This document shows, one piece after another, positions 1-64,000 of a stretch of DNA of 64,000 bases. The position numbers and the translations under genes were made by a program. A model generated the notes under the pieces. The model was not told the origin of the DNA. It did not search any database and worked only from the letters and a program-made list of their open reading frames with translations. The stretch's first letter is position 1, and each line of letters begins with the position of its first letter. Source of the stretch: Synechococcus sp. HK01-R (lineage in GTDB: Bacteria; Cyanobacteriota; Cyanobacteriia; PCC-6307; Cyanobiaceae); the NCBI RefSeq assembly GCF_014217855.1, contig NZ_CP059059.1, forward strand, positions 806,001 through 870,000, given 5' to 3'.

Positions 1-450
1 CGAGGCGCCGATGTCTTCCCTGGGGGTGCTCACGAGGACGCGGGCGCCGCAGCGCAGGCGCCAGTCGATCTCCCGGGTGAGCAGCTCCCGCGTCTGCTGC
101 AGCGTGCAGCCGGCGTTCAGCAGGCCGTCCACACACTTGCGCACTTCGCGATCGAGGTCGGTGATGCCCCGGTTGCGGATGTGCACGGGGGTGCGGATCT
201 CTCGCGGTTTCTGCTGATCGCGCACGTAGATGCCGGAGCCGGCCATCGCCTCCACCACGCCATCGGTTTCCAGCTGGCGGTACACCTTGCTGATCGTGTT
301 GCGATGCAGCCCCGTCTGCATGGCGAGCTGGCGGGTGCTGGGCAGGCGGTGGCCAGGGGGGTAGTGGCGCGCCGCGATCGCGAAGCAGATTTGGTTGTAC
401 AGCTGGGTCGACGCCGGGATGTCGCTTTCCTGCTGGATGTGGAATCGCAC
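1..450 (-). CDS. GntR-family transcriptional regulator, 3' end outside window
   Basis: A DNA-binding repressor or activator of the GntR superfamily, compact YtrA-like type. The reverse-strand frame is open from a GTG at 450 to the window edge (150 residues visible). Residues about 10-75 form the winged helix: 'STQLYNQICFAIA', then the HTH 'TRQLAMQTGLHRNTISKVYR' and the wing 'GSGIYV'. The visible C-terminal part is short and helical ('LQQTRELLTREIDWRL'), unlike the large FadR or HutC effector domains. No ATG lies upstream in frame, so GTG 450 is the best start. It is divergent from a dienelactone hydrolase gene. Effector unknown. Confidence 0.85.
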   Translation of the reverse strand, partial: MRFHIQQESDIPASTQLYNQICFAIAARHYPPGHRLPSTRQLAMQTGLHRNTISKVYRQLETDGVVEAMAGSGIYVRDQQKPREIRTPVHIRNRGITDLDREVRKCVDGLLNAGCTLQQTRELLTREIDWRLRCGARVLVSTPREDIGAS

Positions 451-647
451 GCCGGTGGGCCGGATCGGAATGCGGCCACCATAAGGAGCGATCGGCTCGG
501 TGACAATTGCTGCGGTGGTCTGTGTCCCTATGCCAGTTTCGGATTCTCTCTCTAGATCCGCCGGTTGGCGTCGGGTCGAGGACGGTCCGGTTCCCCTGCG
601 CTGCTGGTGGTCTCCGGCCGTCTCATGGCCAGAGGATGGCTCTGAAA

Positions 648-663
648 GTAACGAAAACGTTAC
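648..663. promoter_or_regulatory. Perfect inverted repeat before the dienelactone hydrolase gene
   Basis: GTAACGAAAACGTTAC has perfect 6-base arms around an AAAA spacer and ends one base before the proposed GTG start at 665. It lies in the 214-base gap between the divergent GntR regulator and the hydrolase. Symmetry and place suit an operator for that regulator, but this is inference. Nothing else was recognised in the gap. Confidence 0.35.
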
Positions 664-664
664 G

Positions 665-1321
665 GTGAAAACACGATCCCGTGCCGTAATCGTGCTGCCG
701 GAGGTGTTCGGCGTCAATGCTTGGGTGCGCAGTGTTGCTGACCGGATTGCCGCCGCCGGCGTGCCCGCCCTGGCGATGCCGCTGTTTGCACGCACGGCCC
801 CAGAGCTCGAGTTGGGCTATGGGCCTGAGCAGCTGGCGGAGGGCCGCCGCCACAAGGACGCCACCAGCACCGATCAGATCCTGGCCGATCTGGCTGCGGC
901 GATCACCTGGCTGCAGAACACCTTGCAGGGCAACCTGGAGATCACCGTGGTGGGCTTCTGCTTCGGGGGGCATGCCGCCCTGTTGGCCGCCAGCCTGCCC
1001 CAGGTGAGCCAGGCCTTTGATTTTTACGGAGCTGGCGTCGTGCAGGGTCGCCCGGGTGGTGGTGCCCCGAGCTTGGAGCTGCTGCCCCAGGTGCAGGGCC
1101 AACTCACCTGCCTCTGCGGCAGCGCCGATCCCCTGATCCCCGCTGCAGACCGGGCGGCGATCGCCTCAGCGTTTTTGGCGGCTGATCCCAGCGGAAAGCG
1201 GCTGCGCTACTGGGAGTTTGAAGGCGCTGACCACGGTTTTATGTGCGAAGCACGCGACAGTTTCAACCCCGCTGCTGCGGAGCAGGGCTGGCAGTTGCTG
1301 CTGGAGGCGCTGCGGGATTGA
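665..1321 (+). CDS. Dienelactone hydrolase family protein
   Basis: A soluble alpha/beta hydrolase of the DLH family (carboxymethylenebutenolidase-like). With the GTG start at 665 the protein has 218 residues, normal for the family, and begins directly with the first strand ('AVIVLPEVFG', with family Glu13). The Cys nucleophile is Cys99 in 'GFCFGG', followed by Asp155 ('SADPLIP') and His190 ('GADHGF'), so the Cys-Asp-His triad looks complete. The frame is open back to 500, but that stretch is Trp/Pro/Arg-rich, looks non-coding, and would place the 648-663 palindrome inside the gene. Substrate unknown. Convergent with infC. Confidence 0.85.
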   Translation: MKTRSRAVIVLPEVFGVNAWVRSVADRIAAAGVPALAMPLFARTAPELELGYGPEQLAEGRRHKDATSTDQILADLAAAITWLQNTLQGNLEITVVGFCFGGHAALLAASLPQVSQAFDFYGAGVVQGRPGGGAPSLELLPQVQGQLTCLCGSADPLIPAADRAAIASAFLAADPSGKRLRYWEFEGADHGFMCEARDSFNPAAAEQGWQLLLEALRD

Positions 1322-1351
1322 AGCTCGCCAGGTCTGCGGCTTGCGGCTTGA

Positions 1352-2014
1352 TCAGGCCTGGGGCGGCTTGCTCGCGACCTTGGCGGCCGTGGGCCGCGGT
1401 GGGGAGGGAATCGTGCGCACGGCCTTGGTGGCGGCCTGAGGCTCGTCGGAGTCTTTCTTGGCCAGCGGCGTCTTGCGTGGCGTTAGGAACATGATCATGT
1501 TGCGGCCTTCCCGCTTGGGCGCCTGCTGAATCTCCGCCTGCTCCTCCAGATCATTCGCCATCCGGCGCAGCAGCGTTTCCGCCAGGGCGGTGTGCTGAAT
1601 CTCGCGGCCCCGGAAGATCACGGTGCACTTCACCTTGTCGCCGGCCTTGAGGAAGCGGGTGGCCTGGCCGATCCGCACGTCGTAGTCGTGCTGGTCGATC
1701 TTGTAGCGCATCTTGACTTCCTTCACTTCGGTCTGATGCGACTTCTTCTTGGCCTCCTTGGCCTTCTTTTCCTGTTCGAACTTGTATTTGCCGTAATCCA
1801 TGATCCGGCAGACCGGTGGGTCCGCCTTCTCGCTCACCAGCACGAGATCCAGCTCTCGCTCCTGAGCCACTTCGAGGGCCTTCTCGCGGTCAATCACCCC
1901 AAGCTGCGATCCGTCGGCGTCGACCACCCGCAACTGCGGGTAACTAATGCGGTCGTTGATGTTGGGCAGCTCCCGCACGGGAGCACGACGGTCAAAACGG
2001 GGACGTGGTGGCAT
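1352..2014 (-). CDS. infC: Translation initiation factor IF-3
   Basis: IF-3 binds the 30S subunit, checks initiator tRNA and start codon, and prevents premature subunit joining. The 220-residue protein has the N-domain ('[20 protein letters not shown]'), a Lys-rich linker ('[10 protein letters not shown]') and the C-domain ('[20 protein letters not shown]'). A tail of about 35 residues rich in Ala, Pro and Lys after 'MIMFLTPRK' extends beyond the E. coli length; such tails are common in cyanobacteria. Next gene upstream on the same strand is miaA, 66 bases away. rpmI and rplT, its usual partners elsewhere, are not here. Confidence 0.97.
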
Positions 2015-2080
2015 TCAGGACGTTGAGAGGACAGACAAGGTCTCGGTGCGATTAGCTCGACCGGGACAACACATCAACCT

Positions 2081-5111
<3,031 letters not shown>

Positions 5112-5112
<1 letters not shown>

Positions 5113-5447
5113 TGCCCGCTGCTGCAGCTGTTTTGCGTTGGAGCTGGTTGCTGGGGGTGGCCTTGATCGCGCCGGCCGCTCTGCCGGCCGGCGGTGCCGA
5201 GCGTCGTCAGCCCGAGGTGCGTCGCCGCGATGCCGGTGCCCCCTTCCTGAGTGGCAGTGATGCCCTGCTCCAAGGCAGTCCGCTGGTGGAGGCACCGGCC
5301 CTGCGTCATCTCGAGATCGGCACGCCCCTGCAACTTCTGCGCCGTTGGCGCTGCGCTGATGGCCACGAGTGGCTGCAGGTGCAGGTGGCCAGTGGCTCTG
5401 CCCTGCCCAGCGACCCCCAGCCCCGTCGCGGCTGGATCCATGGCTGA
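5112..5447 (+). CDS. Small exported SH3-like protein
   Basis: A 111-residue protein of unknown function. Residues 1-30 form a signal peptide (hydrophobic '[19 protein letters not shown]'). The mature part resembles a bacterial SH3 fold: '[19 protein letters not shown]' followed by 'HEWLQVQVA' and a terminal 'RRGWIHG', the usual strand pattern of cell-wall or periplasmic SH3 modules. Its ATG overlaps the gyrB stop (ATGA) and its end overlaps the first crcB by 8 bases, so it is translated from the same message. The SH3 assignment rests on pattern only. Confidence 0.7.
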
Positions 5448-5856
5448 ACCTTTGTTGCTTCCCGGTCAGGCCCTCTTGGTGGGCCTCGGAGCGATTCCTG
5501 GTGCCTGGTTGCGGCTGCGGATCGTCAATCACGTTGAACCGATCGTGCCCCGCAAGCATTGGGGCACCTTCACGGTCAACCTGATCGCGGCCTTCGCCCT
5601 CGGACTGGTGCTTGGTTTGCAGACCAGCGGTCGCTGTCAGCCGGCTGCGGCGGGGGCATCGCCTTTGATGCTGCTGATCGCCGTTGGCTTTTTCGGAAGC
5701 CTCAGCACTTTCTCCACCTTTGCGGTGGAGTTGCTCACCACCCTGCAGCGGCGCCATTGGGGTGAAGCCCTGTTGCTCAGCCTCGGTTCGATCCTGGGTG
5801 GCCTGCTGGTGGCAGGCCTCGGATACGGGCTGGGTCTGGCGGAGGGGCTGGTCTGA
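5440..5856 (+). CDS. crcB: CrcB/Fluc fluoride channel, first of a tandem pair
   Basis: Fluoride-exporting channel subunit in the plasma membrane. The 138-residue protein has four hydrophobic segments and the Fluc signatures '[15 protein letters not shown]' (first helix), '[14 protein letters not shown]' (pore Asn) and '[15 protein letters not shown]' (phenylalanine ladder and Na+ site region). The start lies inside the SH3-like gene (8-base overlap) and the stop overlaps the second crcB by one base (TGATG). Two adjacent different subunits suggest a heterodimeric channel. Confidence 0.93.
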
Positions 5857-6260
5857 TGGCGGATCCTCAGCCACCCAAGGGCCAGCTCACCCTGCGCGCT
5901 GAACTGGAGGAGTTGCTGCTGGTGGCGGTTGGCGCCATGCCCGGAGCCCTGATCCGCTGGCAGGTGGGCGTGCATCTGCACGACAAGGACGTGCTGGTGA
6001 ACGTGCTGGGCGCCTTGATCCTGGGCTGGCTCGCTGGCCAACCGATTCAGGCGCGACGCCAGCTGCTGGTGGGCATCGGTTTCTGCGGTTCGCTCACCAC
6101 CTTCAGTAGCTGGATGGTGAACAGCGTCGGCTTCCTTGCCGCCGGGGATTGGGCTTCGGCGCTTGGTTTGATTGGCCTCACCCTGGGGCTGGGGCTGGGT
6201 GCCGCAGCCCTGGGGTTCGCGCTCGGCCGGGCCCTGAAGGGCTTAGCGCCGAGCGATTGA
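5856..6260 (+). CDS. crcB: CrcB/Fluc fluoride channel, second of a tandem pair
   Basis: A 134-residue second Fluc subunit. It has the same landmarks as its neighbour ('VAVGAMPGALIRWQV', 'VNVLGALILGWLAG', 'GIGFCGSLTTFSSWMVN') but clearly diverged sequence, and a 20-residue hydrophilic N-terminus. It is translationally coupled to the first copy. Paired, diverged crcB genes in other bacteria encode channels needing both polypeptides. No fluoride (crcB-type) riboswitch was recognised upstream. Confidence 0.93.
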   Translation: MADPQPPKGQLTLRAELEELLLVAVGAMPGALIRWQVGVHLHDKDVLVNVLGALILGWLAGQPIQARRQLLVGIGFCGSLTTFSSWMVNSVGFLAAGDWASALGLIGLTLGLGLGAAALGFALGRALKGLAPSD

Positions 6261-6280
6261 GTGCCCTTGAAGGCTTTGCG

Positions 6281-6760
6281 TCAGGCGGCCAGGGCGGCTT
6301 CGATCGCCGTCTTGAGTTCGGCGTCTTCGGGGGCCACACCGCTCTTGAAGCGGGCGATCACCATGCCGTCTTTACCCACCAGGAACTTCTCGAAGTTCCA
6401 GGCCACATCACCGGCGGGAGCCGTCTGGTTGAGGGTGGTGTAGGGCTCGGTGGTGCTGCCCGTGGCATGCACCTTGTCGAAGAGTTCGAAGCTGGCGCCG
6501 TAGGTGGTGGAGCAGAAGCTCTTGATCTCATCCAGCGTGCCGGGCTCCTGGGCGCCGAAGTCGTTACAGGGGAAGCCCAGCACCTGCAGGCCTTTGGGGC
6601 CGTAGGCGTCCTGCAGGGCCTGGAGGCCGGCGTACTGCTTGGTGAACCCGCAGCGGCTGGCCACGTTCACGATCAGCAGCACCTGGCCGTTGTAGTCGCC
6701 GAGGCGCTTCTCGCTGCCGTCGGCACTGCGCACGGTCACGGCACTTACGTTCACGCTCAT
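6281..6760 (-). CDS. Glutathione peroxidase family protein (Cys type)
   Basis: A thiol peroxidase reducing H2O2 or lipid hydroperoxides, probably with thioredoxin. The protein has 159 residues from ATG 6760. The peroxidatic residue is Cys37 ('NVASRCGFT'), not selenocysteine. Gln71, Trp121 and Asn122 ('WNFEKFLV') complete the catalytic tetrad. Cys83 ('SFCSTTYG') sits where the resolving Cys of thioredoxin-dependent members lies. ATG 6766 is a close alternative start. It is convergent with crcB and divergent from mgtE (47-base gap). Confidence 0.94.
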   Translation of the reverse strand: MSVNVSAVTVRSADGSEKRLGDYNGQVLLIVNVASRCGFTKQYAGLQALQDAYGPKGLQVLGFPCNDFGAQEPGTLDEIKSFCSTTYGASFELFDKVHATGSTTEPYTTLNQTAPAGDVAWNFEKFLVGKDGMVIARFKSGVAPEDAELKTAIEAALAA

Positions 6761-6807
6761 CGTCATCCAGTCGGGCGGGCGGCCATACACTAAGCACGCC
6801 CTGACGC

Positions 6808-8211
6808 ATGCCGATGGACGAGGCAAACGGTGGGGGGGCAGCAGACGCCAACATCGCAGCTGTGGTAGCCCAGCAGCTCGAATCCATGCTCGCGAGCGGC
6901 AACTACGACGCCGTGAAGATGCTGCTGGAGCCGGTGCAGCCGGTGGACATCGCTGAGGCGATCGGCAGCCTTCCGCGCACCCTTCAGGCCCTTGCCTTTC
7001 GGCTGCTCAGTAAAGATGAGGCGATCGAGGTCTACGAGTACCTCGACCCGGCCGTGCAGCAGAGCCTGTTGGAGCGGCTCCGATCTGGCGAGGTGCTGGA
7101 GCTGGTGGAGGAGATGTCACCCGATGATCGGGTGCGGCTCTTTGATGAGCTGCCCGCCAAGGTGGTGCGTCGCCTGCTGGCAGAGCTGAGCCCAGCCGAG
7201 CGCCGCGTGACCGCTCAGTTGCTTGGTTACGAACCCGAGACTGCCGGTCGTCTGATGACGACCGAGTTCATCGACCTCAAGGAATTCCACAGTGCTGCCC
7301 AGGCGCTCACGATCGTGCGCCGTCGTGCCCGCGACACTGAGACCATTTACAGCTTGTATGTCACCGACGGCGAGCGTCGCCTCACCGGCATCCTCTCCCT
7401 GAGAGATCTGGTGACGGCCGACCCTGAGGACCGCATCGGCGATGTGATGACCCGGGATGTGGTGAGCGTGCGCACCGACACCGATCAGGAGGAGGTGGCC
7501 CGGGCGATCCAGCGCTACGACTTCCTGGCGGTGCCAGTGGTCGACCGGGAGCAGCGTCTGGTGGGGATCGTCACCGTGGACGACGTCATCGACGTGATCG
7601 AGCAGGAGGCCACCCGAGACATCTACGCCGCCGGTGCTGTGCAGGCCGGCGATGAAGACGATTACTTCCAGAGCAATCTGTTCACCGTCGCCCGCCGTCG
7701 GGTGGTCTGGTTGGCGGTGCTGGTGGTGGCCAATGGCTTCACCACCGAGGTGATCGCCATGAACGATGGGGTGCTCAAGCAGGTGGTGCTGCTGGCGGCC
7801 TTCATCCCGCTGTTGATCGGCACCGGCGGCAATGTGGGTGCCCAGAGCTCCACCGTGGTGATTCGTGGTCTGAGCACCCAGCGCATCCAGGCCCTTGGCC
7901 CGCTGAAGGCGATCGGCCGTGAAGCGATCGCCGGGGCGTTGCTGGGTCTCTTGATGCTGGTGGTGGTGGTGCCTTTCGCCTGGTGGCGGGGGGAGGGCCC
8001 GCTGGTGGGTGCGGCTGTGGGCATCAGCCTGATGGCGATCACCACCCTGGCGGCCACTGCCGGTGCCGCCTTGCCTCTGCTGTTTAACCGCATGGGCCTC
8101 GATCCCGCTTTGATGTCGGCCCCGTTCATCACCACGGCGACCGACGTTGCCGGGGTGTTCATTTATCTGCGCACGGCCGCCTGGTTGCTGCAGCGGTTGC
8201 AGGTGGGCTGA
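6808..8211 (+). CDS. mgtE: Magnesium transporter MgtE
   Basis: Mg2+-gated Mg2+ channel of the plasma membrane. The 467-residue protein has the three-part MgtE layout: an acidic superhelical N-domain (to about 135, 'LRSGEVLELVEEMSPDDRV'), two CBS domains (about 140-265, 'VGIVTVDDVIDVIEQEATRD') and five C-terminal membrane helices. The pore motif 'PLLIGTGGNVGAQSST' and the late 'ITTATDVAGVFIYL' are conserved. Alternative ATG at 6814. It stands alone on the plus strand before the sigma factor. Confidence 0.96.
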   Translation: MPMDEANGGGAADANIAAVVAQQLESMLASGNYDAVKMLLEPVQPVDIAEAIGSLPRTLQALAFRLLSKDEAIEVYEYLDPAVQQSLLERLRSGEVLELVEEMSPDDRVRLFDELPAKVVRRLLAELSPAERRVTAQLLGYEPETAGRLMTTEFIDLKEFHSAAQALTIVRRRARDTETIYSLYVTDGERRLTGILSLRDLVTADPEDRIGDVMTRDVVSVRTDTDQEEVARAIQRYDFLAVPVVDREQRLVGIVTVDDVIDVIEQEATRDIYAAGAVQAGDEDDYFQSNLFTVARRRVVWLAVLVVANGFTTEVIAMNDGVLKQVVLLAAFIPLLIGTGGNVGAQSSTVVIRGLSTQRIQALGPLKAIGREAIAGALLGLLMLVVVVPFAWWRGEGPLVGAAVGISLMAITTLAATAGAALPLLFNRMGLDPALMSAPFITTATDVAGVFIYLRTAAWLLQRLQVG

Positions 8212-8335
8212 GCCGTAGCGCTCCGAGGCTTCAAAGCGCCTTAGGTATTTGCACTCAAAAGGGCGGGATTGGCCATTTCTGAGAGGGCTTCACACTTCTT
8301 CAGGAGTAGGCTTTACATAACGCAAAGGTGCTGTC

Positions 8336-9337
8336 ATGGCCGTCTCCCCCGCCTCCAAGCCCCCATCGGCGGCCGCATCGCGCCCCATGGGTGGCGACGT
8401 GGATCTGGTGCGTTCGTACCTGCGGGACATCGGTCGTGTGCCGCTGTTGAGCCATCAGCAGGAGATCACGCTGGGTCGTCAGGTGCAGGAGCTGATGGAG
8501 CTTGAGGCGCTGGAGTCTGAGCTGAGTGAGCAGCGTGGTGGCGAGGTGGTGGCAGCCGAGGAGTTGGCGAAGGCAGCTGGCTTGAGCGGTGTGCAGCTGA
8601 AGCGGAAACAGCAGGCGGGCCGTCGCGCGAAGGAGCGGATGGTGGCGGCGAATTTGCGTTTGGTGGTGAGCGTCGCGAAGAAATACACGAAGCGGAATAT
8701 GGAGCTGCTGGATCTGATCCAGGAGGGAACGATCGGCCTGGTGCGTGGTGTGGAGAAGTTCGATCCAACGCGTGGCTACAAGTTCAGTACGTATGCGTAC
8801 TGGTGGATCCGTCAGGGGATCACGCGTGCGATTGCGGAGAAGAGCCGGACGATCCGTCTGCCGATCCACATCACGGAGATGCTGAACAAGCTGAAGAAAG
8901 GTCAGCGTGAGTTGAGCCAGGAGCTGGGTCGAACGCCAACGGTGACGGAGCTGGCTGAGTTTGTGGAACTGCCGGAAGAGGAGGTGAAGGAGCTGATGTG
9001 CCGTGCACGTCAGCCCGTGAGCCTGGAGATGAAGGTGGGAGATGGCGATGACACGGAGCTGCTGGAGCTATTGGCGGGGGATGGAGAGCTTCCGAGCGAG
9101 CAGGTGGAGGGCGAATGCCTGAAGGGAGATCTGCGCGATCTGCTGGAGCAGCTGCCTGATCTGCAACGGCGTGTGCTGCGGATGCGGTATGGGATGGACG
9201 GGGAGGAGCCGATGAGCCTCACCGGCATCGGCCGGGTGATCGGCATCAGCCGTGATCGGGTGCGCAACCTCGAGCGTGATGGCCTTGCCGGCCTGCGTCG
9301 CCTCAGTGATCAGGTGGAGGCCTACGTCTCCTGCTAA
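8336..9337 (+). CDS. RNA polymerase sigma factor, group 2 (RpoD-like)
   Basis: A 333-residue alternative primary-like sigma factor. Region 1.2 begins at 'DVDLVRSYLRDIGRVPLLS'. Region 2 has 'NLRLVVSVAKKYTKRNMELL' and the -10 recognition helix 'FSTYAYWWIRQGITRA'. Region 3 is 'LPIHITEMLNKLKK' and region 4 ends in 'IGISRDRVRNLERDGLAGLR', where canonical members have an Arg-Glu variant of the -35 helix. There is no long acidic region 1.1, which excludes the principal sigma. Cyanobacteria carry several paralogues for stress or circadian response; which one this is cannot be told here. Just after the stop starts a tandem repeat. Confidence 0.93.
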   Translation: MAVSPASKPPSAAASRPMGGDVDLVRSYLRDIGRVPLLSHQQEITLGRQVQELMELEALESELSEQRGGEVVAAEELAKAAGLSGVQLKRKQQAGRRAKERMVAANLRLVVSVAKKYTKRNMELLDLIQEGTIGLVRGVEKFDPTRGYKFSTYAYWWIRQGITRAIAEKSRTIRLPIHITEMLNKLKKGQRELSQELGRTPTVTELAEFVELPEEEVKELMCRARQPVSLEMKVGDGDDTELLELLAGDGELPSEQVEGECLKGDLRDLLEQLPDLQRRVLRMRYGMDGEEPMSLTGIGRVIGISRDRVRNLERDGLAGLRRLSDQVEAYVSC

Positions 9338-9385
9338 GAAGTCTCCTGCTAATAAGTCTCCTGTTGAGAGGTCGCTAGTTAAGGG
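9326..9385. repeat. 15-nt tandem repeat across the sigma-factor stop codon
   Basis: Two near-identical units, gtctcctgctaagaa (9326-9340) and gtctcctgctaataa (9341-9355), are followed by gtctcctgttgagag (9356-9370) and a decayed fourth unit (9371-9385). The first unit holds the last three sense codons (Val-Ser-Cys) and the TAA of the sigma factor. Because 15 is a multiple of three, each further copy repeats Val-Ser-Cys-stop in frame. The last unit runs into the 3' end of the convergent hydrolase gene. Confidence 0.9.
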
Positions 9386-10362
9386 TGCGCCAGCTGAGTG
9401 CCGCCTGCCCGCTCCGCAATCGCGATCAACAGTGGATTGACCTGATCGGGTGCCTCGTCGTGGGGGCAGTGCCCCACCCCTTTGATCACCTGGAGGGAGC
9501 GGATGCAGGCAAAGCGTTCTCTCCACACCTGTGCCTCCGCCACCGGCTCCCAGGGATCGGCCTCGCCCCAGATCAGATGCACGGGCAGATCAAGGTCTTG
9601 CAGCAGATCGGGAGCCAGGTGGTCATCGAACAGATTGATGAAGCCGCGAAAGGCCTCAGCCGCGCCTGGGCGCTGACTGGGTTGGAGCAGAAGCTGCACC
9701 AGCGCCTCATCCACGTTGTGCCCGCTGGGGTAGGCCTGCTTCAGCACCTGGCGGATCACCGTTGGTCTGGCCGCATTACGGAAGAGGGCTGTGCTCAGCC
9801 AGCGCTGGCTGACCAGGGTCTTCAGTAAGGGCCTGATCCAGGCCATCCAGGCGGGTTGCCTGGCGAGCTGTTTGTCATCCATCAGCCGTTGGGCGCAATC
9901 GATCAACACCAGGCCTCGGCAGGGACTCGCGTCCGGATCGGCCTGCAACAGCTGCGCGGCGCGCAGGGCCACCACTCCACCGATGGAGTTGCCCACCAGC
10001 AGCACCGGACGTCCCACGATCTCCCGGCAGAACGCCGCCACCTGCGCGCCCCAGAGGTCAAAGCTGTAGTGGATTGAAGCGGTGGGATCGGCGCCGACTT
10101 CGGCCCGCTCATGACCCAGGAGGGCATTGGGTTGGCTGCTGGCGCCAAAGCCGATCAGATCAAGCGCATAGCTGGGCGTGACGCTCCCAAGAACAGGCAG
10201 CACATGGCGCCAGTGTTCCTTGCAGGCACCGAAGCCGTGGATCAGCACCACGGCAGGGGTGGATGCCTCCGTTGAGGTTGAGGTTGATGTGCTGCACCAG
10301 CCCACCTCGAGCTGGAGAGTCTCCTGCCGCTTCCACAGCCAGAGCTTGGCTTCAGCTTGCAC
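9379..10362 (-). CDS. Alpha/beta hydrolase
   Basis: A 327-residue serine hydrolase of the alpha/beta fold, substrate unknown. The oxyanion-hole motif 'LIHGFGACKEHW' precedes the nucleophile elbow 'GNSIGG' (Ser126). The acid is probably in 'WGEADPWEP' and the base is the first His of 'GVGHCPHDE'. A Ser-Thr run ('STSTSTSTEAST', residues 24-35) comes from a hexanucleotide repeat at 10271-10288. Its start overlaps the end of the RND pump gene by 11 bases, so it is probably translated with it. Similar proteins are annotated in cyanobacteria and plastids as chlorophyll-related or general hydrolases; that cannot be decided here. Confidence 0.88.
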   Translation of the reverse strand: MQAEAKLWLWKRQETLQLEVGWCSTSTSTSTEASTPAVVLIHGFGACKEHWRHVLPVLGSVTPSYALDLIGFGASSQPNALLGHERAEVGADPTASIHYSFDLWGAQVAAFCREIVGRPVLLVGNSIGGVVALRAAQLLQADPDASPCRGLVLIDCAQRLMDDKQLARQPAWMAWIRPLLKTLVSQRWLSTALFRNAARPTVIRQVLKQAYPSGHNVDEALVQLLLQPSQRPGAAEAFRGFINLFDDHLAPDLLQDLDLPVHLIWGEADPWEPVAEAQVWRERFACIRSLQVIKGVGHCPHDEAPDQVNPLLIAIAERAGGTQLAHP

Positions 10363-13300
10363 CTGCGGGGGCCTTGGGGTCGCTGAGCGCAGGCTCGCGC
10401 TTGCCGAACAGTCGCTCTTCGAGACCCTTGATCACCACATAAAAGGGCGGCACCACGCCGAGCGAGAGGATGGTCGCCACCACCAGGCCACCGAAGATCA
10501 CCGTGCCGAGCGACTGCTGGCTCTGGGCGCCAGCGCCATTGGCCACCACCAGGGGGAGGAAGCCTGCCAGAGCTGCGATGGCGGTCATCAGGATCGGTCG
10601 CAGGCGCGACTCGGCCGAAGCGATCACCGCTTCTGTTGCCGTCATGCCTTCCTCGAGGTGTTGTTCGGCCACTTCGACGATCAGGATGCCGTTCTTGGCC
10701 GCCAGGCCGATCAGGGTCACCAGACCCACCTGGGCATAGATGTTGAGGTCGATCGAGCGTGCGGCCAGGAAGGCCAGGGCGCCGAGCATCGCCAGGGGCA
10801 CGGTCATCAGGATGATCACTGGCGTCACATAGCTCTCGTACTGAGCCGACAGCACCAGATACACGATCAGGATGCCCAGCCCGAACACGAGCACACTGGC
10901 GCTGCCGGCGGAGAGCTGAAGGGCGGCCAGACCGGTGAAGGCGTAGCCGATGTTGTTGAAATCAAGTTGCTTGAACAGGTTCTGGATTGCCGTCAGGGCC
11001 TGACCTGAGCTCTTGCCCAGCGCCTGGGCGCCCTGCACCAGCACCGTCCGGTAGAGGTTGTAGTGGCTGATGATTGGTGGGGCACTGTCCAGCTCCGCCT
11101 CCGCAAACTGCGACACCTGCACCATCTGGCCATCACGGCTCTTCACGTAGTAGCTGAGGATGCTGTCGATATCGGCCCGCTGCGCAGCCTCTGACTGCAC
11201 ATACACGTTGCGCACCTGACCATTTTCGTAGGTGAGGCCCGTGTAGCTGCCACCGGAAAGGGTGGCGATCGTGTCCATCGCTTCCTGATAGTCGACGTTG
11301 AGGGCGCCCATCAGAGCCCGATCCACCTTGAGGCCGAAGGCTGGTGCGCTGGGGATGAACTGGCTGTAGAGCGAGGAGAATTCACCGCTGGCCTTACCGG
11401 CTTTGATCAGCTTCTGGGCCTGGTCGTTGAGCTGATTGAAGCTGTAATCACCGGTGAGGTCATTGAACTGGAAGTAGAAGCCCCCCTGGGCGGAGAAGCC
11501 CGGCACTGCAGGGGGCTGGCCGATGACGGCAATGCCGCTGCTGAGTTTCGAGAGTTTGGCGTTGAGGCGATCGGCGATTGCAAAGGAGCTGTTGCTCTGG
11601 CCCGAGCGCTCGCTCAGCGGTTTGAGACCGACCATGATCGTGCCCTGGTCAGGGCTCGAGCCGTTGAAGCCATAGCCGCTGATCACGGCGGCGTCGCTCA
11701 CATCACTCTCTTGCTTGAGGATCGCGGCGATTTCCTTGCCCATCGACTGGGTCTGGCTCAGGGAGGCGCCGTTCTGCAATTGATAAATGCCAAGGATGTA
11801 GCCCTGGTCTTCATCGGGGATGAAGGCGGACGGCAGGGCCATGAAGGCGAGCACGGTGATCACGATGCCGCTGCCCAGGGCCACCATCACCCAGCGGCGG
11901 GCTCGGATCAGCGCCTGAATCAGGCGGGCATAGCCGTTCTGGAGTTTGGCGAAGTTGTTGTTGAACACCCGGAAGATCCGTGGCAGGTTCGCTCCCGCCA
12001 GGCCACCGACCACCACACCGAGGATGTAGGTCCATTGCCCGAAAGCAGCGGAGCTGAAGCGCCCGAAGGCCAGACCCACGATCACCCCGGCCACGGGCCA
12101 GGTCCAGCCTTTCGGTTCCGCCGTCTCGCCGCCGCGCAGGATCAGACCGGAGAGCATCGGCGAGAAGGTCAGCGCGTTGAAGGCGGAGATCGCGATTGAG
12201 AAAGCGATCGTCAGCGCGAACTGCTGGTAGATGATGCCGATGCTTCCCGGATAGAAGGCCACCGGAACGAACACAGCCATCAACACCAGGGCGGTGGCCA
12301 CCAGTGCGCCGAACAACTCACCCATGCAGGCGAGTGCTGCCTGGCGCGGCCGCATGCCCGCTTCGATGTTTTTCGACACCGCTTCGATCACCACAATCGC
12401 GTCGTCCACCACCAGGCCGGTGGCCAGCACCAGGCCGAGCAGGGTGAGCTGGTTGATCGAGAAGCCGAACACCTTGATGAAAGCGAAGGTGCCGATCAGG
12501 GAGATCGGAATCGCCAGGCTGGGCACCACGGTGGCGCGCCAGTTCTGCAGGAAGATGAACAGGATCAGCAGCACCAGCACGATCGCCAGGCCGAGGGCAT
12601 CGATCACGCCATCCACCGAGGCTTCGATGAACTGACCGATGTTGTACACCTGCGTCACAGTCACACCGGGTGGCACTGTGGCTGCAAACGACTCCATTTC
12701 CTTCACCACCGCATCGGCCACATCCAAGGCGTTGCTTTCAGGCGTCTTAAAGACGGCCACCGTGATCGCGTCGTGGTTGTCGGTGTTGACCGCTGCCGTT
12801 GTGTAGTTGTTGAAGCCGTATTGCACGCTGCCGACATCCTTGAGCAGCAGAAGGTTGCCGGTGGGCGAACGGCCGACGATCAGGTTGTTGAAGTCGTCGA
12901 TCGACACCAGGTTGCCGTTGTTCTGCACCAGCAACGGGTAGGTGTAGGCCTGATTGCCGGAGGCTGGAGGTCCCCCCACCAGGCCGCCCACCGCCGTGGT
13001 GTTTTGCGCCTGTACGGCATCAATCACCTGGCTGGCGGTGAGGTTGTTGGCGGCCAGCTTTCCAGGGTCGACGTTCAGCCAGTAGGCGGGATTGCTGCCG
13101 CCAAGGATGTTGACGTTGGCAACCCCGTCGATCCGCTCCAATGGGTAGTAGAGCTGCTCATAGATCAGGCCGTTGAGGTAGGCCGAGTCGAACTGGCCGT
13201 CGCTGGAGGACACCTGATAGGCCAGCAGAATCGAGGGGGTGCTTTGTTGCACCGACACGCCAGTGGCCGAGACCTGCGAGGGCAGCTGGGGCATCGCCAG

Positions 13301-13642
13301 AGACACGCGGTTCTGCACGTTCACCTGGTCGATATCGATATTCGTGGTCTCGTCGAAGTAGACCTGGATGATGCTCTGCCCCTCCATGTTGCTGGTGGAG
13401 GAGATGTAGGAGGCGCCGGGCACGCCATTGATCTGCTGCTCGAGCGGGTTGGTGACCGACTGTTCGGTGACCAGCGAGTTGGCGCCGCTGTAGTTGGCCG
13501 TCACCTGGATCAGGGGCGGCGCAATGTTGGGCAGGTTGGCGATCGGCAGGGTGGGGATAGCGATCACCCCCATCAGCACGATCAGGATGCTGCAGACGGT
13601 GGTGAGAACCGGCCGCCTGATGAAGTTGTCGGAAAACGCCAT
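10352..13642 (-). CDS. RND (HAE1/AcrB-type) efflux transporter
   Basis: Proton-driven inner-membrane pump of a tripartite efflux system. The 1096-residue protein starts with the typical 'FSDNFIRRPVLTTVCSILIV'. The proton-relay Asp pair is in 'GLVVDDAIVVIEAV' (TM4) and the partner Lys in 'IGLAAKNGILIVEVAE' (TM10). Two large periplasmic loops are visible. A cytoplasmic-facing Gly/Ala-rich insert between TM6 and TM7 ('GWTWPVAGVIVGLAFGRFSS') adds length over AcrB (about 1050). It lies 5 bases after its adaptor gene. No TolC-like outer-membrane partner is present in the window. Confidence 0.95.
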   Translation of the reverse strand: MAFSDNFIRRPVLTTVCSILIVLMGVIAIPTLPIANLPNIAPPLIQVTANYSGANSLVTEQSVTNPLEQQINGVPGASYISSTSNMEGQSIIQVYFDETTNIDIDQVNVQNRVSLAMPQLPSQVSATGVSVQQSTPSILLAYQVSSSDGQFDSAYLNGLIYEQLYYPLERIDGVANVNILGGSNPAYWLNVDPGKLAANNLTASQVIDAVQAQNTTAVGGLVGGPPASGNQAYTYPLLVQNNGNLVSIDDFNNLIVGRSPTGNLLLLKDVGSVQYGFNNYTTAAVNTDNHDAITVAVFKTPESNALDVADAVVKEMESFAATVPPGVTVTQVYNIGQFIEASVDGVIDALGLAIVLVLLILFIFLQNWRATVVPSLAIPISLIGTFAFIKVFGFSINQLTLLGLVLATGLVVDDAIVVIEAVSKNIEAGMRPRQAALACMGELFGALVATALVLMAVFVPVAFYPGSIGIIYQQFALTIAFSIAISAFNALTFSPMLSGLILRGGETAEPKGWTWPVAGVIVGLAFGRFSSAAFGQWTYILGVVVGGLAGANLPRIFRVFNNNFAKLQNGYARLIQALIRARRWVMVALGSGIVITVLAFMALPSAFIPDEDQGYILGIYQLQNGASLSQTQSMGKEIAAILKQESDVSDAAVISGYGFNGSSPDQGTIMVGLKPLSERSGQSNSSFAIADRLNAKLSKLSSGIAVIGQPPAVPGFSAQGGFYFQFNDLTGDYSFNQLNDQAQKLIKAGKASGEFSSLYSQFIPSAPAFGLKVDRALMGALNVDYQEAMDTIATLSGGSYTGLTYENGQVRNVYVQSEAAQRADIDSILSYYVKSRDGQMVQVSQFAEAELDSAPPIISHYNLYRTVLVQGAQALGKSSGQALTAIQNLFKQLDFNNIGYAFTGLAALQLSAGSASVLVFGLGILIVYLVLSAQYESYVTPVIILMTVPLAMLGALAFLAARSIDLNIYAQVGLVTLIGLAAKNGILIVEVAEQHLEEGMTATEAVIASAESRLRPILMTAIAALAGFLPLVVANGAGAQSQQSLGTVIFGGLVVATILSLGVVPPFYVVIKGLEERLFGKREPALSDPKAPAGAS

Positions 13643-13647
13643 GGCCT

Positions 13648-14793
13648 TCAGTTGCCCCTGGCGCCGTTGGCACTGTTGGAGACCTTCACCGGCAGGCCGT
13701 TGCTGAGCAGGGCCGTGTTGCTCACCACGACCGTTTCACCACGGTTCAGTCCGGAGCGCAGCGGGTAGAGGTTGTTCTGAAGCGTGCCGAGCACCACAGG
13801 TTTCTGCACCACGATCGGTGTGCTTGCCGGCAGCTTCTCCAGCTTCTGCTTGCTGGCTTCCGGCACGGAGCTGGAGGCCTTGATCTTGGGGAGGGCTTTG
13901 CTGAGGGGCACCACCACATACACGAAGGGTTGCTGCGCCTGCATGAACACCGCCTGCACCGGCACCGCCAGAGCCTGTTTCTGATCGATCAAGATCTGGC
14001 TCTTCACGAACTGGCCGGTTTTGAGCTTGCCGGTGAGGTTCGGGAAGGTGGCCTTCACCATCAAGGTGTTGGGCGACTGCTGGCTGCCGGAAATGCCGTA
14101 ATAGGGCGAGATGAAGGTCACACTCCCCTGGCCGCTGACCGGTGGTCTGGTCTGGGAGCTCACCTTCACGGTCTGTCCGATTTTGATCTGATCCGCCTGG
14201 GTGGCGGGGATCTGCATCAGCGTCCAGAGGCTGGAGTTATCGACGATGCCCGTGATCGCCTGGCCAGTCTGCACGTAATCGCCGAGCTTCACCGTGTCGA
14301 GATCCCCGACGATGCCGTCGATCGGTGAGCGCACGTATTTGTATCCGAGCGTGGCGGCACTGGCGAGGGCCTGATCGCGGGAGGCGATCGCCTGGGTGGC
14401 GTATTGGTCTCGGGTTTTGGCCGATGCCGCGCCCTGCTCGTAGAGGAATTCGTAGCGCTCGGCGTTGAGCTTGTCGGTGCGGGCCTGGGCGCGGGCGGCA
14501 TTGAGGGCGGCGCTCTGCTGCACGTTGTCGAGCACCAGGATCGGCTGGCCGGCCTTCACCCTGTCGCCTTCGCTGGCGAGAATCTTCACCACCCGGCCTT
14601 CCGTCTCCGGTCGCAGCGCCACATTGGTGGTCGACTCCAGCATGCTGATCGCTTCCACGCTGGGATTGAAGGTGGCCTCACCGATCCGAGCGGTCTGGAC
14701 GCTGAGGAACTGCTGAGCGGGCTGTTTGGGCTTGCTGCAGGAGGCCAGCAGTGCGGTACTGGCCAGCAGGGAGAGCGTCAGCGTTCGCCGCAC
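13648..14793 (-). CDS. RND efflux adaptor (membrane fusion lipoprotein)
   Basis: Periplasmic adaptor linking the RND pump to an outer-membrane channel, 381 residues. The N-terminus is a lipoprotein signal ('LLASTALLASC', Cys19). The lipoyl half-motifs are 'EGRVVKILASEGDRVKAGQP' and 'VRSPIDGIVGDLDTVKLGDY', separated by a short alpha-hairpin (about residues 85-140). Beta-barrel and membrane-proximal domains follow, with a Lys-rich insert ('PKIKASSSVPEASKQKLEKL'). It is the promoter-proximal gene of an adaptor-pump-hydrolase operon. Confidence 0.94.
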   Translation of the reverse strand: MRRTLTLSLLASTALLASCSKPKQPAQQFLSVQTARIGEATFNPSVEAISMLESTTNVALRPETEGRVVKILASEGDRVKAGQPILVLDNVQQSAALNAARAQARTDKLNAERYEFLYEQGAASAKTRDQYATQAIASRDQALASAATLGYKYVRSPIDGIVGDLDTVKLGDYVQTGQAITGIVDNSSLWTLMQIPATQADQIKIGQTVKVSSQTRPPVSGQGSVTFISPYYGISGSQQSPNTLMVKATFPNLTGKLKTGQFVKSQILIDQKQALAVPVQAVFMQAQQPFVYVVVPLSKALPKIKASSSVPEASKQKLEKLPASTPIVVQKPVVLGTLQNNLYPLRSGLNRGETVVVSNTALLSNGLPVKVSNSANGARGN

Positions 14794-14856
14794 TGTCGGA
14801 GTGGCAAGAGATGGCCAGAAACTACTGACGCTTCATGGAAGCGGTGGGTGTTGTGG

Positions 14857-16158
14857 TCAGTTTGTGACCGCGTCAATCGCAGCGTCGATCGCCCCGTAGC
14901 AGCAGGCCAATTGCGCATCGCTGATGCAGAGCGGCGGCAGCAGGTAGACGACGTTGCCGAGGGGCCGCAGATACACCCCCCGCTCCAGGCAATGGCGTTG
15001 AAGTTGCCGGCCCACGGGGTTGAGGTAATCGGTGTCACCAACAGCCAGATCGAAGGCGGCCATGGTGCCCAGGCAACGCAGCCGCTGCACGGCCTTTCGC
15101 TCTTGCAGGTGCTCTAGATGCTTGCGGTGGCGGGCCTCGAAGCCGCTGAAGGCCTCTGGGTTGGCCTCGAGCAGATCCAGGCTGGCGAGGGCGGCGGCAC
15201 AACCCAGGGGATTGGCCGTGAAGCTGTGGCCGTGGAAGAAGGTGTGAGTCGGTTCCGTGCTGATGAAGCCCTGATACAGGCGTTCGCTGGCCATCGTGCC
15301 CCCCATGGGCAGGAAGCCGCCGGTGAGCCCTTTGGAGAGGGCGATCAGATCCGGTTGGATCCCCGCCAGCTGGGAGGCGAACAGGGCGCCGGTGCGGCCG
15401 AAGCCGGTCATCACTTCATCGGCGATCAGCAGGGCGCCGCAGTCACGCAAGCGGGCGGCGACGGCCCTGAGGAATTCAGGACGCACCAGACGCATGCCGG
15501 AGGCTCCCTGGATCAGGGGCTCGACGATCAGCGCTGCTGTTGGCGTCGTCAGGGCCTGGTCGAGGGCTGCGAGTGCGACCTGCTCCCGCCCCTCCACCGT
15601 GGCATCGCCCCAGTGGGTGTGGGGCCAGGGGATGCGGCAGACGTCGAAGAGCAGGCTGTCGTAGGGGTCGGTGAACACCGAGCGATCACCGAGGGCCATC
15701 GCTCCAAAGGTGTCGCCGTGATAGGCCCCTTCAAAAGCGATCAGCTGACGGCGCTCGCTGCCCTGGTTGCGCCACCACTGCCAGGCGATCTTGAGCGCCA
15801 CTTCGACGGCCGTGGAGCCGTTGTCGGAGAAGAAGAGCCGATCAAGACCGGTGTGGGCGGCGAGGCGGCTGGCGAGCTGTTCGGCGGGCGCGTGGCTGAA
15901 GTTGGCGAAGATCACCTGCTCCAGCTGCGTGGCCTGATCGGCAATGGCGGCGGCGATCGTCGGCTCGCCATGGCCGTGCAGGGTGACCCACCAGCTGCTG
16001 ATGGCGTCGATCAGTTCACGGCTGCTTGAGGGAGAGCCCTCCAGGGGAGTGCTGTCGTCGAGCGTCAGCAGGCAGCCCTTGGCGCAACGCACCCGAAGAG
16101 GCTCAGGGTGCAAGGCCACCTGGGTGGTGGGGTGCCAGAGATGGGGATGCCAGGCCAT
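14857..16158 (-). CDS. bioA: Adenosylmethionine-8-amino-7-oxononanoate aminotransferase
   Basis: PLP enzyme of biotin synthesis that converts KAPA to DAPA with S-adenosylmethionine as amino donor. The product has 433 residues. It is a class III aminotransferase: 'FFSDNGSTAVEVALKIAWQ', 'AYHGDTFGAMALGD', 'LIADEVMTGFGRTG' (cofactor Asp) and the Schiff-base Lys in 'LIALSKGLTGGFLPMGG'. The N-terminal 'WHPHLWHPTTQ' is typical of BioA. The other bio genes are not in the window. It follows a glycosyltransferase gene by 10 bases on the same strand. Confidence 0.95.
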   Translation of the reverse strand: MAWHPHLWHPTTQVALHPEPLRVRCAKGCLLTLDDSTPLEGSPSSSRELIDAISSWWVTLHGHGEPTIAAAIADQATQLEQVIFANFSHAPAEQLASRLAAHTGLDRLFFSDNGSTAVEVALKIAWQWWRNQGSERRQLIAFEGAYHGDTFGAMALGDRSVFTDPYDSLLFDVCRIPWPHTHWGDATVEGREQVALAALDQALTTPTAALIVEPLIQGASGMRLVRPEFLRAVAARLRDCGALLIADEVMTGFGRTGALFASQLAGIQPDLIALSKGLTGGFLPMGGTMASERLYQGFISTEPTHTFFHGHSFTANPLGCAAALASLDLLEANPEAFSGFEARHRKHLEHLQERKAVQRLRCLGTMAAFDLAVGDTDYLNPVGRQLQRHCLERGVYLRPLGNVVYLLPPLCISDAQLACCYGAIDAAIDAVTN

Positions 16159-16168
16159 GAATGAGATC

Positions 16169-17308
16169 TCAGGCGCGGAGGTCGTTGATCAGCTGTTGAA
16201 TCGCACCAACCTGCTGCTCCACAGAGAACGAGTGGGCCAGGTCTCGGCCAGCGCCGGAGAGGTCGCGCCAGCTGGTGGGATCGCGCAGTAGCTGATTGAT
16301 GGCACCAGCCAGCACGGTTCCATCGTCGTTCACCGGAAAGAACAGGGATGACCCTTGATGAAATTCCCGATGCACGGGGATGTCGCTGATCAGGGTGGGC
16401 AGCCCTTCCGCCTTGGCCTCGAGAACGGGGTAATCAAAGCCCTCCTCCTTCGACGCAGAGATGAGGGCCAGGCTGCCCCTCAGGGTCTGGATCAGTGCCT
16501 CCGGCGGAAGCGATCGGATCAGCTCCACCCGCTCGGGTTGAGGCAGAGCCCTCAATCCCTTGCGCAAACGTTGACTGTCGGGGCCATCCCTGCCGATGAT
16601 TCGCACCCGGCCCTGCCAGTGGGGGAGCTGCCGTTGCACCCCCGCCAGCGCCCGCAGCAGTGCTGGCAGGTTCTTGTTGGCATCGTGGCGTGCCAGTACC
16701 ACCAGGTCGGCGCTCTGGGGGGCTGGTAGCACCGGTCGTTGCACGCGGATGCCATTGGCAACCACTCGGATCCGCTCGGCTGGCAGGCCGAAGCTGATCA
16801 GTTGATCGGCCACATGCCGGCTGATCGCGATCACCCTGGTGGCACAGCGCAGATGACGCGGCTGCCAAAAGCGGTACTTGAGCCAGGCCTTGCGGCTGTT
16901 GGGACAGGTGAGGGGTGTCAGGTCATGGCAGGTGATCAGCTGAGGGAGCTGTGGCCAGCAGAGCAGCGCATCAAAAAAGGGGGAATAGATCAGTTCGGGC
17001 AGTTCTCCATGGAACCCACTTCCCTGGAGCAGCGCCGGTAGATCGAGGCCGTGCTGGGTCATGCCATAGCGCTGGAGGAGGCGCATCAGACGACCGGGTG
17101 CCTGGGGGGGCGGCTCTGGCTGCCAGGTATCGCGGTCGATCAGGCAGCCCTGCCCGCTTCCATCAAGCTGCAGCCTCCAGCCCTCCAGCCCTGGAACGAC
17201 CCTCTGGACATAGCTCCCGAAGCCGGAATGGCCGGGCAGCCACGAGAGCAGATTGATCAGCAGAGTCAATCCCTTAAGGGCTGAGTGGGGACACATCCAG
17301 CGTCCCAT
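16169..17308 (-). CDS. Glycosyltransferase family 4 (GT-B fold)
   Basis: A retaining GT-B glycosyltransferase, 379 residues, probably for a surface polysaccharide or glycolipid. The N-terminal acceptor domain has 'LSWLPGHSGFGSYVQRVV'; the C-terminal nucleotide-sugar domain has 'DLVVLARHDANKNLPALLRA' and the E-x7-E motif in 'SKEEGFDYPVLEAKAEGLP'. Start options are ATG 17308, ATG 17296 or a later TTG. It is divergent from mutY. Donor and acceptor unknown. Confidence 0.9.
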   Translation of the reverse strand: MGRWMCPHSALKGLTLLINLLSWLPGHSGFGSYVQRVVPGLEGWRLQLDGSGQGCLIDRDTWQPEPPPQAPGRLMRLLQRYGMTQHGLDLPALLQGSGFHGELPELIYSPFFDALLCWPQLPQLITCHDLTPLTCPNSRKAWLKYRFWQPRHLRCATRVIAISRHVADQLISFGLPAERIRVVANGIRVQRPVLPAPQSADLVVLARHDANKNLPALLRALAGVQRQLPHWQGRVRIIGRDGPDSQRLRKGLRALPQPERVELIRSLPPEALIQTLRGSLALISASKEEGFDYPVLEAKAEGLPTLISDIPVHREFHQGSSLFFPVNDDGTVLAGAINQLLRDPTSWRDLSGAGRDLAHSFSVEQQVGAIQQLINDLRA

Positions 17309-17335
17309 GGGGGTCAGGGAGCCTTGCGTTGCGCG

Positions 17336-18643
17336 ATGGCAACGGCGGAGATTGCCAGCCGATCAGACGGGCACAATCGATCTCCAACTCTTCGCTTCAG
17401 ATCCGCCGCTGTGGAGCACACCATCGCTGACCGGCAGCTCGCTGCGGCTCTGCTCCAGTGGTGGCAGCAGCACGGTCGGCGCGCGCCGGAGACCAAACCC
17501 TGGATGGTCACGATCGAACGCTCCTGGCCCTTGCCCGATCAGGCGCTCGATCCCTACGGCATCTGGATCGCCGAGGTGATGTTGCAGCAGACCCAGCTGC
17601 AGGTGGTGTTGCCCTACTGGCAGCGATGGATGGCGGCCTTCCCTTCGCTCAAGGCCCTGGCCGCTGCAGATGAGCAGGCGGTGCTGCTGCAGTGGCAGGG
17701 CCTGGGCTACTACTCCCGTGCCCGGCGGCTGCTGGCCGCGGCCCGGCAGATGCAGGAGCAGATCACGGCCGGCCGGCCTGGCTCCGTAGCTTCCGCGGAT
17801 CCCGCTGCCTGGCCCCAGGAGCTGGAAACCTGGCTGGCGCTGCCCGGCATCGGTCGCAGCACCGCCGGCGGCATTCTCTCCTCGGCCTTCAACAGCCCCC
17901 TGGCAATTCTTGATGGCAATGTGCGCCGGGTGCTGGCGCGCCTGCAGGCCCATCCGCGCCCTCCGATGCGGTCACAGGCTCAGTTCTGGCGGTGGAGTGA
18001 GGCGCTGATTGCCGCCGCGCCAGGTCGCGCCCGCGATTGCAATCAGGCTCTGATGGATCTGGGCGCCACCCTCTGCACGCCGCGCAATCCAGCCTGCGGC
18101 CGCTGCCCCTGGCAGGACCGCTGCGCTGCTTACGCTTCCGGCACGCCTGATGCCTTTCCTGTGGCCGAACCCTCCCGCTCCCTTCCCTTTCAGGTGATCG
18201 GTGTAGGCGTCGTGCTCAACGATGCCGGCGAGGTGCTGATTGATCAACGGCTCAACGAGGGATTGCTCGGGGGGCTTTGGGAGTTTCCCGGCGGCAAGCA
18301 GGAACCGGGCGAGGCCATTGAGCACACCATCAGTCGGGAGCTGCGCGAGGAGCTGGCGATTGAGGTGGAGGTGGGTGAGTCTCTGATCAGCCTCGAGCAT
18401 GCCTACAGCCACAAAAAGCTGCGCTTTGAGGTGCATCTCTGCCGTTGGAACTCAGGCGAACCGCAGCCCCTGGCCAGTCAGCAGGTGCGTTGGGTGCGGC
18501 CTGAAGACCTCGACGCCTATCCCTTCCCTGCCGCCAATACGCGGATCATCGCGGCCCTCCAGGAGCGCCTTGGCAGCTCTGCGGCCGACTCCATCGCAGA
18601 CTCCAGCCCAGACTCTTCCGTCGATCTGCCCCAGGCGAGCTAA
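17336..18643 (+). CDS. mutY: A/G-specific adenine glycosylase with C-terminal Nudix domain
   Basis: MutY removes adenine mispaired with 8-oxoguanine. From ATG 17336 the protein has 435 residues. The catalytic domain has 'IWIAEVMLQQTQLQVVLPYW' and the helix-hairpin-helix 'LPGIGRSTAGGI' plus 'LDGNVRRVLARL'. The [4Fe-4S] motif is C-x6-C-x2-C-x5-C ('CTPRNPACGRCPWQDRC'). The C-terminal domain keeps what looks like a complete Nudix box (Gly...Glu...'RELREEL'), usually lost in MutY. The frame is open back to 17285, but that part overlaps the divergent glycosyltransferase. The last residues are repetitive (Asp-Ser units). Confidence 0.94.
   Translation: MATAEIASRSDGHNRSPTLRFRSAAVEHTIADRQLAAALLQWWQQHGRRAPETKPWMVTIERSWPLPDQALDPYGIWIAEVMLQQTQLQVVLPYWQRWMAAFPSLKALAAADEQAVLLQWQGLGYYSRARRLLAAARQMQEQITAGRPGSVASADPAAWPQELETWLALPGIGRSTAGGILSSAFNSPLAILDGNVRRVLARLQAHPRPPMRSQAQFWRWSEALIAAAPGRARDCNQALMDLGATLCTPRNPACGRCPWQDRCAAYASGTPDAFPVAEPSRSLPFQVIGVGVVLNDAGEVLIDQRLNEGLLGGLWEFPGGKQEPGEAIEHTISRELREELAIEVEVGESLISLEHAYSHKKLRFEVHLCRWNSGEPQPLASQQVRWVRPEDLDAYPFPAANTRIIAALQERLGSSAADSIADSSPDSSVDLPQAS
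18587..18622. repeat. 12-nt tandem repeat coding the MutY tail
   Basis: Three 12-nt units, gactccatcgca, gactccagccca and gactcttccgtc, encode Asp-Ser-Ile-Ala, Asp-Ser-Ser-Pro and Asp-Ser-Ser-Val. A fourth, decayed unit (Asp-Leu-Pro-Gln) follows. The tail lies after the Nudix-like domain and would be disordered. Confidence 0.8.
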
Positions 18644-18650
18644 GGCTGTT

Positions 18651-18718
18651 AATCGCCAATGCTTGTTGATCGCAAGTAGCTGTGGATCGCAAGTAGCTGT
18701 TGAGTGAAAAGAGCTGTT
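18651..18718. repeat. 17-nt tandem repeat downstream of mutY
   Basis: Two units, gatcgcaagtagctgtg (18668-18684) and gatcgcaagtagctgtt (18685-18701), differ at one base. A diverged unit precedes them (18651-18667, about 11 of 17 identical) and another follows (18702-18718). They fill most of the 138 bases between mutY and the sugar kinase. Seventeen is not a multiple of three and the stretch is probably not translated. Confidence 0.88.
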
Positions 18719-18781
18719 GGCAGTTGGCTGCTCTCTGGCCAAGCTGCAGGAATCTCTTCGTCCTATCGCTCTCTTCCATCC

Positions 18782-19828
18782 ATGGCTGAGTCGTCGCCGC
18801 AGGTGCTTTGTCTCGGTGAGGCCCTGGTGGATCGACTCGGTCCCCCCGGTGGCGATCTCTCCAGCGCTGGCCCTGAAGACTGCGATGACCGGCTGGGTGG
18901 TGCTCCTGCAAATGTGGCTTGCGCCCTGGCACGGCTGGGCACGCCCGTTGCCTTCGTTGGCCGGCTCGGTGATGACGCGATCGGCGCCAGCTTCCATGAA
19001 TTGCTTCAGGATCGTCATGTGGATCTGCGCGGTCTGCAGTGGGATCCGCAGCGGCCGACTCGGGTGGTGCTCGTGCGCCGATACAGCGATGGCGAGCGTG
19101 TGTTTCAGGGGTTCGCCGGCGATCACGGTGACGGTTTCGCCGACCAGGCCTTGGATCGAGCCCCCCTTGAGGTGGCCTGGGCACCCCTGGCTTCGGCCTT
19201 GCGCTGGTTGTTGATTGGCACCATCCCCTTGGCGAGCGAGGCATCGGCCGCGGCCCTGCAAGCAGCTGTGGCTCAGGCCAATCGCGATCATGTGCGCATC
19301 GCCCTTGATGTGAACTGGCGGCCCACCTTCTGGGATCCCTCCGCTTCCCCGGCTGCGGGCCCTGATCCGAATGCCCTGGCGGCCATGGCTCCCCTGCTGG
19401 AGCGGGCAGCGCTGCTCAAACTGGCGCGGGAGGAGGCCGACTGGCTCTTCAGCAGTGCTGATCCTGCGCTGATCAGCGCTTCGCTGCCCCAACGCCCCGA
19501 TGTGGTGGTCACCGACGGCGGCGATCCCGTGCGCTGGTGCATTGCCGGTCACACAGGAGCGATGCCGGTGCTGGCGCCTCCTCGTGTGGTGGACACCACC
19601 GGTGCCGGCGATGCCTTCACCGCAGGCCTGTTGCATCAGCTGGTGCGCTTGACCCCGGCTGTTGGGCAGCCCCTGGCGCTCCATGGGGCCGTGGTGGAGC
19701 AGGTGGTGCGGTATGCAGCAGCCTGTGGTGCGCTCGTGTGCGCCGGGGCTGGAGGGATCGACCCCCAGCCCTCAGCGGCTGATGTGGAGGCTTTTCTGGC
19801 TCAGGCGCCCGCTCCAGTCTCCGCCTGA
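18782..19828 (+). CDS. PfkB-family carbohydrate kinase (fructokinase-like)
   Basis: A ribokinase-fold sugar kinase of 348 residues. The N-terminal substrate-side motif is 'VLCLGEALVDRLGPPGG', then 'LGGAPANVACALARLGTPVA' (PfkB signature 1). The C-terminal anion hole and catalytic Asp are in 'VVDTTGAGDAFTAGLLHQL'. The order and the 'EALVD' start fit fructokinases, but the sugar cannot be proved. The frame runs back to 18704 through the repeat region; ATG 18782 is the family-like start. The 3' end overlaps tsaE by 28 bases (convergent). Confidence 0.88.
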   Translation: MAESSPQVLCLGEALVDRLGPPGGDLSSAGPEDCDDRLGGAPANVACALARLGTPVAFVGRLGDDAIGASFHELLQDRHVDLRGLQWDPQRPTRVVLVRRYSDGERVFQGFAGDHGDGFADQALDRAPLEVAWAPLASALRWLLIGTIPLASEASAAALQAAVAQANRDHVRIALDVNWRPTFWDPSASPAAGPDPNALAAMAPLLERAALLKLAREEADWLFSSADPALISASLPQRPDVVVTDGGDPVRWCIAGHTGAMPVLAPPRVVDTTGAGDAFTAGLLHQLVRLTPAVGQPLALHGAVVEQVVRYAAACGALVCAGAGGIDPQPSAADVEAFLAQAPAPVSA

Positions 19829-20331
19829 ACGACCGGCTTGCATAGCTGCGCCAGTCGCCCCTCAGCTTGTGCACCCACACCCTGCCGGTGGCTGAGCTCC
19901 AACCGCCAGGCGTCAGGCAGGGCGAGGCTCAGCCGCTCGGGCCACTCCACCACCAGCAGGGCACCCATGGCAGTCGCCTCCTCTTCCTCCTGCAGAAACA
20001 GGTCATCGGCGGCGCTGGGGAGCTCCAACCGATAGAGATCGAGATGCACCAGCGGCGGGGTGCCTTTGGGGTAGTGCTGGGCGAGGGCGAAGGTGGGGCT
20101 GGTGATCGGTTCCTCGATGCCCAGGCCGGCCGCCAGACCCTGCACCAGCGAGGTTTTGCCAGCGCCAAGCGGGCCCTGCAACAGCAGCAGCGATCGAGCC
20201 GGTAGACGCCTTGCCAAGGCGAGGCCGAGGGCGCGGGTGGCTTCCAGGTCTTCGAGGATCCAGGTGCCATCTGTAGATTGAGGGTCTGGCGAGCCCGAAG
20301 CCTCGGCGACTCTGCAGAGATTCCCGTCCAC
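19801..20331 (-). CDS. tsaE: tRNA threonylcarbamoyladenosine biosynthesis ATPase
   Basis: TsaE is the small ATPase that resets the TsaBD complex making t6A37 in tRNA. The core includes the Walker A 'GPLGAGKTSLVQGLAAGLG', switch region 'SPTFALAQHYP', 'LVHLDLYRL' and 'LLVVEWPERL'. The only convincing in-frame start is the GTG at 20331 (176 residues), which leaves just 24 bases to the divergent ahcY start; a frame continuing to 20829 is antisense to ahcY. A weaker start inside the first 25 codons cannot be excluded. Confidence 0.88.
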   Translation of the reverse strand: MDGNLCRVAEASGSPDPQSTDGTWILEDLEATRALGLALARRLPARSLLLLQGPLGAGKTSLVQGLAAGLGIEEPITSPTFALAQHYPKGTPPLVHLDLYRLELPSAADDLFLQEEEEATAMGALLVVEWPERLSLALPDAWRLELSHRQGVGAQAEGRLAQLCKPVVQAETGAGA

Positions 20332-20355
20332 GTTCTCCCCAGGGAGCTTTAACTC

Positions 20356-21786
<1,431 letters not shown>

Positions 21787-21846
21787 TCCCTGCGATCAGC
21801 GCTGTTCCCGCCCCATGGAAGACTTGCGCCAACGTGCGCGGGCTCC

Positions 21847-22506
21847 ATGGGGCTTTCTGAATTCGTCACCCAGCTGCCGGACTGGATCGGTCAGGCCGTG
21901 GAGGCCAACCCCTGGGCCGGGTATGCCGCCATCTTTGCGGCGATGTTTCTCGAGAATCTCTTCCCACCGATTCCCTCTGAGCTGATCATGCCCCTGGGGG
22001 GCTTTTACGTGCAGCAGGGCCAGCTGCAATTGATCCCGGTCGTGCTGGCGGGCCTGATTGGCACCGTGCTCGGGGCGTTGCCTTGGTACGGCATTGGCCG
22101 TCTGATCAATGAAGAGCGGATCGAGCAGTGGCTCAGCCGCCACGGCCGCTGGATCGGCATCAGCCCAGAAGAATTAGCTCGCAGTCGTCGCTGGTTTGGC
22201 CGCTACGGCACTGCCCTGGTGTTCTGGGGACGCCTTGTGCCCGGGATCCGCACCTTGATCTCGGTGCCAGCCGGAATCGAGCTGATGCCGATGGCACCGT
22301 TCCTGATCTGGACCACCGCCGGCAGCTTGATTTGGACCCTGCTGCTCACCCTGGCTGGGGTTGCCCTGGGGGAGAGCTACAGCAACGTGGAGCTCTGGAT
22401 CGACCCTGTCTCGAAGGTGATCAAGGTGGTGCTGGTGATCGCCCTGTTGGCGGCCGCCATTTGGCTCGGCCTGAGGATCTGGCGCCGCCGCAATGCCGCC
22501 GACTGA
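21847..22506 (+). CDS. DedA family membrane protein
   Basis: A 219-residue DedA/VTT-domain membrane protein. Relatives are undecaprenyl-phosphate or phospholipid flippases. Hydrophobic segments alternate with the signatures 'FLENLFPPIPSELIMPLGG' (re-entrant loop, conserved Glu and Pro), 'LPWYGIGRL', 'FGRYGTALVFWGRLVPGIRT' (conserved Arg) and 'ISVPAGIELMPMAPF'. It follows ahcY by 60 bases on the same strand and is convergent with ssb. An in-frame upstream start was not found. Confidence 0.92.
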   Translation: MGLSEFVTQLPDWIGQAVEANPWAGYAAIFAAMFLENLFPPIPSELIMPLGGFYVQQGQLQLIPVVLAGLIGTVLGALPWYGIGRLINEERIEQWLSRHGRWIGISPEELARSRRWFGRYGTALVFWGRLVPGIRTLISVPAGIELMPMAPFLIWTTAGSLIWTLLLTLAGVALGESYSNVELWIDPVSKVIKVVLVIALLAAAIWLGLRIWRRRNAAD

Positions 22507-22561
22507 TCCGGCCACTGAGCCAATGATCTGAGCAGGTTGAAACTGAGCTCGATGACCTGGT

Positions 22562-22607
22562 CAAGGGGCAGATGCGGAGTCCCAAAGCTGGATGCCTCTG
22601 CCCCTTG
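22562..22607. terminator. Stem-loop between dedA and ssb
   Basis: Perfect 11-base arms, caaggggcaga (22562-22572) and tctgccccttg (22597-22607), surround a 24-base loop. It lies between the convergent dedA and ssb stops and ends 7 bases from the ssb stop. There is no clear T-run on either side, so a bidirectional 3'-end structure is more likely than a strong intrinsic terminator. Confidence 0.5.
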
Positions 22608-22613
22608 CTCAGC

Positions 22614-22991
22614 TCAGAAGGGCACTTCCTCTTCGCTGGGACTGCCGCCGAAGCCACCTGACGCTCCCTCGCTGTCGCGCTTGGAACCCAGCAGCTCGAG
22701 GCGATCCACCCGTACCACGGGCTTGCTGCGCTCCTCGCCGCTGTTGCGGTCGGTCCAGCGGTCGAGCTTGAAGCTGCCGATGATTCCTAGCAGGGATCCT
22801 TTCTTGACGTAATCAGCGGCGACCTGGGCCTGCTTGCCCCAGATCTCGAGGTTGAACCAATCCGGCTCGTCGTCGCGGCTGCGGCGGTTCACGGCCATGG
22901 TGAGGTTGGCCACCATGCTTCCGGATTCGAAGTAACGCACCTCGGGGTCGCGGCCAGCGCGGCCGACCAAGGTGACGGAATTGACGCCCAT
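22614..22991 (-). CDS. ssb: Single-stranded DNA-binding protein
   Basis: A 125-residue OB-fold ssDNA-binding protein for replication and repair. The OB domain runs from 'NSVTLVGRAGRDPEVRYFES' through 'DWFNLEIWGKQAQVAADYVK' to 'RVDRLELLG'. A short Gly/Ser linker ends in the acidic tip 'SEEEVPF', a Glu version of the usual Asp-Asp-Asp-Ile-Pro-Phe partner-binding tail. The linker is much shorter than in E. coli SSB. It is divergent from mreB across 164 bases. Confidence 0.95.
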   Translation of the reverse strand: MGVNSVTLVGRAGRDPEVRYFESGSMVANLTMAVNRRSRDDEPDWFNLEIWGKQAQVAADYVKKGSLLGIIGSFKLDRWTDRNSGEERSKPVVRVDRLELLGSKRDSEGASGGFGGSPSEEEVPF

Positions 22992-23155
22992 GAATGTCTC
23001 CTGTGTGTTGGGTCAATGATGCGCCAAAGCGGCCATCTGTGACGGCTGCCCTGGCTGCTTTTTAGAAGTTCCACCCTCGGGGCCGCTTGTATCAGGACAG
23101 GGGCTGAACGGCCGCTCAACTGCCCCTATGATTCGCCGACCTGAGCCGTTCCAAG

Positions 23156-24208
23156 GTGCTTTTCCGTCGTTTCCAGCTGTCCCGCGACATCGGGATCGAC
23201 CTCGGCACGGCCAACACGCTGATCTACGTCTCCGGCCGCGGCATCGTGCTGCAGGAGCCCTCCGTGGTGGCCCTTGATCTCGAGCGTGGCGTGCCCCTGG
23301 CGGTGGGTGATGAGGCGAAACTGATGCTGGGCCGCACCCCCGGGAATATCAAGGCTGTTCGTCCCCTCAAGGACGGGGTGATCGCTGACTTTGATGCTGC
23401 TGAGCAGATGCTCAAGAGCTTCATCCAGAAGGGCAATGAAGGTCGTGGCATCGTCGCGCCCCGGTTGGTGGTGGGCATCCCCAGCGGCGTCACCGGCGTG
23501 GAGCGCCGTGCTGTGCGGGAGGCCGGTTTGGCCGGTGCTCGCGAAGTGCACCTGATCGATGAGCCCGTGGCTGCGGCCATTGGCGCCGGTCTGCCGGTGA
23601 CCGAACCGGTGGGCACCATGATTGTTGATATCGGTGGTGGCACCACCGAAGTGGCGGTGCTGAGCCTTGGCGGTACCGTTCTGAGCGAATCCGTGCGCGT
23701 TGCGGGCGACGAGATCAGCGATGCGATTGGGGTGTACCTCAAGAAGGTTCACAACCTCGTGGTTGGTGAGCGCACCGCTGAAGACATCAAGATCCGGATT
23801 GGCTCGGCATTCCCCGACAACGACTTCGACCAGACCGTCATGGATGTGCGCGGTCTGCACCTGCTCTCCGGACTGCCCCGGACGATCCAGCTTCGGGCCG
23901 GCGACCTGCGCGAAGCAATTGCCGAACCGCTCAACGTGATCGTGGAAGCCGTGAAGCGGACCCTTGAGCGCACCCCGCCTGAGCTCGCCGCCGATATCGT
24001 CGATCGCGGCATCATGCTGGCCGGTGGCGGCGCTCTCGTGCGTGGGATCAGCGATCTGATCAGCCACGAAACGGGAATCTTCACCCACATCGCCGAAGAC
24101 CCCCTGCTGTGTGTGGTCAATGGTTGCGGCCAGGTGCTGGAGGACTACAAGCGTCTGCAGCGCGTGCTCGACACCCCCGAATTCGTTCGCAACTCAGTGA
24201 CGGCCTGA
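23156..24208 (+). CDS. mreB: Rod-shape protein MreB (actin-like)
   Basis: Bacterial actin that forms membrane filaments organising peptidoglycan synthesis. The 350-residue protein has 'GIDLGTANTLIYVSGRGIVL' (phosphate 1), 'IDEPVAAAIGAG', 'MIVDIGGGTTEVAVLSLGG' (phosphate 2) and 'IMLAGGGALVRGISDLI' (adenosine). The N-terminal 'MLFRRFQLS' is the amphipathic membrane anchor. The start is a GTG at 23156; no ATG lies upstream in frame. First gene of mreBCD. Confidence 0.97.
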   Translation: MLFRRFQLSRDIGIDLGTANTLIYVSGRGIVLQEPSVVALDLERGVPLAVGDEAKLMLGRTPGNIKAVRPLKDGVIADFDAAEQMLKSFIQKGNEGRGIVAPRLVVGIPSGVTGVERRAVREAGLAGAREVHLIDEPVAAAIGAGLPVTEPVGTMIVDIGGGTTEVAVLSLGGTVLSESVRVAGDEISDAIGVYLKKVHNLVVGERTAEDIKIRIGSAFPDNDFDQTVMDVRGLHLLSGLPRTIQLRAGDLREAIAEPLNVIVEAVKRTLERTPPELAADIVDRGIMLAGGGALVRGISDLISHETGIFTHIAEDPLLCVVNGCGQVLEDYKRLQRVLDTPEFVRNSVTA

Positions 24209-24212
24209 GCCC

Positions 24213-24959
24213 ATGGGTTCCTCCCAGTGGCCGATGGGCACCCGCCTGCGCAGTTGGCGGCGTCTCTGGCCCTGGCTTGCTCTGATCGCTGCCCTTGCTG
24301 CCGTGCGCTGGAGCAAGGGTGCGGCCTTCTCTGATGCCTACGCTCTGCTGAGCCGGCCCTTCTGGCCAGGGTCAGCCCAGCGGGAGTGGCTGCAATCCTC
24401 TGGCAACCTTGAGCTTCAGGCTCGCCTGCAGTTACTCCAGCAGGACAACGATCGCCTGCGCGGTTTGCTGGATCTCGACCGCAACAGCGAGAAGGACAAG
24501 CGGGTTTCTGCGGCGGTGATCTCCCGGCGCACGGAGGGTTGGTGGCAGCAGCTGGAGCTGGGGCAGGGATCCGCTGCAGGGATCGCCCCTGGTGATGCGG
24601 TGATGGGGCCCGGTGGACTGCTGGGCCGCGTGCAGAGCGTCACCCCTGCGACGTCCAGGGTGCGGCTGCTGACCGCACCGGGCAGCCAGGTGGGCGTCTG
24701 GGTGCCTCGCACTCAGCAACACGGTCTTCTGGTGGGACTGGGCACTAGCCATCCCCAACTGCGCTTTCTCGACAAGGATGTGAAGGCGCGCCCGGGTGAT
24801 CTGGTGAGCACCTCCCCCGCCAGCACTCTGTTGCCCCCCAACCTGCCAGTGGCGGTGATTCAGTCGATCAATGGGCGGGCTGTTCCGGCACCGGAGGCCC
24901 TGGTGCAGTTGGTGGCGTCTCCTGAGGCCATCGACTGGGTGCAGGTGCAGACCCGCTGA
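24213..24959 (+). CDS. mreC: Rod-shape protein MreC
   Basis: Bitopic elongasome protein scaffolding MreB to penicillin-binding proteins. The 248-residue product has one N-terminal membrane helix ('WPWLALIAALAAVRW'), a coiled coil ('ELQARLQLLQQDNDRLRGLL') and the beta-barrel region ('APGDAVMGPGGLLGRVQSVT', 'FLDKDVKARPGDLVSTS'). It follows mreB by 4 bases and overlaps mreD (ATGA). A second in-frame ATG lies 21 bases downstream. Confidence 0.95.
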   Translation: MGSSQWPMGTRLRSWRRLWPWLALIAALAAVRWSKGAAFSDAYALLSRPFWPGSAQREWLQSSGNLELQARLQLLQQDNDRLRGLLDLDRNSEKDKRVSAAVISRRTEGWWQQLELGQGSAAGIAPGDAVMGPGGLLGRVQSVTPATSRVRLLTAPGSQVGVWVPRTQQHGLLVGLGTSHPQLRFLDKDVKARPGDLVSTSPASTLLPPNLPVAVIQSINGRAVPAPEALVQLVASPEAIDWVQVQTR

Positions 24960-25465
24960 TGGCACGCCTTCACCAACAGCCGATCTGTGTCGCGTCTGCG
25001 CTCTTGGTGCCCTTGCTCACCCTGGCGACACCCGGCTGGCTGACCCTCTCAGGGGTGGCCCCCAGTTGGTCGATTCTCTGGTTGCTGCCCTGGTCGCTGG
25101 TGGATGGTCCGGTGTCCGGGACGATCGCAGCGGCCGGTCTTGGGCTGGTGCTCGATGGACTCGGGGGCGGTGGCCTCACCCAGCTGCCGGTGCTGATGCT
25201 GCTCGGCTGGTGGTGGGGGCGGCTCGGGCGGCGGGGCCGACCGATCGAACGCAGCCTCAATCTCGGCCTGCTCGCCTGGATTGGCACCATGCTGCTCGGT
25301 CTCAGTCTCTGGCAGCAAGGGCGCCTGCTTTCGGGTCTCGATGCACCGCTCTTTCAGCACTGGGCCTGGCGCCAGTGCTTGCTGCAGGCGTTGATCACCG
25401 CCCTGCTGGCGCCGATGCTGGCGTCGTGGCAACTGCTGATCTGGCGTCGACGTGCGCCGGCCTGA
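24959..25465 (+). CDS. mreD: Rod-shape protein MreD
   Basis: A 168-residue polytopic membrane protein with about five hydrophobic segments. Sequence is poorly conserved in this family; the call rests on position after mreC (ATGA overlap), size, hydrophobicity and 'WSLVDGPVSGTIAAAGLGLVLDGL', a typical MreD stretch with conserved Asp residues. It ends 4 bases before the lipoprotein gene. Confidence 0.88.
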   Translation: MARLHQQPICVASALLVPLLTLATPGWLTLSGVAPSWSILWLLPWSLVDGPVSGTIAAAGLGLVLDGLGGGGLTQLPVLMLLGWWWGRLGRRGRPIERSLNLGLLAWIGTMLLGLSLWQQGRLLSGLDAPLFQHWAWRQCLLQALITALLAPMLASWQLLIWRRRAPA

Positions 25466-25469
25466 TCTG

Positions 25470-26789
25470 ATGCTCAAAGCGCCTCGCTTCCGAACCCTGT
25501 TCACCGGCCTGATCCTGACCGGATCGGTCCTCATCGGTTGGGGCTGCCGGCCGGCCCAGCGCTCGGATCTGGCGCCGCAGGGACCGCTCCAGCTCTGGAC
25601 CCTCCAGCTGGCACCCAAATTCAACCCCTACATGGATGGGGTGATCGATGCCTGGGACCGGGCCCATCCCAAGGACCCCGTGCGCTGGACAGATCTGCCC
25701 TGGGGCTCGGTGGAGCGCAAGCTGCTGGCTGCTGTGTTCGCGCGTACCGCGCCGGATGTGGTGAATCTGAATCCGCCCTTTGCAGCCAACCTCGCCAGTA
25801 AGGGCGGCCTGACGGATCTCACGCCCTTGCTGCCCGCGGGAGCGGCGGAGCGCTACCTGCCCTCGGTCTGGCAGGCGGCGAGGGATCCCCAGGCGGGCCA
25901 GATCGCTGTGCCCTGGTATCTCACTGTGCGCCTGAGCCTGGTGAACCGTGGCTTGCTTCAGCAGGCAGGCCTAGAGCAGCCGCCCCGGCGTTGGCAGGAG
26001 CTGCCGGCCTTTGCGCGTCGGATCCGCCGCACCACAGGTCGCTATGGCCTGTTTGTGACCGTGGTTCCCGACGACTCCGCTGAGCTGCTCGAATCGATGG
26101 TGCAGATGGGGGTGACCCTGCTGGATGACCGGCAGCGGGCTGCTTTCAACACCCCGGAGGGGCGACGTGCCTTTGCCTTCTGGAGTGATCTCTACAGGGA
26201 AGGCCTGCTGCCTCGCGAGGTGGTGAGCCAGGGGCAGCGGCGAGCGATTGAGCTCTATCAGAGCGGTGAGCTGGCGGTGCTGGCCAGTGGCGCTGAGTTT
26301 CTGCGCAGCATCCAAACCAATGCCCCCGGCATCGCCGCCCGCACCGAACCCTCCCCACCCCTCACCGGTGCGGATGGCACCGCCAATGTCGCCTTGATGA
26401 CCCTGGCGGTGCCCCGTCAGAGCAGTCGCCCTCAGCAGGCAGCGAACCTGGCTCTTTTCCTGACCAACGCTCCTAATCAAACCCGTTTCGCCCGGGAGGC
26501 CCGGGTGCTTCCCTCCTCGCGCGCTGCCCTGCAGCAGGTGCTCAGGGAGCTGGAGGCCGAGCGACCGGCGAATGGCCAGGAGGCCCAGATCCGCCAGGCC
26601 CGCTTGCTGTCGGCCCGCACCCTGGAGCGAGCCCGGGTGCTGGTGCCAGCGAGCCCCGGCATCAAGCGCCTGCAGGCCATCATCTACACGCAGCTCCAGC
26701 GGGCGATGCTCGGCCAGATCAGCAGCGATCAGGCGGTGACCGAGGCGGCCCGGCAGTGGAATCGCTACGCCGAGGCCCGTTGGCCCTGA
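25470..26789 (+). CDS. Sugar ABC-type solute-binding lipoprotein (family 1)
   Basis: An extracellular solute-binding protein resembling sugar or glucosylglycerol binders, 439 residues from ATG 25470. The N-terminus is a lipoprotein signal ending 'SVLIGWGC' (Cys about 26). Family features are 'LQLWTLQLAPKFNPYMDGVI', 'DVVNLNPPFAANLASKGGL', the hinge 'VPWYLTVRLSLVNRGLLQQA' and 'GTANVALMTLAVPRQSSRPQ'. It follows mreD by 4 bases, and no permease or ATPase gene is nearby, so it is orphaned here and co-transcribed with cell-shape genes. The permeases are presumably encoded elsewhere (inference). Confidence 0.85.
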   Translation: MLKAPRFRTLFTGLILTGSVLIGWGCRPAQRSDLAPQGPLQLWTLQLAPKFNPYMDGVIDAWDRAHPKDPVRWTDLPWGSVERKLLAAVFARTAPDVVNLNPPFAANLASKGGLTDLTPLLPAGAAERYLPSVWQAARDPQAGQIAVPWYLTVRLSLVNRGLLQQAGLEQPPRRWQELPAFARRIRRTTGRYGLFVTVVPDDSAELLESMVQMGVTLLDDRQRAAFNTPEGRRAFAFWSDLYREGLLPREVVSQGQRRAIELYQSGELAVLASGAEFLRSIQTNAPGIAARTEPSPPLTGADGTANVALMTLAVPRQSSRPQQAANLALFLTNAPNQTRFAREARVLPSSRAALQQVLRELEAERPANGQEAQIRQARLLSARTLERARVLVPASPGIKRLQAIIYTQLQRAMLGQISSDQAVTEAARQWNRYAEARWP

Positions 26790-26900
26790 GCAGAGGTCTT
26801 AATCCTTAAAAGAATCAAAAGCCTTGGGGCGGCATGATCCCTTGGCTCGTGTTCTGTTTGGGCTGAACGGTAGGGTTGCGGCTCCTGATGCAGCGTTCGC

Positions 26901-27671
26901 ATGCCCGAGCCCGGGCCATCCACTGCTCCGAAGGCCACGATCCTCGTGGTGGATGACGAACCTGCCGTTCGGCGCGTGCTGGTCATGCGCCTGCAATTGG
27001 CCGGCTACCAGGTGATTTGCGCCGAAGACGGCGAGGAAGCTCTCGAGCGTTTTCACAAGGACAGCCCCGATCTGGTGGTGCTCGATGTGATGCTCCCGAA
27101 GCTTGATGGCTTTGCGGTGTGCCGTCGGCTGCGGGCCGAATCCTGCGTGCCGATCATTTTCCTGTCTGCGCTGGAGGCGATCTCCGAGCGGGTAGCCGGT
27201 CTTGATCTCGGTGCCGACGATTATCTGCCCAAACCGTTCAGTCCCAAGGAGCTTGAGGCGCGGATCGCCTCGATCCTCCGTCGGGTTGGTCGGGGGTCGG
27301 CTGCCGCGGAGCCGAGGGATGTGCCCGTTGGTCAGGGGGTGCTGCGGGTCGGTGATTTGGTGGTGGATACCAACCGTCGTCAGGTCACGCGCGGCAGCGA
27401 GCGCATTTCCCTCACCTATACGGAGTTCAGCCTGCTGGAGCTGCTGTTCCGTGAGCCCGGACGCGTGGTGCCCCGGGCCGAGATCCTCGAGCAGCTCTGG
27501 GGGTATCCCCCTCGCCGCGCTGCCGATCTGCGTGTGGTGGATGTCTACGTCGCCCGCCTCCGCGGCAAGCTCGAGCCCGATCCCCGCAATCCGGAACTGA
27601 TCCTCACCGTGCGCGGGATCGGTTACGCCTCCCAGCGCATGGGTGATCTGCCCGCCGCTGTCAACGCCTGA
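26901..27671 (+). CDS. rpaB: OmpR-family response regulator RpaB
   Basis: Essential cyanobacterial response regulator (Ycf27/RpaB) that represses high-light genes and adjusts photosystem and phycobilisome expression. The 256-residue protein has a receiver domain with acidic pair 'VVDDE', phosphoacceptor Asp62 ('LVVLDVMLPKLDG') and 'DDYLPKPFSPKELEARIASI'. The winged-helix output domain has 'LTYTEFSLLELLFREPGRVV' and 'VDVYVARLRGKLE'. The close 'FSPKELEARI' match favours RpaB over RpaA. The 111-base gap before it was not seen to hold an HLR1 box. Confidence 0.92.
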   Translation: MPEPGPSTAPKATILVVDDEPAVRRVLVMRLQLAGYQVICAEDGEEALERFHKDSPDLVVLDVMLPKLDGFAVCRRLRAESCVPIIFLSALEAISERVAGLDLGADDYLPKPFSPKELEARIASILRRVGRGSAAAEPRDVPVGQGVLRVGDLVVDTNRRQVTRGSERISLTYTEFSLLELLFREPGRVVPRAEILEQLWGYPPRRAADLRVVDVYVARLRGKLEPDPRNPELILTVRGIGYASQRMGDLPAAVNA

Positions 27672-27786
27672 ACCACTGCTGCAGCGCATTGGCAGCCATC
27701 AGGCTTCGAGGGGATTGACGTGGATTTCCATCCCATCCCAGGATTTGATCGGATTTCACTTCCGGAATCCTTTTCTCACTCCTTCA

Positions 27787-28044
27787 ATGAGATACCCCAC
27801 TCTCTTGTTGTCTTCTTTGGCAGCAATGCTTTTGGTGTCCTGCTCCACCCAGGATCCGCGATCAGAATGGCGCATGGAGAAGGCGGGCATTTTTGAGCAG
27901 GTCAAGAGCTGCTCTATCAAGCCTGAAGAAGCCATCGCCAAGCTTTCAGCTAGGCGCGATGCTCTGGCTTCCAAGGTGCAGGTTGGTTTTGATCCTGAAA
28001 AAGTGCGTCGTCTCGCACGAGAAGGGGGTTGCCCGGAATCTTGA
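27787..28044 (+). CDS. Small putative lipoprotein
   Basis: An 85-residue protein of unknown function. It begins with a lipoprotein signal ('LLLSSLAAMLLVSC', Cys19) and a charged mature region with two further Cys ('KSCSIKPEEAIAKLSARRDA' and 'REGGCPES') that could form a disulfide. The start at 27787 is set by the signal peptide; the frame is open to 27643 without a signal. Base composition is visibly more AT-rich than both neighbours (rpaB, lysS), suggesting later arrival or weak constraint. The 115 bases before it show nothing recognised. Confidence 0.6.
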   Translation: MRYPTLLLSSLAAMLLVSCSTQDPRSEWRMEKAGIFEQVKSCSIKPEEAIAKLSARRDALASKVQVGFDPEKVRRLAREGGCPES

Positions 28045-28112
28045 GTCGTTGATTCCTCAGGATGCTCAGAGGGCGTCATCGATCAAGATGGCGCCCAGGC
28101 GATCCCACATTT

Positions 28113-29606
28113 GTGTCTGAACTGCGCGAGACCCGTCTGGAGAAGGCCAACGCCCTGCGCGAGCTCGGCCAGGAGCCCTACGCCCTGCGTTTCGAGCCGA
28201 GCCATCGCACCGATCAGCTCCAGGCTGACCATGCCGATCTGCCCAATGGAGAGGAGCGGCAGCTCGAGGTGGCGGTCGCCGGTCGGGTGATGACCCGTCG
28301 GGTGATGGGCAAGCTCGCCTTTTTTACCCTCGCGGACGAAACCGGTTCGATTCAGCTCTATCTGGAGAAGGCCAGTCTGGGTGAATCATTCAGCCAGCTC
28401 ACCACCTTGGTGGATGCGGGTGATCTGATTGGTGTACGCGGCAGCCTGCGCCGCACCGACCGGGGCGAGCTGTCGGTGAAGGTGAGCGACTGGCAGATGC
28501 TCACCAAGGCTCTCCAGCCTCTCCCGGACAAGTGGCACGGCCTGGCGGACGTGGAGAAGCGCTACCGGCAGCGCTACCTTGATCTGATCGTCAGCCCCCA
28601 GTCGCGGGAGACCTTCCGGCGCCGCGCCCTGATGGTGAGTGCGATCCGGCGCTGGCTCGATGAACGCGCCTTTTTGGAAATTGAAACGCCGGTGCTGCAG
28701 GCGGAGGCCGGCGGTGCCGAGGCGCGTCCGTTCATCACCCACCACAACACCCTCGACCTGCCCCTTTACCTGCGGATCGCCACGGAGCTTCATCTCAAGC
28801 GACTCGTGGTGGGGGGCTTCGAGCGGGTCTATGAGCTGGGGCGCATCTTCCGCAACGAAGGCGTCAGTACCCGCCACAACCCCGAGTTCACCTCGGTGGA
28901 GGTGTATCAGGCCTATGCCGATTACACCGACATGATGGATCTCACCGAGCAGCTGATCGCCTCGGTGGCTGAGCAGATCTGCGGCGGTACCCGCATCACC
29001 TACCAGGACACGGAGGTGGATCTGACCCCCCCCTGGCGGCGCGCCACCATGCATGAGCTGGTGCAGGAGGCCACCGGTCTCGACTTCAACGCCTTTGCTG
29101 ATCGCGCCTCAGCAGCAGCGGCGATGGAGGCCGCTGGTCTGGAGGTGCCTGAAAAAGCCGACAGCGTGGGCCGTTTGCTGAATGAGGCCTTTGAGCAACG
29201 GGTGGAGGCGGAGCTGATTCAGCCCACCTTTGTGACCGACTACCCGGTGGAGATTTCGCCGCTGGCACGCAAGCACCGCAGCAAGCCAGGGCTGGTGGAG
29301 CGCTTTGAGCTGTTCATCGTCGGCCGGGAGACCGCCAATGCCTTCAGTGAGCTCATCGATCCCCTCGACCAGCGACAGCGTCTCGAGGATCAGCAGGCCC
29401 GGCGGGCGGCTGGTGACGATGAGGCCCATGGGGTGGATGAGGATTTCCTTCAGGCTCTCGAGGTGGGGATGCCCCCCACGGGTGGCCTCGGGATCGGCAT
29501 CGATCGCCTGGTGATGCTGCTTACCGATAGCCCCTCGATCCGTGATGTGATCGCCTTCCCGCTCATGCGCCCAGAAGTCCGTGCAGAAACCCGTACAGAG
29601 CCCTGA
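28113..29606 (+). CDS. lysS: Lysyl-tRNA synthetase, class II
   Basis: Charges tRNA-Lys; 497 residues from GTG 28113. The anticodon-binding OB domain includes '[20 protein letters not shown]'. Class II motif 1 is around 'FLEIETPVL', motif 2 has '[20 protein letters not shown]', and motif 3 ends the protein with '[15 protein letters not shown]' and '[11 protein letters not shown]'. The frame is open to an ATG-like start at 28062, but '[17 protein letters not shown]' is the usual N-terminus, so GTG is preferred. Alone on the plus strand after the small lipoprotein. Confidence 0.96.
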
Positions 29607-29651
29607 ACCATCAACGTGGATAATTAGACCCAGTGGCAGGGTCCTCTTCCC

Positions 29652-29915
29652 ATGAGTGGCGAGCGCGTAGGTTTCCGCTTCAAACACGCCGATGCGGTGG
29701 TCAAGCGCAATCCCCAGGGGCGTTCTCGCCGCGGTTGGGTGATGGAGCCGGTCGAGCAGACCACCAGCCGTGGCACCAAGATGCCCGCTTACCGAATCCG
29801 CTGGCGCGACAGTGAACGCCCCGAGATCGTGCTCCAGCACATGCTGATCGCCGATCCCGATCCCACTCCACCCCCCGAGAACGTGAGCCTGGTGCCCCCG
29901 GCTCCCAAGGCCTGA
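29652..29915 (+). CDS. Small conserved cyanobacterial protein, function unknown
   Basis: An 87-residue basic protein without a membrane segment or signal. The core is 'GERVGFRFKHADAVVKRNPQ' followed by 'GWVMEPVEQTTSRGTKMPAY' and 'RIRWRDSERPEIVLQHML', reminiscent of short KOW/SH3-like cyanobacterial proteins but not assigned. The C-terminus is Pro-rich. A possible -10 element, gataat (29619-29624), lies before it. It is convergent with the ergothioneine operon. Confidence 0.65.
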   Translation: MSGERVGFRFKHADAVVKRNPQGRSRRGWVMEPVEQTTSRGTKMPAYRIRWRDSERPEIVLQHMLIADPDPTPPPENVSLVPPAPKA

Positions 29916-29919
29916 TCCA

Positions 29920-30405
29920 TCAGCTGAAGCCCTGACGGCGCCTCAGCTCCTCCAATTCTTGCTTTGCTTCAAACAGGGCCCAGTCTTCTTCGAGGCTGCG
30001 GCCCTGTTGCTGTTTTGCAGCCCTTTGCTGGAGCTGGCTGAGCTGGGTGTTCAGGTCCTGAAATTGTTGACCCAGGCCCTCCAGTTCTCCCCACAGCTGC
30101 CGGCCCTGGTCCATCAGGCTCTGCACATGGGCCTCAGCCCGTCCAGCCAGATCCTTGGCGCCAGCTGCGCGAGCCCGGCTGCAGCGGGCCTGCCAGTCGC
30201 GCACCTCTGAGGCGAGGGCCAGGAGCAGGCGGCGGTGCTCCTCCGCCTGCTCCTGGAGCTGAGCGCGCCGACGCTGGAGATCCTGCTGACGATCACGCAG
30301 ATGCTGTTCGCGCAGTAGTTGCTCCTGCTGGGGATTGGAGCGCAGAAAGGCATTGAGGCGTTCCTCGAGGTTGCGCTCAAGCTGATCCAGCCAGGTGGGG
30401 GCCAT
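29920..30405 (-). CDS. Hercynine-metabolism companion protein, coiled coil
   Basis: A 161-residue, almost wholly helical protein rich in Gln, Glu, Leu and Arg, with heptad-like stretches ('LRDRQQDLQRRRAQLQEQAE', 'GQQFQDLNTQLSQLQQRAAK'). I recognise it as the larger of two small proteins that accompany egtD and egtB in picocyanobacteria, annotated only by that association; biochemical role unknown. Its ATG overlaps the stop of the preceding gene (ATGA). A PspA-like scaffold is a possible alternative reading of the coiled coil. Confidence 0.72.
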   Translation of the reverse strand: MAPTWLDQLERNLEERLNAFLRSNPQQEQLLREQHLRDRQQDLQRRRAQLQEQAEEHRRLLLALASEVRDWQARCSRARAAGAKDLAGRAEAHVQSLMDQGRQLWGELEGLGQQFQDLNTQLSQLQQRAAKQQQGRSLEEDWALFEAKQELEELRRRQGFS

Positions 30406-30644
30406 CAGCCGTCGCCCTGCCCATCGGGGGCTTTGGTGATCAACGGGGCTTCGATCTCCTGCTGCAGCGGGGTGATCGCTCCATCACGGGAGCGCAGCAG
30501 CAGCTGGGTGAGCCGAGCCACCGATCCTTCCCCAACCTCCAGCTCGCTGAGTCGCTCGAAGGCCTGCCGATAGAGCGCTTCCAGTTCATCGATCAGGGAT
30601 TCCCGCTGCTGGCGGATGGTGCGGCGTTGCTCCTCACGGCTCAT
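30405..30644 (-). CDS. Hercynine-metabolism small protein
   Basis: A 79-residue helical acidic protein ('REEQRRTIRQQRESLIDELE', 'AFERLSELEVGEGSVARLTQ'). It sits 28 bases after egtD and overlaps the next companion gene by 4 bases. In other picocyanobacteria the same small gene lies with egtD. No enzyme motif is visible. Start at ATG 30644; the frame is open upstream only within egtD. Confidence 0.72.
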   Translation of the reverse strand: MSREEQRRTIRQQRESLIDELEALYRQAFERLSELEVGEGSVARLTQLLLRSRDGAITPLQQEIEAPLITKAPDGQGDG

Positions 30645-30672
30645 GGCGGCAGCGGTGCTCGGTGACTGATGG

Positions 30673-31668
30673 TCAGTCTGCCGCCTCCAGCAGGTGCAGA
30701 GAGAGGCTGTCGTCGGGGTCATGCCAACGGCGTGCGCAGCGCCATCCCGCCTCTGCGGCCAGCTCGATCGCCATCACAGGGCTGTACTTCACGCTGTATT
30801 CGGTCACCAGCGCTTCACCGTCGTCGAAGCTCCAGTGCTCATCGGCAATGGAGACCTGTTGGGGGCAGCGGCTGATCAGGGCCATCTCCACGCGACTGGC
30901 CTCCGGTTGCCAGTGGGCCTGGTAGCGGAAGCGTTGGGGATCGAAGTCGGCCTGCAGATCCTGGTTGAGGCGATGGAGCAGATTGCGGGCAAAGGCAGCC
31001 GACACCCCGGCGGCATCGTCATAGGCCGCCTCCAGTACCGACGCCGGCTTGGGGTGATCAAGGCCCAGCAGCAGGGGGCCGCCGGCCAGGATCCTCCGGA
31101 AGCGCCGCAGCAGCTCCTCCGCGTCCTGGCGGTTGAAATTGCCCAGGGAGCTGCCGGGGAAGAACCCCAGCCGTCGTTGGCCCCGCAGCAAGGGATGGTC
31201 AGGCAGGGTCTCCAGTTGGCTGTGGTCACAGCAGATGCCGAGCATGGCCACCGTCGGATGGGCTTGTTGCAGCTTGGTGATCGCCTGCTGGAGATGGTCG
31301 GCGCTGATGTCGAGGGCGACGTAAGCCGGTGGCTGCAGGGCCTTCAGCAGGGGGCCCACCTTGCGGGCACTGCCGGCCCCGAACTCCACGATCACGCCAT
31401 CACCGAGGGCTGCAGCGATCTCGAGGGCCTTGCACTCCAGCAGGTTGATTTCGGTGCGGGTGAGCCCGTATTCCGGTTGTTCGCAGATCCGGTCAAAGAG
31501 CTTGGAGCCTTCGGCGTCGTAGAGGAACCAAGCCGGCAGCTGGCGTGGTTGGCGCGCCATGCCATCGCGCACCAGCTGGCGCATGTCGGCGGCGGGGGGA
31601 TGGAGGTCGATCAGCTCGATCGCGGGAGGTCTCGGGAGATTCATCTGACTGGTCATCTGGCTGGTCAT
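30673..31668 (-). CDS. egtD: L-histidine N-alpha-methyltransferase
   Basis: SAM-dependent enzyme that trimethylates histidine to hercynine, first step of ergothioneine synthesis. From ATG 31668 the protein has 331 residues. It has the EgtD core: 'LFDRICEQPEYGLTRTEINL', the SAM site 'VIVEFGAGSARKVGPLLKAL', 'YVALDISADHL', 'FFPGSSLGNF' and 'EYSVKYSP'. Three ATGs (31668, 31656, 31644) are spaced 12 bases apart because the start lies in a tandem repeat; which is used is unclear. The first is 8 bases after the egtB stop. Confidence 0.95.
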   Translation of the reverse strand: MTSQMTSQMNLPRPPAIELIDLHPPAADMRQLVRDGMARQPRQLPAWFLYDAEGSKLFDRICEQPEYGLTRTEINLLECKALEIAAALGDGVIVEFGAGSARKVGPLLKALQPPAYVALDISADHLQQAITKLQQAHPTVAMLGICCDHSQLETLPDHPLLRGQRRLGFFPGSSLGNFNRQDAEELLRRFRRILAGGPLLLGLDHPKPASVLEAAYDDAAGVSAAFARNLLHRLNQDLQADFDPQRFRYQAHWQPEASRVEMALISRCPQQVSIADEHWSFDDGEALVTEYSVKYSPVMAIELAAEAGWRCARRWHDPDDSLSLHLLEAAD

Positions 31669-31688
31669 CTGGCTGCTTACCTGGCCAG
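31641..31688. repeat. 12-nt tandem repeat at the egtB-egtD junction
   Basis: Units tcatctgactgg, tcatctggctgg and tcatctggctgc are followed by a diverged fourth, ttacctggccag (about 8 of 12). Read on the minus strand each unit gives Met-Thr-Ser-Gln or Val-Ser-Ser-Gln, so the three perfect copies supply three in-frame ATG codons for egtD. The fourth contains the TAA stop of egtB. Confidence 0.9.
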
Positions 31689-32909
31689 GCGCAGGCCGGC
31701 GGCCATCCAGCGGCTCGCCGGCGGGAAGAAGTTCCGGTAGGTGAGACGGCTGTGACCCTCGGGAGTCAGGCGGCTGCTGCCCCGCAGCACGAATTGGGAG
31801 GTCATGAACTTGCCGTTGTATTCCCCCACGGCCCCGGCCGCCGGCTGGAAGCCCGGATAGGGGCGGTAGGGGCTGGCGGTCCATTGCCAGAGGTCTCCTG
31901 TGGCTTGAAGGAGCTCATCGCTGCGCTCGCGGGCGCTCAGCTCCCACTCCGCTTCGCTCGGCAGGCGGGCACCGGCCCAGCGGGCATAGGCATCCGCTTC
32001 GAACCAGCTGATGTGCCTGACAGGGCGTTGCGGTTGCAGGGGTTGCCGGCCCGCCAGGGTGAATTCCCATTGCCAGGGTGCTTCAGGGCCCTCCCGGCGC
32101 CAGTAGCGAGGGGCTTGCCATGCTTTCGTTTGGCACAGGCTCCAGCCTTCGCTCATCCATAGCTCCGGCCGCTGGTAGCCACCGTCGGCGATGAACTGCT
32201 GGTAGTCGGCATTGGTCACCAACCGGTCCGCGAGCGCGAACGGCTCCAGCCAGACCCGGTGGCGCGGCCCCTCATTGTCGAAATGGAAGCTGTCGAGATT
32301 TGCGCTGTCGAGATGCAAGCTGTCGTGATGCGAGCCTTGGCCGATCTCGACCAGGCCTCCGGGATGTTCCAGCCAGCGGCGCTCGCTGCCGGGTGCTTCC
32401 TTCGCCTCCTCCCAGTCGCTGCGGTAGCAGGGCTCCAGGGGCTGGCGACTGAAGCCATCGAGCAGGTCCATCAGCAGCAGTTCCTGGTGCTGCTGCTCGT
32501 GCTGGAGTCCGAGCTCCACGAGGCCGCTCCAACGGCGATCCTCGCCAGCGCTGAACAGTTGCTCCAGAGAGGCATCGACCCGCCGGCGCCAGGCGAGCAC
32601 CTCGGCGATCCCCGGTCGGCTGAGAAGGCCGCGCTGGGGCCTGGGTTGTCGGGGACCGACGGTCTCGTAATAGGAATTGAACAAGTAGCCCCAGCGGGGA
32701 TCAGCCGGGCGGTGATCTGGCTGAAACGGCCCGAGCACGAAGGTTTCGAAGAACCAGGTGGTGTGTGCCAGGTGCCATTTGGGTGGGCTGGCATCGGCCA
32801 TGCCCTGCAGGCAGAGATCCTCCGGTTCGAGGGGGGCGATCAGCGCTTCGCTGGTGCGGCGCACCGTCAGCAGGCGAGACAGCAGGGGCTGCTGCGTGCT
32901 GAGGACCAT
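31677..32909 (-). CDS. egtB: Hercynine oxygenase (ergothioneine synthase, sulfoxide synthase)
   Basis: Non-haem iron enzyme joining hercynine to a thiol (gamma-Glu-Cys or Cys) as a sulfoxide. The product has 410 residues. The DinB-like N-domain supplies the iron ligands: 'WHLAHTTWFFETF' and H-x3-H at 137/141 ('GLQHEQQHQELLL'). The C-type-lectin-like FGE-sulfatase domain has 'FDNEGPRHRVWLEPFALADR', 'HISWFEADAYARWAGARLPS' and 'NFFPPASRWMAAGLRLAR'. A five-residue repeat (about 195-212) is inserted at the junction. First gene of the operon. Confidence 0.95.
   Translation of the reverse strand: MVLSTQQPLLSRLLTVRRTSEALIAPLEPEDLCLQGMADASPPKWHLAHTTWFFETFVLGPFQPDHRPADPRWGYLFNSYYETVGPRQPRPQRGLLSRPGIAEVLAWRRRVDASLEQLFSAGEDRRWSGLVELGLQHEQQHQELLLMDLLDGFSRQPLEPCYRSDWEEAKEAPGSERRWLEHPGGLVEIGQGSHHDSLHLDSANLDSFHFDNEGPRHRVWLEPFALADRLVTNADYQQFIADGGYQRPELWMSEGWSLCQTKAWQAPRYWRREGPEAPWQWEFTLAGRQPLQPQRPVRHISWFEADAYARWAGARLPSEAEWELSARERSDELLQATGDLWQWTASPYRPYPGFQPAAGAVGEYNGKFMTSQFVLRGSSRLTPEGHSRLTYRNFFPPASRWMAAGLRLAR
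32274..32329. repeat. 15-nt tandem repeat inside egtB
   Basis: The core gctgtcgagat recurs exactly at 32289 and 32304, with one change at 32319, and more loosely at 32274 (8 of 11): a strict 15-base period. On the minus strand it encodes the pentads H-D-S-L-H, L-D-S-A-N, L-D-S-F-H and F-D-N-E-G. The last is the normal family motif, so the copies appear to have grown from it. Confidence 0.85.
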
Positions 32910-33002
32910 CCCATGCGGGCGACTGCGGCAGACCCTAGGTGCGGATCAATTGCGGTGCAGGTGGCGCTGGGCCCCTACCATCGGCCCACTGCGGCTGGAA
33001 CG

Positions 33003-35075
33003 ATGGAGATCGGATCTGTGCTCGCGGAGCGCTATCGGATCGATCAGCAACTGAGCGCCGCCGCCCAGGGAGTGCTCTGGCGCGCCGCTGATTTGCTCGC
33101 CGGCGAGTCCCCTGTGGCGTTGCGCGAACTGCGTGACCCTGCTGCCCAGGAGCGCTTCCGGGCGATCTGGCCTGCGATGCAGGCGGTGCTTCATCCCCAG
33201 ATTCCTCGCTTCGGTGGCCTGCTGGAGGAGGAGGGAGCCCTCTGGCTGGTGCGTGAGTGGCAGGAGGGGCAGAGCCTGAGTCAGATCCAGCGCCAACGCT
33301 CTGAGCGCCAGCTGGTGTTCGGTCCCGGGGAGGTGCTCTTGCTGCTGCGCCAGCTGCTGCCACCCCTGGCGGTGCTGCATGGCCGCGACTTGGTGCATGG
33401 CGATCTCAACCCCGGCAACCTGCTACGCCGGGATCAGGACGGTCTGCCCGTGCTGCTGGATTTCGGCCTGCTGCAGCAGGCCGGTCTGCGCCCACTGACC
33501 GGCGCAACGGCCGGCTATGCCCCCAGGGCCCAGGGCCGCGGTGAAGCGGCTGCCGCCTGGATGGATCTCCATGGCTTGGGTGTCACGGCCCTGAGTCTTC
33601 TCAGCGGTCGGCCCCCGGAACAGTTGCTGGGGCCTGACGGTGCTGCTGCCAGCGCCTGGCGCATTCCCGAGAGCTTGAATCTGGAGCCCCCCTATCGCGC
33701 GGTCCTTGAGCGGCTGCTCAGCGAACGGCCCGGGGAGCGTTTCGAGCAGGCCCGCGAGGCGCTGCAGGCGCTGCAGGCTGTGGTCATGCCCGAATCCACT
33801 GGTCCCCAGGCGCTCTCGGAACGCACGGTGGTGCTGGCGCCGGCGGCGCCTGTTTCTGCGCCCGTTCCAGATCCCACACCTGCGTTGCCTTCCCTCGCCA
33901 TGGTTCCAGACGCTTCAGCCCAATCGCAGCCAGGCGATCAGGCTGTTTCAGTACGGAGTCGCCCCAGCGCCGAGGAGCGTCAAAGGGCCGCCGAAGGGCG
34001 TCTCTGGCCGGTGGTCGGCGCGCTCCTCGTTTCGGCGGTGCTGGGCACGGCCATCGGCTGGTTCCTGCTCAGTCGTGGTCGCAGCCCGGATGGTGCCCCC
34101 TCCACGGATCGTGATCTGGTGGGCCGGGCCCCGAGTGCCAGCTTGCCGCCGGCGGAGGTGGATCAGCGTCAGCAGCTGCTCAGTCGCCTGCGTGCCCTTC
34201 AGGTTGACCGCAGCTGGTTTCTGCAGCTGGTGGATGCCAGCCTGCTGGCCCGCTTCCCCGAGCGGAACGGGCGCCTGCCGACTGATTCCCTCGAGGATGC
34301 TCCTCTGCGCCGGGTCTGGAATGAGCTGGCGGAGGAGTGGCTGGCCCGGGTGGAGCAGTTGCCGCCCGATCTGCGGGCCCGGCTTGGCCAGCTCAAGGGT
34401 GCGGATTGGCAGAAGCAGCGGGAGGCGCTCACGAAGCAGGGGGTGAATCCCCGGGTGGTGGAGCAGCTGGTGAGTGCTTCAGCCCAGAACCTTCTGCCCG
34501 GCGTGGTGAGCGGTAGCAAGCCCCCTGAGCCTTACCTGCAGCTCTGGTATGCCGCCGCCATGCGCGGGCTGGGTGATGTGCGCATCGAGAAGCTCACGGC
34601 TCGCCCCGGTGCGCCCACGGTGCTCTCCAGTCGTGTGCCATCCGGTGGGGCGCGCTTGATTGCGATTCAGGTGCCGGCGGGCCGCCGCCTGGTGCTGGGC
34701 ATCAACGGCACCCCCCTGATGCAGATGACCGTCTACGGCGCCGATGGTGAGGTGGTCGCGGCCCGGGGCCCGCTGCGGGTGGTGACCCTCACGCCTGAAG
34801 CGGGCTCGCCCGTGCAGGTGCTGGTGACCAATGAAGGGGTCTCTTCGGGTTTGCTCACGCTCTCGTGTCGGGCTGATCGACCCGCCCCAACGCCTTTGCC
34901 GGAGGTGGACCCGAATCCGATTCCAGATCCGGCGACCGGTGCCACGGGTGCGGTGGATGGCATGGCTGACCCCCCGGGGCCGAAGCCGGCCGGGGCGGCC
35001 AAGCCGCCGGAGGCGCCGCTGGCACCACCCCCAGCGGCAGGAGCAGCCCAAGGGGACGGTGGCGTCACTAACTAG
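33003..35075 (+). CDS. Degenerate Ser/Thr protein kinase, membrane anchored
   Basis: A 690-residue protein with an N-terminal kinase-like domain (1-270), a Pro/Ala-rich linker, one membrane helix (about 335-357, 'VVGALLVSAVLGTAIGWFLL') and a C-terminal region of unknown fold ending in a Pro-rich tail. Kinase landmarks 'VHGDLNPGNLL' (Asp134, Asn139) and 'LLDFG' (Asp153) are present. The glycine loop is lost ('LSAAAQGVLW') and the ATP-anchoring beta-3 Lys is Arg41 ('PVALREL'). It may be a pseudokinase or an atypical kinase. The frame is open far upstream, but ATG 33003 fits the family-like 'GSVLAERYRI' start. Confidence 0.85.
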   Translation: MEIGSVLAERYRIDQQLSAAAQGVLWRAADLLAGESPVALRELRDPAAQERFRAIWPAMQAVLHPQIPRFGGLLEEEGALWLVREWQEGQSLSQIQRQRSERQLVFGPGEVLLLLRQLLPPLAVLHGRDLVHGDLNPGNLLRRDQDGLPVLLDFGLLQQAGLRPLTGATAGYAPRAQGRGEAAAAWMDLHGLGVTALSLLSGRPPEQLLGPDGAAASAWRIPESLNLEPPYRAVLERLLSERPGERFEQAREALQALQAVVMPESTGPQALSERTVVLAPAAPVSAPVPDPTPALPSLAMVPDASAQSQPGDQAVSVRSRPSAEERQRAAEGRLWPVVGALLVSAVLGTAIGWFLLSRGRSPDGAPSTDRDLVGRAPSASLPPAEVDQRQQLLSRLRALQVDRSWFLQLVDASLLARFPERNGRLPTDSLEDAPLRRVWNELAEEWLARVEQLPPDLRARLGQLKGADWQKQREALTKQGVNPRVVEQLVSASAQNLLPGVVSGSKPPEPYLQLWYAAAMRGLGDVRIEKLTARPGAPTVLSSRVPSGGARLIAIQVPAGRRLVLGINGTPLMQMTVYGADGEVVAARGPLRVVTLTPEAGSPVQVLVTNEGVSSGLLTLSCRADRPAPTPLPEVDPNPIPDPATGATGAVDGMADPPGPKPAGAAKPPEAPLAPPPAAGAAQGDGGVTN

Positions 35076-35082
35076 TAACGAT

Positions 35083-35577
35083 TCAGTAACGGGATAGTGC
35101 TGCGCGGGTTTCTTTTTTCACCTGCTTTTCCTTTTCGGCCGCTCGTTTGTCGTGCAGCTTGCGGCCCTTGCCCAGTCCGATCGTCAACTTGATCCACGAG
35201 CCCTTGAGATGCATGTTCAGGGGGATCAGGGCCAGGCCCTTCTGGTCAAGCTGGCCCCGCAACTTGTCGATCTCGCGCCTGTGGGCCAACAGTTTGCGCA
35301 CCCGCAGGGGGTCGTGGTTGTAGTAGCCACTGGCGTGGGTGTGGGGTGAGATGTGCACGTTGTGCAGCTGCAGCTCACCGTTGCGGATGAGGCAGAAGCC
35401 ATCCCGCAGGTTGGCCTGGCCGGCCCGCACCGATTTCACCTCCGTGCCCACCAGCTCGATGCCGGTTTCCAGGGTTTCCAGGATTTCGTATTGATGGCGC
35501 GCCAGGCGGTTATCGGCCAGCAGGCGATTCGCCGCTGCCCTGGCTGCTGCCCCCTTCTTGCCTCCGCCTTTCGCCAT
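35083..35577 (-). CDS. smpB: SsrA-binding protein
   Basis: SmpB escorts tmRNA to stalled ribosomes in trans-translation. The 164-residue product has '[20 protein letters not shown]', '[19 protein letters not shown]', '[20 protein letters not shown]', '[12 protein letters not shown]' and the basic tail '[18 protein letters not shown]'. It is convergent with the kinase gene, 7 bases apart, and divergent from ruvB (51 bases). The tmRNA gene is not seen in the window. Confidence 0.97.
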
Positions 35578-35628
35578 CCGGCTGCCTTGGATCTCCCGAC
35601 CTTATCCAGACATCGGTACCCTTCCACC

Positions 35629-36756
35629 ATGGCGATCGTTTCCTCCAGTGCCGGCTCCGGGCGCAGCAAGCGCAACGCGGTGCCCCGTCTGGTGGATCCA
35701 GCCGCGCAGGAGGAGGATGTCGCGGGTACGGATTCCGCGGGCATCAATTCCGCAGGCGCGCCTCTCGAAGGAATCGATGGGGCTTCAGCCCGCGATGAGG
35801 GGCTCCGCCCTCGACGTCTGAATGACTACATCGGCCAGCGGGAGCTGAAACAGGTGCTTGGCATCGCCGTGCAGGCGGCGATCGGCCGCGGCGATGCCCT
35901 CGACCATGTGCTGCTCTATGGCCCCCCCGGCCTCGGGAAGACCACCATGGCCCTGGTGCTCGCCGAGGAGCTGGGGGTGAGCTGCCGGATCACCAGTGCA
36001 CCGGCCCTCGAGCGCCCGCGAGACATCGTTGGTCTGCTGGTGAATCTGCAGCCGCGGGAGCTGTTGTTCATCGATGAGATTCATCGCCTCACCCGGGTGG
36101 CTGAGGAGTTGCTCTATCCGGCGATGGAGGATCGGCGCCTTGATCTCACGGTGGGCAAGGGGAGCACGGCTCGCACCCGCACCCTCGATCTGCCTCCCTT
36201 CACCCTCGTGGGCGCCACCACCCGGGCCGGCTCTTTGAGCTCCCCCCTGCGCGATCGCTTCGGCTTGATCCAGCGCCTGGAGTTCTATGGCCAAGAGGAT
36301 CTCGAGGCGATCGTGGAGCGGGCCTCCGGCCTGCTCGGCCTCCGTCTCACGGCAGCGGCTTGTTGCGAAATTGCTCGTCGCTGCCGGGGCACTCCTCGCA
36401 TCGCCAACCGCCTGCTGCGGAGGGTGCGGGATGTGGCTTGTGTGCGCGGGGTGGAGGGAGCGATCGAGGCCGCGCTCGTCGAAGAGGCCCTCAGCCTCCA
36501 TCGTGTGGATGGCCGTGGATTGGATGCCAGTGACCGTCGCCTGCTCGAGCTTCTGCTGCAGGCCCATGGAGGTGGCCCTGTGGGCCTTGAAACCCTGGCG
36601 GCTGCCCTCGGTGAAGATCCCACCACCCTGGAAGCGGTGGTGGAGCCTTACCTGCTGCAGCTCGGTTTCCTGCAACGCACCCCCCGGGGGCGAGTGGTGA
36701 CGGCGGCGGGGCGTCGACATCTGGGCTGGCCGACGGAGGGATCCGAAGCGGCATGA
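35629..36756 (+). CDS. ruvB: Holliday junction branch-migration ATPase
   Basis: AAA+ motor of the RuvAB complex. From ATG 35629 it has 375 residues. The core has '[19 protein letters not shown]', Walker A '[10 protein letters not shown]' (98-106), Walker B '[10 protein letters not shown]', sensor '[20 protein letters not shown]' and the C-terminal winged helix ('[20 protein letters not shown]'). The first 58 residues are a Ser/Gly/Asp-rich extension with a two-copy 15-nt repeat (35731-35760). The stop overlaps the next start (ATGA). Confidence 0.96.
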
Positions 36757-37550
36757 TCCATCGCGCCCTTCTTTTGGTGTTGCTGGGATTGCTCTGGCTG
36801 GTGCAGCCGGTTGAGGCAGATCAGGGTGTCACGGTTCCAGACCTCTCAGATCGCGACCTGTTCGAGCGGGCCCTGGCGGCCAGTCGCGATGGTGCGGCAG
36901 CCCAGGCGCTGCCCTTTTGGGATCGTTATTTGGAGCGCCAGCCTCAGGACGCCGCCGCCTGGAGCAACCGCGGCAATGTGCGCCTGGTGCTTGGTGATGC
37001 CGAAGCTGCGATCGCCGATCAGACCCAGGCGCTGGCCCTGGAGCCTGAGGCGATGGATCCCCATCTCAACCGCGGCACTGCGGAAGAGGCGTTGCAGCGG
37101 TGGTCGGATGCGGCCACGGACTACACCTGGATCCTGGAGCGGGATCCCCAGGAGGCTTCGGCCCTCTACAACCTGGGCAATGTGCGCGGCTCCCAGAGCG
37201 ACTGGGCGGCGGCGGCTGAGCTGTATGCCCAGGCGGCCCTGGCGCGGCCGGGGTTTGCGATGGCACGCTCCAGCGAGGCCCTGGCCCGTTATCAGCTTGG
37301 TGAGCTGGATGCTGCCGAACAGGAGTTGCGCAAACTGATTCGCCGCTATCCCCTGTTTGCTGATTCCAGAGCGGCCCTGTCGGCCCTGCTCTGGCGCCGG
37401 GGCCAGGGTGGCGAGGCGGAGAGCCACTGGGCGGCGGCGGCCGGGCTCGATCCCCGTTATCGCCAGGCCGATTGGCTGCTGGCGGTACGGCGCTGGCCAC
37501 CGAGCCCCACGGCCGACCTGGGCGCGTTTCTCAAGCTGGAGAGTCGATGA
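36753..37550 (+). CDS. Exported tetratricopeptide repeat protein
   Basis: A 265-residue protein with a cleavable signal ('[20 protein letters not shown]') followed by about five TPR units, e.g. '[20 protein letters not shown]', '[20 protein letters not shown]' and '[20 protein letters not shown]'. It probably resides in the periplasm or thylakoid lumen as a protein-interaction scaffold. The start overlaps ruvB and the stop overlaps the amidohydrolase (ATGA on both sides). Partner unknown. Confidence 0.85.
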
Positions 37551-38740
37551 ACACCCCCATGGATCCCTGGCTCACTCGCCTCGACGCGCAGTTGCCGGAA
37601 CTGCTGGAACTGCGCCGTCATCTCCATGCCCATCCGGAGCTGAGCGGGGAGGAGCACCAAACGGCCGCGTTGGTGGCGGGGGAGCTGCGCCAGCACGGTT
37701 GGCAGGTGCGCGAAGGGGTGGGACGTACCGGTGTGGTGGCCGACCTTGGTCCGTCTGAGGGGCCAAGGGTTGGCCTGCGGGTGGATATGGATGCCCTGCC
37801 TGTTGAGGAGCGCACGGGGCTGGCCTATGCGTCCCGCCGTCAGGGGGTGATGCACGCCTGCGGCCATGACCTGCACACCTGCATTGGCCTGGGGGTGGCC
37901 CGTTTGCTGGCGGCTGAGTCGCCTCTGCCCTGCGGGGTGCGGCTGTTGTTTCAGCCCGCCGAAGAGCTGGCCCAAGGGGCCCGCTGGATGCGTGACGACG
38001 GCGCCCTGGAGGGTCTCTCCGCCCTGTACGGCGTGCATGTGTTTCCGTCTCTTGCGGTGGGAACGATCGGGGTGCGCAGCGGCAGCCTCACAGCAGCGGC
38101 AGGGGAACTGGAGATCGAGGTGATCGGTGAGGGGGGGCACGGTGCCCGGCCCCACCAGTCGGTGGATGCGATCTGGATCGCCGCCCGGGTGGTGACTGGT
38201 CTGCAGGAGGCGATCAGTCGCCGCCTGGATGCCCTGCATCCCGTGGTGGTGAGCTTCGGGCGGATCGAGGGCGGCAAAGCCTTCAACGTGATCGCCGATC
38301 GGGTGCGCCTGCTCGGCACCCTGCGCTGCCTGGATTGCGATCTGCACGGTCGGCTGCCAGCCTGGATCGAAGACACCGTGCAGGCGATCTGTTCCAGCTT
38401 CGGCGCCACCGCCACCGTCAGCTATCGCTGCATCGCCCCCCCGGTGCACAACCATTCGGGCCTCACGGATCTGCTCGAACGCTGTGCCATCGAACAGATC
38501 GGTCGCGCCCAGGTGCAGCGTCTGGAGCACCCGTCCCTTGGCGCGGAGGATTTCGCGGAGCTGGTGCAGGAGCTGCCGGGCAGCATGTTTCGGTTGGGTG
38601 TGGCGGGGCCGGATGGATGTGCGCCCCTGCATAACGGTCGTTTTCTGCCGGATGAAGCCAGCCTGGGGGTCGGCATTCGCGTGCTCACCTCCACCCTGCT
38701 GGCCTGGATGAACGCTCCCATTCCCGCGGAGGCTCCGTGA
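37547..38740 (+). CDS. M20 family amidohydrolase (IAA-amino acid or hippurate hydrolase-like)
   Basis: A dinuclear-metal amidohydrolase of 397 residues from ATG 37547. The signature blocks are 'LRRHLHAHPELSGEEHQTAA', 'GLRVDMDALPVEE', the metal motif 'VMHACGHDLHTCIGLG', 'LLFQPAEELAQGARWM' (metal and catalytic Glu), the dimerisation domain 'GEGGHGARPHQSVDAIWIAA' and 'EHPSLGAEDFAELVQ'. Substrate probably an N-acyl amino acid. Translationally coupled with the TPR gene before and the small membrane gene after. Confidence 0.92.
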   Translation: MNTPMDPWLTRLDAQLPELLELRRHLHAHPELSGEEHQTAALVAGELRQHGWQVREGVGRTGVVADLGPSEGPRVGLRVDMDALPVEERTGLAYASRRQGVMHACGHDLHTCIGLGVARLLAAESPLPCGVRLLFQPAEELAQGARWMRDDGALEGLSALYGVHVFPSLAVGTIGVRSGSLTAAAGELEIEVIGEGGHGARPHQSVDAIWIAARVVTGLQEAISRRLDALHPVVVSFGRIEGGKAFNVIADRVRLLGTLRCLDCDLHGRLPAWIEDTVQAICSSFGATATVSYRCIAPPVHNHSGLTDLLERCAIEQIGRAQVQRLEHPSLGAEDFAELVQELPGSMFRLGVAGPDGCAPLHNGRFLPDEASLGVGIRVLTSTLLAWMNAPIPAEAP

Positions 38741-38982
38741 GCTCGCGCATCCGATCCTTGGGCCATGTGTGGCTGTCGCTGGCGGCGCCTCTGTTGGTGT
38801 TGCTGGGGTTGGTGGCGCTGTTCCTGCGCCAGGGGCAAGACCGCCTGCAGGCCCTGCCTGCGATTGTGGTGGGCATCACCCTGGTGACCAGCGCCCTGGT
38901 GGGCCGTCGACGCCGGCGTCAGCGCCTGTTGATGGCTCTGCGCAGCACCCGGGCCGAACGCCCATCCCAGGAGCGCGACTGA
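38737..38982 (+). CDS. Small membrane protein, DUF3188-like
   Basis: An 81-residue protein with two membrane segments ('WLSLAAPLLVLLGLVALFL' and 'LPAIVVGITLVTSALVG') followed by an Arg-rich tail ('RRRRRQRLLMALRS'). Size, topology and position after the M20 gene match a short conserved picocyanobacterial family I recall as DUF3188. The start is GTG 38737, overlapping the previous stop (GTGA), and the stop overlaps the HEAT-repeat gene by one base. Confidence 0.6.
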   Translation: MSSRIRSLGHVWLSLAAPLLVLLGLVALFLRQGQDRLQALPAIVVGITLVTSALVGRRRRRQRLLMALRSTRAERPSQERD

Positions 38983-39614
38983 TGGCTGCCCAACCCGACG
39001 ACCGACCCTGCCCCGATGCGGCAACCCTGCGCGAGGCGATTGCCTCCGGTGACCCGATGCGGGCCATGCCCGCCTTGGCGACTCTGAGGGAGTTCCCCGA
39101 GGATCAGACCGAGACCGTGGTGGTGCCGCTGTTGCTGCTTGGCGCAGAGCAGGAGGCCTTTCTGGTGCGCTCGCTCAGCTGCAGCGGCCTGGGGGTTCGC
39201 CGCAGCGAGGCGGGCTGGGCGCTGCTCGAGCGGCTGCTGCGGAACGACGAGGACGCGAATGTGCGCGCGGAAGCGGCCAATTCCCTCGCCAGCTACGGCG
39301 TGGAGCGGGCCTGGCCCCTGCTGCGGGACAGCTTTGCTGCCGACAACGCCTGGCTCGTGCGTTGCAGCATCCTCTCGGCCCTGGCGGAGCAGCCTGGGAT
39401 TGATCCCGCCTGGTTGCTCGAGCTCGGCCAGCTGGCGATCGAGGATGGCGACGGCACCGTGCGGGTGGGCGGCGCTGAGATCCTGGGCCGGCTGGTGCGG
39501 GAGCAAGCCGCCGATGACGTTGGCAGCCAGGCCCGGGCCCTGCTCCAACCGCTGCAGCAGGACACGGATCACCGGGTGGTGGCAGCGGCCCTGAATGGCC
39601 TGCAGGGGGGCTGA
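38982..39614 (+). CDS. HEAT-repeat protein
   Basis: A 210-residue helical-repeat protein with at least three HEAT-like units: 'VRRSEAGWALLERLLRNDED', 'ANVRAEAANSLASYGVERAW' and 'TVRVGGAEILGRLVREQAAD'. Cyanobacterial relatives include phycobilin lyase-like (PBS lyase HEAT) proteins, but no lyase-specific residue was recognised. ATG 38982 overlaps the previous stop. It is the last gene before the TPP riboswitch; the 38 bases between show no clear terminator. Confidence 0.75.
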   Translation: MAAQPDDRPCPDAATLREAIASGDPMRAMPALATLREFPEDQTETVVVPLLLLGAEQEAFLVRSLSCSGLGVRRSEAGWALLERLLRNDEDANVRAEAANSLASYGVERAWPLLRDSFAADNAWLVRCSILSALAEQPGIDPAWLLELGQLAIEDGDGTVRVGGAEILGRLVREQAADDVGSQARALLQPLQQDTDHRVVAAALNGLQGG

Positions 39615-39652
39615 GCACCCCTTTGACGCGACTCTTGCTACCGTTCCGGCAC

Positions 39653-41198
<1,546 letters not shown>

Positions 41199-43205
41199 TC
41201 ACAGCTTTTTGATTGCTTTAGGGGTCTGAGAGGCAAAGATCCCTGTTTTTTTGTCGACTATCCAGATGTAGGACATTCCTTCGTTGGTGTTGCTGTCAGT
41301 TATCTCCAGGCGGTTGCCACGCTTTGCAATGTGTGTGATTTGATAATCACCACGTTCAGCGGGGATTGGCTTGCCGTCCCGGATGAGTAATATCCAGGCA
41401 CTCCAGTCGCCATCGCGAGACCTGGAGCGAACGTAAAGCCGATCATTTCCATCTTTTCCAGCCTCAATCCCTGTCGCCGCATAAATGGTCTGATCGGGTT
41501 CGCTTTTGGCCCCGAGTTCTGAGGGGATGCCCTGGTGATCGTTGATTGTTCGGACCTTGGCTTCTTGTCGTGAGGCGTCGTAGTTCACGATGCAACGTTT
41601 TTGTCCTTTGCCATGGGCAGGTTTCAGCCGGTGGTGTTGTTCCGGCTTGCTCAGGGCCAGCCATGAATAGGCACCGATACCAGAGGGTTCTGTGTAAGGC
41701 CAGTCGGTCTTGGGGAAGTGACCGCTGTAGCCATTCAGCGTTGGAATTCCAGTGCGTCTCTGGGCATGCATGGCCATCACCTGGGCTCGCCATGGCGGTT
41801 GTTCGCTCCACTCGTACCAGAACAGATCACAGTTGCTGGAGCTCAAGGCAGTAGTGATGGCGTTGTTTTCCTGCCGCCAGGTCTTGAGCGAAAAGGAGGG
41901 CTGACCCTTTGGCCAGATCCCAACAAAGCTTCCCATCAGTGCCAGTAGTGCTGCGATGGGCTCCCAACGTTGAACCCCTGATCGCTGCCAATGCGTGGCG
42001 GCGAGGGCGATTGCCGGAGCCGCATACAGCACGATCACCATGGCTACGCGGCTGGAGGCGCGCACGGAGCTGGCACCTGGCAGCAGTTTGCTGATGATGA
42101 TCCAGAGGCTGAATCCCTTGAAGGAGAGGCTCAATATCACCATGGCCCCGATGGCAATTAACCAGATCCGTAGGGGGTTCGGGCTGGCTTTTCTTTGAGC
42201 GATCGCTGTCAGTAGGACAGCTGCGAACAAGATCAGCAGGCTCCAGCCTGGAAACAGTTCCTGCTCAGCGCCATAAACCCAGTTTGGATTTGTATTGGCC
42301 GCGGTCAATGGTGGCTGGAGGAGCCATTGATCACTCCCGAACAGCCAGCTCCCAATCTTGGGGAGATTATTAATGATTTCTCCAATGTCCCTTTTCCCAA
42401 AGGTCTTCAGTGTTTGCAAGTAGGGGAGGTAAATCGTTGCGTTGAGACCAATGCAGGCAAGCAGTAGTGTTGTATGAATCCCTAGCCGTTGTCCGTGCTT
42501 CAGCCTGAACCGGTGTTGATGAAAACGCTTTAAGAGGTGAATGGCGCTAGCAATTAAGACGCCATAACAGGCATAAACAAAGATGTAGATATTGAAGAAG
42601 CCATTGGCCAGAAGCCAGGAGCCCAACAGAAGCCAGTCACTGATCGTGAAATCGACTGGTGGTTCCTGGATCAATCGATGGCAGAGCCAGAGAATTGGGC
42701 CGATCAGAAAGAGGCTGAGCAGCTGGGGATGACCTAACTGTTGGGTGATAACAGGGCTGAAACTGGTGACGAGTGCCGCAATGCTGATCCAGACGGGTTG
42801 GGTCTCTGGAGCAATGCGTTTGGCGGTATGGCGGATGGCTACGAAGTTCAGCCACAGGGTCGTGGTAATCCATCCCACATAGCTTTGAAAAGGATCGCAG
42901 AATGAACGGAAGGTTCCGTAGATCACGCTGGGACCGAGTAAATGATCACTCCAGGCAAGAGTGTCTTGAATCGGCCAAAAAAAGTCTGGCGACCAAAAGT
43001 GCGCTGATTTAAAAATTTGAAAATCAATGAAATGCCTGTAGGCGTGTTCTAGGAAATACAGGTTGAGGAGCGTGTCGCCTGGGTCTGTCGGAAATTGTGC
43101 GAGGCCACTGGATAGGGTCGGCCAGAGCGTCATGGCGATTGCCAGAGCTGGAACCGCTAGCCAGTGGAACAACAGATGAGACGCGCTCTTGAATCTCAAA
43201 GGCAT
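41199..43205 (-). CDS. Multispanning membrane protein, GT-C glycosyltransferase-like
   Basis: A 668-residue protein with about ten membrane helices in the first 430 residues and a soluble, probably periplasmic C-terminal domain of about 230 residues. The first loop carries an acidic D-x2-D motif (Asp41, Asp44 in '[20 protein letters not shown]'), the pattern of lipid-linked sugar GT-C transferases. I do not recognise a named family. Base composition is clearly lower in GC than thiC or tkt. It overlaps the UXS gene by 10 bases and is the last gene of the operon. A non-enzymatic membrane protein remains possible. Confidence 0.7.
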
Positions 43206-44128
43206 TCCCTGAACCAGGCAATCGTGGGGTCCAGACCCTGTGGAAGCGAGATCTTAGGTTCCCATCCCAGCTCCTGTCTGGCGAGATCAATGATCGGCTG
43301 GCGTTGGAGTGGATCGTCTTGGGGGAGCGGTTTTGTGATCAGTTCGAGCTTAGGATTGATGCGATCGCGCACCAGTTCAGCCAGCTGGCGGATGGTGAAC
43401 TCACCCGGATTGCCGATATTGATGGGGCCTGTGTGGTTGCCGTTCATCAGGCGGATCATGCCTTCAATCAGATCATCCACATAGCAGAAGGAGCGGGTCT
43501 GGCTGCCATCGCCGTAGAGAGTGAGAGCTTGTCCTTGCAGTGCTTGCATGATGAAGTTGCTCACTACCCGTCCGTCGTCGGGCAGCATGCGCGGCCCGTA
43601 AGTATTGAAAATGCGCATGACGCGAATTTCAGTGCCATGCATGCGCTGATAATCGAAGCAAAGGGTTTCGGCGATGCGCTTGCCTTCGTCGTAGCAGCTG
43701 CGGATCCCGATCGTGTTCACGCAACCTCGATAGCTTTCGGGTTGCGGGTGCACCTCTGGATCGCCATACACCTCACTGGTGCTCGCTAAAAGTAGGCGTG
43801 CACCCACGCGCCGCGCCAGGCCGAGCATGTTGTAGGTGCCTAGAAAACTGGTTTTGGCCGTTTTGATCGGATTAAATTGATAGTGAACCGGCGAAGCTGG
43901 GCAAGCTAGATGCCAGATGCGGTCGACTTCCAGTCGGATTGGTTCCGTTACGTCATGGCGGATCAGTTCAAAGCGAGGATGGCTGATCCACTGGGAGATA
44001 TTGGTTTTGCGTCCAGTGAAATAGTTGTCGAGGCAGATCACCTCTTCCCCGGCTTGCATGAGCCGGTCGGTTAGGTGAGAGCCGAGGAAGCCCGCGCCGC
44101 CTGTGATCAGATTGCGTGTAATTCGCAT
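43196..44128 (-). CDS. UDP-glucuronate decarboxylase (UDP-xylose synthase) type SDR
   Basis: Extended SDR that decarboxylates UDP-glucuronate to UDP-xylose. The 310-residue protein has the NAD motif '[17 protein letters not shown]', '[18 protein letters not shown]', '[19 protein letters not shown]', '[16 protein letters not shown]' and the catalytic Y-x3-K in '[13 protein letters not shown]'. '[12 protein letters not shown]' and 'YFTGRK' are typical of UXS rather than of 4-epimerases. It probably supplies the sugar used by the neighbouring glycosyltransferases. It follows the GT2 gene by 7 bases. Confidence 0.9.
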
Positions 44129-44135
44129 GATGCGC

Positions 44136-44828
44136 CTAGCGTTGGGCCCAAAGATTGTATTTCAGGATGCAGTAGATCGCGCGGAATCCATCTCTCCAGC
44201 CGATTTTCTTGCCTTCATCGTAGGTGCGGCCGTAGTAGGAGATGCCCACTTCATAGATGCGAAGATTCATTTTTGAGATTTTGGCTGTCACTTCTGGCTC
44301 AAAGCCGAACCTATTTTCGCAGATGTTGATTGCTTGAATCACCTCGCGCCTGAATGCCTTGTAACAGGTCTCCATGTCTGAAAGGTTCAGATCTGTGAAG
44401 AAATTGCTCATCAGGGTGAGCACGCCATTGCCGACCCTGTGCCAGAAATACACAACCCTGTGTGGTCTGCCACTTTGAAAGCGACTGCCGAAGACAACAT
44501 CAGCTTTGCCATCCACAATCGGTTGAATGACAATTGGGAACTCCTGGGGATCGTATTCAAGATCCGCATCCTGAACGATGCAGATATCCCCGGTGGCCTT
44601 CTGGAAGCCTGTTCTTAATGCTGCTCCCTTCCCTTGGTTCTTGTCGTGGAAGACCACGCTGATTTCATGGTCTTTGATTGTTGCGAGGATATCCCGTGTT
44701 CCATCGCTGGAGCCATCATCAACGATGATAATTTCTCGATCGCTTATCGGCGCCTTTTTGACGGCTTCAATCAGTGAAATGATCGTGGCTGCTTCGTTGT
44801 AGCAGGGAATAATAATGCTGAGCTTCAT
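44136..44828 (-). CDS. GT2 glycosyltransferase (polyprenyl-phosphate sugar synthase-like)
   Basis: A 230-residue GT-A enzyme like dolichyl-phosphate mannose synthase. It has '[20 protein letters not shown]', '[12 protein letters not shown]', '[19 protein letters not shown]', the metal motif in '[11 protein letters not shown]' and '[15 protein letters not shown]'. There are no membrane helices after the catalytic domain. It starts at the stop of gtrA (TAATG), which supports a GtrB-like role loading a sugar on undecaprenyl phosphate. The sugar is not known; xylose is suggested by the neighbour. Confidence 0.9.
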
Positions 44829-45322
44829 TATTTAAATACCCAATATTTTTGTGCGCCGTACGATAGCACGGCTAGGCATGGTATTAGTGCTGCAGCTGCA
44901 ATATTTTTGCTGAAACCTAGTGTGGTGCCGATGTCAATCCCCGCAGTGTTGAGTAGCCACATGGTTGTCATCAGAGCCAGGTAGCGGAGGATTGGCTGAT
45001 GGTTGCGCAATCCTTTGGCTTGGAACACGACTTTGCCGTAAATCGTGTAGCCAAAGCCCGTGTTAATGGCTTGGCTGATCAATGTGGCCGCGAGCACACT
45101 CACGCTGTTGCTCGCTAGAAGCATTTGCAGCACAAGGTTGGTGACGAGGACATTGCAGAGTCCTGCTGCGCCGAAGCGTCGTTTCTGTCCGCGACGCTTG
45201 CCGCGGGTTGGTACCTGATCTGTTGCTTCGGCAGCATCAGTCAAAACCCCCCGGTGCCCTGAGGCAGCGGGGGGCGATGGGATTGCTTGATCAGCCTGTG
45301 AGTTCTCTGAATTCACAGACAT
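44828..45322 (-). CDS. GtrA family membrane protein
   Basis: A 164-residue protein: about 60 hydrophilic residues, then four membrane helices ('[20 protein letters not shown]', '[20 protein letters not shown]', '[19 protein letters not shown]', '[20 protein letters not shown]'). '[14 protein letters not shown]' and the terminal 'YWVFK' are GtrA signatures. GtrA proteins are thought to flip polyprenyl-phosphate sugars across the membrane. ATG 45322 lies 4 bases after tkt on the same strand; a longer frame upstream is antisense-like within tkt. Confidence 0.85.
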
Positions 45323-45326
45323 TAAG

Positions 45327-47336
<2,010 letters not shown>

Positions 47337-47377
47337 GGCGTGTTGACGGGATACTGGGACAGGAACGCAGGGCTGAA

Positions 47378-48625
47378 TCAGCCGATGCGACGGAAGGCAA
47401 GGCAGACGTTGTGGCCGCCGAAGCCGAAGGAGTTGGAGAGCACCGCATCCAGTGTGGCTTCACGGGCGGTGTTCGGTACGACATCCAGATCACAGTCGGG
47501 ATCCGGGTTGGCGTAGTTAATTGTGGGGGGAACAACCCCATGGCGGATCGCGAGCACGCTGGCCACCGCTTCGATGCCGCCGGAACCGCCGAGCAGGTGG
47601 CCGGTCATCGATTTGGTGGAGCTCACGGGAATCTGCAGGGCACGGGCGCCGAGGGCGCTCTTGATCGCCGCAGTTTCGTTGCTGTCATTGGCGGGGGTGC
47701 TGGTGCCGTGGGCGTTGACGTAGCCAACGCTCTCGGGGGCCAGCCCTGCATCAGCCAGGGCGAGTTTGATGGCGGCAGCTCCACCGACACCGCCCGGGGT
47801 GGGGGCGGTGATGTGGTGGGCATCGCAGGTGGTGCCATACCCCACCAGTTCCGCCAGCACCGTGGCCCCCCGGGCTTGCGCGTGGGCCAGGGTTTCGAGA
47901 ACGAGAATGCCCGCGCCTTCACCGATCACAAAGCCATCCCGCTCCCGGTCAAAGGGACGACTGGCGGTGGCCGGGTCGTCGTTGCGGAAGGACAGGGCTT
48001 TGGCGCTGGCGAAACCGGCAACACCCAGAGGAGTGATCGCCGATTCAGCGCCACCGCAGATCATGGCGTCGGCTTTGCCGAGCTGCAGGATGCGGAAGGC
48101 ATCTCCGATCGCGTTGGATCCAGCTGCGCAAGCGGTGGCGACAGCGGAACTGGGCCCCTTGGCGCCGAGGGCGATCGCCGCCAGGCCTGTGGCCATGTTG
48201 GGGATCATCATCGGCACCGTGAAAGGGCTCACACGGCCTGGGCCCTTGTCAGCCAGCACGTGGGCCTGGGTCTCCATGGTCAGCAGGCCGCCGACGCCCG
48301 AACCGATGCTGATACCGATGCGCTCGGCGTTCGATGCGTTGATCTCGAGACCGGCATCAGCTAGCGCCTGCTTGGCGGCGACAACGCCGAACTTGCAAAA
48401 CCTGTCCCAGCGCTTCGCCTCCTTGGCTTCGAGGTAACCGCTGGGGTCGAAGTCCTTGACCTCGGCTGCGAAGCGGCAGGCGTGGGCGCTGGCGTCGAAC
48501 AGGGTGATCGGCGCCACACCGTTCTTGCCGGAGGTCAGACCGGTCCAATAGTCGGCAACGGTGTTGCCGATCGGTGTCACCGCGCCGAGGCCGGTGACCA
48601 CGACGCGTTGGAGACCCTCCACCAT
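47378..48625 (-). CDS. fabF: 3-oxoacyl-ACP synthase II
   Basis: Condensing enzyme of fatty-acid elongation, 415 residues. The Cys-His-His triad is in '[19 protein letters not shown]' (Cys), '[17 protein letters not shown]' (His) and '[17 protein letters not shown]' (His). The N-terminal '[20 protein letters not shown]' is canonical. It lies 9 bases after acpP, the usual order. Confidence 0.97.
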
Positions 48626-48634
48626 CCGGAAACC

Positions 48635-48877
48635 TCAGGCCTGCTTGTCTTCGATGTACTTGACGGCGTCGCCGACGGTGGTGATCCCTTCAGCAGCCTC
48701 ATCGGGAATTTCGATGTCGAAGGCTTCTTCCAGGGCCATCACCAGCTCGACGGTATCGAGGGAGTCGGCGCCGAGATCGTTTTGAAAGTTGGATTCCGGC
48801 TTCACGTCGCCGGCATCAACGCTGAGTTGCTCCGCCACGATCGAACGGACTTTTTCGAGGATCGCTTCCTGGGACAT
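48635..48877 (-). CDS. acpP: Acyl carrier protein
   Basis: An 80-residue acidic four-helix carrier for fatty-acid synthesis. The phosphopantetheine Ser is in '[19 protein letters not shown]'. The start is ATG 48877 ('[18 protein letters not shown]'); an upstream extension to 48931 is not family-like. First gene of the acpP-fabF-tkt series and divergent from psaC. Confidence 0.98.
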
Positions 48878-48932
48878 GGCCGTGAAGACGGGACGACGCA
48901 TCCTACGGGCTGGGCAAGCGGTCGTTAACAAC

Positions 48933-49261
<329 letters not shown>

Positions 49262-49286
49262 TTTGAGCCTCTCCGGCCATAAGCTC

Positions 49287-49312
49287 AGCCCGGCAATCGC
49301 CGGGCTTTTTTT
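49287..49312 (+). terminator. Intrinsic terminator of psaC, next to the glmS start
   Basis: agcccggc (49287-49294) and gccgggct (49299-49306) form a perfect 8-bp stem with an aatc loop, followed by a T-run to 49312. The glmS ATG begins at 49315, so the terminator ends two bases before the start codon and occupies the normal place of its leader. Confidence 0.92.
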
Positions 49313-49314
49313 AT

Positions 49315-51187
<1,873 letters not shown>

Positions 51188-51201
<14 letters not shown>

Positions 51202-52645
51202 TCGCAGCCGCATCGCTGCGGCCATACAGATCATCGAAGCGGACGATGTCGTCTTCGCCGAGGTAAGCACCGCTCTGCACCTCGATCATCTCGACGGGGA
51301 TGCGGCCCGGGTTGCTGAGCCGGTGTTTGCAGCCCAGGGGGATGTAGGTGCTCTGGTTTTCGCCGATCAGCTGCTGTTCGCCATCCCGTTCCACAAGGGC
51401 CGTGCCCTTCACCACAATCCAGTGCTCGGCTCGGTGGTGGTGCATTTGCAGGGAGAGGCTGGCGCCTGGTTTCACGGAGATCCGTTTCACCTGCCAGCGA
51501 TGGTCTTCGACCACGCCGGTGTAAGAGCCCCAGGGGCGATAGATCCTGCGGTGGGCCTTGCCCTCAGGGCTGCCGTCGGCCTCCAGCTGCTTCACGATCG
51601 TTTTCACGTTCTGCGCTTGGCTGCGATCGGCGATCAGCACAGCATCATCGGTTTCGACCACCACCAGGTTCTCCACCCCCAGCCCCACTACGAGTCGGTG
51701 TTCGCTGCGCAGGTAGCAGTTGCGGCTGCCCTCGCTGATCACCCGGCCGCGCAGCACGTTGCCGTTGTCATCGCGATCGGCGGTGTCCCACAGGGCACTC
51801 CAGCTGCCCACATCACTCCAGCCCGCCGCCAGGGGCAGCACAGACCCAAGCGCTGTTTTCTCCATCACCGCCACATCGATCGCCACATTCGGGCACTTGG
51901 CGAAGGCTTCCCGCTCCAAACGCAGGAAATCCAGATCGGCCACGTCCTGCTCCAGGGCGGCGCGGCAGCAGCTCACCACCTCCGGGGCCAGTCGCTCCAG
52001 TTCAGCCAGCATGGCGCTGGCTTTGAACAGGAACATGCCGCTGTTCCAGGTGAAGCGGCCACTGGTCAGGAACTGCTCAGCCGTGGCGCGGTCGGGCTTC
52101 TCCACAAAGCGGGCGATCGGCACGGGGGTGAGGGCCCCAGGCTGCAGCGGTTCGGACGCTTCGATGTAGCCGTAGCCCGTCTCCGGTGCGGTGGGAACGA
52201 TCCCGAATGTCACCAGTCGCCCGGCTTCGGCGGCGCTGCGTCCGGCTTCGATCGCCGTGCGGAAGTGGGCGGCGTCGCGAATGACGTGGTCGGCTGCCAG
52301 CACCAGGAGCAGGGGGTCATCGCCGCGGGCTGTGGCCTGCAGGGCAGCGACCGCGACGGCTGGAGCGGTGTTACGGCCCATGGGCTCCAGCAGGATCGCG
52401 CCCGGTTCCACGTCGATCTGACGCATCTGCTCGGCCACGATGAAGCGATGGTCGTCGTTGCAGATCAGTAACGGCGCTCCCAGACCTGTCAGGCCCTCCA
52501 GCCGTTGCTGGGTCTGTTGCAGCAGCGTTTCATCGCCCTGGCCCCCCAGGGGCCAGTACTGCTTGGGATAGCTGGCGCGGGAGAGCGGCCAGAGGCGGGT
52601 GCCCGTGCCGCCGCAGAGGATCACCGGGATCAGAGGGGTGGTCAC
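51188..52645 (-). CDS. manC: Mannose-1-phosphate guanylyltransferase / mannose-6-phosphate isomerase
   Basis: Bifunctional type II enzyme supplying GDP-mannose. The 485-residue protein has the pyrophosphorylase motif 'LCGGTGTRLWPLSRASYPKQ', 'AADHVIRD' and 'FVEKPDRATAEQF', then the cupin isomerase domain with metal ligands in 'SLQMHHHRAEHWIVVKGTA' and 'YIPLGCKHRLSNPG'. GDP-mannose may feed the glycans made by the glycosyltransferases elsewhere in the window. Convergent with glmS; upstream lies rimM, 71 bases away. Confidence 0.95.
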
Positions 52646-52716
52646 CGTTCGCTCGACCGTGATTGGCGCCAGTGTCGCGCAGGGCCCCAGGACCTGTCAG
52701 CTTTTTGAGTCGGTGT

Positions 52717-53247
52717 CTAGAGCTCCAGGAGCCCGGGGGGAGGAGTCAGCAGCAGCCAGCCCTCCTCCAGGTGCACCTCTGGAACGATCGTCTCCACGAA
52801 GGGGATCAACACCCGGCGCCCTCCATCGCTGCGCTCCACCTCCAGCAGGTCATTGCCACCGCTGATCAGGTCGGTGACGCTGCCGATCGCTTCAGCATCG
52901 GCCTGGAGTCGCACCTCGAGGCCCACCAGATCGAGGAGGTGAAACTCGCCATCGGCGAGGGCGGGGCGGTCATCGGCGCGCACCAGCAGGGTCTGGCCCA
53001 CCAGGGCTTCGGCGGCGCTGCGGTCGTTGACCCCCTCGAAGCGCACCACGAACAGCTGTTTACCGGGGAGCTGTCGACCGCTGCTCAGCTCCACGGCGCG
53101 GGGCACGCCGCCACGGGCCTGCAGCCAGCGCGTGCCAGGCGTGGTGAAGCGCTCCGGGAACTCACTGGCGGGATTGACGCGCAGCTCGCCGCGGAGCCCC
53201 TGGGCCCCCACCACGGTTCCCACCGCCAACCAGTCATTGCTGTTCAT
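52717..53247 (-). CDS. rimM: 16S rRNA processing protein
   Basis: Assembly factor for the 30S head, binding S19. The 176-residue protein has the N-terminal domain '[20 protein letters not shown]' and '[20 protein letters not shown]', then a PRC-barrel ('[20 protein letters not shown]', '[20 protein letters not shown]'). Divergent from ndhS by 51 bases. The usual rpsP and trmD neighbours are absent. Confidence 0.95.
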
Positions 53248-53298
53248 CTGCTCATCATCTCGCCACGCGATACTGGGTAACGATTGCTGACCGCATCC

Positions 53299-53481
53299 AT
53301 GGCCTCCACCGCTCCGATCCTGCCCGGTGCCACGGTGAAGGTGGTGGATCCCCGTTCGATCTACAACGGGTACATCGGGTTTGTGCAGCGGATCAGCGGG
53401 GATCGGGCGGCGGTGCTGTTTGAAGGGGGTAACTGGGACAAGCTCGTGACCCTGCGCCTCAGGGATCTGAGCGCCGCCTGA
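53299..53481 (+). CDS. ndhS: NDH-1 subunit NdhS
   Basis: Small SH3-like subunit on the ferredoxin-binding side of the photosynthetic NDH-1 complex. The 60-residue core '[20 protein letters not shown]' and '[20 protein letters not shown]' matches the cyanobacterial NdhS (DUF3252) family. ATG 53299 is preferred over the TTG at 53284, which would add five residues. It is followed after 5 bases by the broken ion-channel gene. Confidence 0.82.
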
Positions 53482-53486
53482 GGGTG

Positions 53487-54255
53487 ATGTGGGATGCGTC
53501 CGGACGCCTCTACAACCTGATCATCTTCGGCACGATCCTGGTGAGTATGGCGGGGCTGATGGTCGAGCCCCATCCGCTTCATCTCGCTGCTGATGATGCG
53601 GTGCCGGCCTGGGTGCACAGCCTTGAGCGGGCCTGCCTGCTGGTGTTCATCGCCGATTTTCTTCTCCACCTCTGTCACGCCCCAACCGCTGGCCTATCTG
53701 CGCAGCTTCTACGGCCTGATCGACCTCTCGGCGGTGCTGTTCTTTTTTGTGCCCCGGATCAGCAGTGACCTGATCCTCTGGATCTTCAAGTTCGTGCGGG
53801 TGCTGCGGGTGTTCAAGTTGCTGCGCTTTCTCGATGAGGCTCAGTTGCTCGGCAACGCTCTGCGCGCCAGTGCCCGCCACATCGGTGTGTTCCTGTTCTT
53901 TGTGGTGATGACCCAGGTGGTGCTGGGTTACGTGATGGTGGTGATTGAAAGCGGGCACCCCCAGACGCAGTTCCAGACCATGGGGCACGGCGTGTAGTGG
54001 GCAATCGTCACCATGACCACCGTGGGCTACGGCGATGTGGTGCCCCAGACGGTGCTCGGTCGCTTGTTAGCGGCGGTGGTGATGGTGCTCGGCTTCGGGA
54101 TCATTGCCATCCCCACCGGCATCGTCACGGTGGAGATCATCAATCAAGCTCGGCAGGATCAATGCTCCTGTGGGGACTGCGGCCGCACCGGTCACCGCCA
54201 CCGGGCCGCCCACTGCGATCAGTGCGGGGCGGTGTTGCCTTTGGGCCGTTCCTGA
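53487..54255 (+). pseudogene. Voltage-gated-type ion channel, broken by a frameshift and a stop
   Basis: Remnant of a six-helix potassium channel. The first frame encodes S1-S2 ('[20 protein letters not shown]', 'LERACLLVFIADFLLHLC'). One extra base in the C-run 53680-53683 moves the sequence to a second frame, which continues with 'LAYLRSFYGLIDLSAVLFFF' and an Arg-rich S4 ('FKFVRVLRVFKLLRFLD'). A TAG at 53995-53997 then stands where related channels have Tyr of 'YWAIVTMTTVGYGD'. The selectivity filter TVGYGD and a C-terminal zinc-ribbon-like tail ('CSCGDCGRTGH', 'HCDQCGAVLP') are intact after it. The end overlaps rnc by 37 bases. Confidence 0.85.
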
Positions 54256-54971
54256 AGGAGCCTCAGGGCGTTCCTTGCAGCGTGCTGTTCGGCTTCACGC
54301 CTGGAGCCGCCCCAGCCCTCAGCGAGGAGATCGGCCAGGCTGACGCGGCAATGGAAGCGGCGCGGGTCGCCGTGGCGGCGGCTGACCTCCCGGGTGTCGT
54401 AGGCCGGCAGGCCCAGGGCCTGGCCCTGGCTCCACTCCTGTAGGGCGGATTTGCTGTTGCCCCGATGGGGGTCGGCGAGAACGGCGGCGCTGGTTGGCTG
54501 CCAATAGGGGGTCAGCCAGGCCTGCACCGCCTGCAGCCCTCCGATGGCGTAGATCGCGCCGATCAGCGCTTCACTGAGTTCGGCGCGCAGGGTGGCGTGG
54601 CCGGCTCCATCACCGCTGGCCATCGCACCGATTTGCCACCAGCGTGCGATGCCGATCTGCTCTCCCAACTGGGCCAGCCATTCATCGCTCACCAGCTGGG
54701 CGCGCAGGGCGGACCGTTCCCCCACCGGCAGCTGGGGCTGGGTGCTGGCGATGAATTCGGTGGCAGCCAGGCGCAGCACCGCATCGCCGAGAAATTCCAG
54801 TTGCTCGTGATGGGAATGCAGGCCGCTGGAGGTGTGGGTGAGCGCTGCATTGAGCTGGGCGAGCTCGTGGTCCTTGAGCGGCAGCGGCGAGGAGAGGCCG
54901 AGTTGCTGCCAGAGCTGCTCCAAATGCTCGCGACGGGCGGCATCGATGGCAATGGGAGTGTTGGGTGCCAT
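54219..54971 (-). CDS. rnc: Ribonuclease III
   Basis: Double-strand-specific endonuclease for rRNA and mRNA processing, 250 residues from ATG 54971. The catalytic domain has 'LTHTSSGLHSHHEQLEFLGD' (signature with Glu and Asp) and 'LRAELSEALIGAIYAIGGL'. The dsRNA-binding domain has 'NSKSALQEWSQGQALGLPAY' and 'GGSRREAEQHAARNALRLLQ'. The signature has Ser-His-His where His-Asn-Glu is usual. It lies downstream of the decayed oxygenase/transposase region. A GTG-type start 21 bases upstream is possible. Confidence 0.93.
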   Translation of the reverse strand: MAPNTPIAIDAARREHLEQLWQQLGLSSPLPLKDHELAQLNAALTHTSSGLHSHHEQLEFLGDAVLRLAATEFIASTQPQLPVGERSALRAQLVSDEWLAQLGEQIGIARWWQIGAMASGDGAGHATLRAELSEALIGAIYAIGGLQAVQAWLTPYWQPTSAAVLADPHRGNSKSALQEWSQGQALGLPAYDTREVSRRHGDPRRFHCRVSLADLLAEGWGGSRREAEQHAARNALRLLQERPKGNTAPH

Positions 54972-54988
54972 GGCTTCAGCGGCTGCGC

Positions 54989-55150
54989 TCAAAAAATCAA
55001 GCGCCTCAACTCAGGGTTATAATGCTGCCCCGTTCTCAGGCTGAACAACGCTCCTGGTCTGTTGCAAGCCGTTGGGCCAGACAGAAAGTGATAGTAATTC
55101 GCCAGGCTTTTGCGATCAACGCCAGGAGGAAGTTGCAAGGGTTGGCTCAG
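54989..55150 (-). pseudogene. C-terminal fragment, probable 2OG-Fe(II) oxygenase
   Basis: An open stretch on the minus strand, ending in a TGA at 54989-54991, reads 'LQLPPGVDRKSLANYYHFLS' and 50 further residues without a start codon. 'G-x-D-R-K-S-L-A-x-Y-Y' looks like the last strand of a 2OG-Fe(II) dioxygenase. It is on the same strand as the N-terminal fragment at 56348-56681, with a ruined transposase between. Assignment from a short motif only. Confidence 0.4.
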
Positions 55151-56243
55151 GGTAGGGTTCGTAACTCAGGCGATCGAGGAATGTGAATCCCTCGCCGGTG
55201 ACAGAGATTGAGATCTTGGCTCCGAACTCAACATTGCAACGAGCTTTCCCGCGGACCATCGGTCTGATATGGGCCTGGCAGAGGCTGATGATGCGATCTG
55301 GGATGCTTCTGCTGTCTGCGTGATGGAGAATGGTCTGATGGCGGACCAGCTCGCTGATTACCAGCAACTTCTGATAGATATGCCCTCGGGCGGTCAGAAG
55401 GCAGCCACCACAAGCGACCAGGGCGTCGATGCTCGAGAGATTTCGCTTGAGGTGGCCAAGCTGCTACTTGATGGCCTTGCGGATCTAGTTGATACGGTTT
55501 TTTTTCTTCTGCTGCTTCGAAGAAGCCTTCGGCTAGGGCTACAGCAAAAAACTGCTGCCTGGCCTGTTTGCGGTGGGTACGAGGCTTATGGCCAAAGCTT
55601 TGTCTAACCTGAGGAGCATCGCATCAATCAGGATCTCAGTCACCTCCCTCGCTTCATTGAGCAGTGATAGATCTGTTGGATGAAAGATATCTACAGGTGC
55701 ACAGGTGGCAGCGATCAAAAGTGAACCCTGATTCGGCTGCTTCTGCGAGGATGGTTTTGACCGGACTGCAGGATTGGTCAATCCACCACCACTGCCATTG
55801 TCATCGCCTTGGCCCTGGGAATCGGATGAGCGAATCACCTTGAGGCCATGGCGCACAATCAGTTCGTTGCAGTCGTTGACTAGCGATTACGGTAGGCGCT
55901 TCCGGAAATAGACCATCATCAATGGATCAAACGGTGCCGAATACTGGAATGCTTCCAGGCCGATGAAGAGCTGGAGATATGGACTCTCCTTGATCTGCTC
56001 AACCAGCTCTTCATCCGTGAGCCCGAGGCATGCCTTGATGATCAAGGCACCCAGTGCCATGCGAAAGGGTTTTGCCGGTGCTGCAAAGCCCTTGCAGAAT
56101 TGCGCGGCATAGTCGTCCTCCAGCTCATCCCATGGGATCAGCTCAGCCAGCTTGATCGAGCGATTGTCACCAGAGAGTTTGCCGCCGAAAGGCAGGAAGT
56201 GGTCCTCAAACGAGAGCTGATGACGATGCTCACGCCTGTACAT
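55140..56243 (-). pseudogene. Decayed transposase (IS5/IS1182-like, InsH N-terminal type)
   Basis: Starts at ATG 56243 with 'RREHRHQLSFEDHFLPFGGK', 'ALGALIIKACLGLTDEELVE' and 'YSAPFDPLMMVYFRKRL', typical of DUF772 transposases. An in-frame TAA follows (near 55888), then the frame resumes ('NDCNELIVRHGLKVI' to 'NEAREVTEILIDAML'), shifts near 55616, shifts again in a poly-A run, carries two more TAG codons, and picks up 'LLVISELVRHQTILHHADSR' and 'FGAKISISVTGEGFTFLDRL'. It ends at 'SYEPY'; the C-terminal DDE part is missing. Terminal inverted repeats were not found. Confidence 0.88.
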
Positions 56244-56347
56244 GTGGAAAACTCCGGACCACTTTTGGGCTCAAATCGGCCCGTTTGCGCACATTTTACC
56301 GTCAAAAAGAGCTTAAAGTCATTGCGCTGCAGTGGGTCTGGCTTTAT

Positions 56348-56681
56348 TCAGGAAGCCCCATGTAACCCTGGATCGGCGATCAGTTTGCGGCCGACGCAAC
56401 GGGAGAGCGTCTCAGCAAAACCATCGCTGCAGAGCCCAAGAAGCAGCTCTCGGGTGGACGGTCCAAAGCATTCCCAGCGATGCAGAGTTTTCTTGTGCTC
56501 GAGTGGGTTGTCGTAACTGACCCACTCGCAGGCGTCGTCACTGGGGAATTCGGCTTCCACGCTCCTGGCCAGTGAATCGGGCAACACCTGATCAATCAAG
56601 GTGCGGGGAAAGGGTTGAGTTGAGCGTGAGGGAAGCAGTGGAAAGCCTCCCTGAGGCGATCCTCGGGAATGGGGGGGGCAT
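56348..56681 (-). pseudogene. N-terminal fragment, probable 2OG-Fe(II) oxygenase
   Basis: From ATG 56681 the pieces are 'IPEDRLREAFHCFPHAQLN', 'RTLIDQVLPDSLARSVEAEF' and 'LEHKKTLHRWECFGPSTREL', ending 'IADPGLHGAS' at a TGA. Two frameshifts are needed, one in a C8 run (56671-56678) and one in a C4 run (56605-56608). The order resembles cyanobacterial 2OG-Fe(II) oxygenases, in which the iron-binding His-x-Asp segment would come next but is missing here. Probably truncated by the transposon insertion. Confidence 0.45.
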
Positions 56682-56713
56682 GTTGAAGTGATATCTCGAT
56701 GATGTTGTCCCGG

Positions 56714-57616
56714 TTATGATGTAGTTGGCTTCATGTCCGGAGTGCTTTGACGGCGGGCGTTACGGGCGAGGGTGATGAATATTTGCGGCCACCAGGTCAG
56801 GCGTTGGTGCCAGGGCAGCTGGTAACGCGAGCAGAAGCAGTGCCACTGGCATTGTTTGGCCTGCCAGCGCTGCCAGGCCAGTCGGATCGATGCTCTGCGA
56901 CGCCCGCGGCTATCGCTGCTGTTGTTGCAATGGCGGCGATGAGCCAGCAGCTGGTCTGGGCAGGCAAGCAGTTCACCGCTGTGCCGCGCCACCAGGGCCA
57001 GCCAACTGTCGTGAAACACCGCTGCCGCCGGAATCGGCAGCGCCCGTTGCAGCAGTGCCCGATTCACCAACACTGTGCAGCCGGTGACCTGGTTGTGCTG
57101 AGCCAGGCTCACCAGTCCGGGCGGCGTCCCCTGGCAGCGGTGCGATTGCCACAAGCTGCCGGCCAGGCGATGACCGTTGGCATCGATGAGCTGGGCATCG
57201 GAGTGCAGCAGCAAGGGCGTGCCTGAGCCGTGGCGTGTCTCGGCGTCTTGCAGCAGGCGCAGGCCGGTGGCGAGTCGCTCGGGGAACCAGAGGTCGTCTT
57301 GATCGCAGAGGGCCACATAGGGGGCACGGCTGGCCAGGAGCAGCTGATTGAAGGCGGCGGTGGGGCCGAGCCGCTGGGGCTGATCGCACACTGGGCTGAT
57401 CCGTTCCAGCCAACCAGGACACCGGCATTGCCAGCGCTGCAGGATCGCTGGCGTGTCATCGCAGGAGCTGTCGTCGCACACCAACACCCGGTCGGGGCGT
57501 CGATGCTGCCTCCAGAGACTCTCCAGCTGTGCATCGAGAAATGCGGCTCCGTTGCAGGTGGCCAGCACCACCTCCAGCGTCAGCGTCTCCGGGATCACCA
57601 CCACTGCAGGCCCCAT
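56714..57616 (-). CDS. GT2 glycosyltransferase
   Basis: A 300-residue GT-A glycosyltransferase: 'LEVVLATCNGAAFLDAQLES', 'VLVCDDSSCDDTPAILQRW', 'VALCDQDDLWFPERLA' (metal Asp pair) and 'FHDSWLALVARHSGELL'. The form is like rhamnosyl- or galactosyl-transferases of surface glycans. Start is ATG 57616 or a GTG at 57604-57598; either overlaps the preceding GT2 gene. It is the last gene of the secretion operon. The 114 bases beyond its stop, before the oxygenase fragment, show nothing. Confidence 0.88.
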   Translation of the reverse strand: MGPAVVVIPETLTLEVVLATCNGAAFLDAQLESLWRQHRRPDRVLVCDDSSCDDTPAILQRWQCRCPGWLERISPVCDQPQRLGPTAAFNQLLLASRAPYVALCDQDDLWFPERLATGLRLLQDAETRHGSGTPLLLHSDAQLIDANGHRLAGSLWQSHRCQGTPPGLVSLAQHNQVTGCTVLVNRALLQRALPIPAAAVFHDSWLALVARHSGELLACPDQLLAHRRHCNNSSDSRGRRRASIRLAWQRWQAKQCQWHCFCSRYQLPWHQRLTWWPQIFITLARNARRQSTPDMKPTTS

Positions 57617-58428
57617 TTGCGGAAATAGAGCCAGGCGCTGTGCAGATTCACGAGGGTGAGCCGCCAGTTGGTGTAGCTGCCTCGGCCCCAGTGATGCCAG
57701 ACGGTGGCGATGGGCAGATTTACGGTGGGGCCGTGTGCAGCCAGGCGGCGGGTGATATCGGCATCTTCGAAGTAGAGAAAAAAGCGCGGATCGAAGCCGC
57801 CGATCCGTTCCACGGTCGCGCCGCGCATCAGCAGACAACAGCCGCTGAGGTAGGTGGAGCGGAACACCTGGTCGTAGGAGTGATCACGCATGGTGAACCA
57901 GTGGTCGTAGCGCCGCAGGCGCCGTGGTTTGAGGCGACGGGGGATGAAGCGACGGCTGATCAGGGCCAGCAGGGTGGGGTTGCGCTTGCAGAGAAACTGG
58001 CGCTGGCCATCGGGAAAGCGCAGCTGGGGTATGGCGGCGGTAACGTCGGGATGGTGCTCAAGCCATGCCAGGAGCGATTCCAGGCTGCCCGGGGCCCAGG
58101 AGAGATCGGTGTTGAGCACGGCCACCAGCGGCGGCACGCCGTGGTGAGCGCACCACTGCTGCCAGAGCTGGTTGAAGGCGCGGCCGTAGCCCGGATTGGC
58201 CTGCTGCACCAGGGTCATGCCGGCCCCTGGCAGCAGCTGCTCCACCGCTTCGCCGGGGCGATGATCATTGACCACCACGGCATAGGCCACATCGGCGGCC
58301 AGGGCGTTGAGGCAGCTGCTCAACCGCTGCACATGCTCGGCGGGAGGGTGATGCGCCACCAGCACCAACAGAGCGCGCACAGAAATGCCTGCTGCAGGAG
58401 GCACGTCAACGCATGGTGCGGACGGCAT
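57595..58428 (-). CDS. GT2 glycosyltransferase (rhamnosyltransferase-like)
   Basis: A 277-residue enzyme of the RfbF/WbbL-like GT2 group: 'ALLVLVAHHPPAEHVQRLSS', 'ANPGYGRAFNQLWQQW', 'VAVLNTDLSWAPGSLESLLA' and the acceptor-side 'CLLMRGATVERIGGFDPRFF' followed by 'YFEDADITRRL'. The ATG at 58428 overlaps hlyD by 23 bases; GTG 58404 lies one base after its stop and is an alternative. Both are consistent with translational coupling. Sugar and acceptor unknown. Confidence 0.88.
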   Translation of the reverse strand: MPSAPCVDVPPAAGISVRALLVLVAHHPPAEHVQRLSSCLNALAADVAYAVVVNDHRPGEAVEQLLPGAGMTLVQQANPGYGRAFNQLWQQWCAHHGVPPLVAVLNTDLSWAPGSLESLLAWLEHHPDVTAAIPQLRFPDGQRQFLCKRNPTLLALISRRFIPRRLKPRRLRRYDHWFTMRDHSYDQVFRSTYLSGCCLLMRGATVERIGGFDPRFFLYFEDADITRRLAAHGPTVNLPIATVWHHWGRGSYTNWRLTLVNLHSAWLYFRKWGLQWW

Positions 58429-59512
58429 CCAGGCTCTGGTTGAAACGGCTGAACAGCAACTGCAGAACAGTGCGCTGTTGCAGTTTGATCTGGGCGTTGA
58501 GGGCCATGCCCGGTTGCAGCCCGAAGCGTCGGTCACGCACGCTCAGGCTCTGGGCGCTGAGATCGAGGCTGATCGGGAAATTGGGGTAGTCGTATTCCTG
58601 CGACGGCGGCAAAGCATCCTCACTCACCTGGGTGACCGTGGCGGGCAAGGTGCCGTAGAGCGATTTGTCGTAGGCGCTGAAGGCGATCTCGGCGCTTTGG
58701 CCCGGACGAATGAAGGCCAGATCTTTGTTCGGAGCGAACACCTGGGCCTGGAGTTCGTCGTTGGGCACCAATTTGAGCAGTGGTTCATTGCCATTCGCCA
58801 CCTGGCCGGTCTGGGCCTGGAGGTCGATCACGGTGCCATTCACCGGAGCCCGAAGGGTGACGAGATCCAGTTTCGAGCGCGCATCCACCAGATCGGCCCT
58901 GAGCTGGGCCTGGGTGCGTTCGGACGCGAAGGCGAGCGTCTGTTGCTCCTGGCGGGCTTCCGCCAATTCTCGCCGGGTGGCCTCGAGCTGACGCTCCTTT
59001 TCAATCACCTGGAGCTGGGAGCTTCCTCCGTCGGCCGCCAACTGCCGCAAGGGGGCCAGCAGCCGCTCGTCGATCGCCAGCTGGCGATCGAGTCCGCGGA
59101 TCCGCTCATTCAATCGGGCCTGGGCGGATTGTTGGCGACGGGTTTCCGCCTCCAGCTCACTGCGCAGTTCGGCCACATCGCTGCGTTGCACCCGAGGATC
59201 CAGAACGACCAACGCCTGGCCCGACTCGACGCGCTGGCCATTGTTCACCAGCACTTCTCGCACCACGCCCCGCTCCGGTGTGGTGAGTTCCTGTGTGCTG
59301 CGCCGCGTCACCAGCTTGCCCGGCACATCCACGATCTGATCCACTTTCACCACCGCTGCAGCCGTGACCACGGTGAGCGTGAGCACCGACAGGGTGCCGG
59401 CCAGCACCAGGGGCAGCATGGGAGAGGGCCGACTCTCCAGCCGAAGGGCTTCATCCTGATTGGTTTGGCTTGCGGCCGGCAGGGGCCGTCCTGGCAGTTG
59501 GGGCTGGCGCAT
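58406..59512 (-). CDS. HlyD-family adaptor of type I secretion
   Basis: Periplasmic adaptor joining the ABC exporter to an outer-membrane channel, 368 residues. One N-terminal membrane helix ('MLPLVLAGTLSVLTLTVVTA') is followed by the lipoyl half 'TTPERGVVREVLVNNGQRVE', a long coiled coil (about 110-215), the second half 'LVTLRAPVNGTVIDLQAQTG' and the barrel domain 'VFAPNKDLAFIRPGQSAEIA'. It starts 2 bases after the exporter stop. Confidence 0.93.
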   Translation of the reverse strand: MRQPQLPGRPLPAASQTNQDEALRLESRPSPMLPLVLAGTLSVLTLTVVTAAAVVKVDQIVDVPGKLVTRRSTQELTTPERGVVREVLVNNGQRVESGQALVVLDPRVQRSDVAELRSELEAETRRQQSAQARLNERIRGLDRQLAIDERLLAPLRQLAADGGSSQLQVIEKERQLEATRRELAEARQEQQTLAFASERTQAQLRADLVDARSKLDLVTLRAPVNGTVIDLQAQTGQVANGNEPLLKLVPNDELQAQVFAPNKDLAFIRPGQSAEIAFSAYDKSLYGTLPATVTQVSEDALPPSQEYDYPNFPISLDLSAQSLSVRDRRFGLQPGMALNAQIKLQQRTVLQLLFSRFNQSLDAVRTMR

Positions 59513-59514
59513 GA

Positions 59515-62496
59515 TCAGGCGGAGCGGAGAGGTTGTTGCTGGCCGGCCATGGTGGCGAAGGCGCCAGCGCGGGCCATCAGCTCCTCCCAGGACCCATCCT
59601 CGAGGATCACACCCTGATCCATCAGCAGGATGCGATCGGCGTCGCGCAGAGTGCCTACTCGATGGGTGACCAGCAGGATGGTGCGACCGCTGAAGCGTTG
59701 GCGTAGGCGCTGAAGCAGCAGATGCTCAGTGGTGGGATCCAGGGCGGAGGTGGCCTCATCGAGGATCACCAGATTCGGGTTCTGCAACACCATCCGCGCG
59801 ATGGCAATGCGTTGCTTCTGCCCACCGGACAGACCACCGCCGCGTTCGCCCACCCGGGTGTTGTAGCCGTCGGGTAGCTGCATGATGAACTCGTGGGCAC
59901 AGGCCACCTGGGCGGCTTCCACCACCGCTTCATAGGGAGCATCGGGCAGGTTCAGGCGCAGGTTGTCCAGCACGGTGCCATCGAACAGGATTGACTCCTG
60001 GGGCACAAAGCCCACTTGGCGGCGCAAGCTGCCGGTCTGCACCTTGCTGATGTCGATGCCATCGATGAACATCCGGCCTTCCTGCGGTTGGTAAAGGCCG
60101 TCGAGCAGCTGCACCACGGTGCTTTTGCCGCTGCCACTGCTCCCCACCAGGCCCACCGTGCTGCCTGCAGCGATGTGCAATGTGAAATCGTCGAGTTGGC
60201 GACGCCCGTCAAGGTTGTAGGAAAAGGCGACCCGCTCGATATCGATCCGACCCTGGATCGGTGGCAGGGGCAGCCGATTGGCGCTGCTGATCGATTCCTC
60301 CGGCTGCTGTCCCAGCACATCGGCGAGGGCATCCATGGCGGCGCGGGCATCGCGGTATTGATTGGCAATCGTGGAGAGATTGAGCATCGGTTGCACAATT
60401 CCATTGGAGAGGATGAACACCGCAAAGAGGGCACCGACGGAGCCGTTGCCGCTCACCACCAGCCAGCCGCCCACCATGAACAGGGCCACGCGATTGGCAT
60501 TCGCCACCGCCTCATTCAGTTCACTCACCGTGACGCGGGTTTTCGTGAGCCGGAAATCTTCTCCGGTGAAGCGGCGATAGCGCTCAAGCCATTGCCAACG
60601 CGCTTGGCTGGCGAAGTTCTGGCTTTTCACCGTCCGGATCGCGGTGAGCACCTCCACCAGGAACCCCTGGGCCCGTCCCCAGGCCTGATTGCGGCGGGTG
60701 AGCAGCCGTTTGAGTGGATCGCGTCCGGCTCGATTGATCAAGAGCAGGATCGGCACCTGAATCAACACCACGGCGCCGAGCACGGGCGAGAGCCAGAAGA
60801 GAACGATCGCCACCATGGGCATGAACAGCAGATCGAGGCTGCTGCTCACGGCCGTGTTGGTGAGAAAGTTGCGCACGCGCTGCAGGTCATAGAGGCGGCT
60901 GGCGAGATCCCCCACCGTGCGCCGATCGAAGAATTTGAGCGGTAACCGAAAGAGGTGCCCCACGATCTGGCTGCCGAGGCGGGTGTCGATCCGGTCGGAA
61001 AGATCGGAGAGCAGAAATTCCTTGAGCAAACCCAACACCGCCATCACGGCGATCGCCAGGCCCATCACCACGCCGATGGGCCAGAGCAGGGAGAGATTGC
61101 GACTGCCCACCACCACATCGATGATTTGCAGCACCGCCAGCGGAAACACCAGCGACAGCAGTTTGTCGACGAAGCCGGTGAGCACCAGCAGCCCCATCTG
61201 GGGCCGATAGGGCTGCATCACCGTCCAGAACCAGTTGAGGTCGAACCGGGTGGCCTGGGCGTCGTCGGCGGCTGATTCGGCCGGGCGCACCAGCATCAGC
61301 TTCAGGCCTTCATCGCCCAGTTGCCGCAGCTCCTGCAGGCTGAGTGTGATCAGTCCACGACTGGGATCGGCCACCACCAAGCCCCGCGCACCAGCCTCTT
61401 CGACGAGAAGAAAGCGCTCGCCGTAGCGGATCAGGGCGGGGGGCTCGATCCGGTGCAGGTGCTGGGCGGGAGCGGTGAGGGGTCTCACTTCCAGGCCCAG
61501 GCTTTCGAGGATCTGGCCGAGATGGAGCAGGGAAATGCCCCCCAGCCGGGTGTCGCAATCGAGCAGCACCTGCTCCACCGAATCGCGAGGAAAGGGGAAG
61601 CGATAGCGCTGCGCCAGACGGCGCAGACAGATCATGGCGGTGTCCAGTGGCGTGTCGCCCCTTTCGCGCAGGGGGGGCAACACCCGGTGGGCTTGGCTCA
61701 GGCCGAGCTCCCCAGGATCGATCGGAGCGGGGAGATCACCGGCGTCTTCGGCCTGCTGCCAGAGCTCATCCGGTGCTCGGCCGGCGTTGCGTTCCGGTGC
61801 GTCCGTCCGCCCGCTGCGGGCCTGCAGGGCTTCATCGAGGGCGGCGCGTTGGATGCCGAGCAGACGAGGGCCCAGGGGAAGATCGCGGTCGGCGCCGCTG
61901 GGACGCCATTGGTCGATCGAATCGCCCAGGCGTGCCTCCGGGCCGAGCGGTGCACTGGGCAGCCAAAGCCAGGAATCATCGAGATCACCGGCTTGGCGAA
62001 GGGCATCGCCGCTGAGCAATTGCAAGGCACCAGGACGCCAGAGTTCAGCCAGTAGTCCGGGCAGATCGTCGTAACGCTGAGGCTGGCGGGCAACCCAGGC
62101 CAGCAGCAGCTGGGCCAGCTCACTGCGGTCTGGTTCTATGCAGCCCTGCTGCAACACCGCTTCATCGGGCAGCAAGCGCAGGAATTGCTTTGCGGGCAGT
62201 GCCGCCACCAGGGTGGACTCCATGGCGATCGCGGCTTCACAGGGAAGGCCGCGCACCAGGCCACACCAGCCGAGGGCATCGCCGCTGCCGAGGCGAGCCA
62301 GGGTGAAGGGTCCGCTGCTGGGATCGTCGCCGATCAGGCGCACCGCACCTTCGGCGATGAACATCACCTGGTGCGGGAGGCGATCGGCCTGCAGCAAGGG
62401 TTGGCCTGTGCGGTAGCGCAACCACTGCAGATGGGAGCGCTGGGAGGCGAGAACGCTCTGTAACGGAACCGGAAGGGAGCTGGCGTTCTGACTCAT
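59515..62496 (-). CDS. Type I secretion ABC exporter with N-terminal cNMP-like domain
   Basis: A 993-residue fused exporter. Residues about 10-125 form a cyclic-nucleotide-binding-like domain ('VMFIAEGAVRLIGDDPSSGP', 'GSGDALGWCGLVRG') that lacks the usual phosphate-binding Arg. About 275-395 is a C39-peptidase-like domain without the catalytic Cys or His. Membrane helices run from about 410 to 690. The nucleotide-binding domain has Walker A 'GSSGSGKST' (near 783), signature 'LSGGQKQR' (near 885), Walker B 'LVILDEATSALD' and the H-loop 'THR'. ATG 62496 overlaps the preceding stop (ATGA). It exports a protein not encoded in the window. Confidence 0.94.
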   Translation of the reverse strand: MSQNASSLPVPLQSVLASQRSHLQWLRYRTGQPLLQADRLPHQVMFIAEGAVRLIGDDPSSGPFTLARLGSGDALGWCGLVRGLPCEAAIAMESTLVAALPAKQFLRLLPDEAVLQQGCIEPDRSELAQLLLAWVARQPQRYDDLPGLLAELWRPGALQLLSGDALRQAGDLDDSWLWLPSAPLGPEARLGDSIDQWRPSGADRDLPLGPRLLGIQRAALDEALQARSGRTDAPERNAGRAPDELWQQAEDAGDLPAPIDPGELGLSQAHRVLPPLRERGDTPLDTAMICLRRLAQRYRFPFPRDSVEQVLLDCDTRLGGISLLHLGQILESLGLEVRPLTAPAQHLHRIEPPALIRYGERFLLVEEAGARGLVVADPSRGLITLSLQELRQLGDEGLKLMLVRPAESAADDAQATRFDLNWFWTVMQPYRPQMGLLVLTGFVDKLLSLVFPLAVLQIIDVVVGSRNLSLLWPIGVVMGLAIAVMAVLGLLKEFLLSDLSDRIDTRLGSQIVGHLFRLPLKFFDRRTVGDLASRLYDLQRVRNFLTNTAVSSSLDLLFMPMVAIVLFWLSPVLGAVVLIQVPILLLINRAGRDPLKRLLTRRNQAWGRAQGFLVEVLTAIRTVKSQNFASQARWQWLERYRRFTGEDFRLTKTRVTVSELNEAVANANRVALFMVGGWLVVSGNGSVGALFAVFILSNGIVQPMLNLSTIANQYRDARAAMDALADVLGQQPEESISSANRLPLPPIQGRIDIERVAFSYNLDGRRQLDDFTLHIAAGSTVGLVGSSGSGKSTVVQLLDGLYQPQEGRMFIDGIDISKVQTGSLRRQVGFVPQESILFDGTVLDNLRLNLPDAPYEAVVEAAQVACAHEFIMQLPDGYNTRVGERGGGLSGGQKQRIAIARMVLQNPNLVILDEATSALDPTTEHLLLQRLRQRFSGRTILLVTHRVGTLRDADRILLMDQGVILEDGSWEELMARAGAFATMAGQQQPLRSA

Positions 62497-63122
62497 GGCA
62501 AGGGGATCAAACAGCGGGATCCCGGCTCGGGGTTGGTTGCGCGGAGTGTGGCGATCGCCTCCGTGAGCCATTGACGGTGCAGGCGAAGCATGAGCTCCTT
62601 GCAGGTGGTGCCATCGAACTGTGCCGGCTGACGACTGTCCAGCCGCAGCACAATGAAGCGTCCGCCTGGTAAACGCAAGGGTGGTTGGACAACGCCTGGT
62701 TGCGCCCTGAGGGCGAGCCGATCGAGGGGTGGTTGCAGATCCTCGACACGTAAAGGTCCAAGGTGGCCGCCACTGTCGCGGCTGTTGCCGAGAGACTGTG
62801 GTGCCAGCTCTGCGAAGGAAGCATCACCCTCTTGCAACTTGAAGAACCATTCCTGGGCGAGGTGGGCATCATCAATCTGGAGCACCGACAGACAGACGCG
62901 ATCCAGTTGGGGGCCCAGCTCAAGAAAGAGTTCGTGGGCCTTTGGTTCGAAATGCTGGGGTTGCCAGGTGGCTAAGGGGTTGCCCTCCGCCACAATGGTC
63001 TCGATGCGTCGTCCGAGCCAGACGGACAGTAGATCAGTGGTCTCTAGAGCCTCAATCACTGCCTCACAGGGCCACTCGAGCCAGTGATGCGATGCTTCGG
63101 AGGTGGCAGGGAGTGAAGTCAT
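62493..63122 (-). CDS. Parvulin-like peptidyl-prolyl isomerase protein
   Basis: A 209-residue cytoplasmic protein resembling SurA/PrsA-type parvulin modules: 'KAHELFLELGPQLDRVCLSV', 'AQEWFFKLQEGDASFAELA', 'GGHLGPLRVEDLQPPLDRLA' and 'GGRFIVLRLDSRQPAQFD'. There is no signal peptide, so it may chaperone the exporter's substrate before export (inference). First gene of the five-gene secretion operon. Its ATG at 63122 overlaps the divergent TPR start within CATG; a GTG about 60 bases downstream is an alternative. Confidence 0.8.
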   Translation of the reverse strand: MTSLPATSEASHHWLEWPCEAVIEALETTDLLSVWLGRRIETIVAEGNPLATWQPQHFEPKAHELFLELGPQLDRVCLSVLQIDDAHLAQEWFFKLQEGDASFAELAPQSLGNSRDSGGHLGPLRVEDLQPPLDRLALRAQPGVVQPPLRLPGGRFIVLRLDSRQPAQFDGTTCKELMLRLHRQWLTEAIATLRATNPEPGSRCLIPLP

Positions 63123-63891
63123 GACGCACAAGCCACCCGAGCAGGCTCAACTCGACGCACTCTGGCGTGAAGTGAACAAGGCCATCACGGACAGGGCCTG
63201 GCCGGAAGCAGAAGGTCTGCTGTTGCGATACCTGCAGCTTGTTCCACAAGCTGCTCTTGAGTTGTGGGACGTCTTAGCTTACGTCGACCTGATGCAGGGC
63301 GACTACAGGCGTTGTTTGCAGGTGTTGCAGCCCTGGGCAGACCATCCCAGCCGTAACTTCTGGCTGCAGCACAAGCTCGGCGATGCCCATCGCGGGCTGA
63401 ATCAGTTGCCGCAGGCGGAGGCCTGTTACCGCCAGAGCCTGGTGGATGGCTCCGATAGCCCGCTCACGATCCGCAACCTGTTGCAGGTGCTCGATGGTTT
63501 AGATCCTGGGCGAGCGGTGCGTGAAGTGCAGCAGTGGTTGGTGGATGCAGCAGCATTCCCATCAGCGGCGGCCTGGGAGGGCGCCCGCCAGGCGGCGGTG
63601 CTGGTGCCGGGGCTGGCCTTGGCGGAGCAGTTGCGGCGTTGCGGCCAGGCGGATGCGGCCTGCCGGCGGCGTTTGTTGGATGCTGCCGCCTATCGACTCG
63701 ACCTCTCTCGGCTTGCTGCGCTGTTGCAGGAGGCTTCGGCCAGCGCAGCGGGTTTGAGTGCTTGGGAAGGGGCGTTGCAACAGCGGCTTCGCCGTCTGCA
63801 GCTCTGGCCGGTCACGCTGCCGACGCCGGCAGGTCGAGCAACCAGCGCCCCAGGCGCTGACGCACAATTCCGCTCAGCCGCTCCTGGCTGA
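63121..63891 (+). CDS. Tetratricopeptide-like protein
   Basis: A 256-residue soluble helical protein. TPR-like units are 'WPEAEGLLLRYLQLVPQAAL', 'NFWLQHKLGDAHRGLNQLPQ' and 'AEACYRQSLVDGSDSPLTIR'. The second half is Ala/Leu/Arg-rich and less regular. ATG 63121 shares bases with the divergent parvulin start. The last 80 bases are antisense to the end of a glycosyltransferase gene, which casts some doubt on the exact C-terminus. TPR proteins often accompany type I secretion and glycosylation loci in picocyanobacteria. Confidence 0.78.
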   Translation: MTHKPPEQAQLDALWREVNKAITDRAWPEAEGLLLRYLQLVPQAALELWDVLAYVDLMQGDYRRCLQVLQPWADHPSRNFWLQHKLGDAHRGLNQLPQAEACYRQSLVDGSDSPLTIRNLLQVLDGLDPGRAVREVQQWLVDAAAFPSAAAWEGARQAAVLVPGLALAEQLRRCGQADAACRRRLLDAAAYRLDLSRLAALLQEASASAAGLSAWEGALQQRLRRLQLWPVTLPTPAGRATSAPGADAQFRSAAPG

Positions 63892-64000
63892 GTCGTTCCC
63901 GCACCCTCTGCTGGCCGCGCCGTCCAAGCGCAGCGGCGGCGCTGGGATCTTCGGCCAGTTGCCGCATGGCCGCGGCTGCGGCCTGGAGATCCGGTTCGGC
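63812..64000 (-). CDS. Glycosyltransferase C-terminus, gene continues outside window
   Basis: The minus-strand frame is open from the window edge to a TGA at 63812-63814 (62 residues): 'LQAAAAAMRQLAEDPSAAAA', 'LGRRGQQRVRERLSQERLSG', 'IVRQRLGRWLLDLPASAA'. This is the usual ending of GT4-family glycosyltransferases (ranking of residual loss and the 'R-x-V-x-E-R-F-S' type helix). It overlaps the TPR gene by 80 bases, tail to tail. Confidence 0.7.
   Translation of the reverse strand, partial: AEPDLQAAAAAMRQLAEDPSAAAALGRRGQQRVRERLSQERLSGIVRQRLGRWLLDLPASAA

Follow-up and report, generated by a model that had tools for sequence, protein, structure and literature searches.

What do four tightly packed genes between tkt and thiC do in this Synechococcus, and, if they add a sugar to the cell surface, which sugar is it? 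In the window (the whole 64,000-nucleotide stretch analysed here), the genes occupy positions 45322-41199 of the minus strand and encode, in order, a GtrA-family protein (44828..45322), a GT2 glycosyltransferase of 230 amino acids (44136..44828), an SDR (43196..44128) and a 668-residue membrane protein (41199..43205), with tkt and thiC as the flanking genes. A reading made earlier from the sequence alone had described them as four consecutive coupled genes of lower GC than their surroundings, and we confirmed both points. The GtrA and GT2 ORFs have 1 base in common, the GT2 and SDR are separated by a gap of 7 bases, and the SDR overlaps the large gene by 10 bases. GC is 0.531 at 41199-45322, whereas 4.1-kb stretches across the window average 0.637 (sd 0.029); it is as low or lower at 3 of 599 sliding positions. 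A scan for sigma-70 promoters was uninformative (2 sites, with 2.9 expected).

The gene set is more than a chance arrangement, because the same genes recur in the same order in other genomes. A neighbourhood search found the identical four genes, identically ordered, in the tkt-thiC interval of three further genomes of the genus. In Synechococcus GFB01 the four genes are also at tkt-thiC, with the large gene broken into two ORFs, and in Prochlorococcus MIT 0701 they lie directly 3' of tkt, with thiC not found within the 20 kb examined. When the window is compared with four other genomes (G002, G013, G022, G170), identity is 85-90% for the GT2, 86-95% for the SDR and 57-62% for GtrA, and the large protein, at 47-54%, varies most.

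The SDR had been read as a UDP-xylose synthase (UXS) type, and comparison with structures upholds this. Its Pfam matches are the general Epimerase and GDP_Man_Dehyd families, and it scores 426-428 bits over residues 5-308 against four UXS1 structures, the 428 bits being to human UXS1 (2B69, PMC13404148; E 1.4e-127). In the alignment, GGAGFLG at residues 10-16 (GGAGFVG in the human enzyme), T117-S118-E119 and Y146/K150 agree with UXS1, and these residues are invariant in nine aligned SDRs of the tkt-thiC site. We take GGAGFxG of the Rossmann fold, T-S-E and Y-x3-K to have the roles of UXS active-site residues. By its sequence the SDR is thus a UXS relative, and it is predicted to produce UDP-xylose. 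Identity as a 4-epimerase or a dTDP-sugar enzyme is ruled out: the best non-UXS SDR match reached 136 bits, and the NCBIfam dTDP-glucose dehydratase model gave 116.5 bits against a cut-off of 365.1.

The earlier suggestion that the cassette was transferred as a unit was right only in part: the four-gene set does recur, but subsets of it fill the tkt-thiC site elsewhere. UXS is alone there in 7/29 genomes, GtrA and GT2 occur without UXS in 2/29, and one genome (G300) has the core three genes without the SDR. Another genome (G008) carries a decaprenylphosphoryl-ribose-type set at the same site, with NCBIfam DprE1 and phosphoribosyltransferase matches above cut-off, and two more (G017, G025) have such a set as judged from gene lengths and N-termini. 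In G015 (L040) a different membrane protein stands next to GtrA-GT2; its single-sequence model has a pLDDT of 42.9, which is too low for use. The tkt-thiC site is modular. Neither thiC nor transketolase is mentioned in the available part of Dufresne 2008 (PMC2441476). Synechococcus WH7803 belongs to the same genus as the host genome, and it too carries these four genes.

One line of evidence on whether the sugar is a pentose is how closely UXS is tied to the large gene, whose product is placed in the GT-C fold by its model (GT-C gene below). Among 65 loci of its relatives, a GT2 was found in 29, GtrA or an SMR-type protein in 20 and UXS in 11, which leaves 54/65 with no UXS inside 5 kb of the GT-C gene; among the 45 loci with full 5-kb flanks UXS was present in 7. 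To reach the 65 loci, 68 were entered and three (L093, L099, L102) dropped for having no ORF above the GT-C threshold; L046, L054 and L107 had been excluded beforehand as duplicates. The count is without the window itself and L015-L017, where L015 is the same place as L047 and the places of L016/L054 and L017 are uncounted. Lineages are fewer than rows, since L049 and L050 are one genome and the GT2 branches of L089 and L091 are identical, and some loci match by construction, having supplied members for the GtrA, SMR and Ugd profiles. One of the 11 UXS rows is a second GFB01 copy (L050), with a UDP-glucose dehydrogenase (Ugd)-like gene beside UXS and the GT-C gene split over several ORFs; this copy is possibly an artefact of assembly.

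A UDP-xylose donor is best supported by five proteobacterial clusters in which UXS accompanies the GT-C gene; two of the five also contain Ugd. The order is UXS-GT2-GtrA-TM protein-GT-C-Ugd in Pseudomonas alcaligenes, GT-C-GT2-GtrA-Ugd-UXS in Polynucleobacter and UXS-GT2-GT-C in a gammaproteobacterium (G729), and the Seohaeicola and Chromatiaceae GT-C loci have UXS and GtrA. In P. alcaligenes and Seohaeicola the only UXS of the genome (E<=1e-60) is the one in the GT-C cluster. Among 369 gammaproteobacterial genomes 72 have UXS and only two have a GT-C match, both with a same-strand UXS no more than 2 kb away. A further genome (G785) has UXS-GT2-other membrane protein adjoining a Ugd-like gene, so labelled from its N-terminal sequence.

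The same three-component machine could instead handle a hexose, for example as polyprenyl-phosphate-glucose, in which case UXS would have been at tkt-thiC first, in a housekeeping role, before GtrA-GT2 came in on one side of it and the GT-C gene on the other. The adjacency in the cassette could indeed be coincidence, because UXS is near-universal in Cyanobacteria (107/116 sampled) and stands alone at this site in the genomes counted above. Since UXS is in 12/13 genomes with the GT-C gene and in nearly all cyanobacteria anyway, co-occurrence at the genome level in cyanobacteria is uninformative. The 12 non-picocyanobacterial cyanobacterial loci with a GT2 have no UXS inside 5 kb of the GT-C gene, nor do G300 and AG-409-B05. 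The SDR tree unites (97/92) the 18 UXS rows that come from tkt-thiC in the genus and in MIT 0701, with cassette and most non-cassette members as sister groups; the GFB01 cassette rows lie outside. Orthologues of the GT2 (E<=1e-60) occur in 12/369 gammaproteobacterial genomes, 7 of which (genome completeness not stated) have no UXS at E<=1e-110, so the GT2 family is not always a UDP-xylose user; of the five genomes with both, only three have UXS and the GT2 no more than 5 kb apart, in one case on opposite strands. Against a hexose, linkage to UXS recurs in proteobacteria with differing gene orders and at least one different GT2 subtype, and in P. alcaligenes and Polynucleobacter Ugd joins it. 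We consider the hexose explanation rather unlikely.

Xylose is reported in several cyanobacterial LPS, and for the LPS of marine Synechococcus WH8102 and CC9311 the part of the same source available to us names glucose, glucosamine, galacturonic acid and rhamnose and not xylose (PMC4515613), which would count against the xylose reading if these strains carry the cassette. The sequence-only proposal of xylose or another pentose gains from the proteobacterial clusters, with UXS and sometimes Ugd beside relatives of the large protein, and loses from the GT2 orthologues in genomes without UXS. We regard xylose as the lipid-linked sugar as about evenly balanced between belief and doubt.

The GT2 (PF00535, Glycos_transf_2, E 1.2e-38) had been called GtrB-like, which does not hold in the strict sense. 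Its best PDB match is a dolichol monophosphate mannose synthase (DPMS; 5mlz, E 1.6e-20), followed by ArnC (E 4e-18), and it scores higher against these and AglJ than against sll0501 (E 1.2e-8), which we take to be the GtrB-type structure in the PDB. It is without the C-terminal membrane region of DPMS, and inspection by eye found no hydrophobic stretch in its C-terminal part that would correspond to the small membrane-helix anchor of GtrB-type enzymes. We consider it a candidate polyprenyl-phosphate sugar synthase of DPM1/ArnC-like type.

The assignment of the first gene to GtrA was borne out by Pfam: GtrA_DPMS_TM (PF04138) scores 42.8 bits (E 7.2e-11), above the gathering cut-off of 26.1, and this gene is the sole match to the family in the host genome at E<=0.001. 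The true start probably lies downstream of 45322, since between that position and the Pfam domain, 3' of tkt and within the annotated 5' end of gtrA, there is a terminator-like hairpin (45274-45247 on the minus strand, followed by T's at 45246-45243); the likeliest start is a TTG at 45244, giving 138 aa. A hairpin with a T-run was counted in 25/31 tkt 3' flanks, under a lenient rule without a shuffled control, and two of the 25 (L013, L035) are unconvincing. A consensus scan of 41000-45600 did not list the hairpin at 45247-45274.

GtrA had been proposed as a flippase. Alternatively, it may be a membrane subunit of the GT2, with flipping done by another protein. Proteins of the DPM2/DPM3 type are membrane subunits of DPM1, the Pfam family itself is named for the GtrA/DPMS transmembrane domain, and the alignment of the cassette GT2 to DPMS (374 residues) covers only residues 23-249 of the latter. 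Against this, 10/12 of the non-picocyanobacterial cyanobacterial loci with a GT2 contain a small EamA/SMR-type protein and 0/12 contain GtrA. The replacement of GtrA in these Nostocales-type loci matches the expectation for interchangeable flippases and points to transport, not anchoring. We consider a purely subunit role rather unlikely.

The 668-residue protein was said to have no recognised family name, and no Pfam or NCBIfam match was found at E<=1. A sequence-only PDB search with it also returned no match, and a 59-row profile gave one ferritin match (E 0.9). Its AlphaFold (AF2) model has a pLDDT of 90.2, and in the Foldseek search the seven PDB matches at E<=0.001 are PglB, AglB, AftD, STT3 or STT3-containing complexes; VIA gave yeast STT3 at Z 19.4 (434 residues at 5.1 A), PMT at 17.4, AftD at 16.9 and ArnT at 15.1. 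The D-x2-D motif described in the first loop is present as D41-x2-D44, just past the first helix of the model (2-26), and in 59 aligned relatives D44 is conserved in 59/59, D41 in 55/59 and the next acidic residue, E53, in 59/59. A beta-rich C-terminal extension begins at about residue 537, with low-confidence residues 557-578 within it. On its model the protein has a GT-C fold and is a probable GT-C glycosyltransferase, predicted to use a polyprenyl-phosphate sugar, of a family that the Pfam and NCBIfam scans here do not name; its relatives are found in Cyanobacteria, Proteobacteria, Bacteroidota, Chloroflexi and others. A role as a transporter of lipids or glycolipids, or as some other polytopic protein without transferase activity, is very improbable: NCBIfam MmpA ('trehalose lipid delivery protein') weakly matches 7/59 relatives (best E 3.2e-7) and the only named glycosyltransferase family matched is the WsfD hexose-transferase, weakly (E 0.0039, 1/59), but GT-C enzymes lead the fold matches, transporter folds appear only at E>0.06 with low probability, which rules out transporter identity on fold, and the first-loop acids are conserved.

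The gene set, the UXS-type SDR, the GT2 and GtrA families, the GT-C fold, the conserved loop acids and the recurrent linkage are results of computation; the sugar (xylose), its ring form, the flipping step and the acceptor are inferred. The host genome contains two PF03721 (Ugd-type) genes, and a Ugd from outside the cassette would oxidize cytoplasmic UDP-glucose to UDP-glucuronate, which the cassette SDR would decarboxylate to UDP-xylose. The small GT2 would then put the pentose onto polyprenyl phosphate, GtrA would aid the GT2 at the membrane and/or flip the lipid-sugar to the periplasmic face, and the GT-C enzyme, through D41/D44, would attach the sugar to a molecule at the cell surface, for which the LPS O-chain or another surface glycan is the likeliest candidate. 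We lean, by a little, towards this reading: three components on Gtr/Arn-like lines, with a GT-C enzyme from an unnamed family and xylose as the sugar.

More tentatively, and with somewhat more doubt than belief, we suggest that the unnamed GT-C family, with the GT2 and GtrA or an SMR protein, acts on polyprenyl-phosphate-xylose made from UDP-xylose, an extracytoplasmic pentose route distinct from the PRPP/pentofuranose one, and that at tkt-thiC of marine picocyanobacteria alternative modules for lipid-linked sugars are exchanged, altering the cell surface. If true, this offers a set of genes with which to test for a lipid-linked xylose donor derived from UDP-xylose, points to a GT-C family with relatives in several phyla and marks a compact variable site at which surface-sugar machinery differs by genome in marine Synechococcus. 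In strains that can be cultured, e.g. WH7803, such variation could be linked to susceptibility to phages and grazers.

The Gtr O-antigen modification systems of Shigella and Salmonella (gtrA, gtrB and a serotype-specific gtr), which add a hexose outside the cytoplasm, resemble the cassette in clustering a small GtrA-family protein with a GT2 synthase and a large membrane transferase of GT-C type; in the cassette the transferase is the most variable gene. The cassette differs in its DPM1/ArnC-like GT2 without a membrane region, its UXS-type SDR and a GT-C enzyme without a Pfam or NCBIfam match. PMC11127046 covers such Gtr systems in part, describes the three-component pentofuranose systems of Citrobacter youngae O1/O2 as a polyprenyl phosphoribose synthase, a MATE flippase and GT136, and proposes lipid-linked xylofuranose (undP-Xylf) from PRPP. 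The cassette would share with these a lipid-linked pentose and a GT-C transferase that acts outside the cytoplasm and has a C-terminal extension, but its four proteins include no UbiA-type synthase or MATE protein and its donor route would run from UDP-glucuronate to UDP-xylose, not from PRPP. We found no paper on lipid-linked xylose in the open-licence PMC literature, an absence that is weak because the same search missed undP-Xylf.

PpgS is a polyprenyl-phospho-GalNAc synthase that works with a small partner and a GT-C enzyme. The cassette likewise has a short GT2, a small membrane partner and a GT-C enzyme, but the 77 bits of its GT2 to NCBIfam PpgS are far below the family cut-off of 370, and another sugar is expected. 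In the Arn pathway, ArnA, ArnC, ArnE/F and ArnT provide a UDP-glucuronate-decarboxylase-type SDR, a GT2 acting on polyprenyl phosphate, a small flippase and a GT-C enzyme. The cassette SDR is a UXS (428 bits) rather than an ArnA (about 88-91 bits), and aminotransferase, formyltransferase and deformylase are absent among the four genes; the likeness lies in the same succession of functions, with ArnC the second PDB match of the GT2 and ArnT among the Foldseek and VIA fold matches of the GT-C protein.

The four co-directional genes (minus strand, 45322-41199), encoding GtrA, a GT2, an SDR and a 668-residue membrane protein, lie between tkt (45327-47336, minus strand) and thiC (39738-41198, plus strand) in the host genome, a single contig of 2.48 Mb whose genus includes Synechococcus WH7803. 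As the sequence-only reading had described, they are tightly packed, with overlaps of 1 base (GtrA/GT2) and 10 bases (SDR/large protein) and 7 bases between GT2 and SDR, and their GC is lower than that of the surroundings: 0.531, where the window averages 0.637 and 3 of 599 sliding positions are equal or below. Between tkt and the cassette, within the annotated 5' end of GtrA, there is a terminator-like hairpin. Simple co-transcription of the cassette with tkt is therefore unlikely, and the probable start of GtrA is near 45244; the hairpin is absent from the list of a separate consensus scan of 41000-45600. We also noted a second low-GC stretch with few long ORFs at 55001-57000 (0.534 and 0.581), followed up to 59.5 kb by what we take from the sequence to be GT2-like glycosyltransferase genes and an HlyD-like gene.

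The four genes can be read as a pathway in which the SDR would convert UDP-GlcA to UDP-xylose, the xylose would be placed on polyprenyl phosphate, polyprenyl-P-xylose would be flipped across the membrane, and a GT-C enzyme would transfer the sugar. The claim that the SDR is of the UDP-xylose synthase (UXS) type is borne out, with 426-428 bits to UXS1 structures and 136 bits to the best other SDR. The second gene was claimed to be a GtrB-like GT2; it is a GT2, but its best PDB matches are DPMS (E 1.6e-20) and ArnC (4e-18), ahead of the GtrB-type structure sll0501 (1e-8), so it is not a GtrB-like enzyme in the strict sense. All 25 NCBIfam families listed for it score below cut-off, and family membership therefore does not identify its donor sugar. 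GtrA is the sole PF04138 match (E<=0.001) in the host genome, which has two UDP-glucose dehydrogenase (Ugd)-type genes.

The large protein matches nothing in Pfam or NCBIfam at E<=1, in agreement with the view that it lacks a recognised family name. At E<=0.01, seven of 59 aligned relatives match MmpA in NCBIfam (best 3.2e-7) and four other families are matched by one relative each; in Pfam, DUF7910 is matched by five (best 4.4e-15), FRG1-like by five, Fascin by four and three further families by one relative each. The output does not give the positions of these matches in the proteins, and we read the DUF7910, FRG1 and Fascin ones as appended beta domains. An AlphaFold model built on the 59-sequence alignment (pLDDT 90.2, pTM 0.85) has seven PDB matches at E<=0.001, all of them GT-C enzymes or STT3-containing complexes. 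With VIA-align, yeast STT3 scores Z 19.4 over 434 residues, followed by PMT (17.4), AftD (16.9), AftA (15.4) and ArnT (15.1). The D-x2-D motif that had been pointed out is conserved, with D44 in 59/59 relatives and D41 in 55/59, as is E53 (59/59).

To see what occupies the tkt-thiC site, we surveyed the 29 genomes with thiC found, out of 31 of the genus, the window included. The four-gene cassette is present in four (G000, G002, G013, G022), the SDR alone in seven, no recognisable gene in seven, and other contents in six. Two genomes (G015, G016) lack the SDR and combine GtrA and GT2 with a membrane protein that does not belong to this GT-C family. The remaining three (G008, G017, G025; L029:3094-10344, L032:5729-12977, L035:3026-10291) have UbiA, FAD oxidase, SDR reductase, GtrA, HAD-type and UXS genes, assigned by Pfam in G008 and by gene lengths and N-termini in the others. 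In G008 (L029, the only one of the three tested with NCBIfam), the FAD oxidase is above cut-off as DprE1 and the UbiA protein as decaprenyl-phosphate phosphoribosyltransferase, while the reductase scores 106.5 bits against a DprE2 cut-off of 250. This set, with its DprE2-like reductase, GtrA and HAD/LPG-synthase-TM fusion, is possibly a cyanobacterial lipid-linked ribose/arabinose system.

Outside the genus, Synechococcus GFB01 has the four genes at the same site, the large one divided between two ORFs, and Prochlorococcus MIT 0701 (G170) has them directly after tkt, with thiC not within the 20 kb covered. G300 has GtrA, GT2 and GT-C but no SDR between tkt and thiC, and Prochlorococcus AG-409-B05 has these three without the SDR at a different place. 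Downstream of the MIT 0701 cassette, past a GH99/WbsX-type gene, is a broken second UXS copy (L015:14698-15087). Compared with G002, G013, G022 and G170, the window is 85-90% identical in GT2 and 86-95% in SDR, and 57-62% in GtrA and 47-54% in GT-C. The SDR tree places the cassette SDRs from the genus and from MIT 0701 in one group (92/81, under the tree's 95/80 mark) whose sister is 12 site SDRs without a cassette (95/92), and the GFB01 rows fall outside that grouping. Given the varied site contents, these identities and this tree, the cassette is a mosaic and not a strict unit. The proposal of transfer as a unit holds only in part, since other genomes have at this site the SDR alone, GtrA and GT2 without it or, in G300, GtrA, GT2 and GT-C without it.

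A pattern-based scan of 84,980 species, one genome each, found 64 loci with relatives, which is a lower bound. At the 65 loci whose GT-C ORF was usable, profile searches within 5 kb of the GT-C gene gave GT2 at 29, GtrA at 13, an SMR-type protein at 7, UXS at 11 and Ugd at 4; for the 45 loci with full flanks the counts are 23 for GT2, 16 for GtrA or SMR and 7 for UXS. The GT2 orthologue adjoins the GT-C gene at 12 loci from cyanobacteria other than picocyanobacteria, with an EamA/SMR-type small protein in 10/12 and GtrA in 0/12. Gene orders with UXS in proteobacteria include UXS-GT2 (a different subtype)-GtrA-TM protein-GT-C-Ugd in P. alcaligenes, GT-C-GT2-GtrA-Ugd-UXS in Polynucleobacter, UXS...GtrA...GT-C in Seohaeicola and Chromatiaceae, and UXS-GT2-GT-C in G729. 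G785 has UXS-GT2-membrane protein with a Ugd-like gene adjoining, and no GT-C of the large-protein family at E<=1e-10. In P. alcaligenes and Seohaeicola the single UXS (E<=1e-60) is the one in the GT-C cluster. UXS-linked members occupy at least three places in the GT2 tree (picocyanobacteria, the Polynucleobacter/G729 group and G785), with several forks weak.

Two other proteins recur at these loci. One, a second polytopic protein (422-645 aa), is found at the GT-C loci of proteobacteria and Bacteroidota (L014:7395-8663, L115:123-1463, L072, L073, L083, L094, L095, L108; BLAST E 1e-6 to 5e-18); it has an S-D-G-x-G-Y motif in L014 and L115, has no Pfam name in the one member tested (L014), and may be a partner transferase. 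The other, a conserved membrane protein of ~200 residues, 63-66% identical, comes before GT-C in clusters from proteobacteria (L071:7316-7912, L067:2525-3151, L086:7154-7765, L064:6374-7207), and the one member tested (L071) has no Pfam or NCBIfam match.

Since UXS occurs in 107/116 cyanobacteria, its presence in a genome there is uninformative. Among 369 gammaproteobacterial genomes centred on P. alcaligenes, profiles matched GT-C in 2, GT2 in 12 and UXS in 72. UXS lies within 2 kb of GT-C on the same strand in both GT-C genomes; because P. alcaligenes was known beforehand and is the sample's centre, G729 is the only unprompted case. UXS is present in five of the 12 GT2 genomes and within 5 kb of GT2 in three of those five (G729 and G785, adjacent on the same strand; G930, 3.8 kb away on the opposite strand), and in the other seven UXS is absent at E<=1e-110. 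Linkage thus supports UDP-xylose in these clusters, but not across the GT2 family in general.

Xylofuranose on a lipid carrier, made from PRPP, has already been proposed by Kelly et al. (2024, PMC11127046), and the passages on WH8102 and CC9311 LPS in a review (PMC4515613) do not name xylose. An ecological reading of the cassette rests on passages of Dufresne et al. (PMC2441476). We found no paper on lipid-linked xylose in the open-licence literature, and no paper listed by a broader search there names such a system in its title; the phrases used also missed undecaprenyl-phosphate-linked xylofuranose, so a published description may still exist. As read here, the cassette would work like the Gtr hexose systems, the GT136 pentofuranose systems and Arn. 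Its four genes differ from each of these, however, in lacking the anchored GtrB that is a defining feature of Gtr, the UbiA/MATE that defines the GT136 systems, and the amino-sugar genes of Arn.
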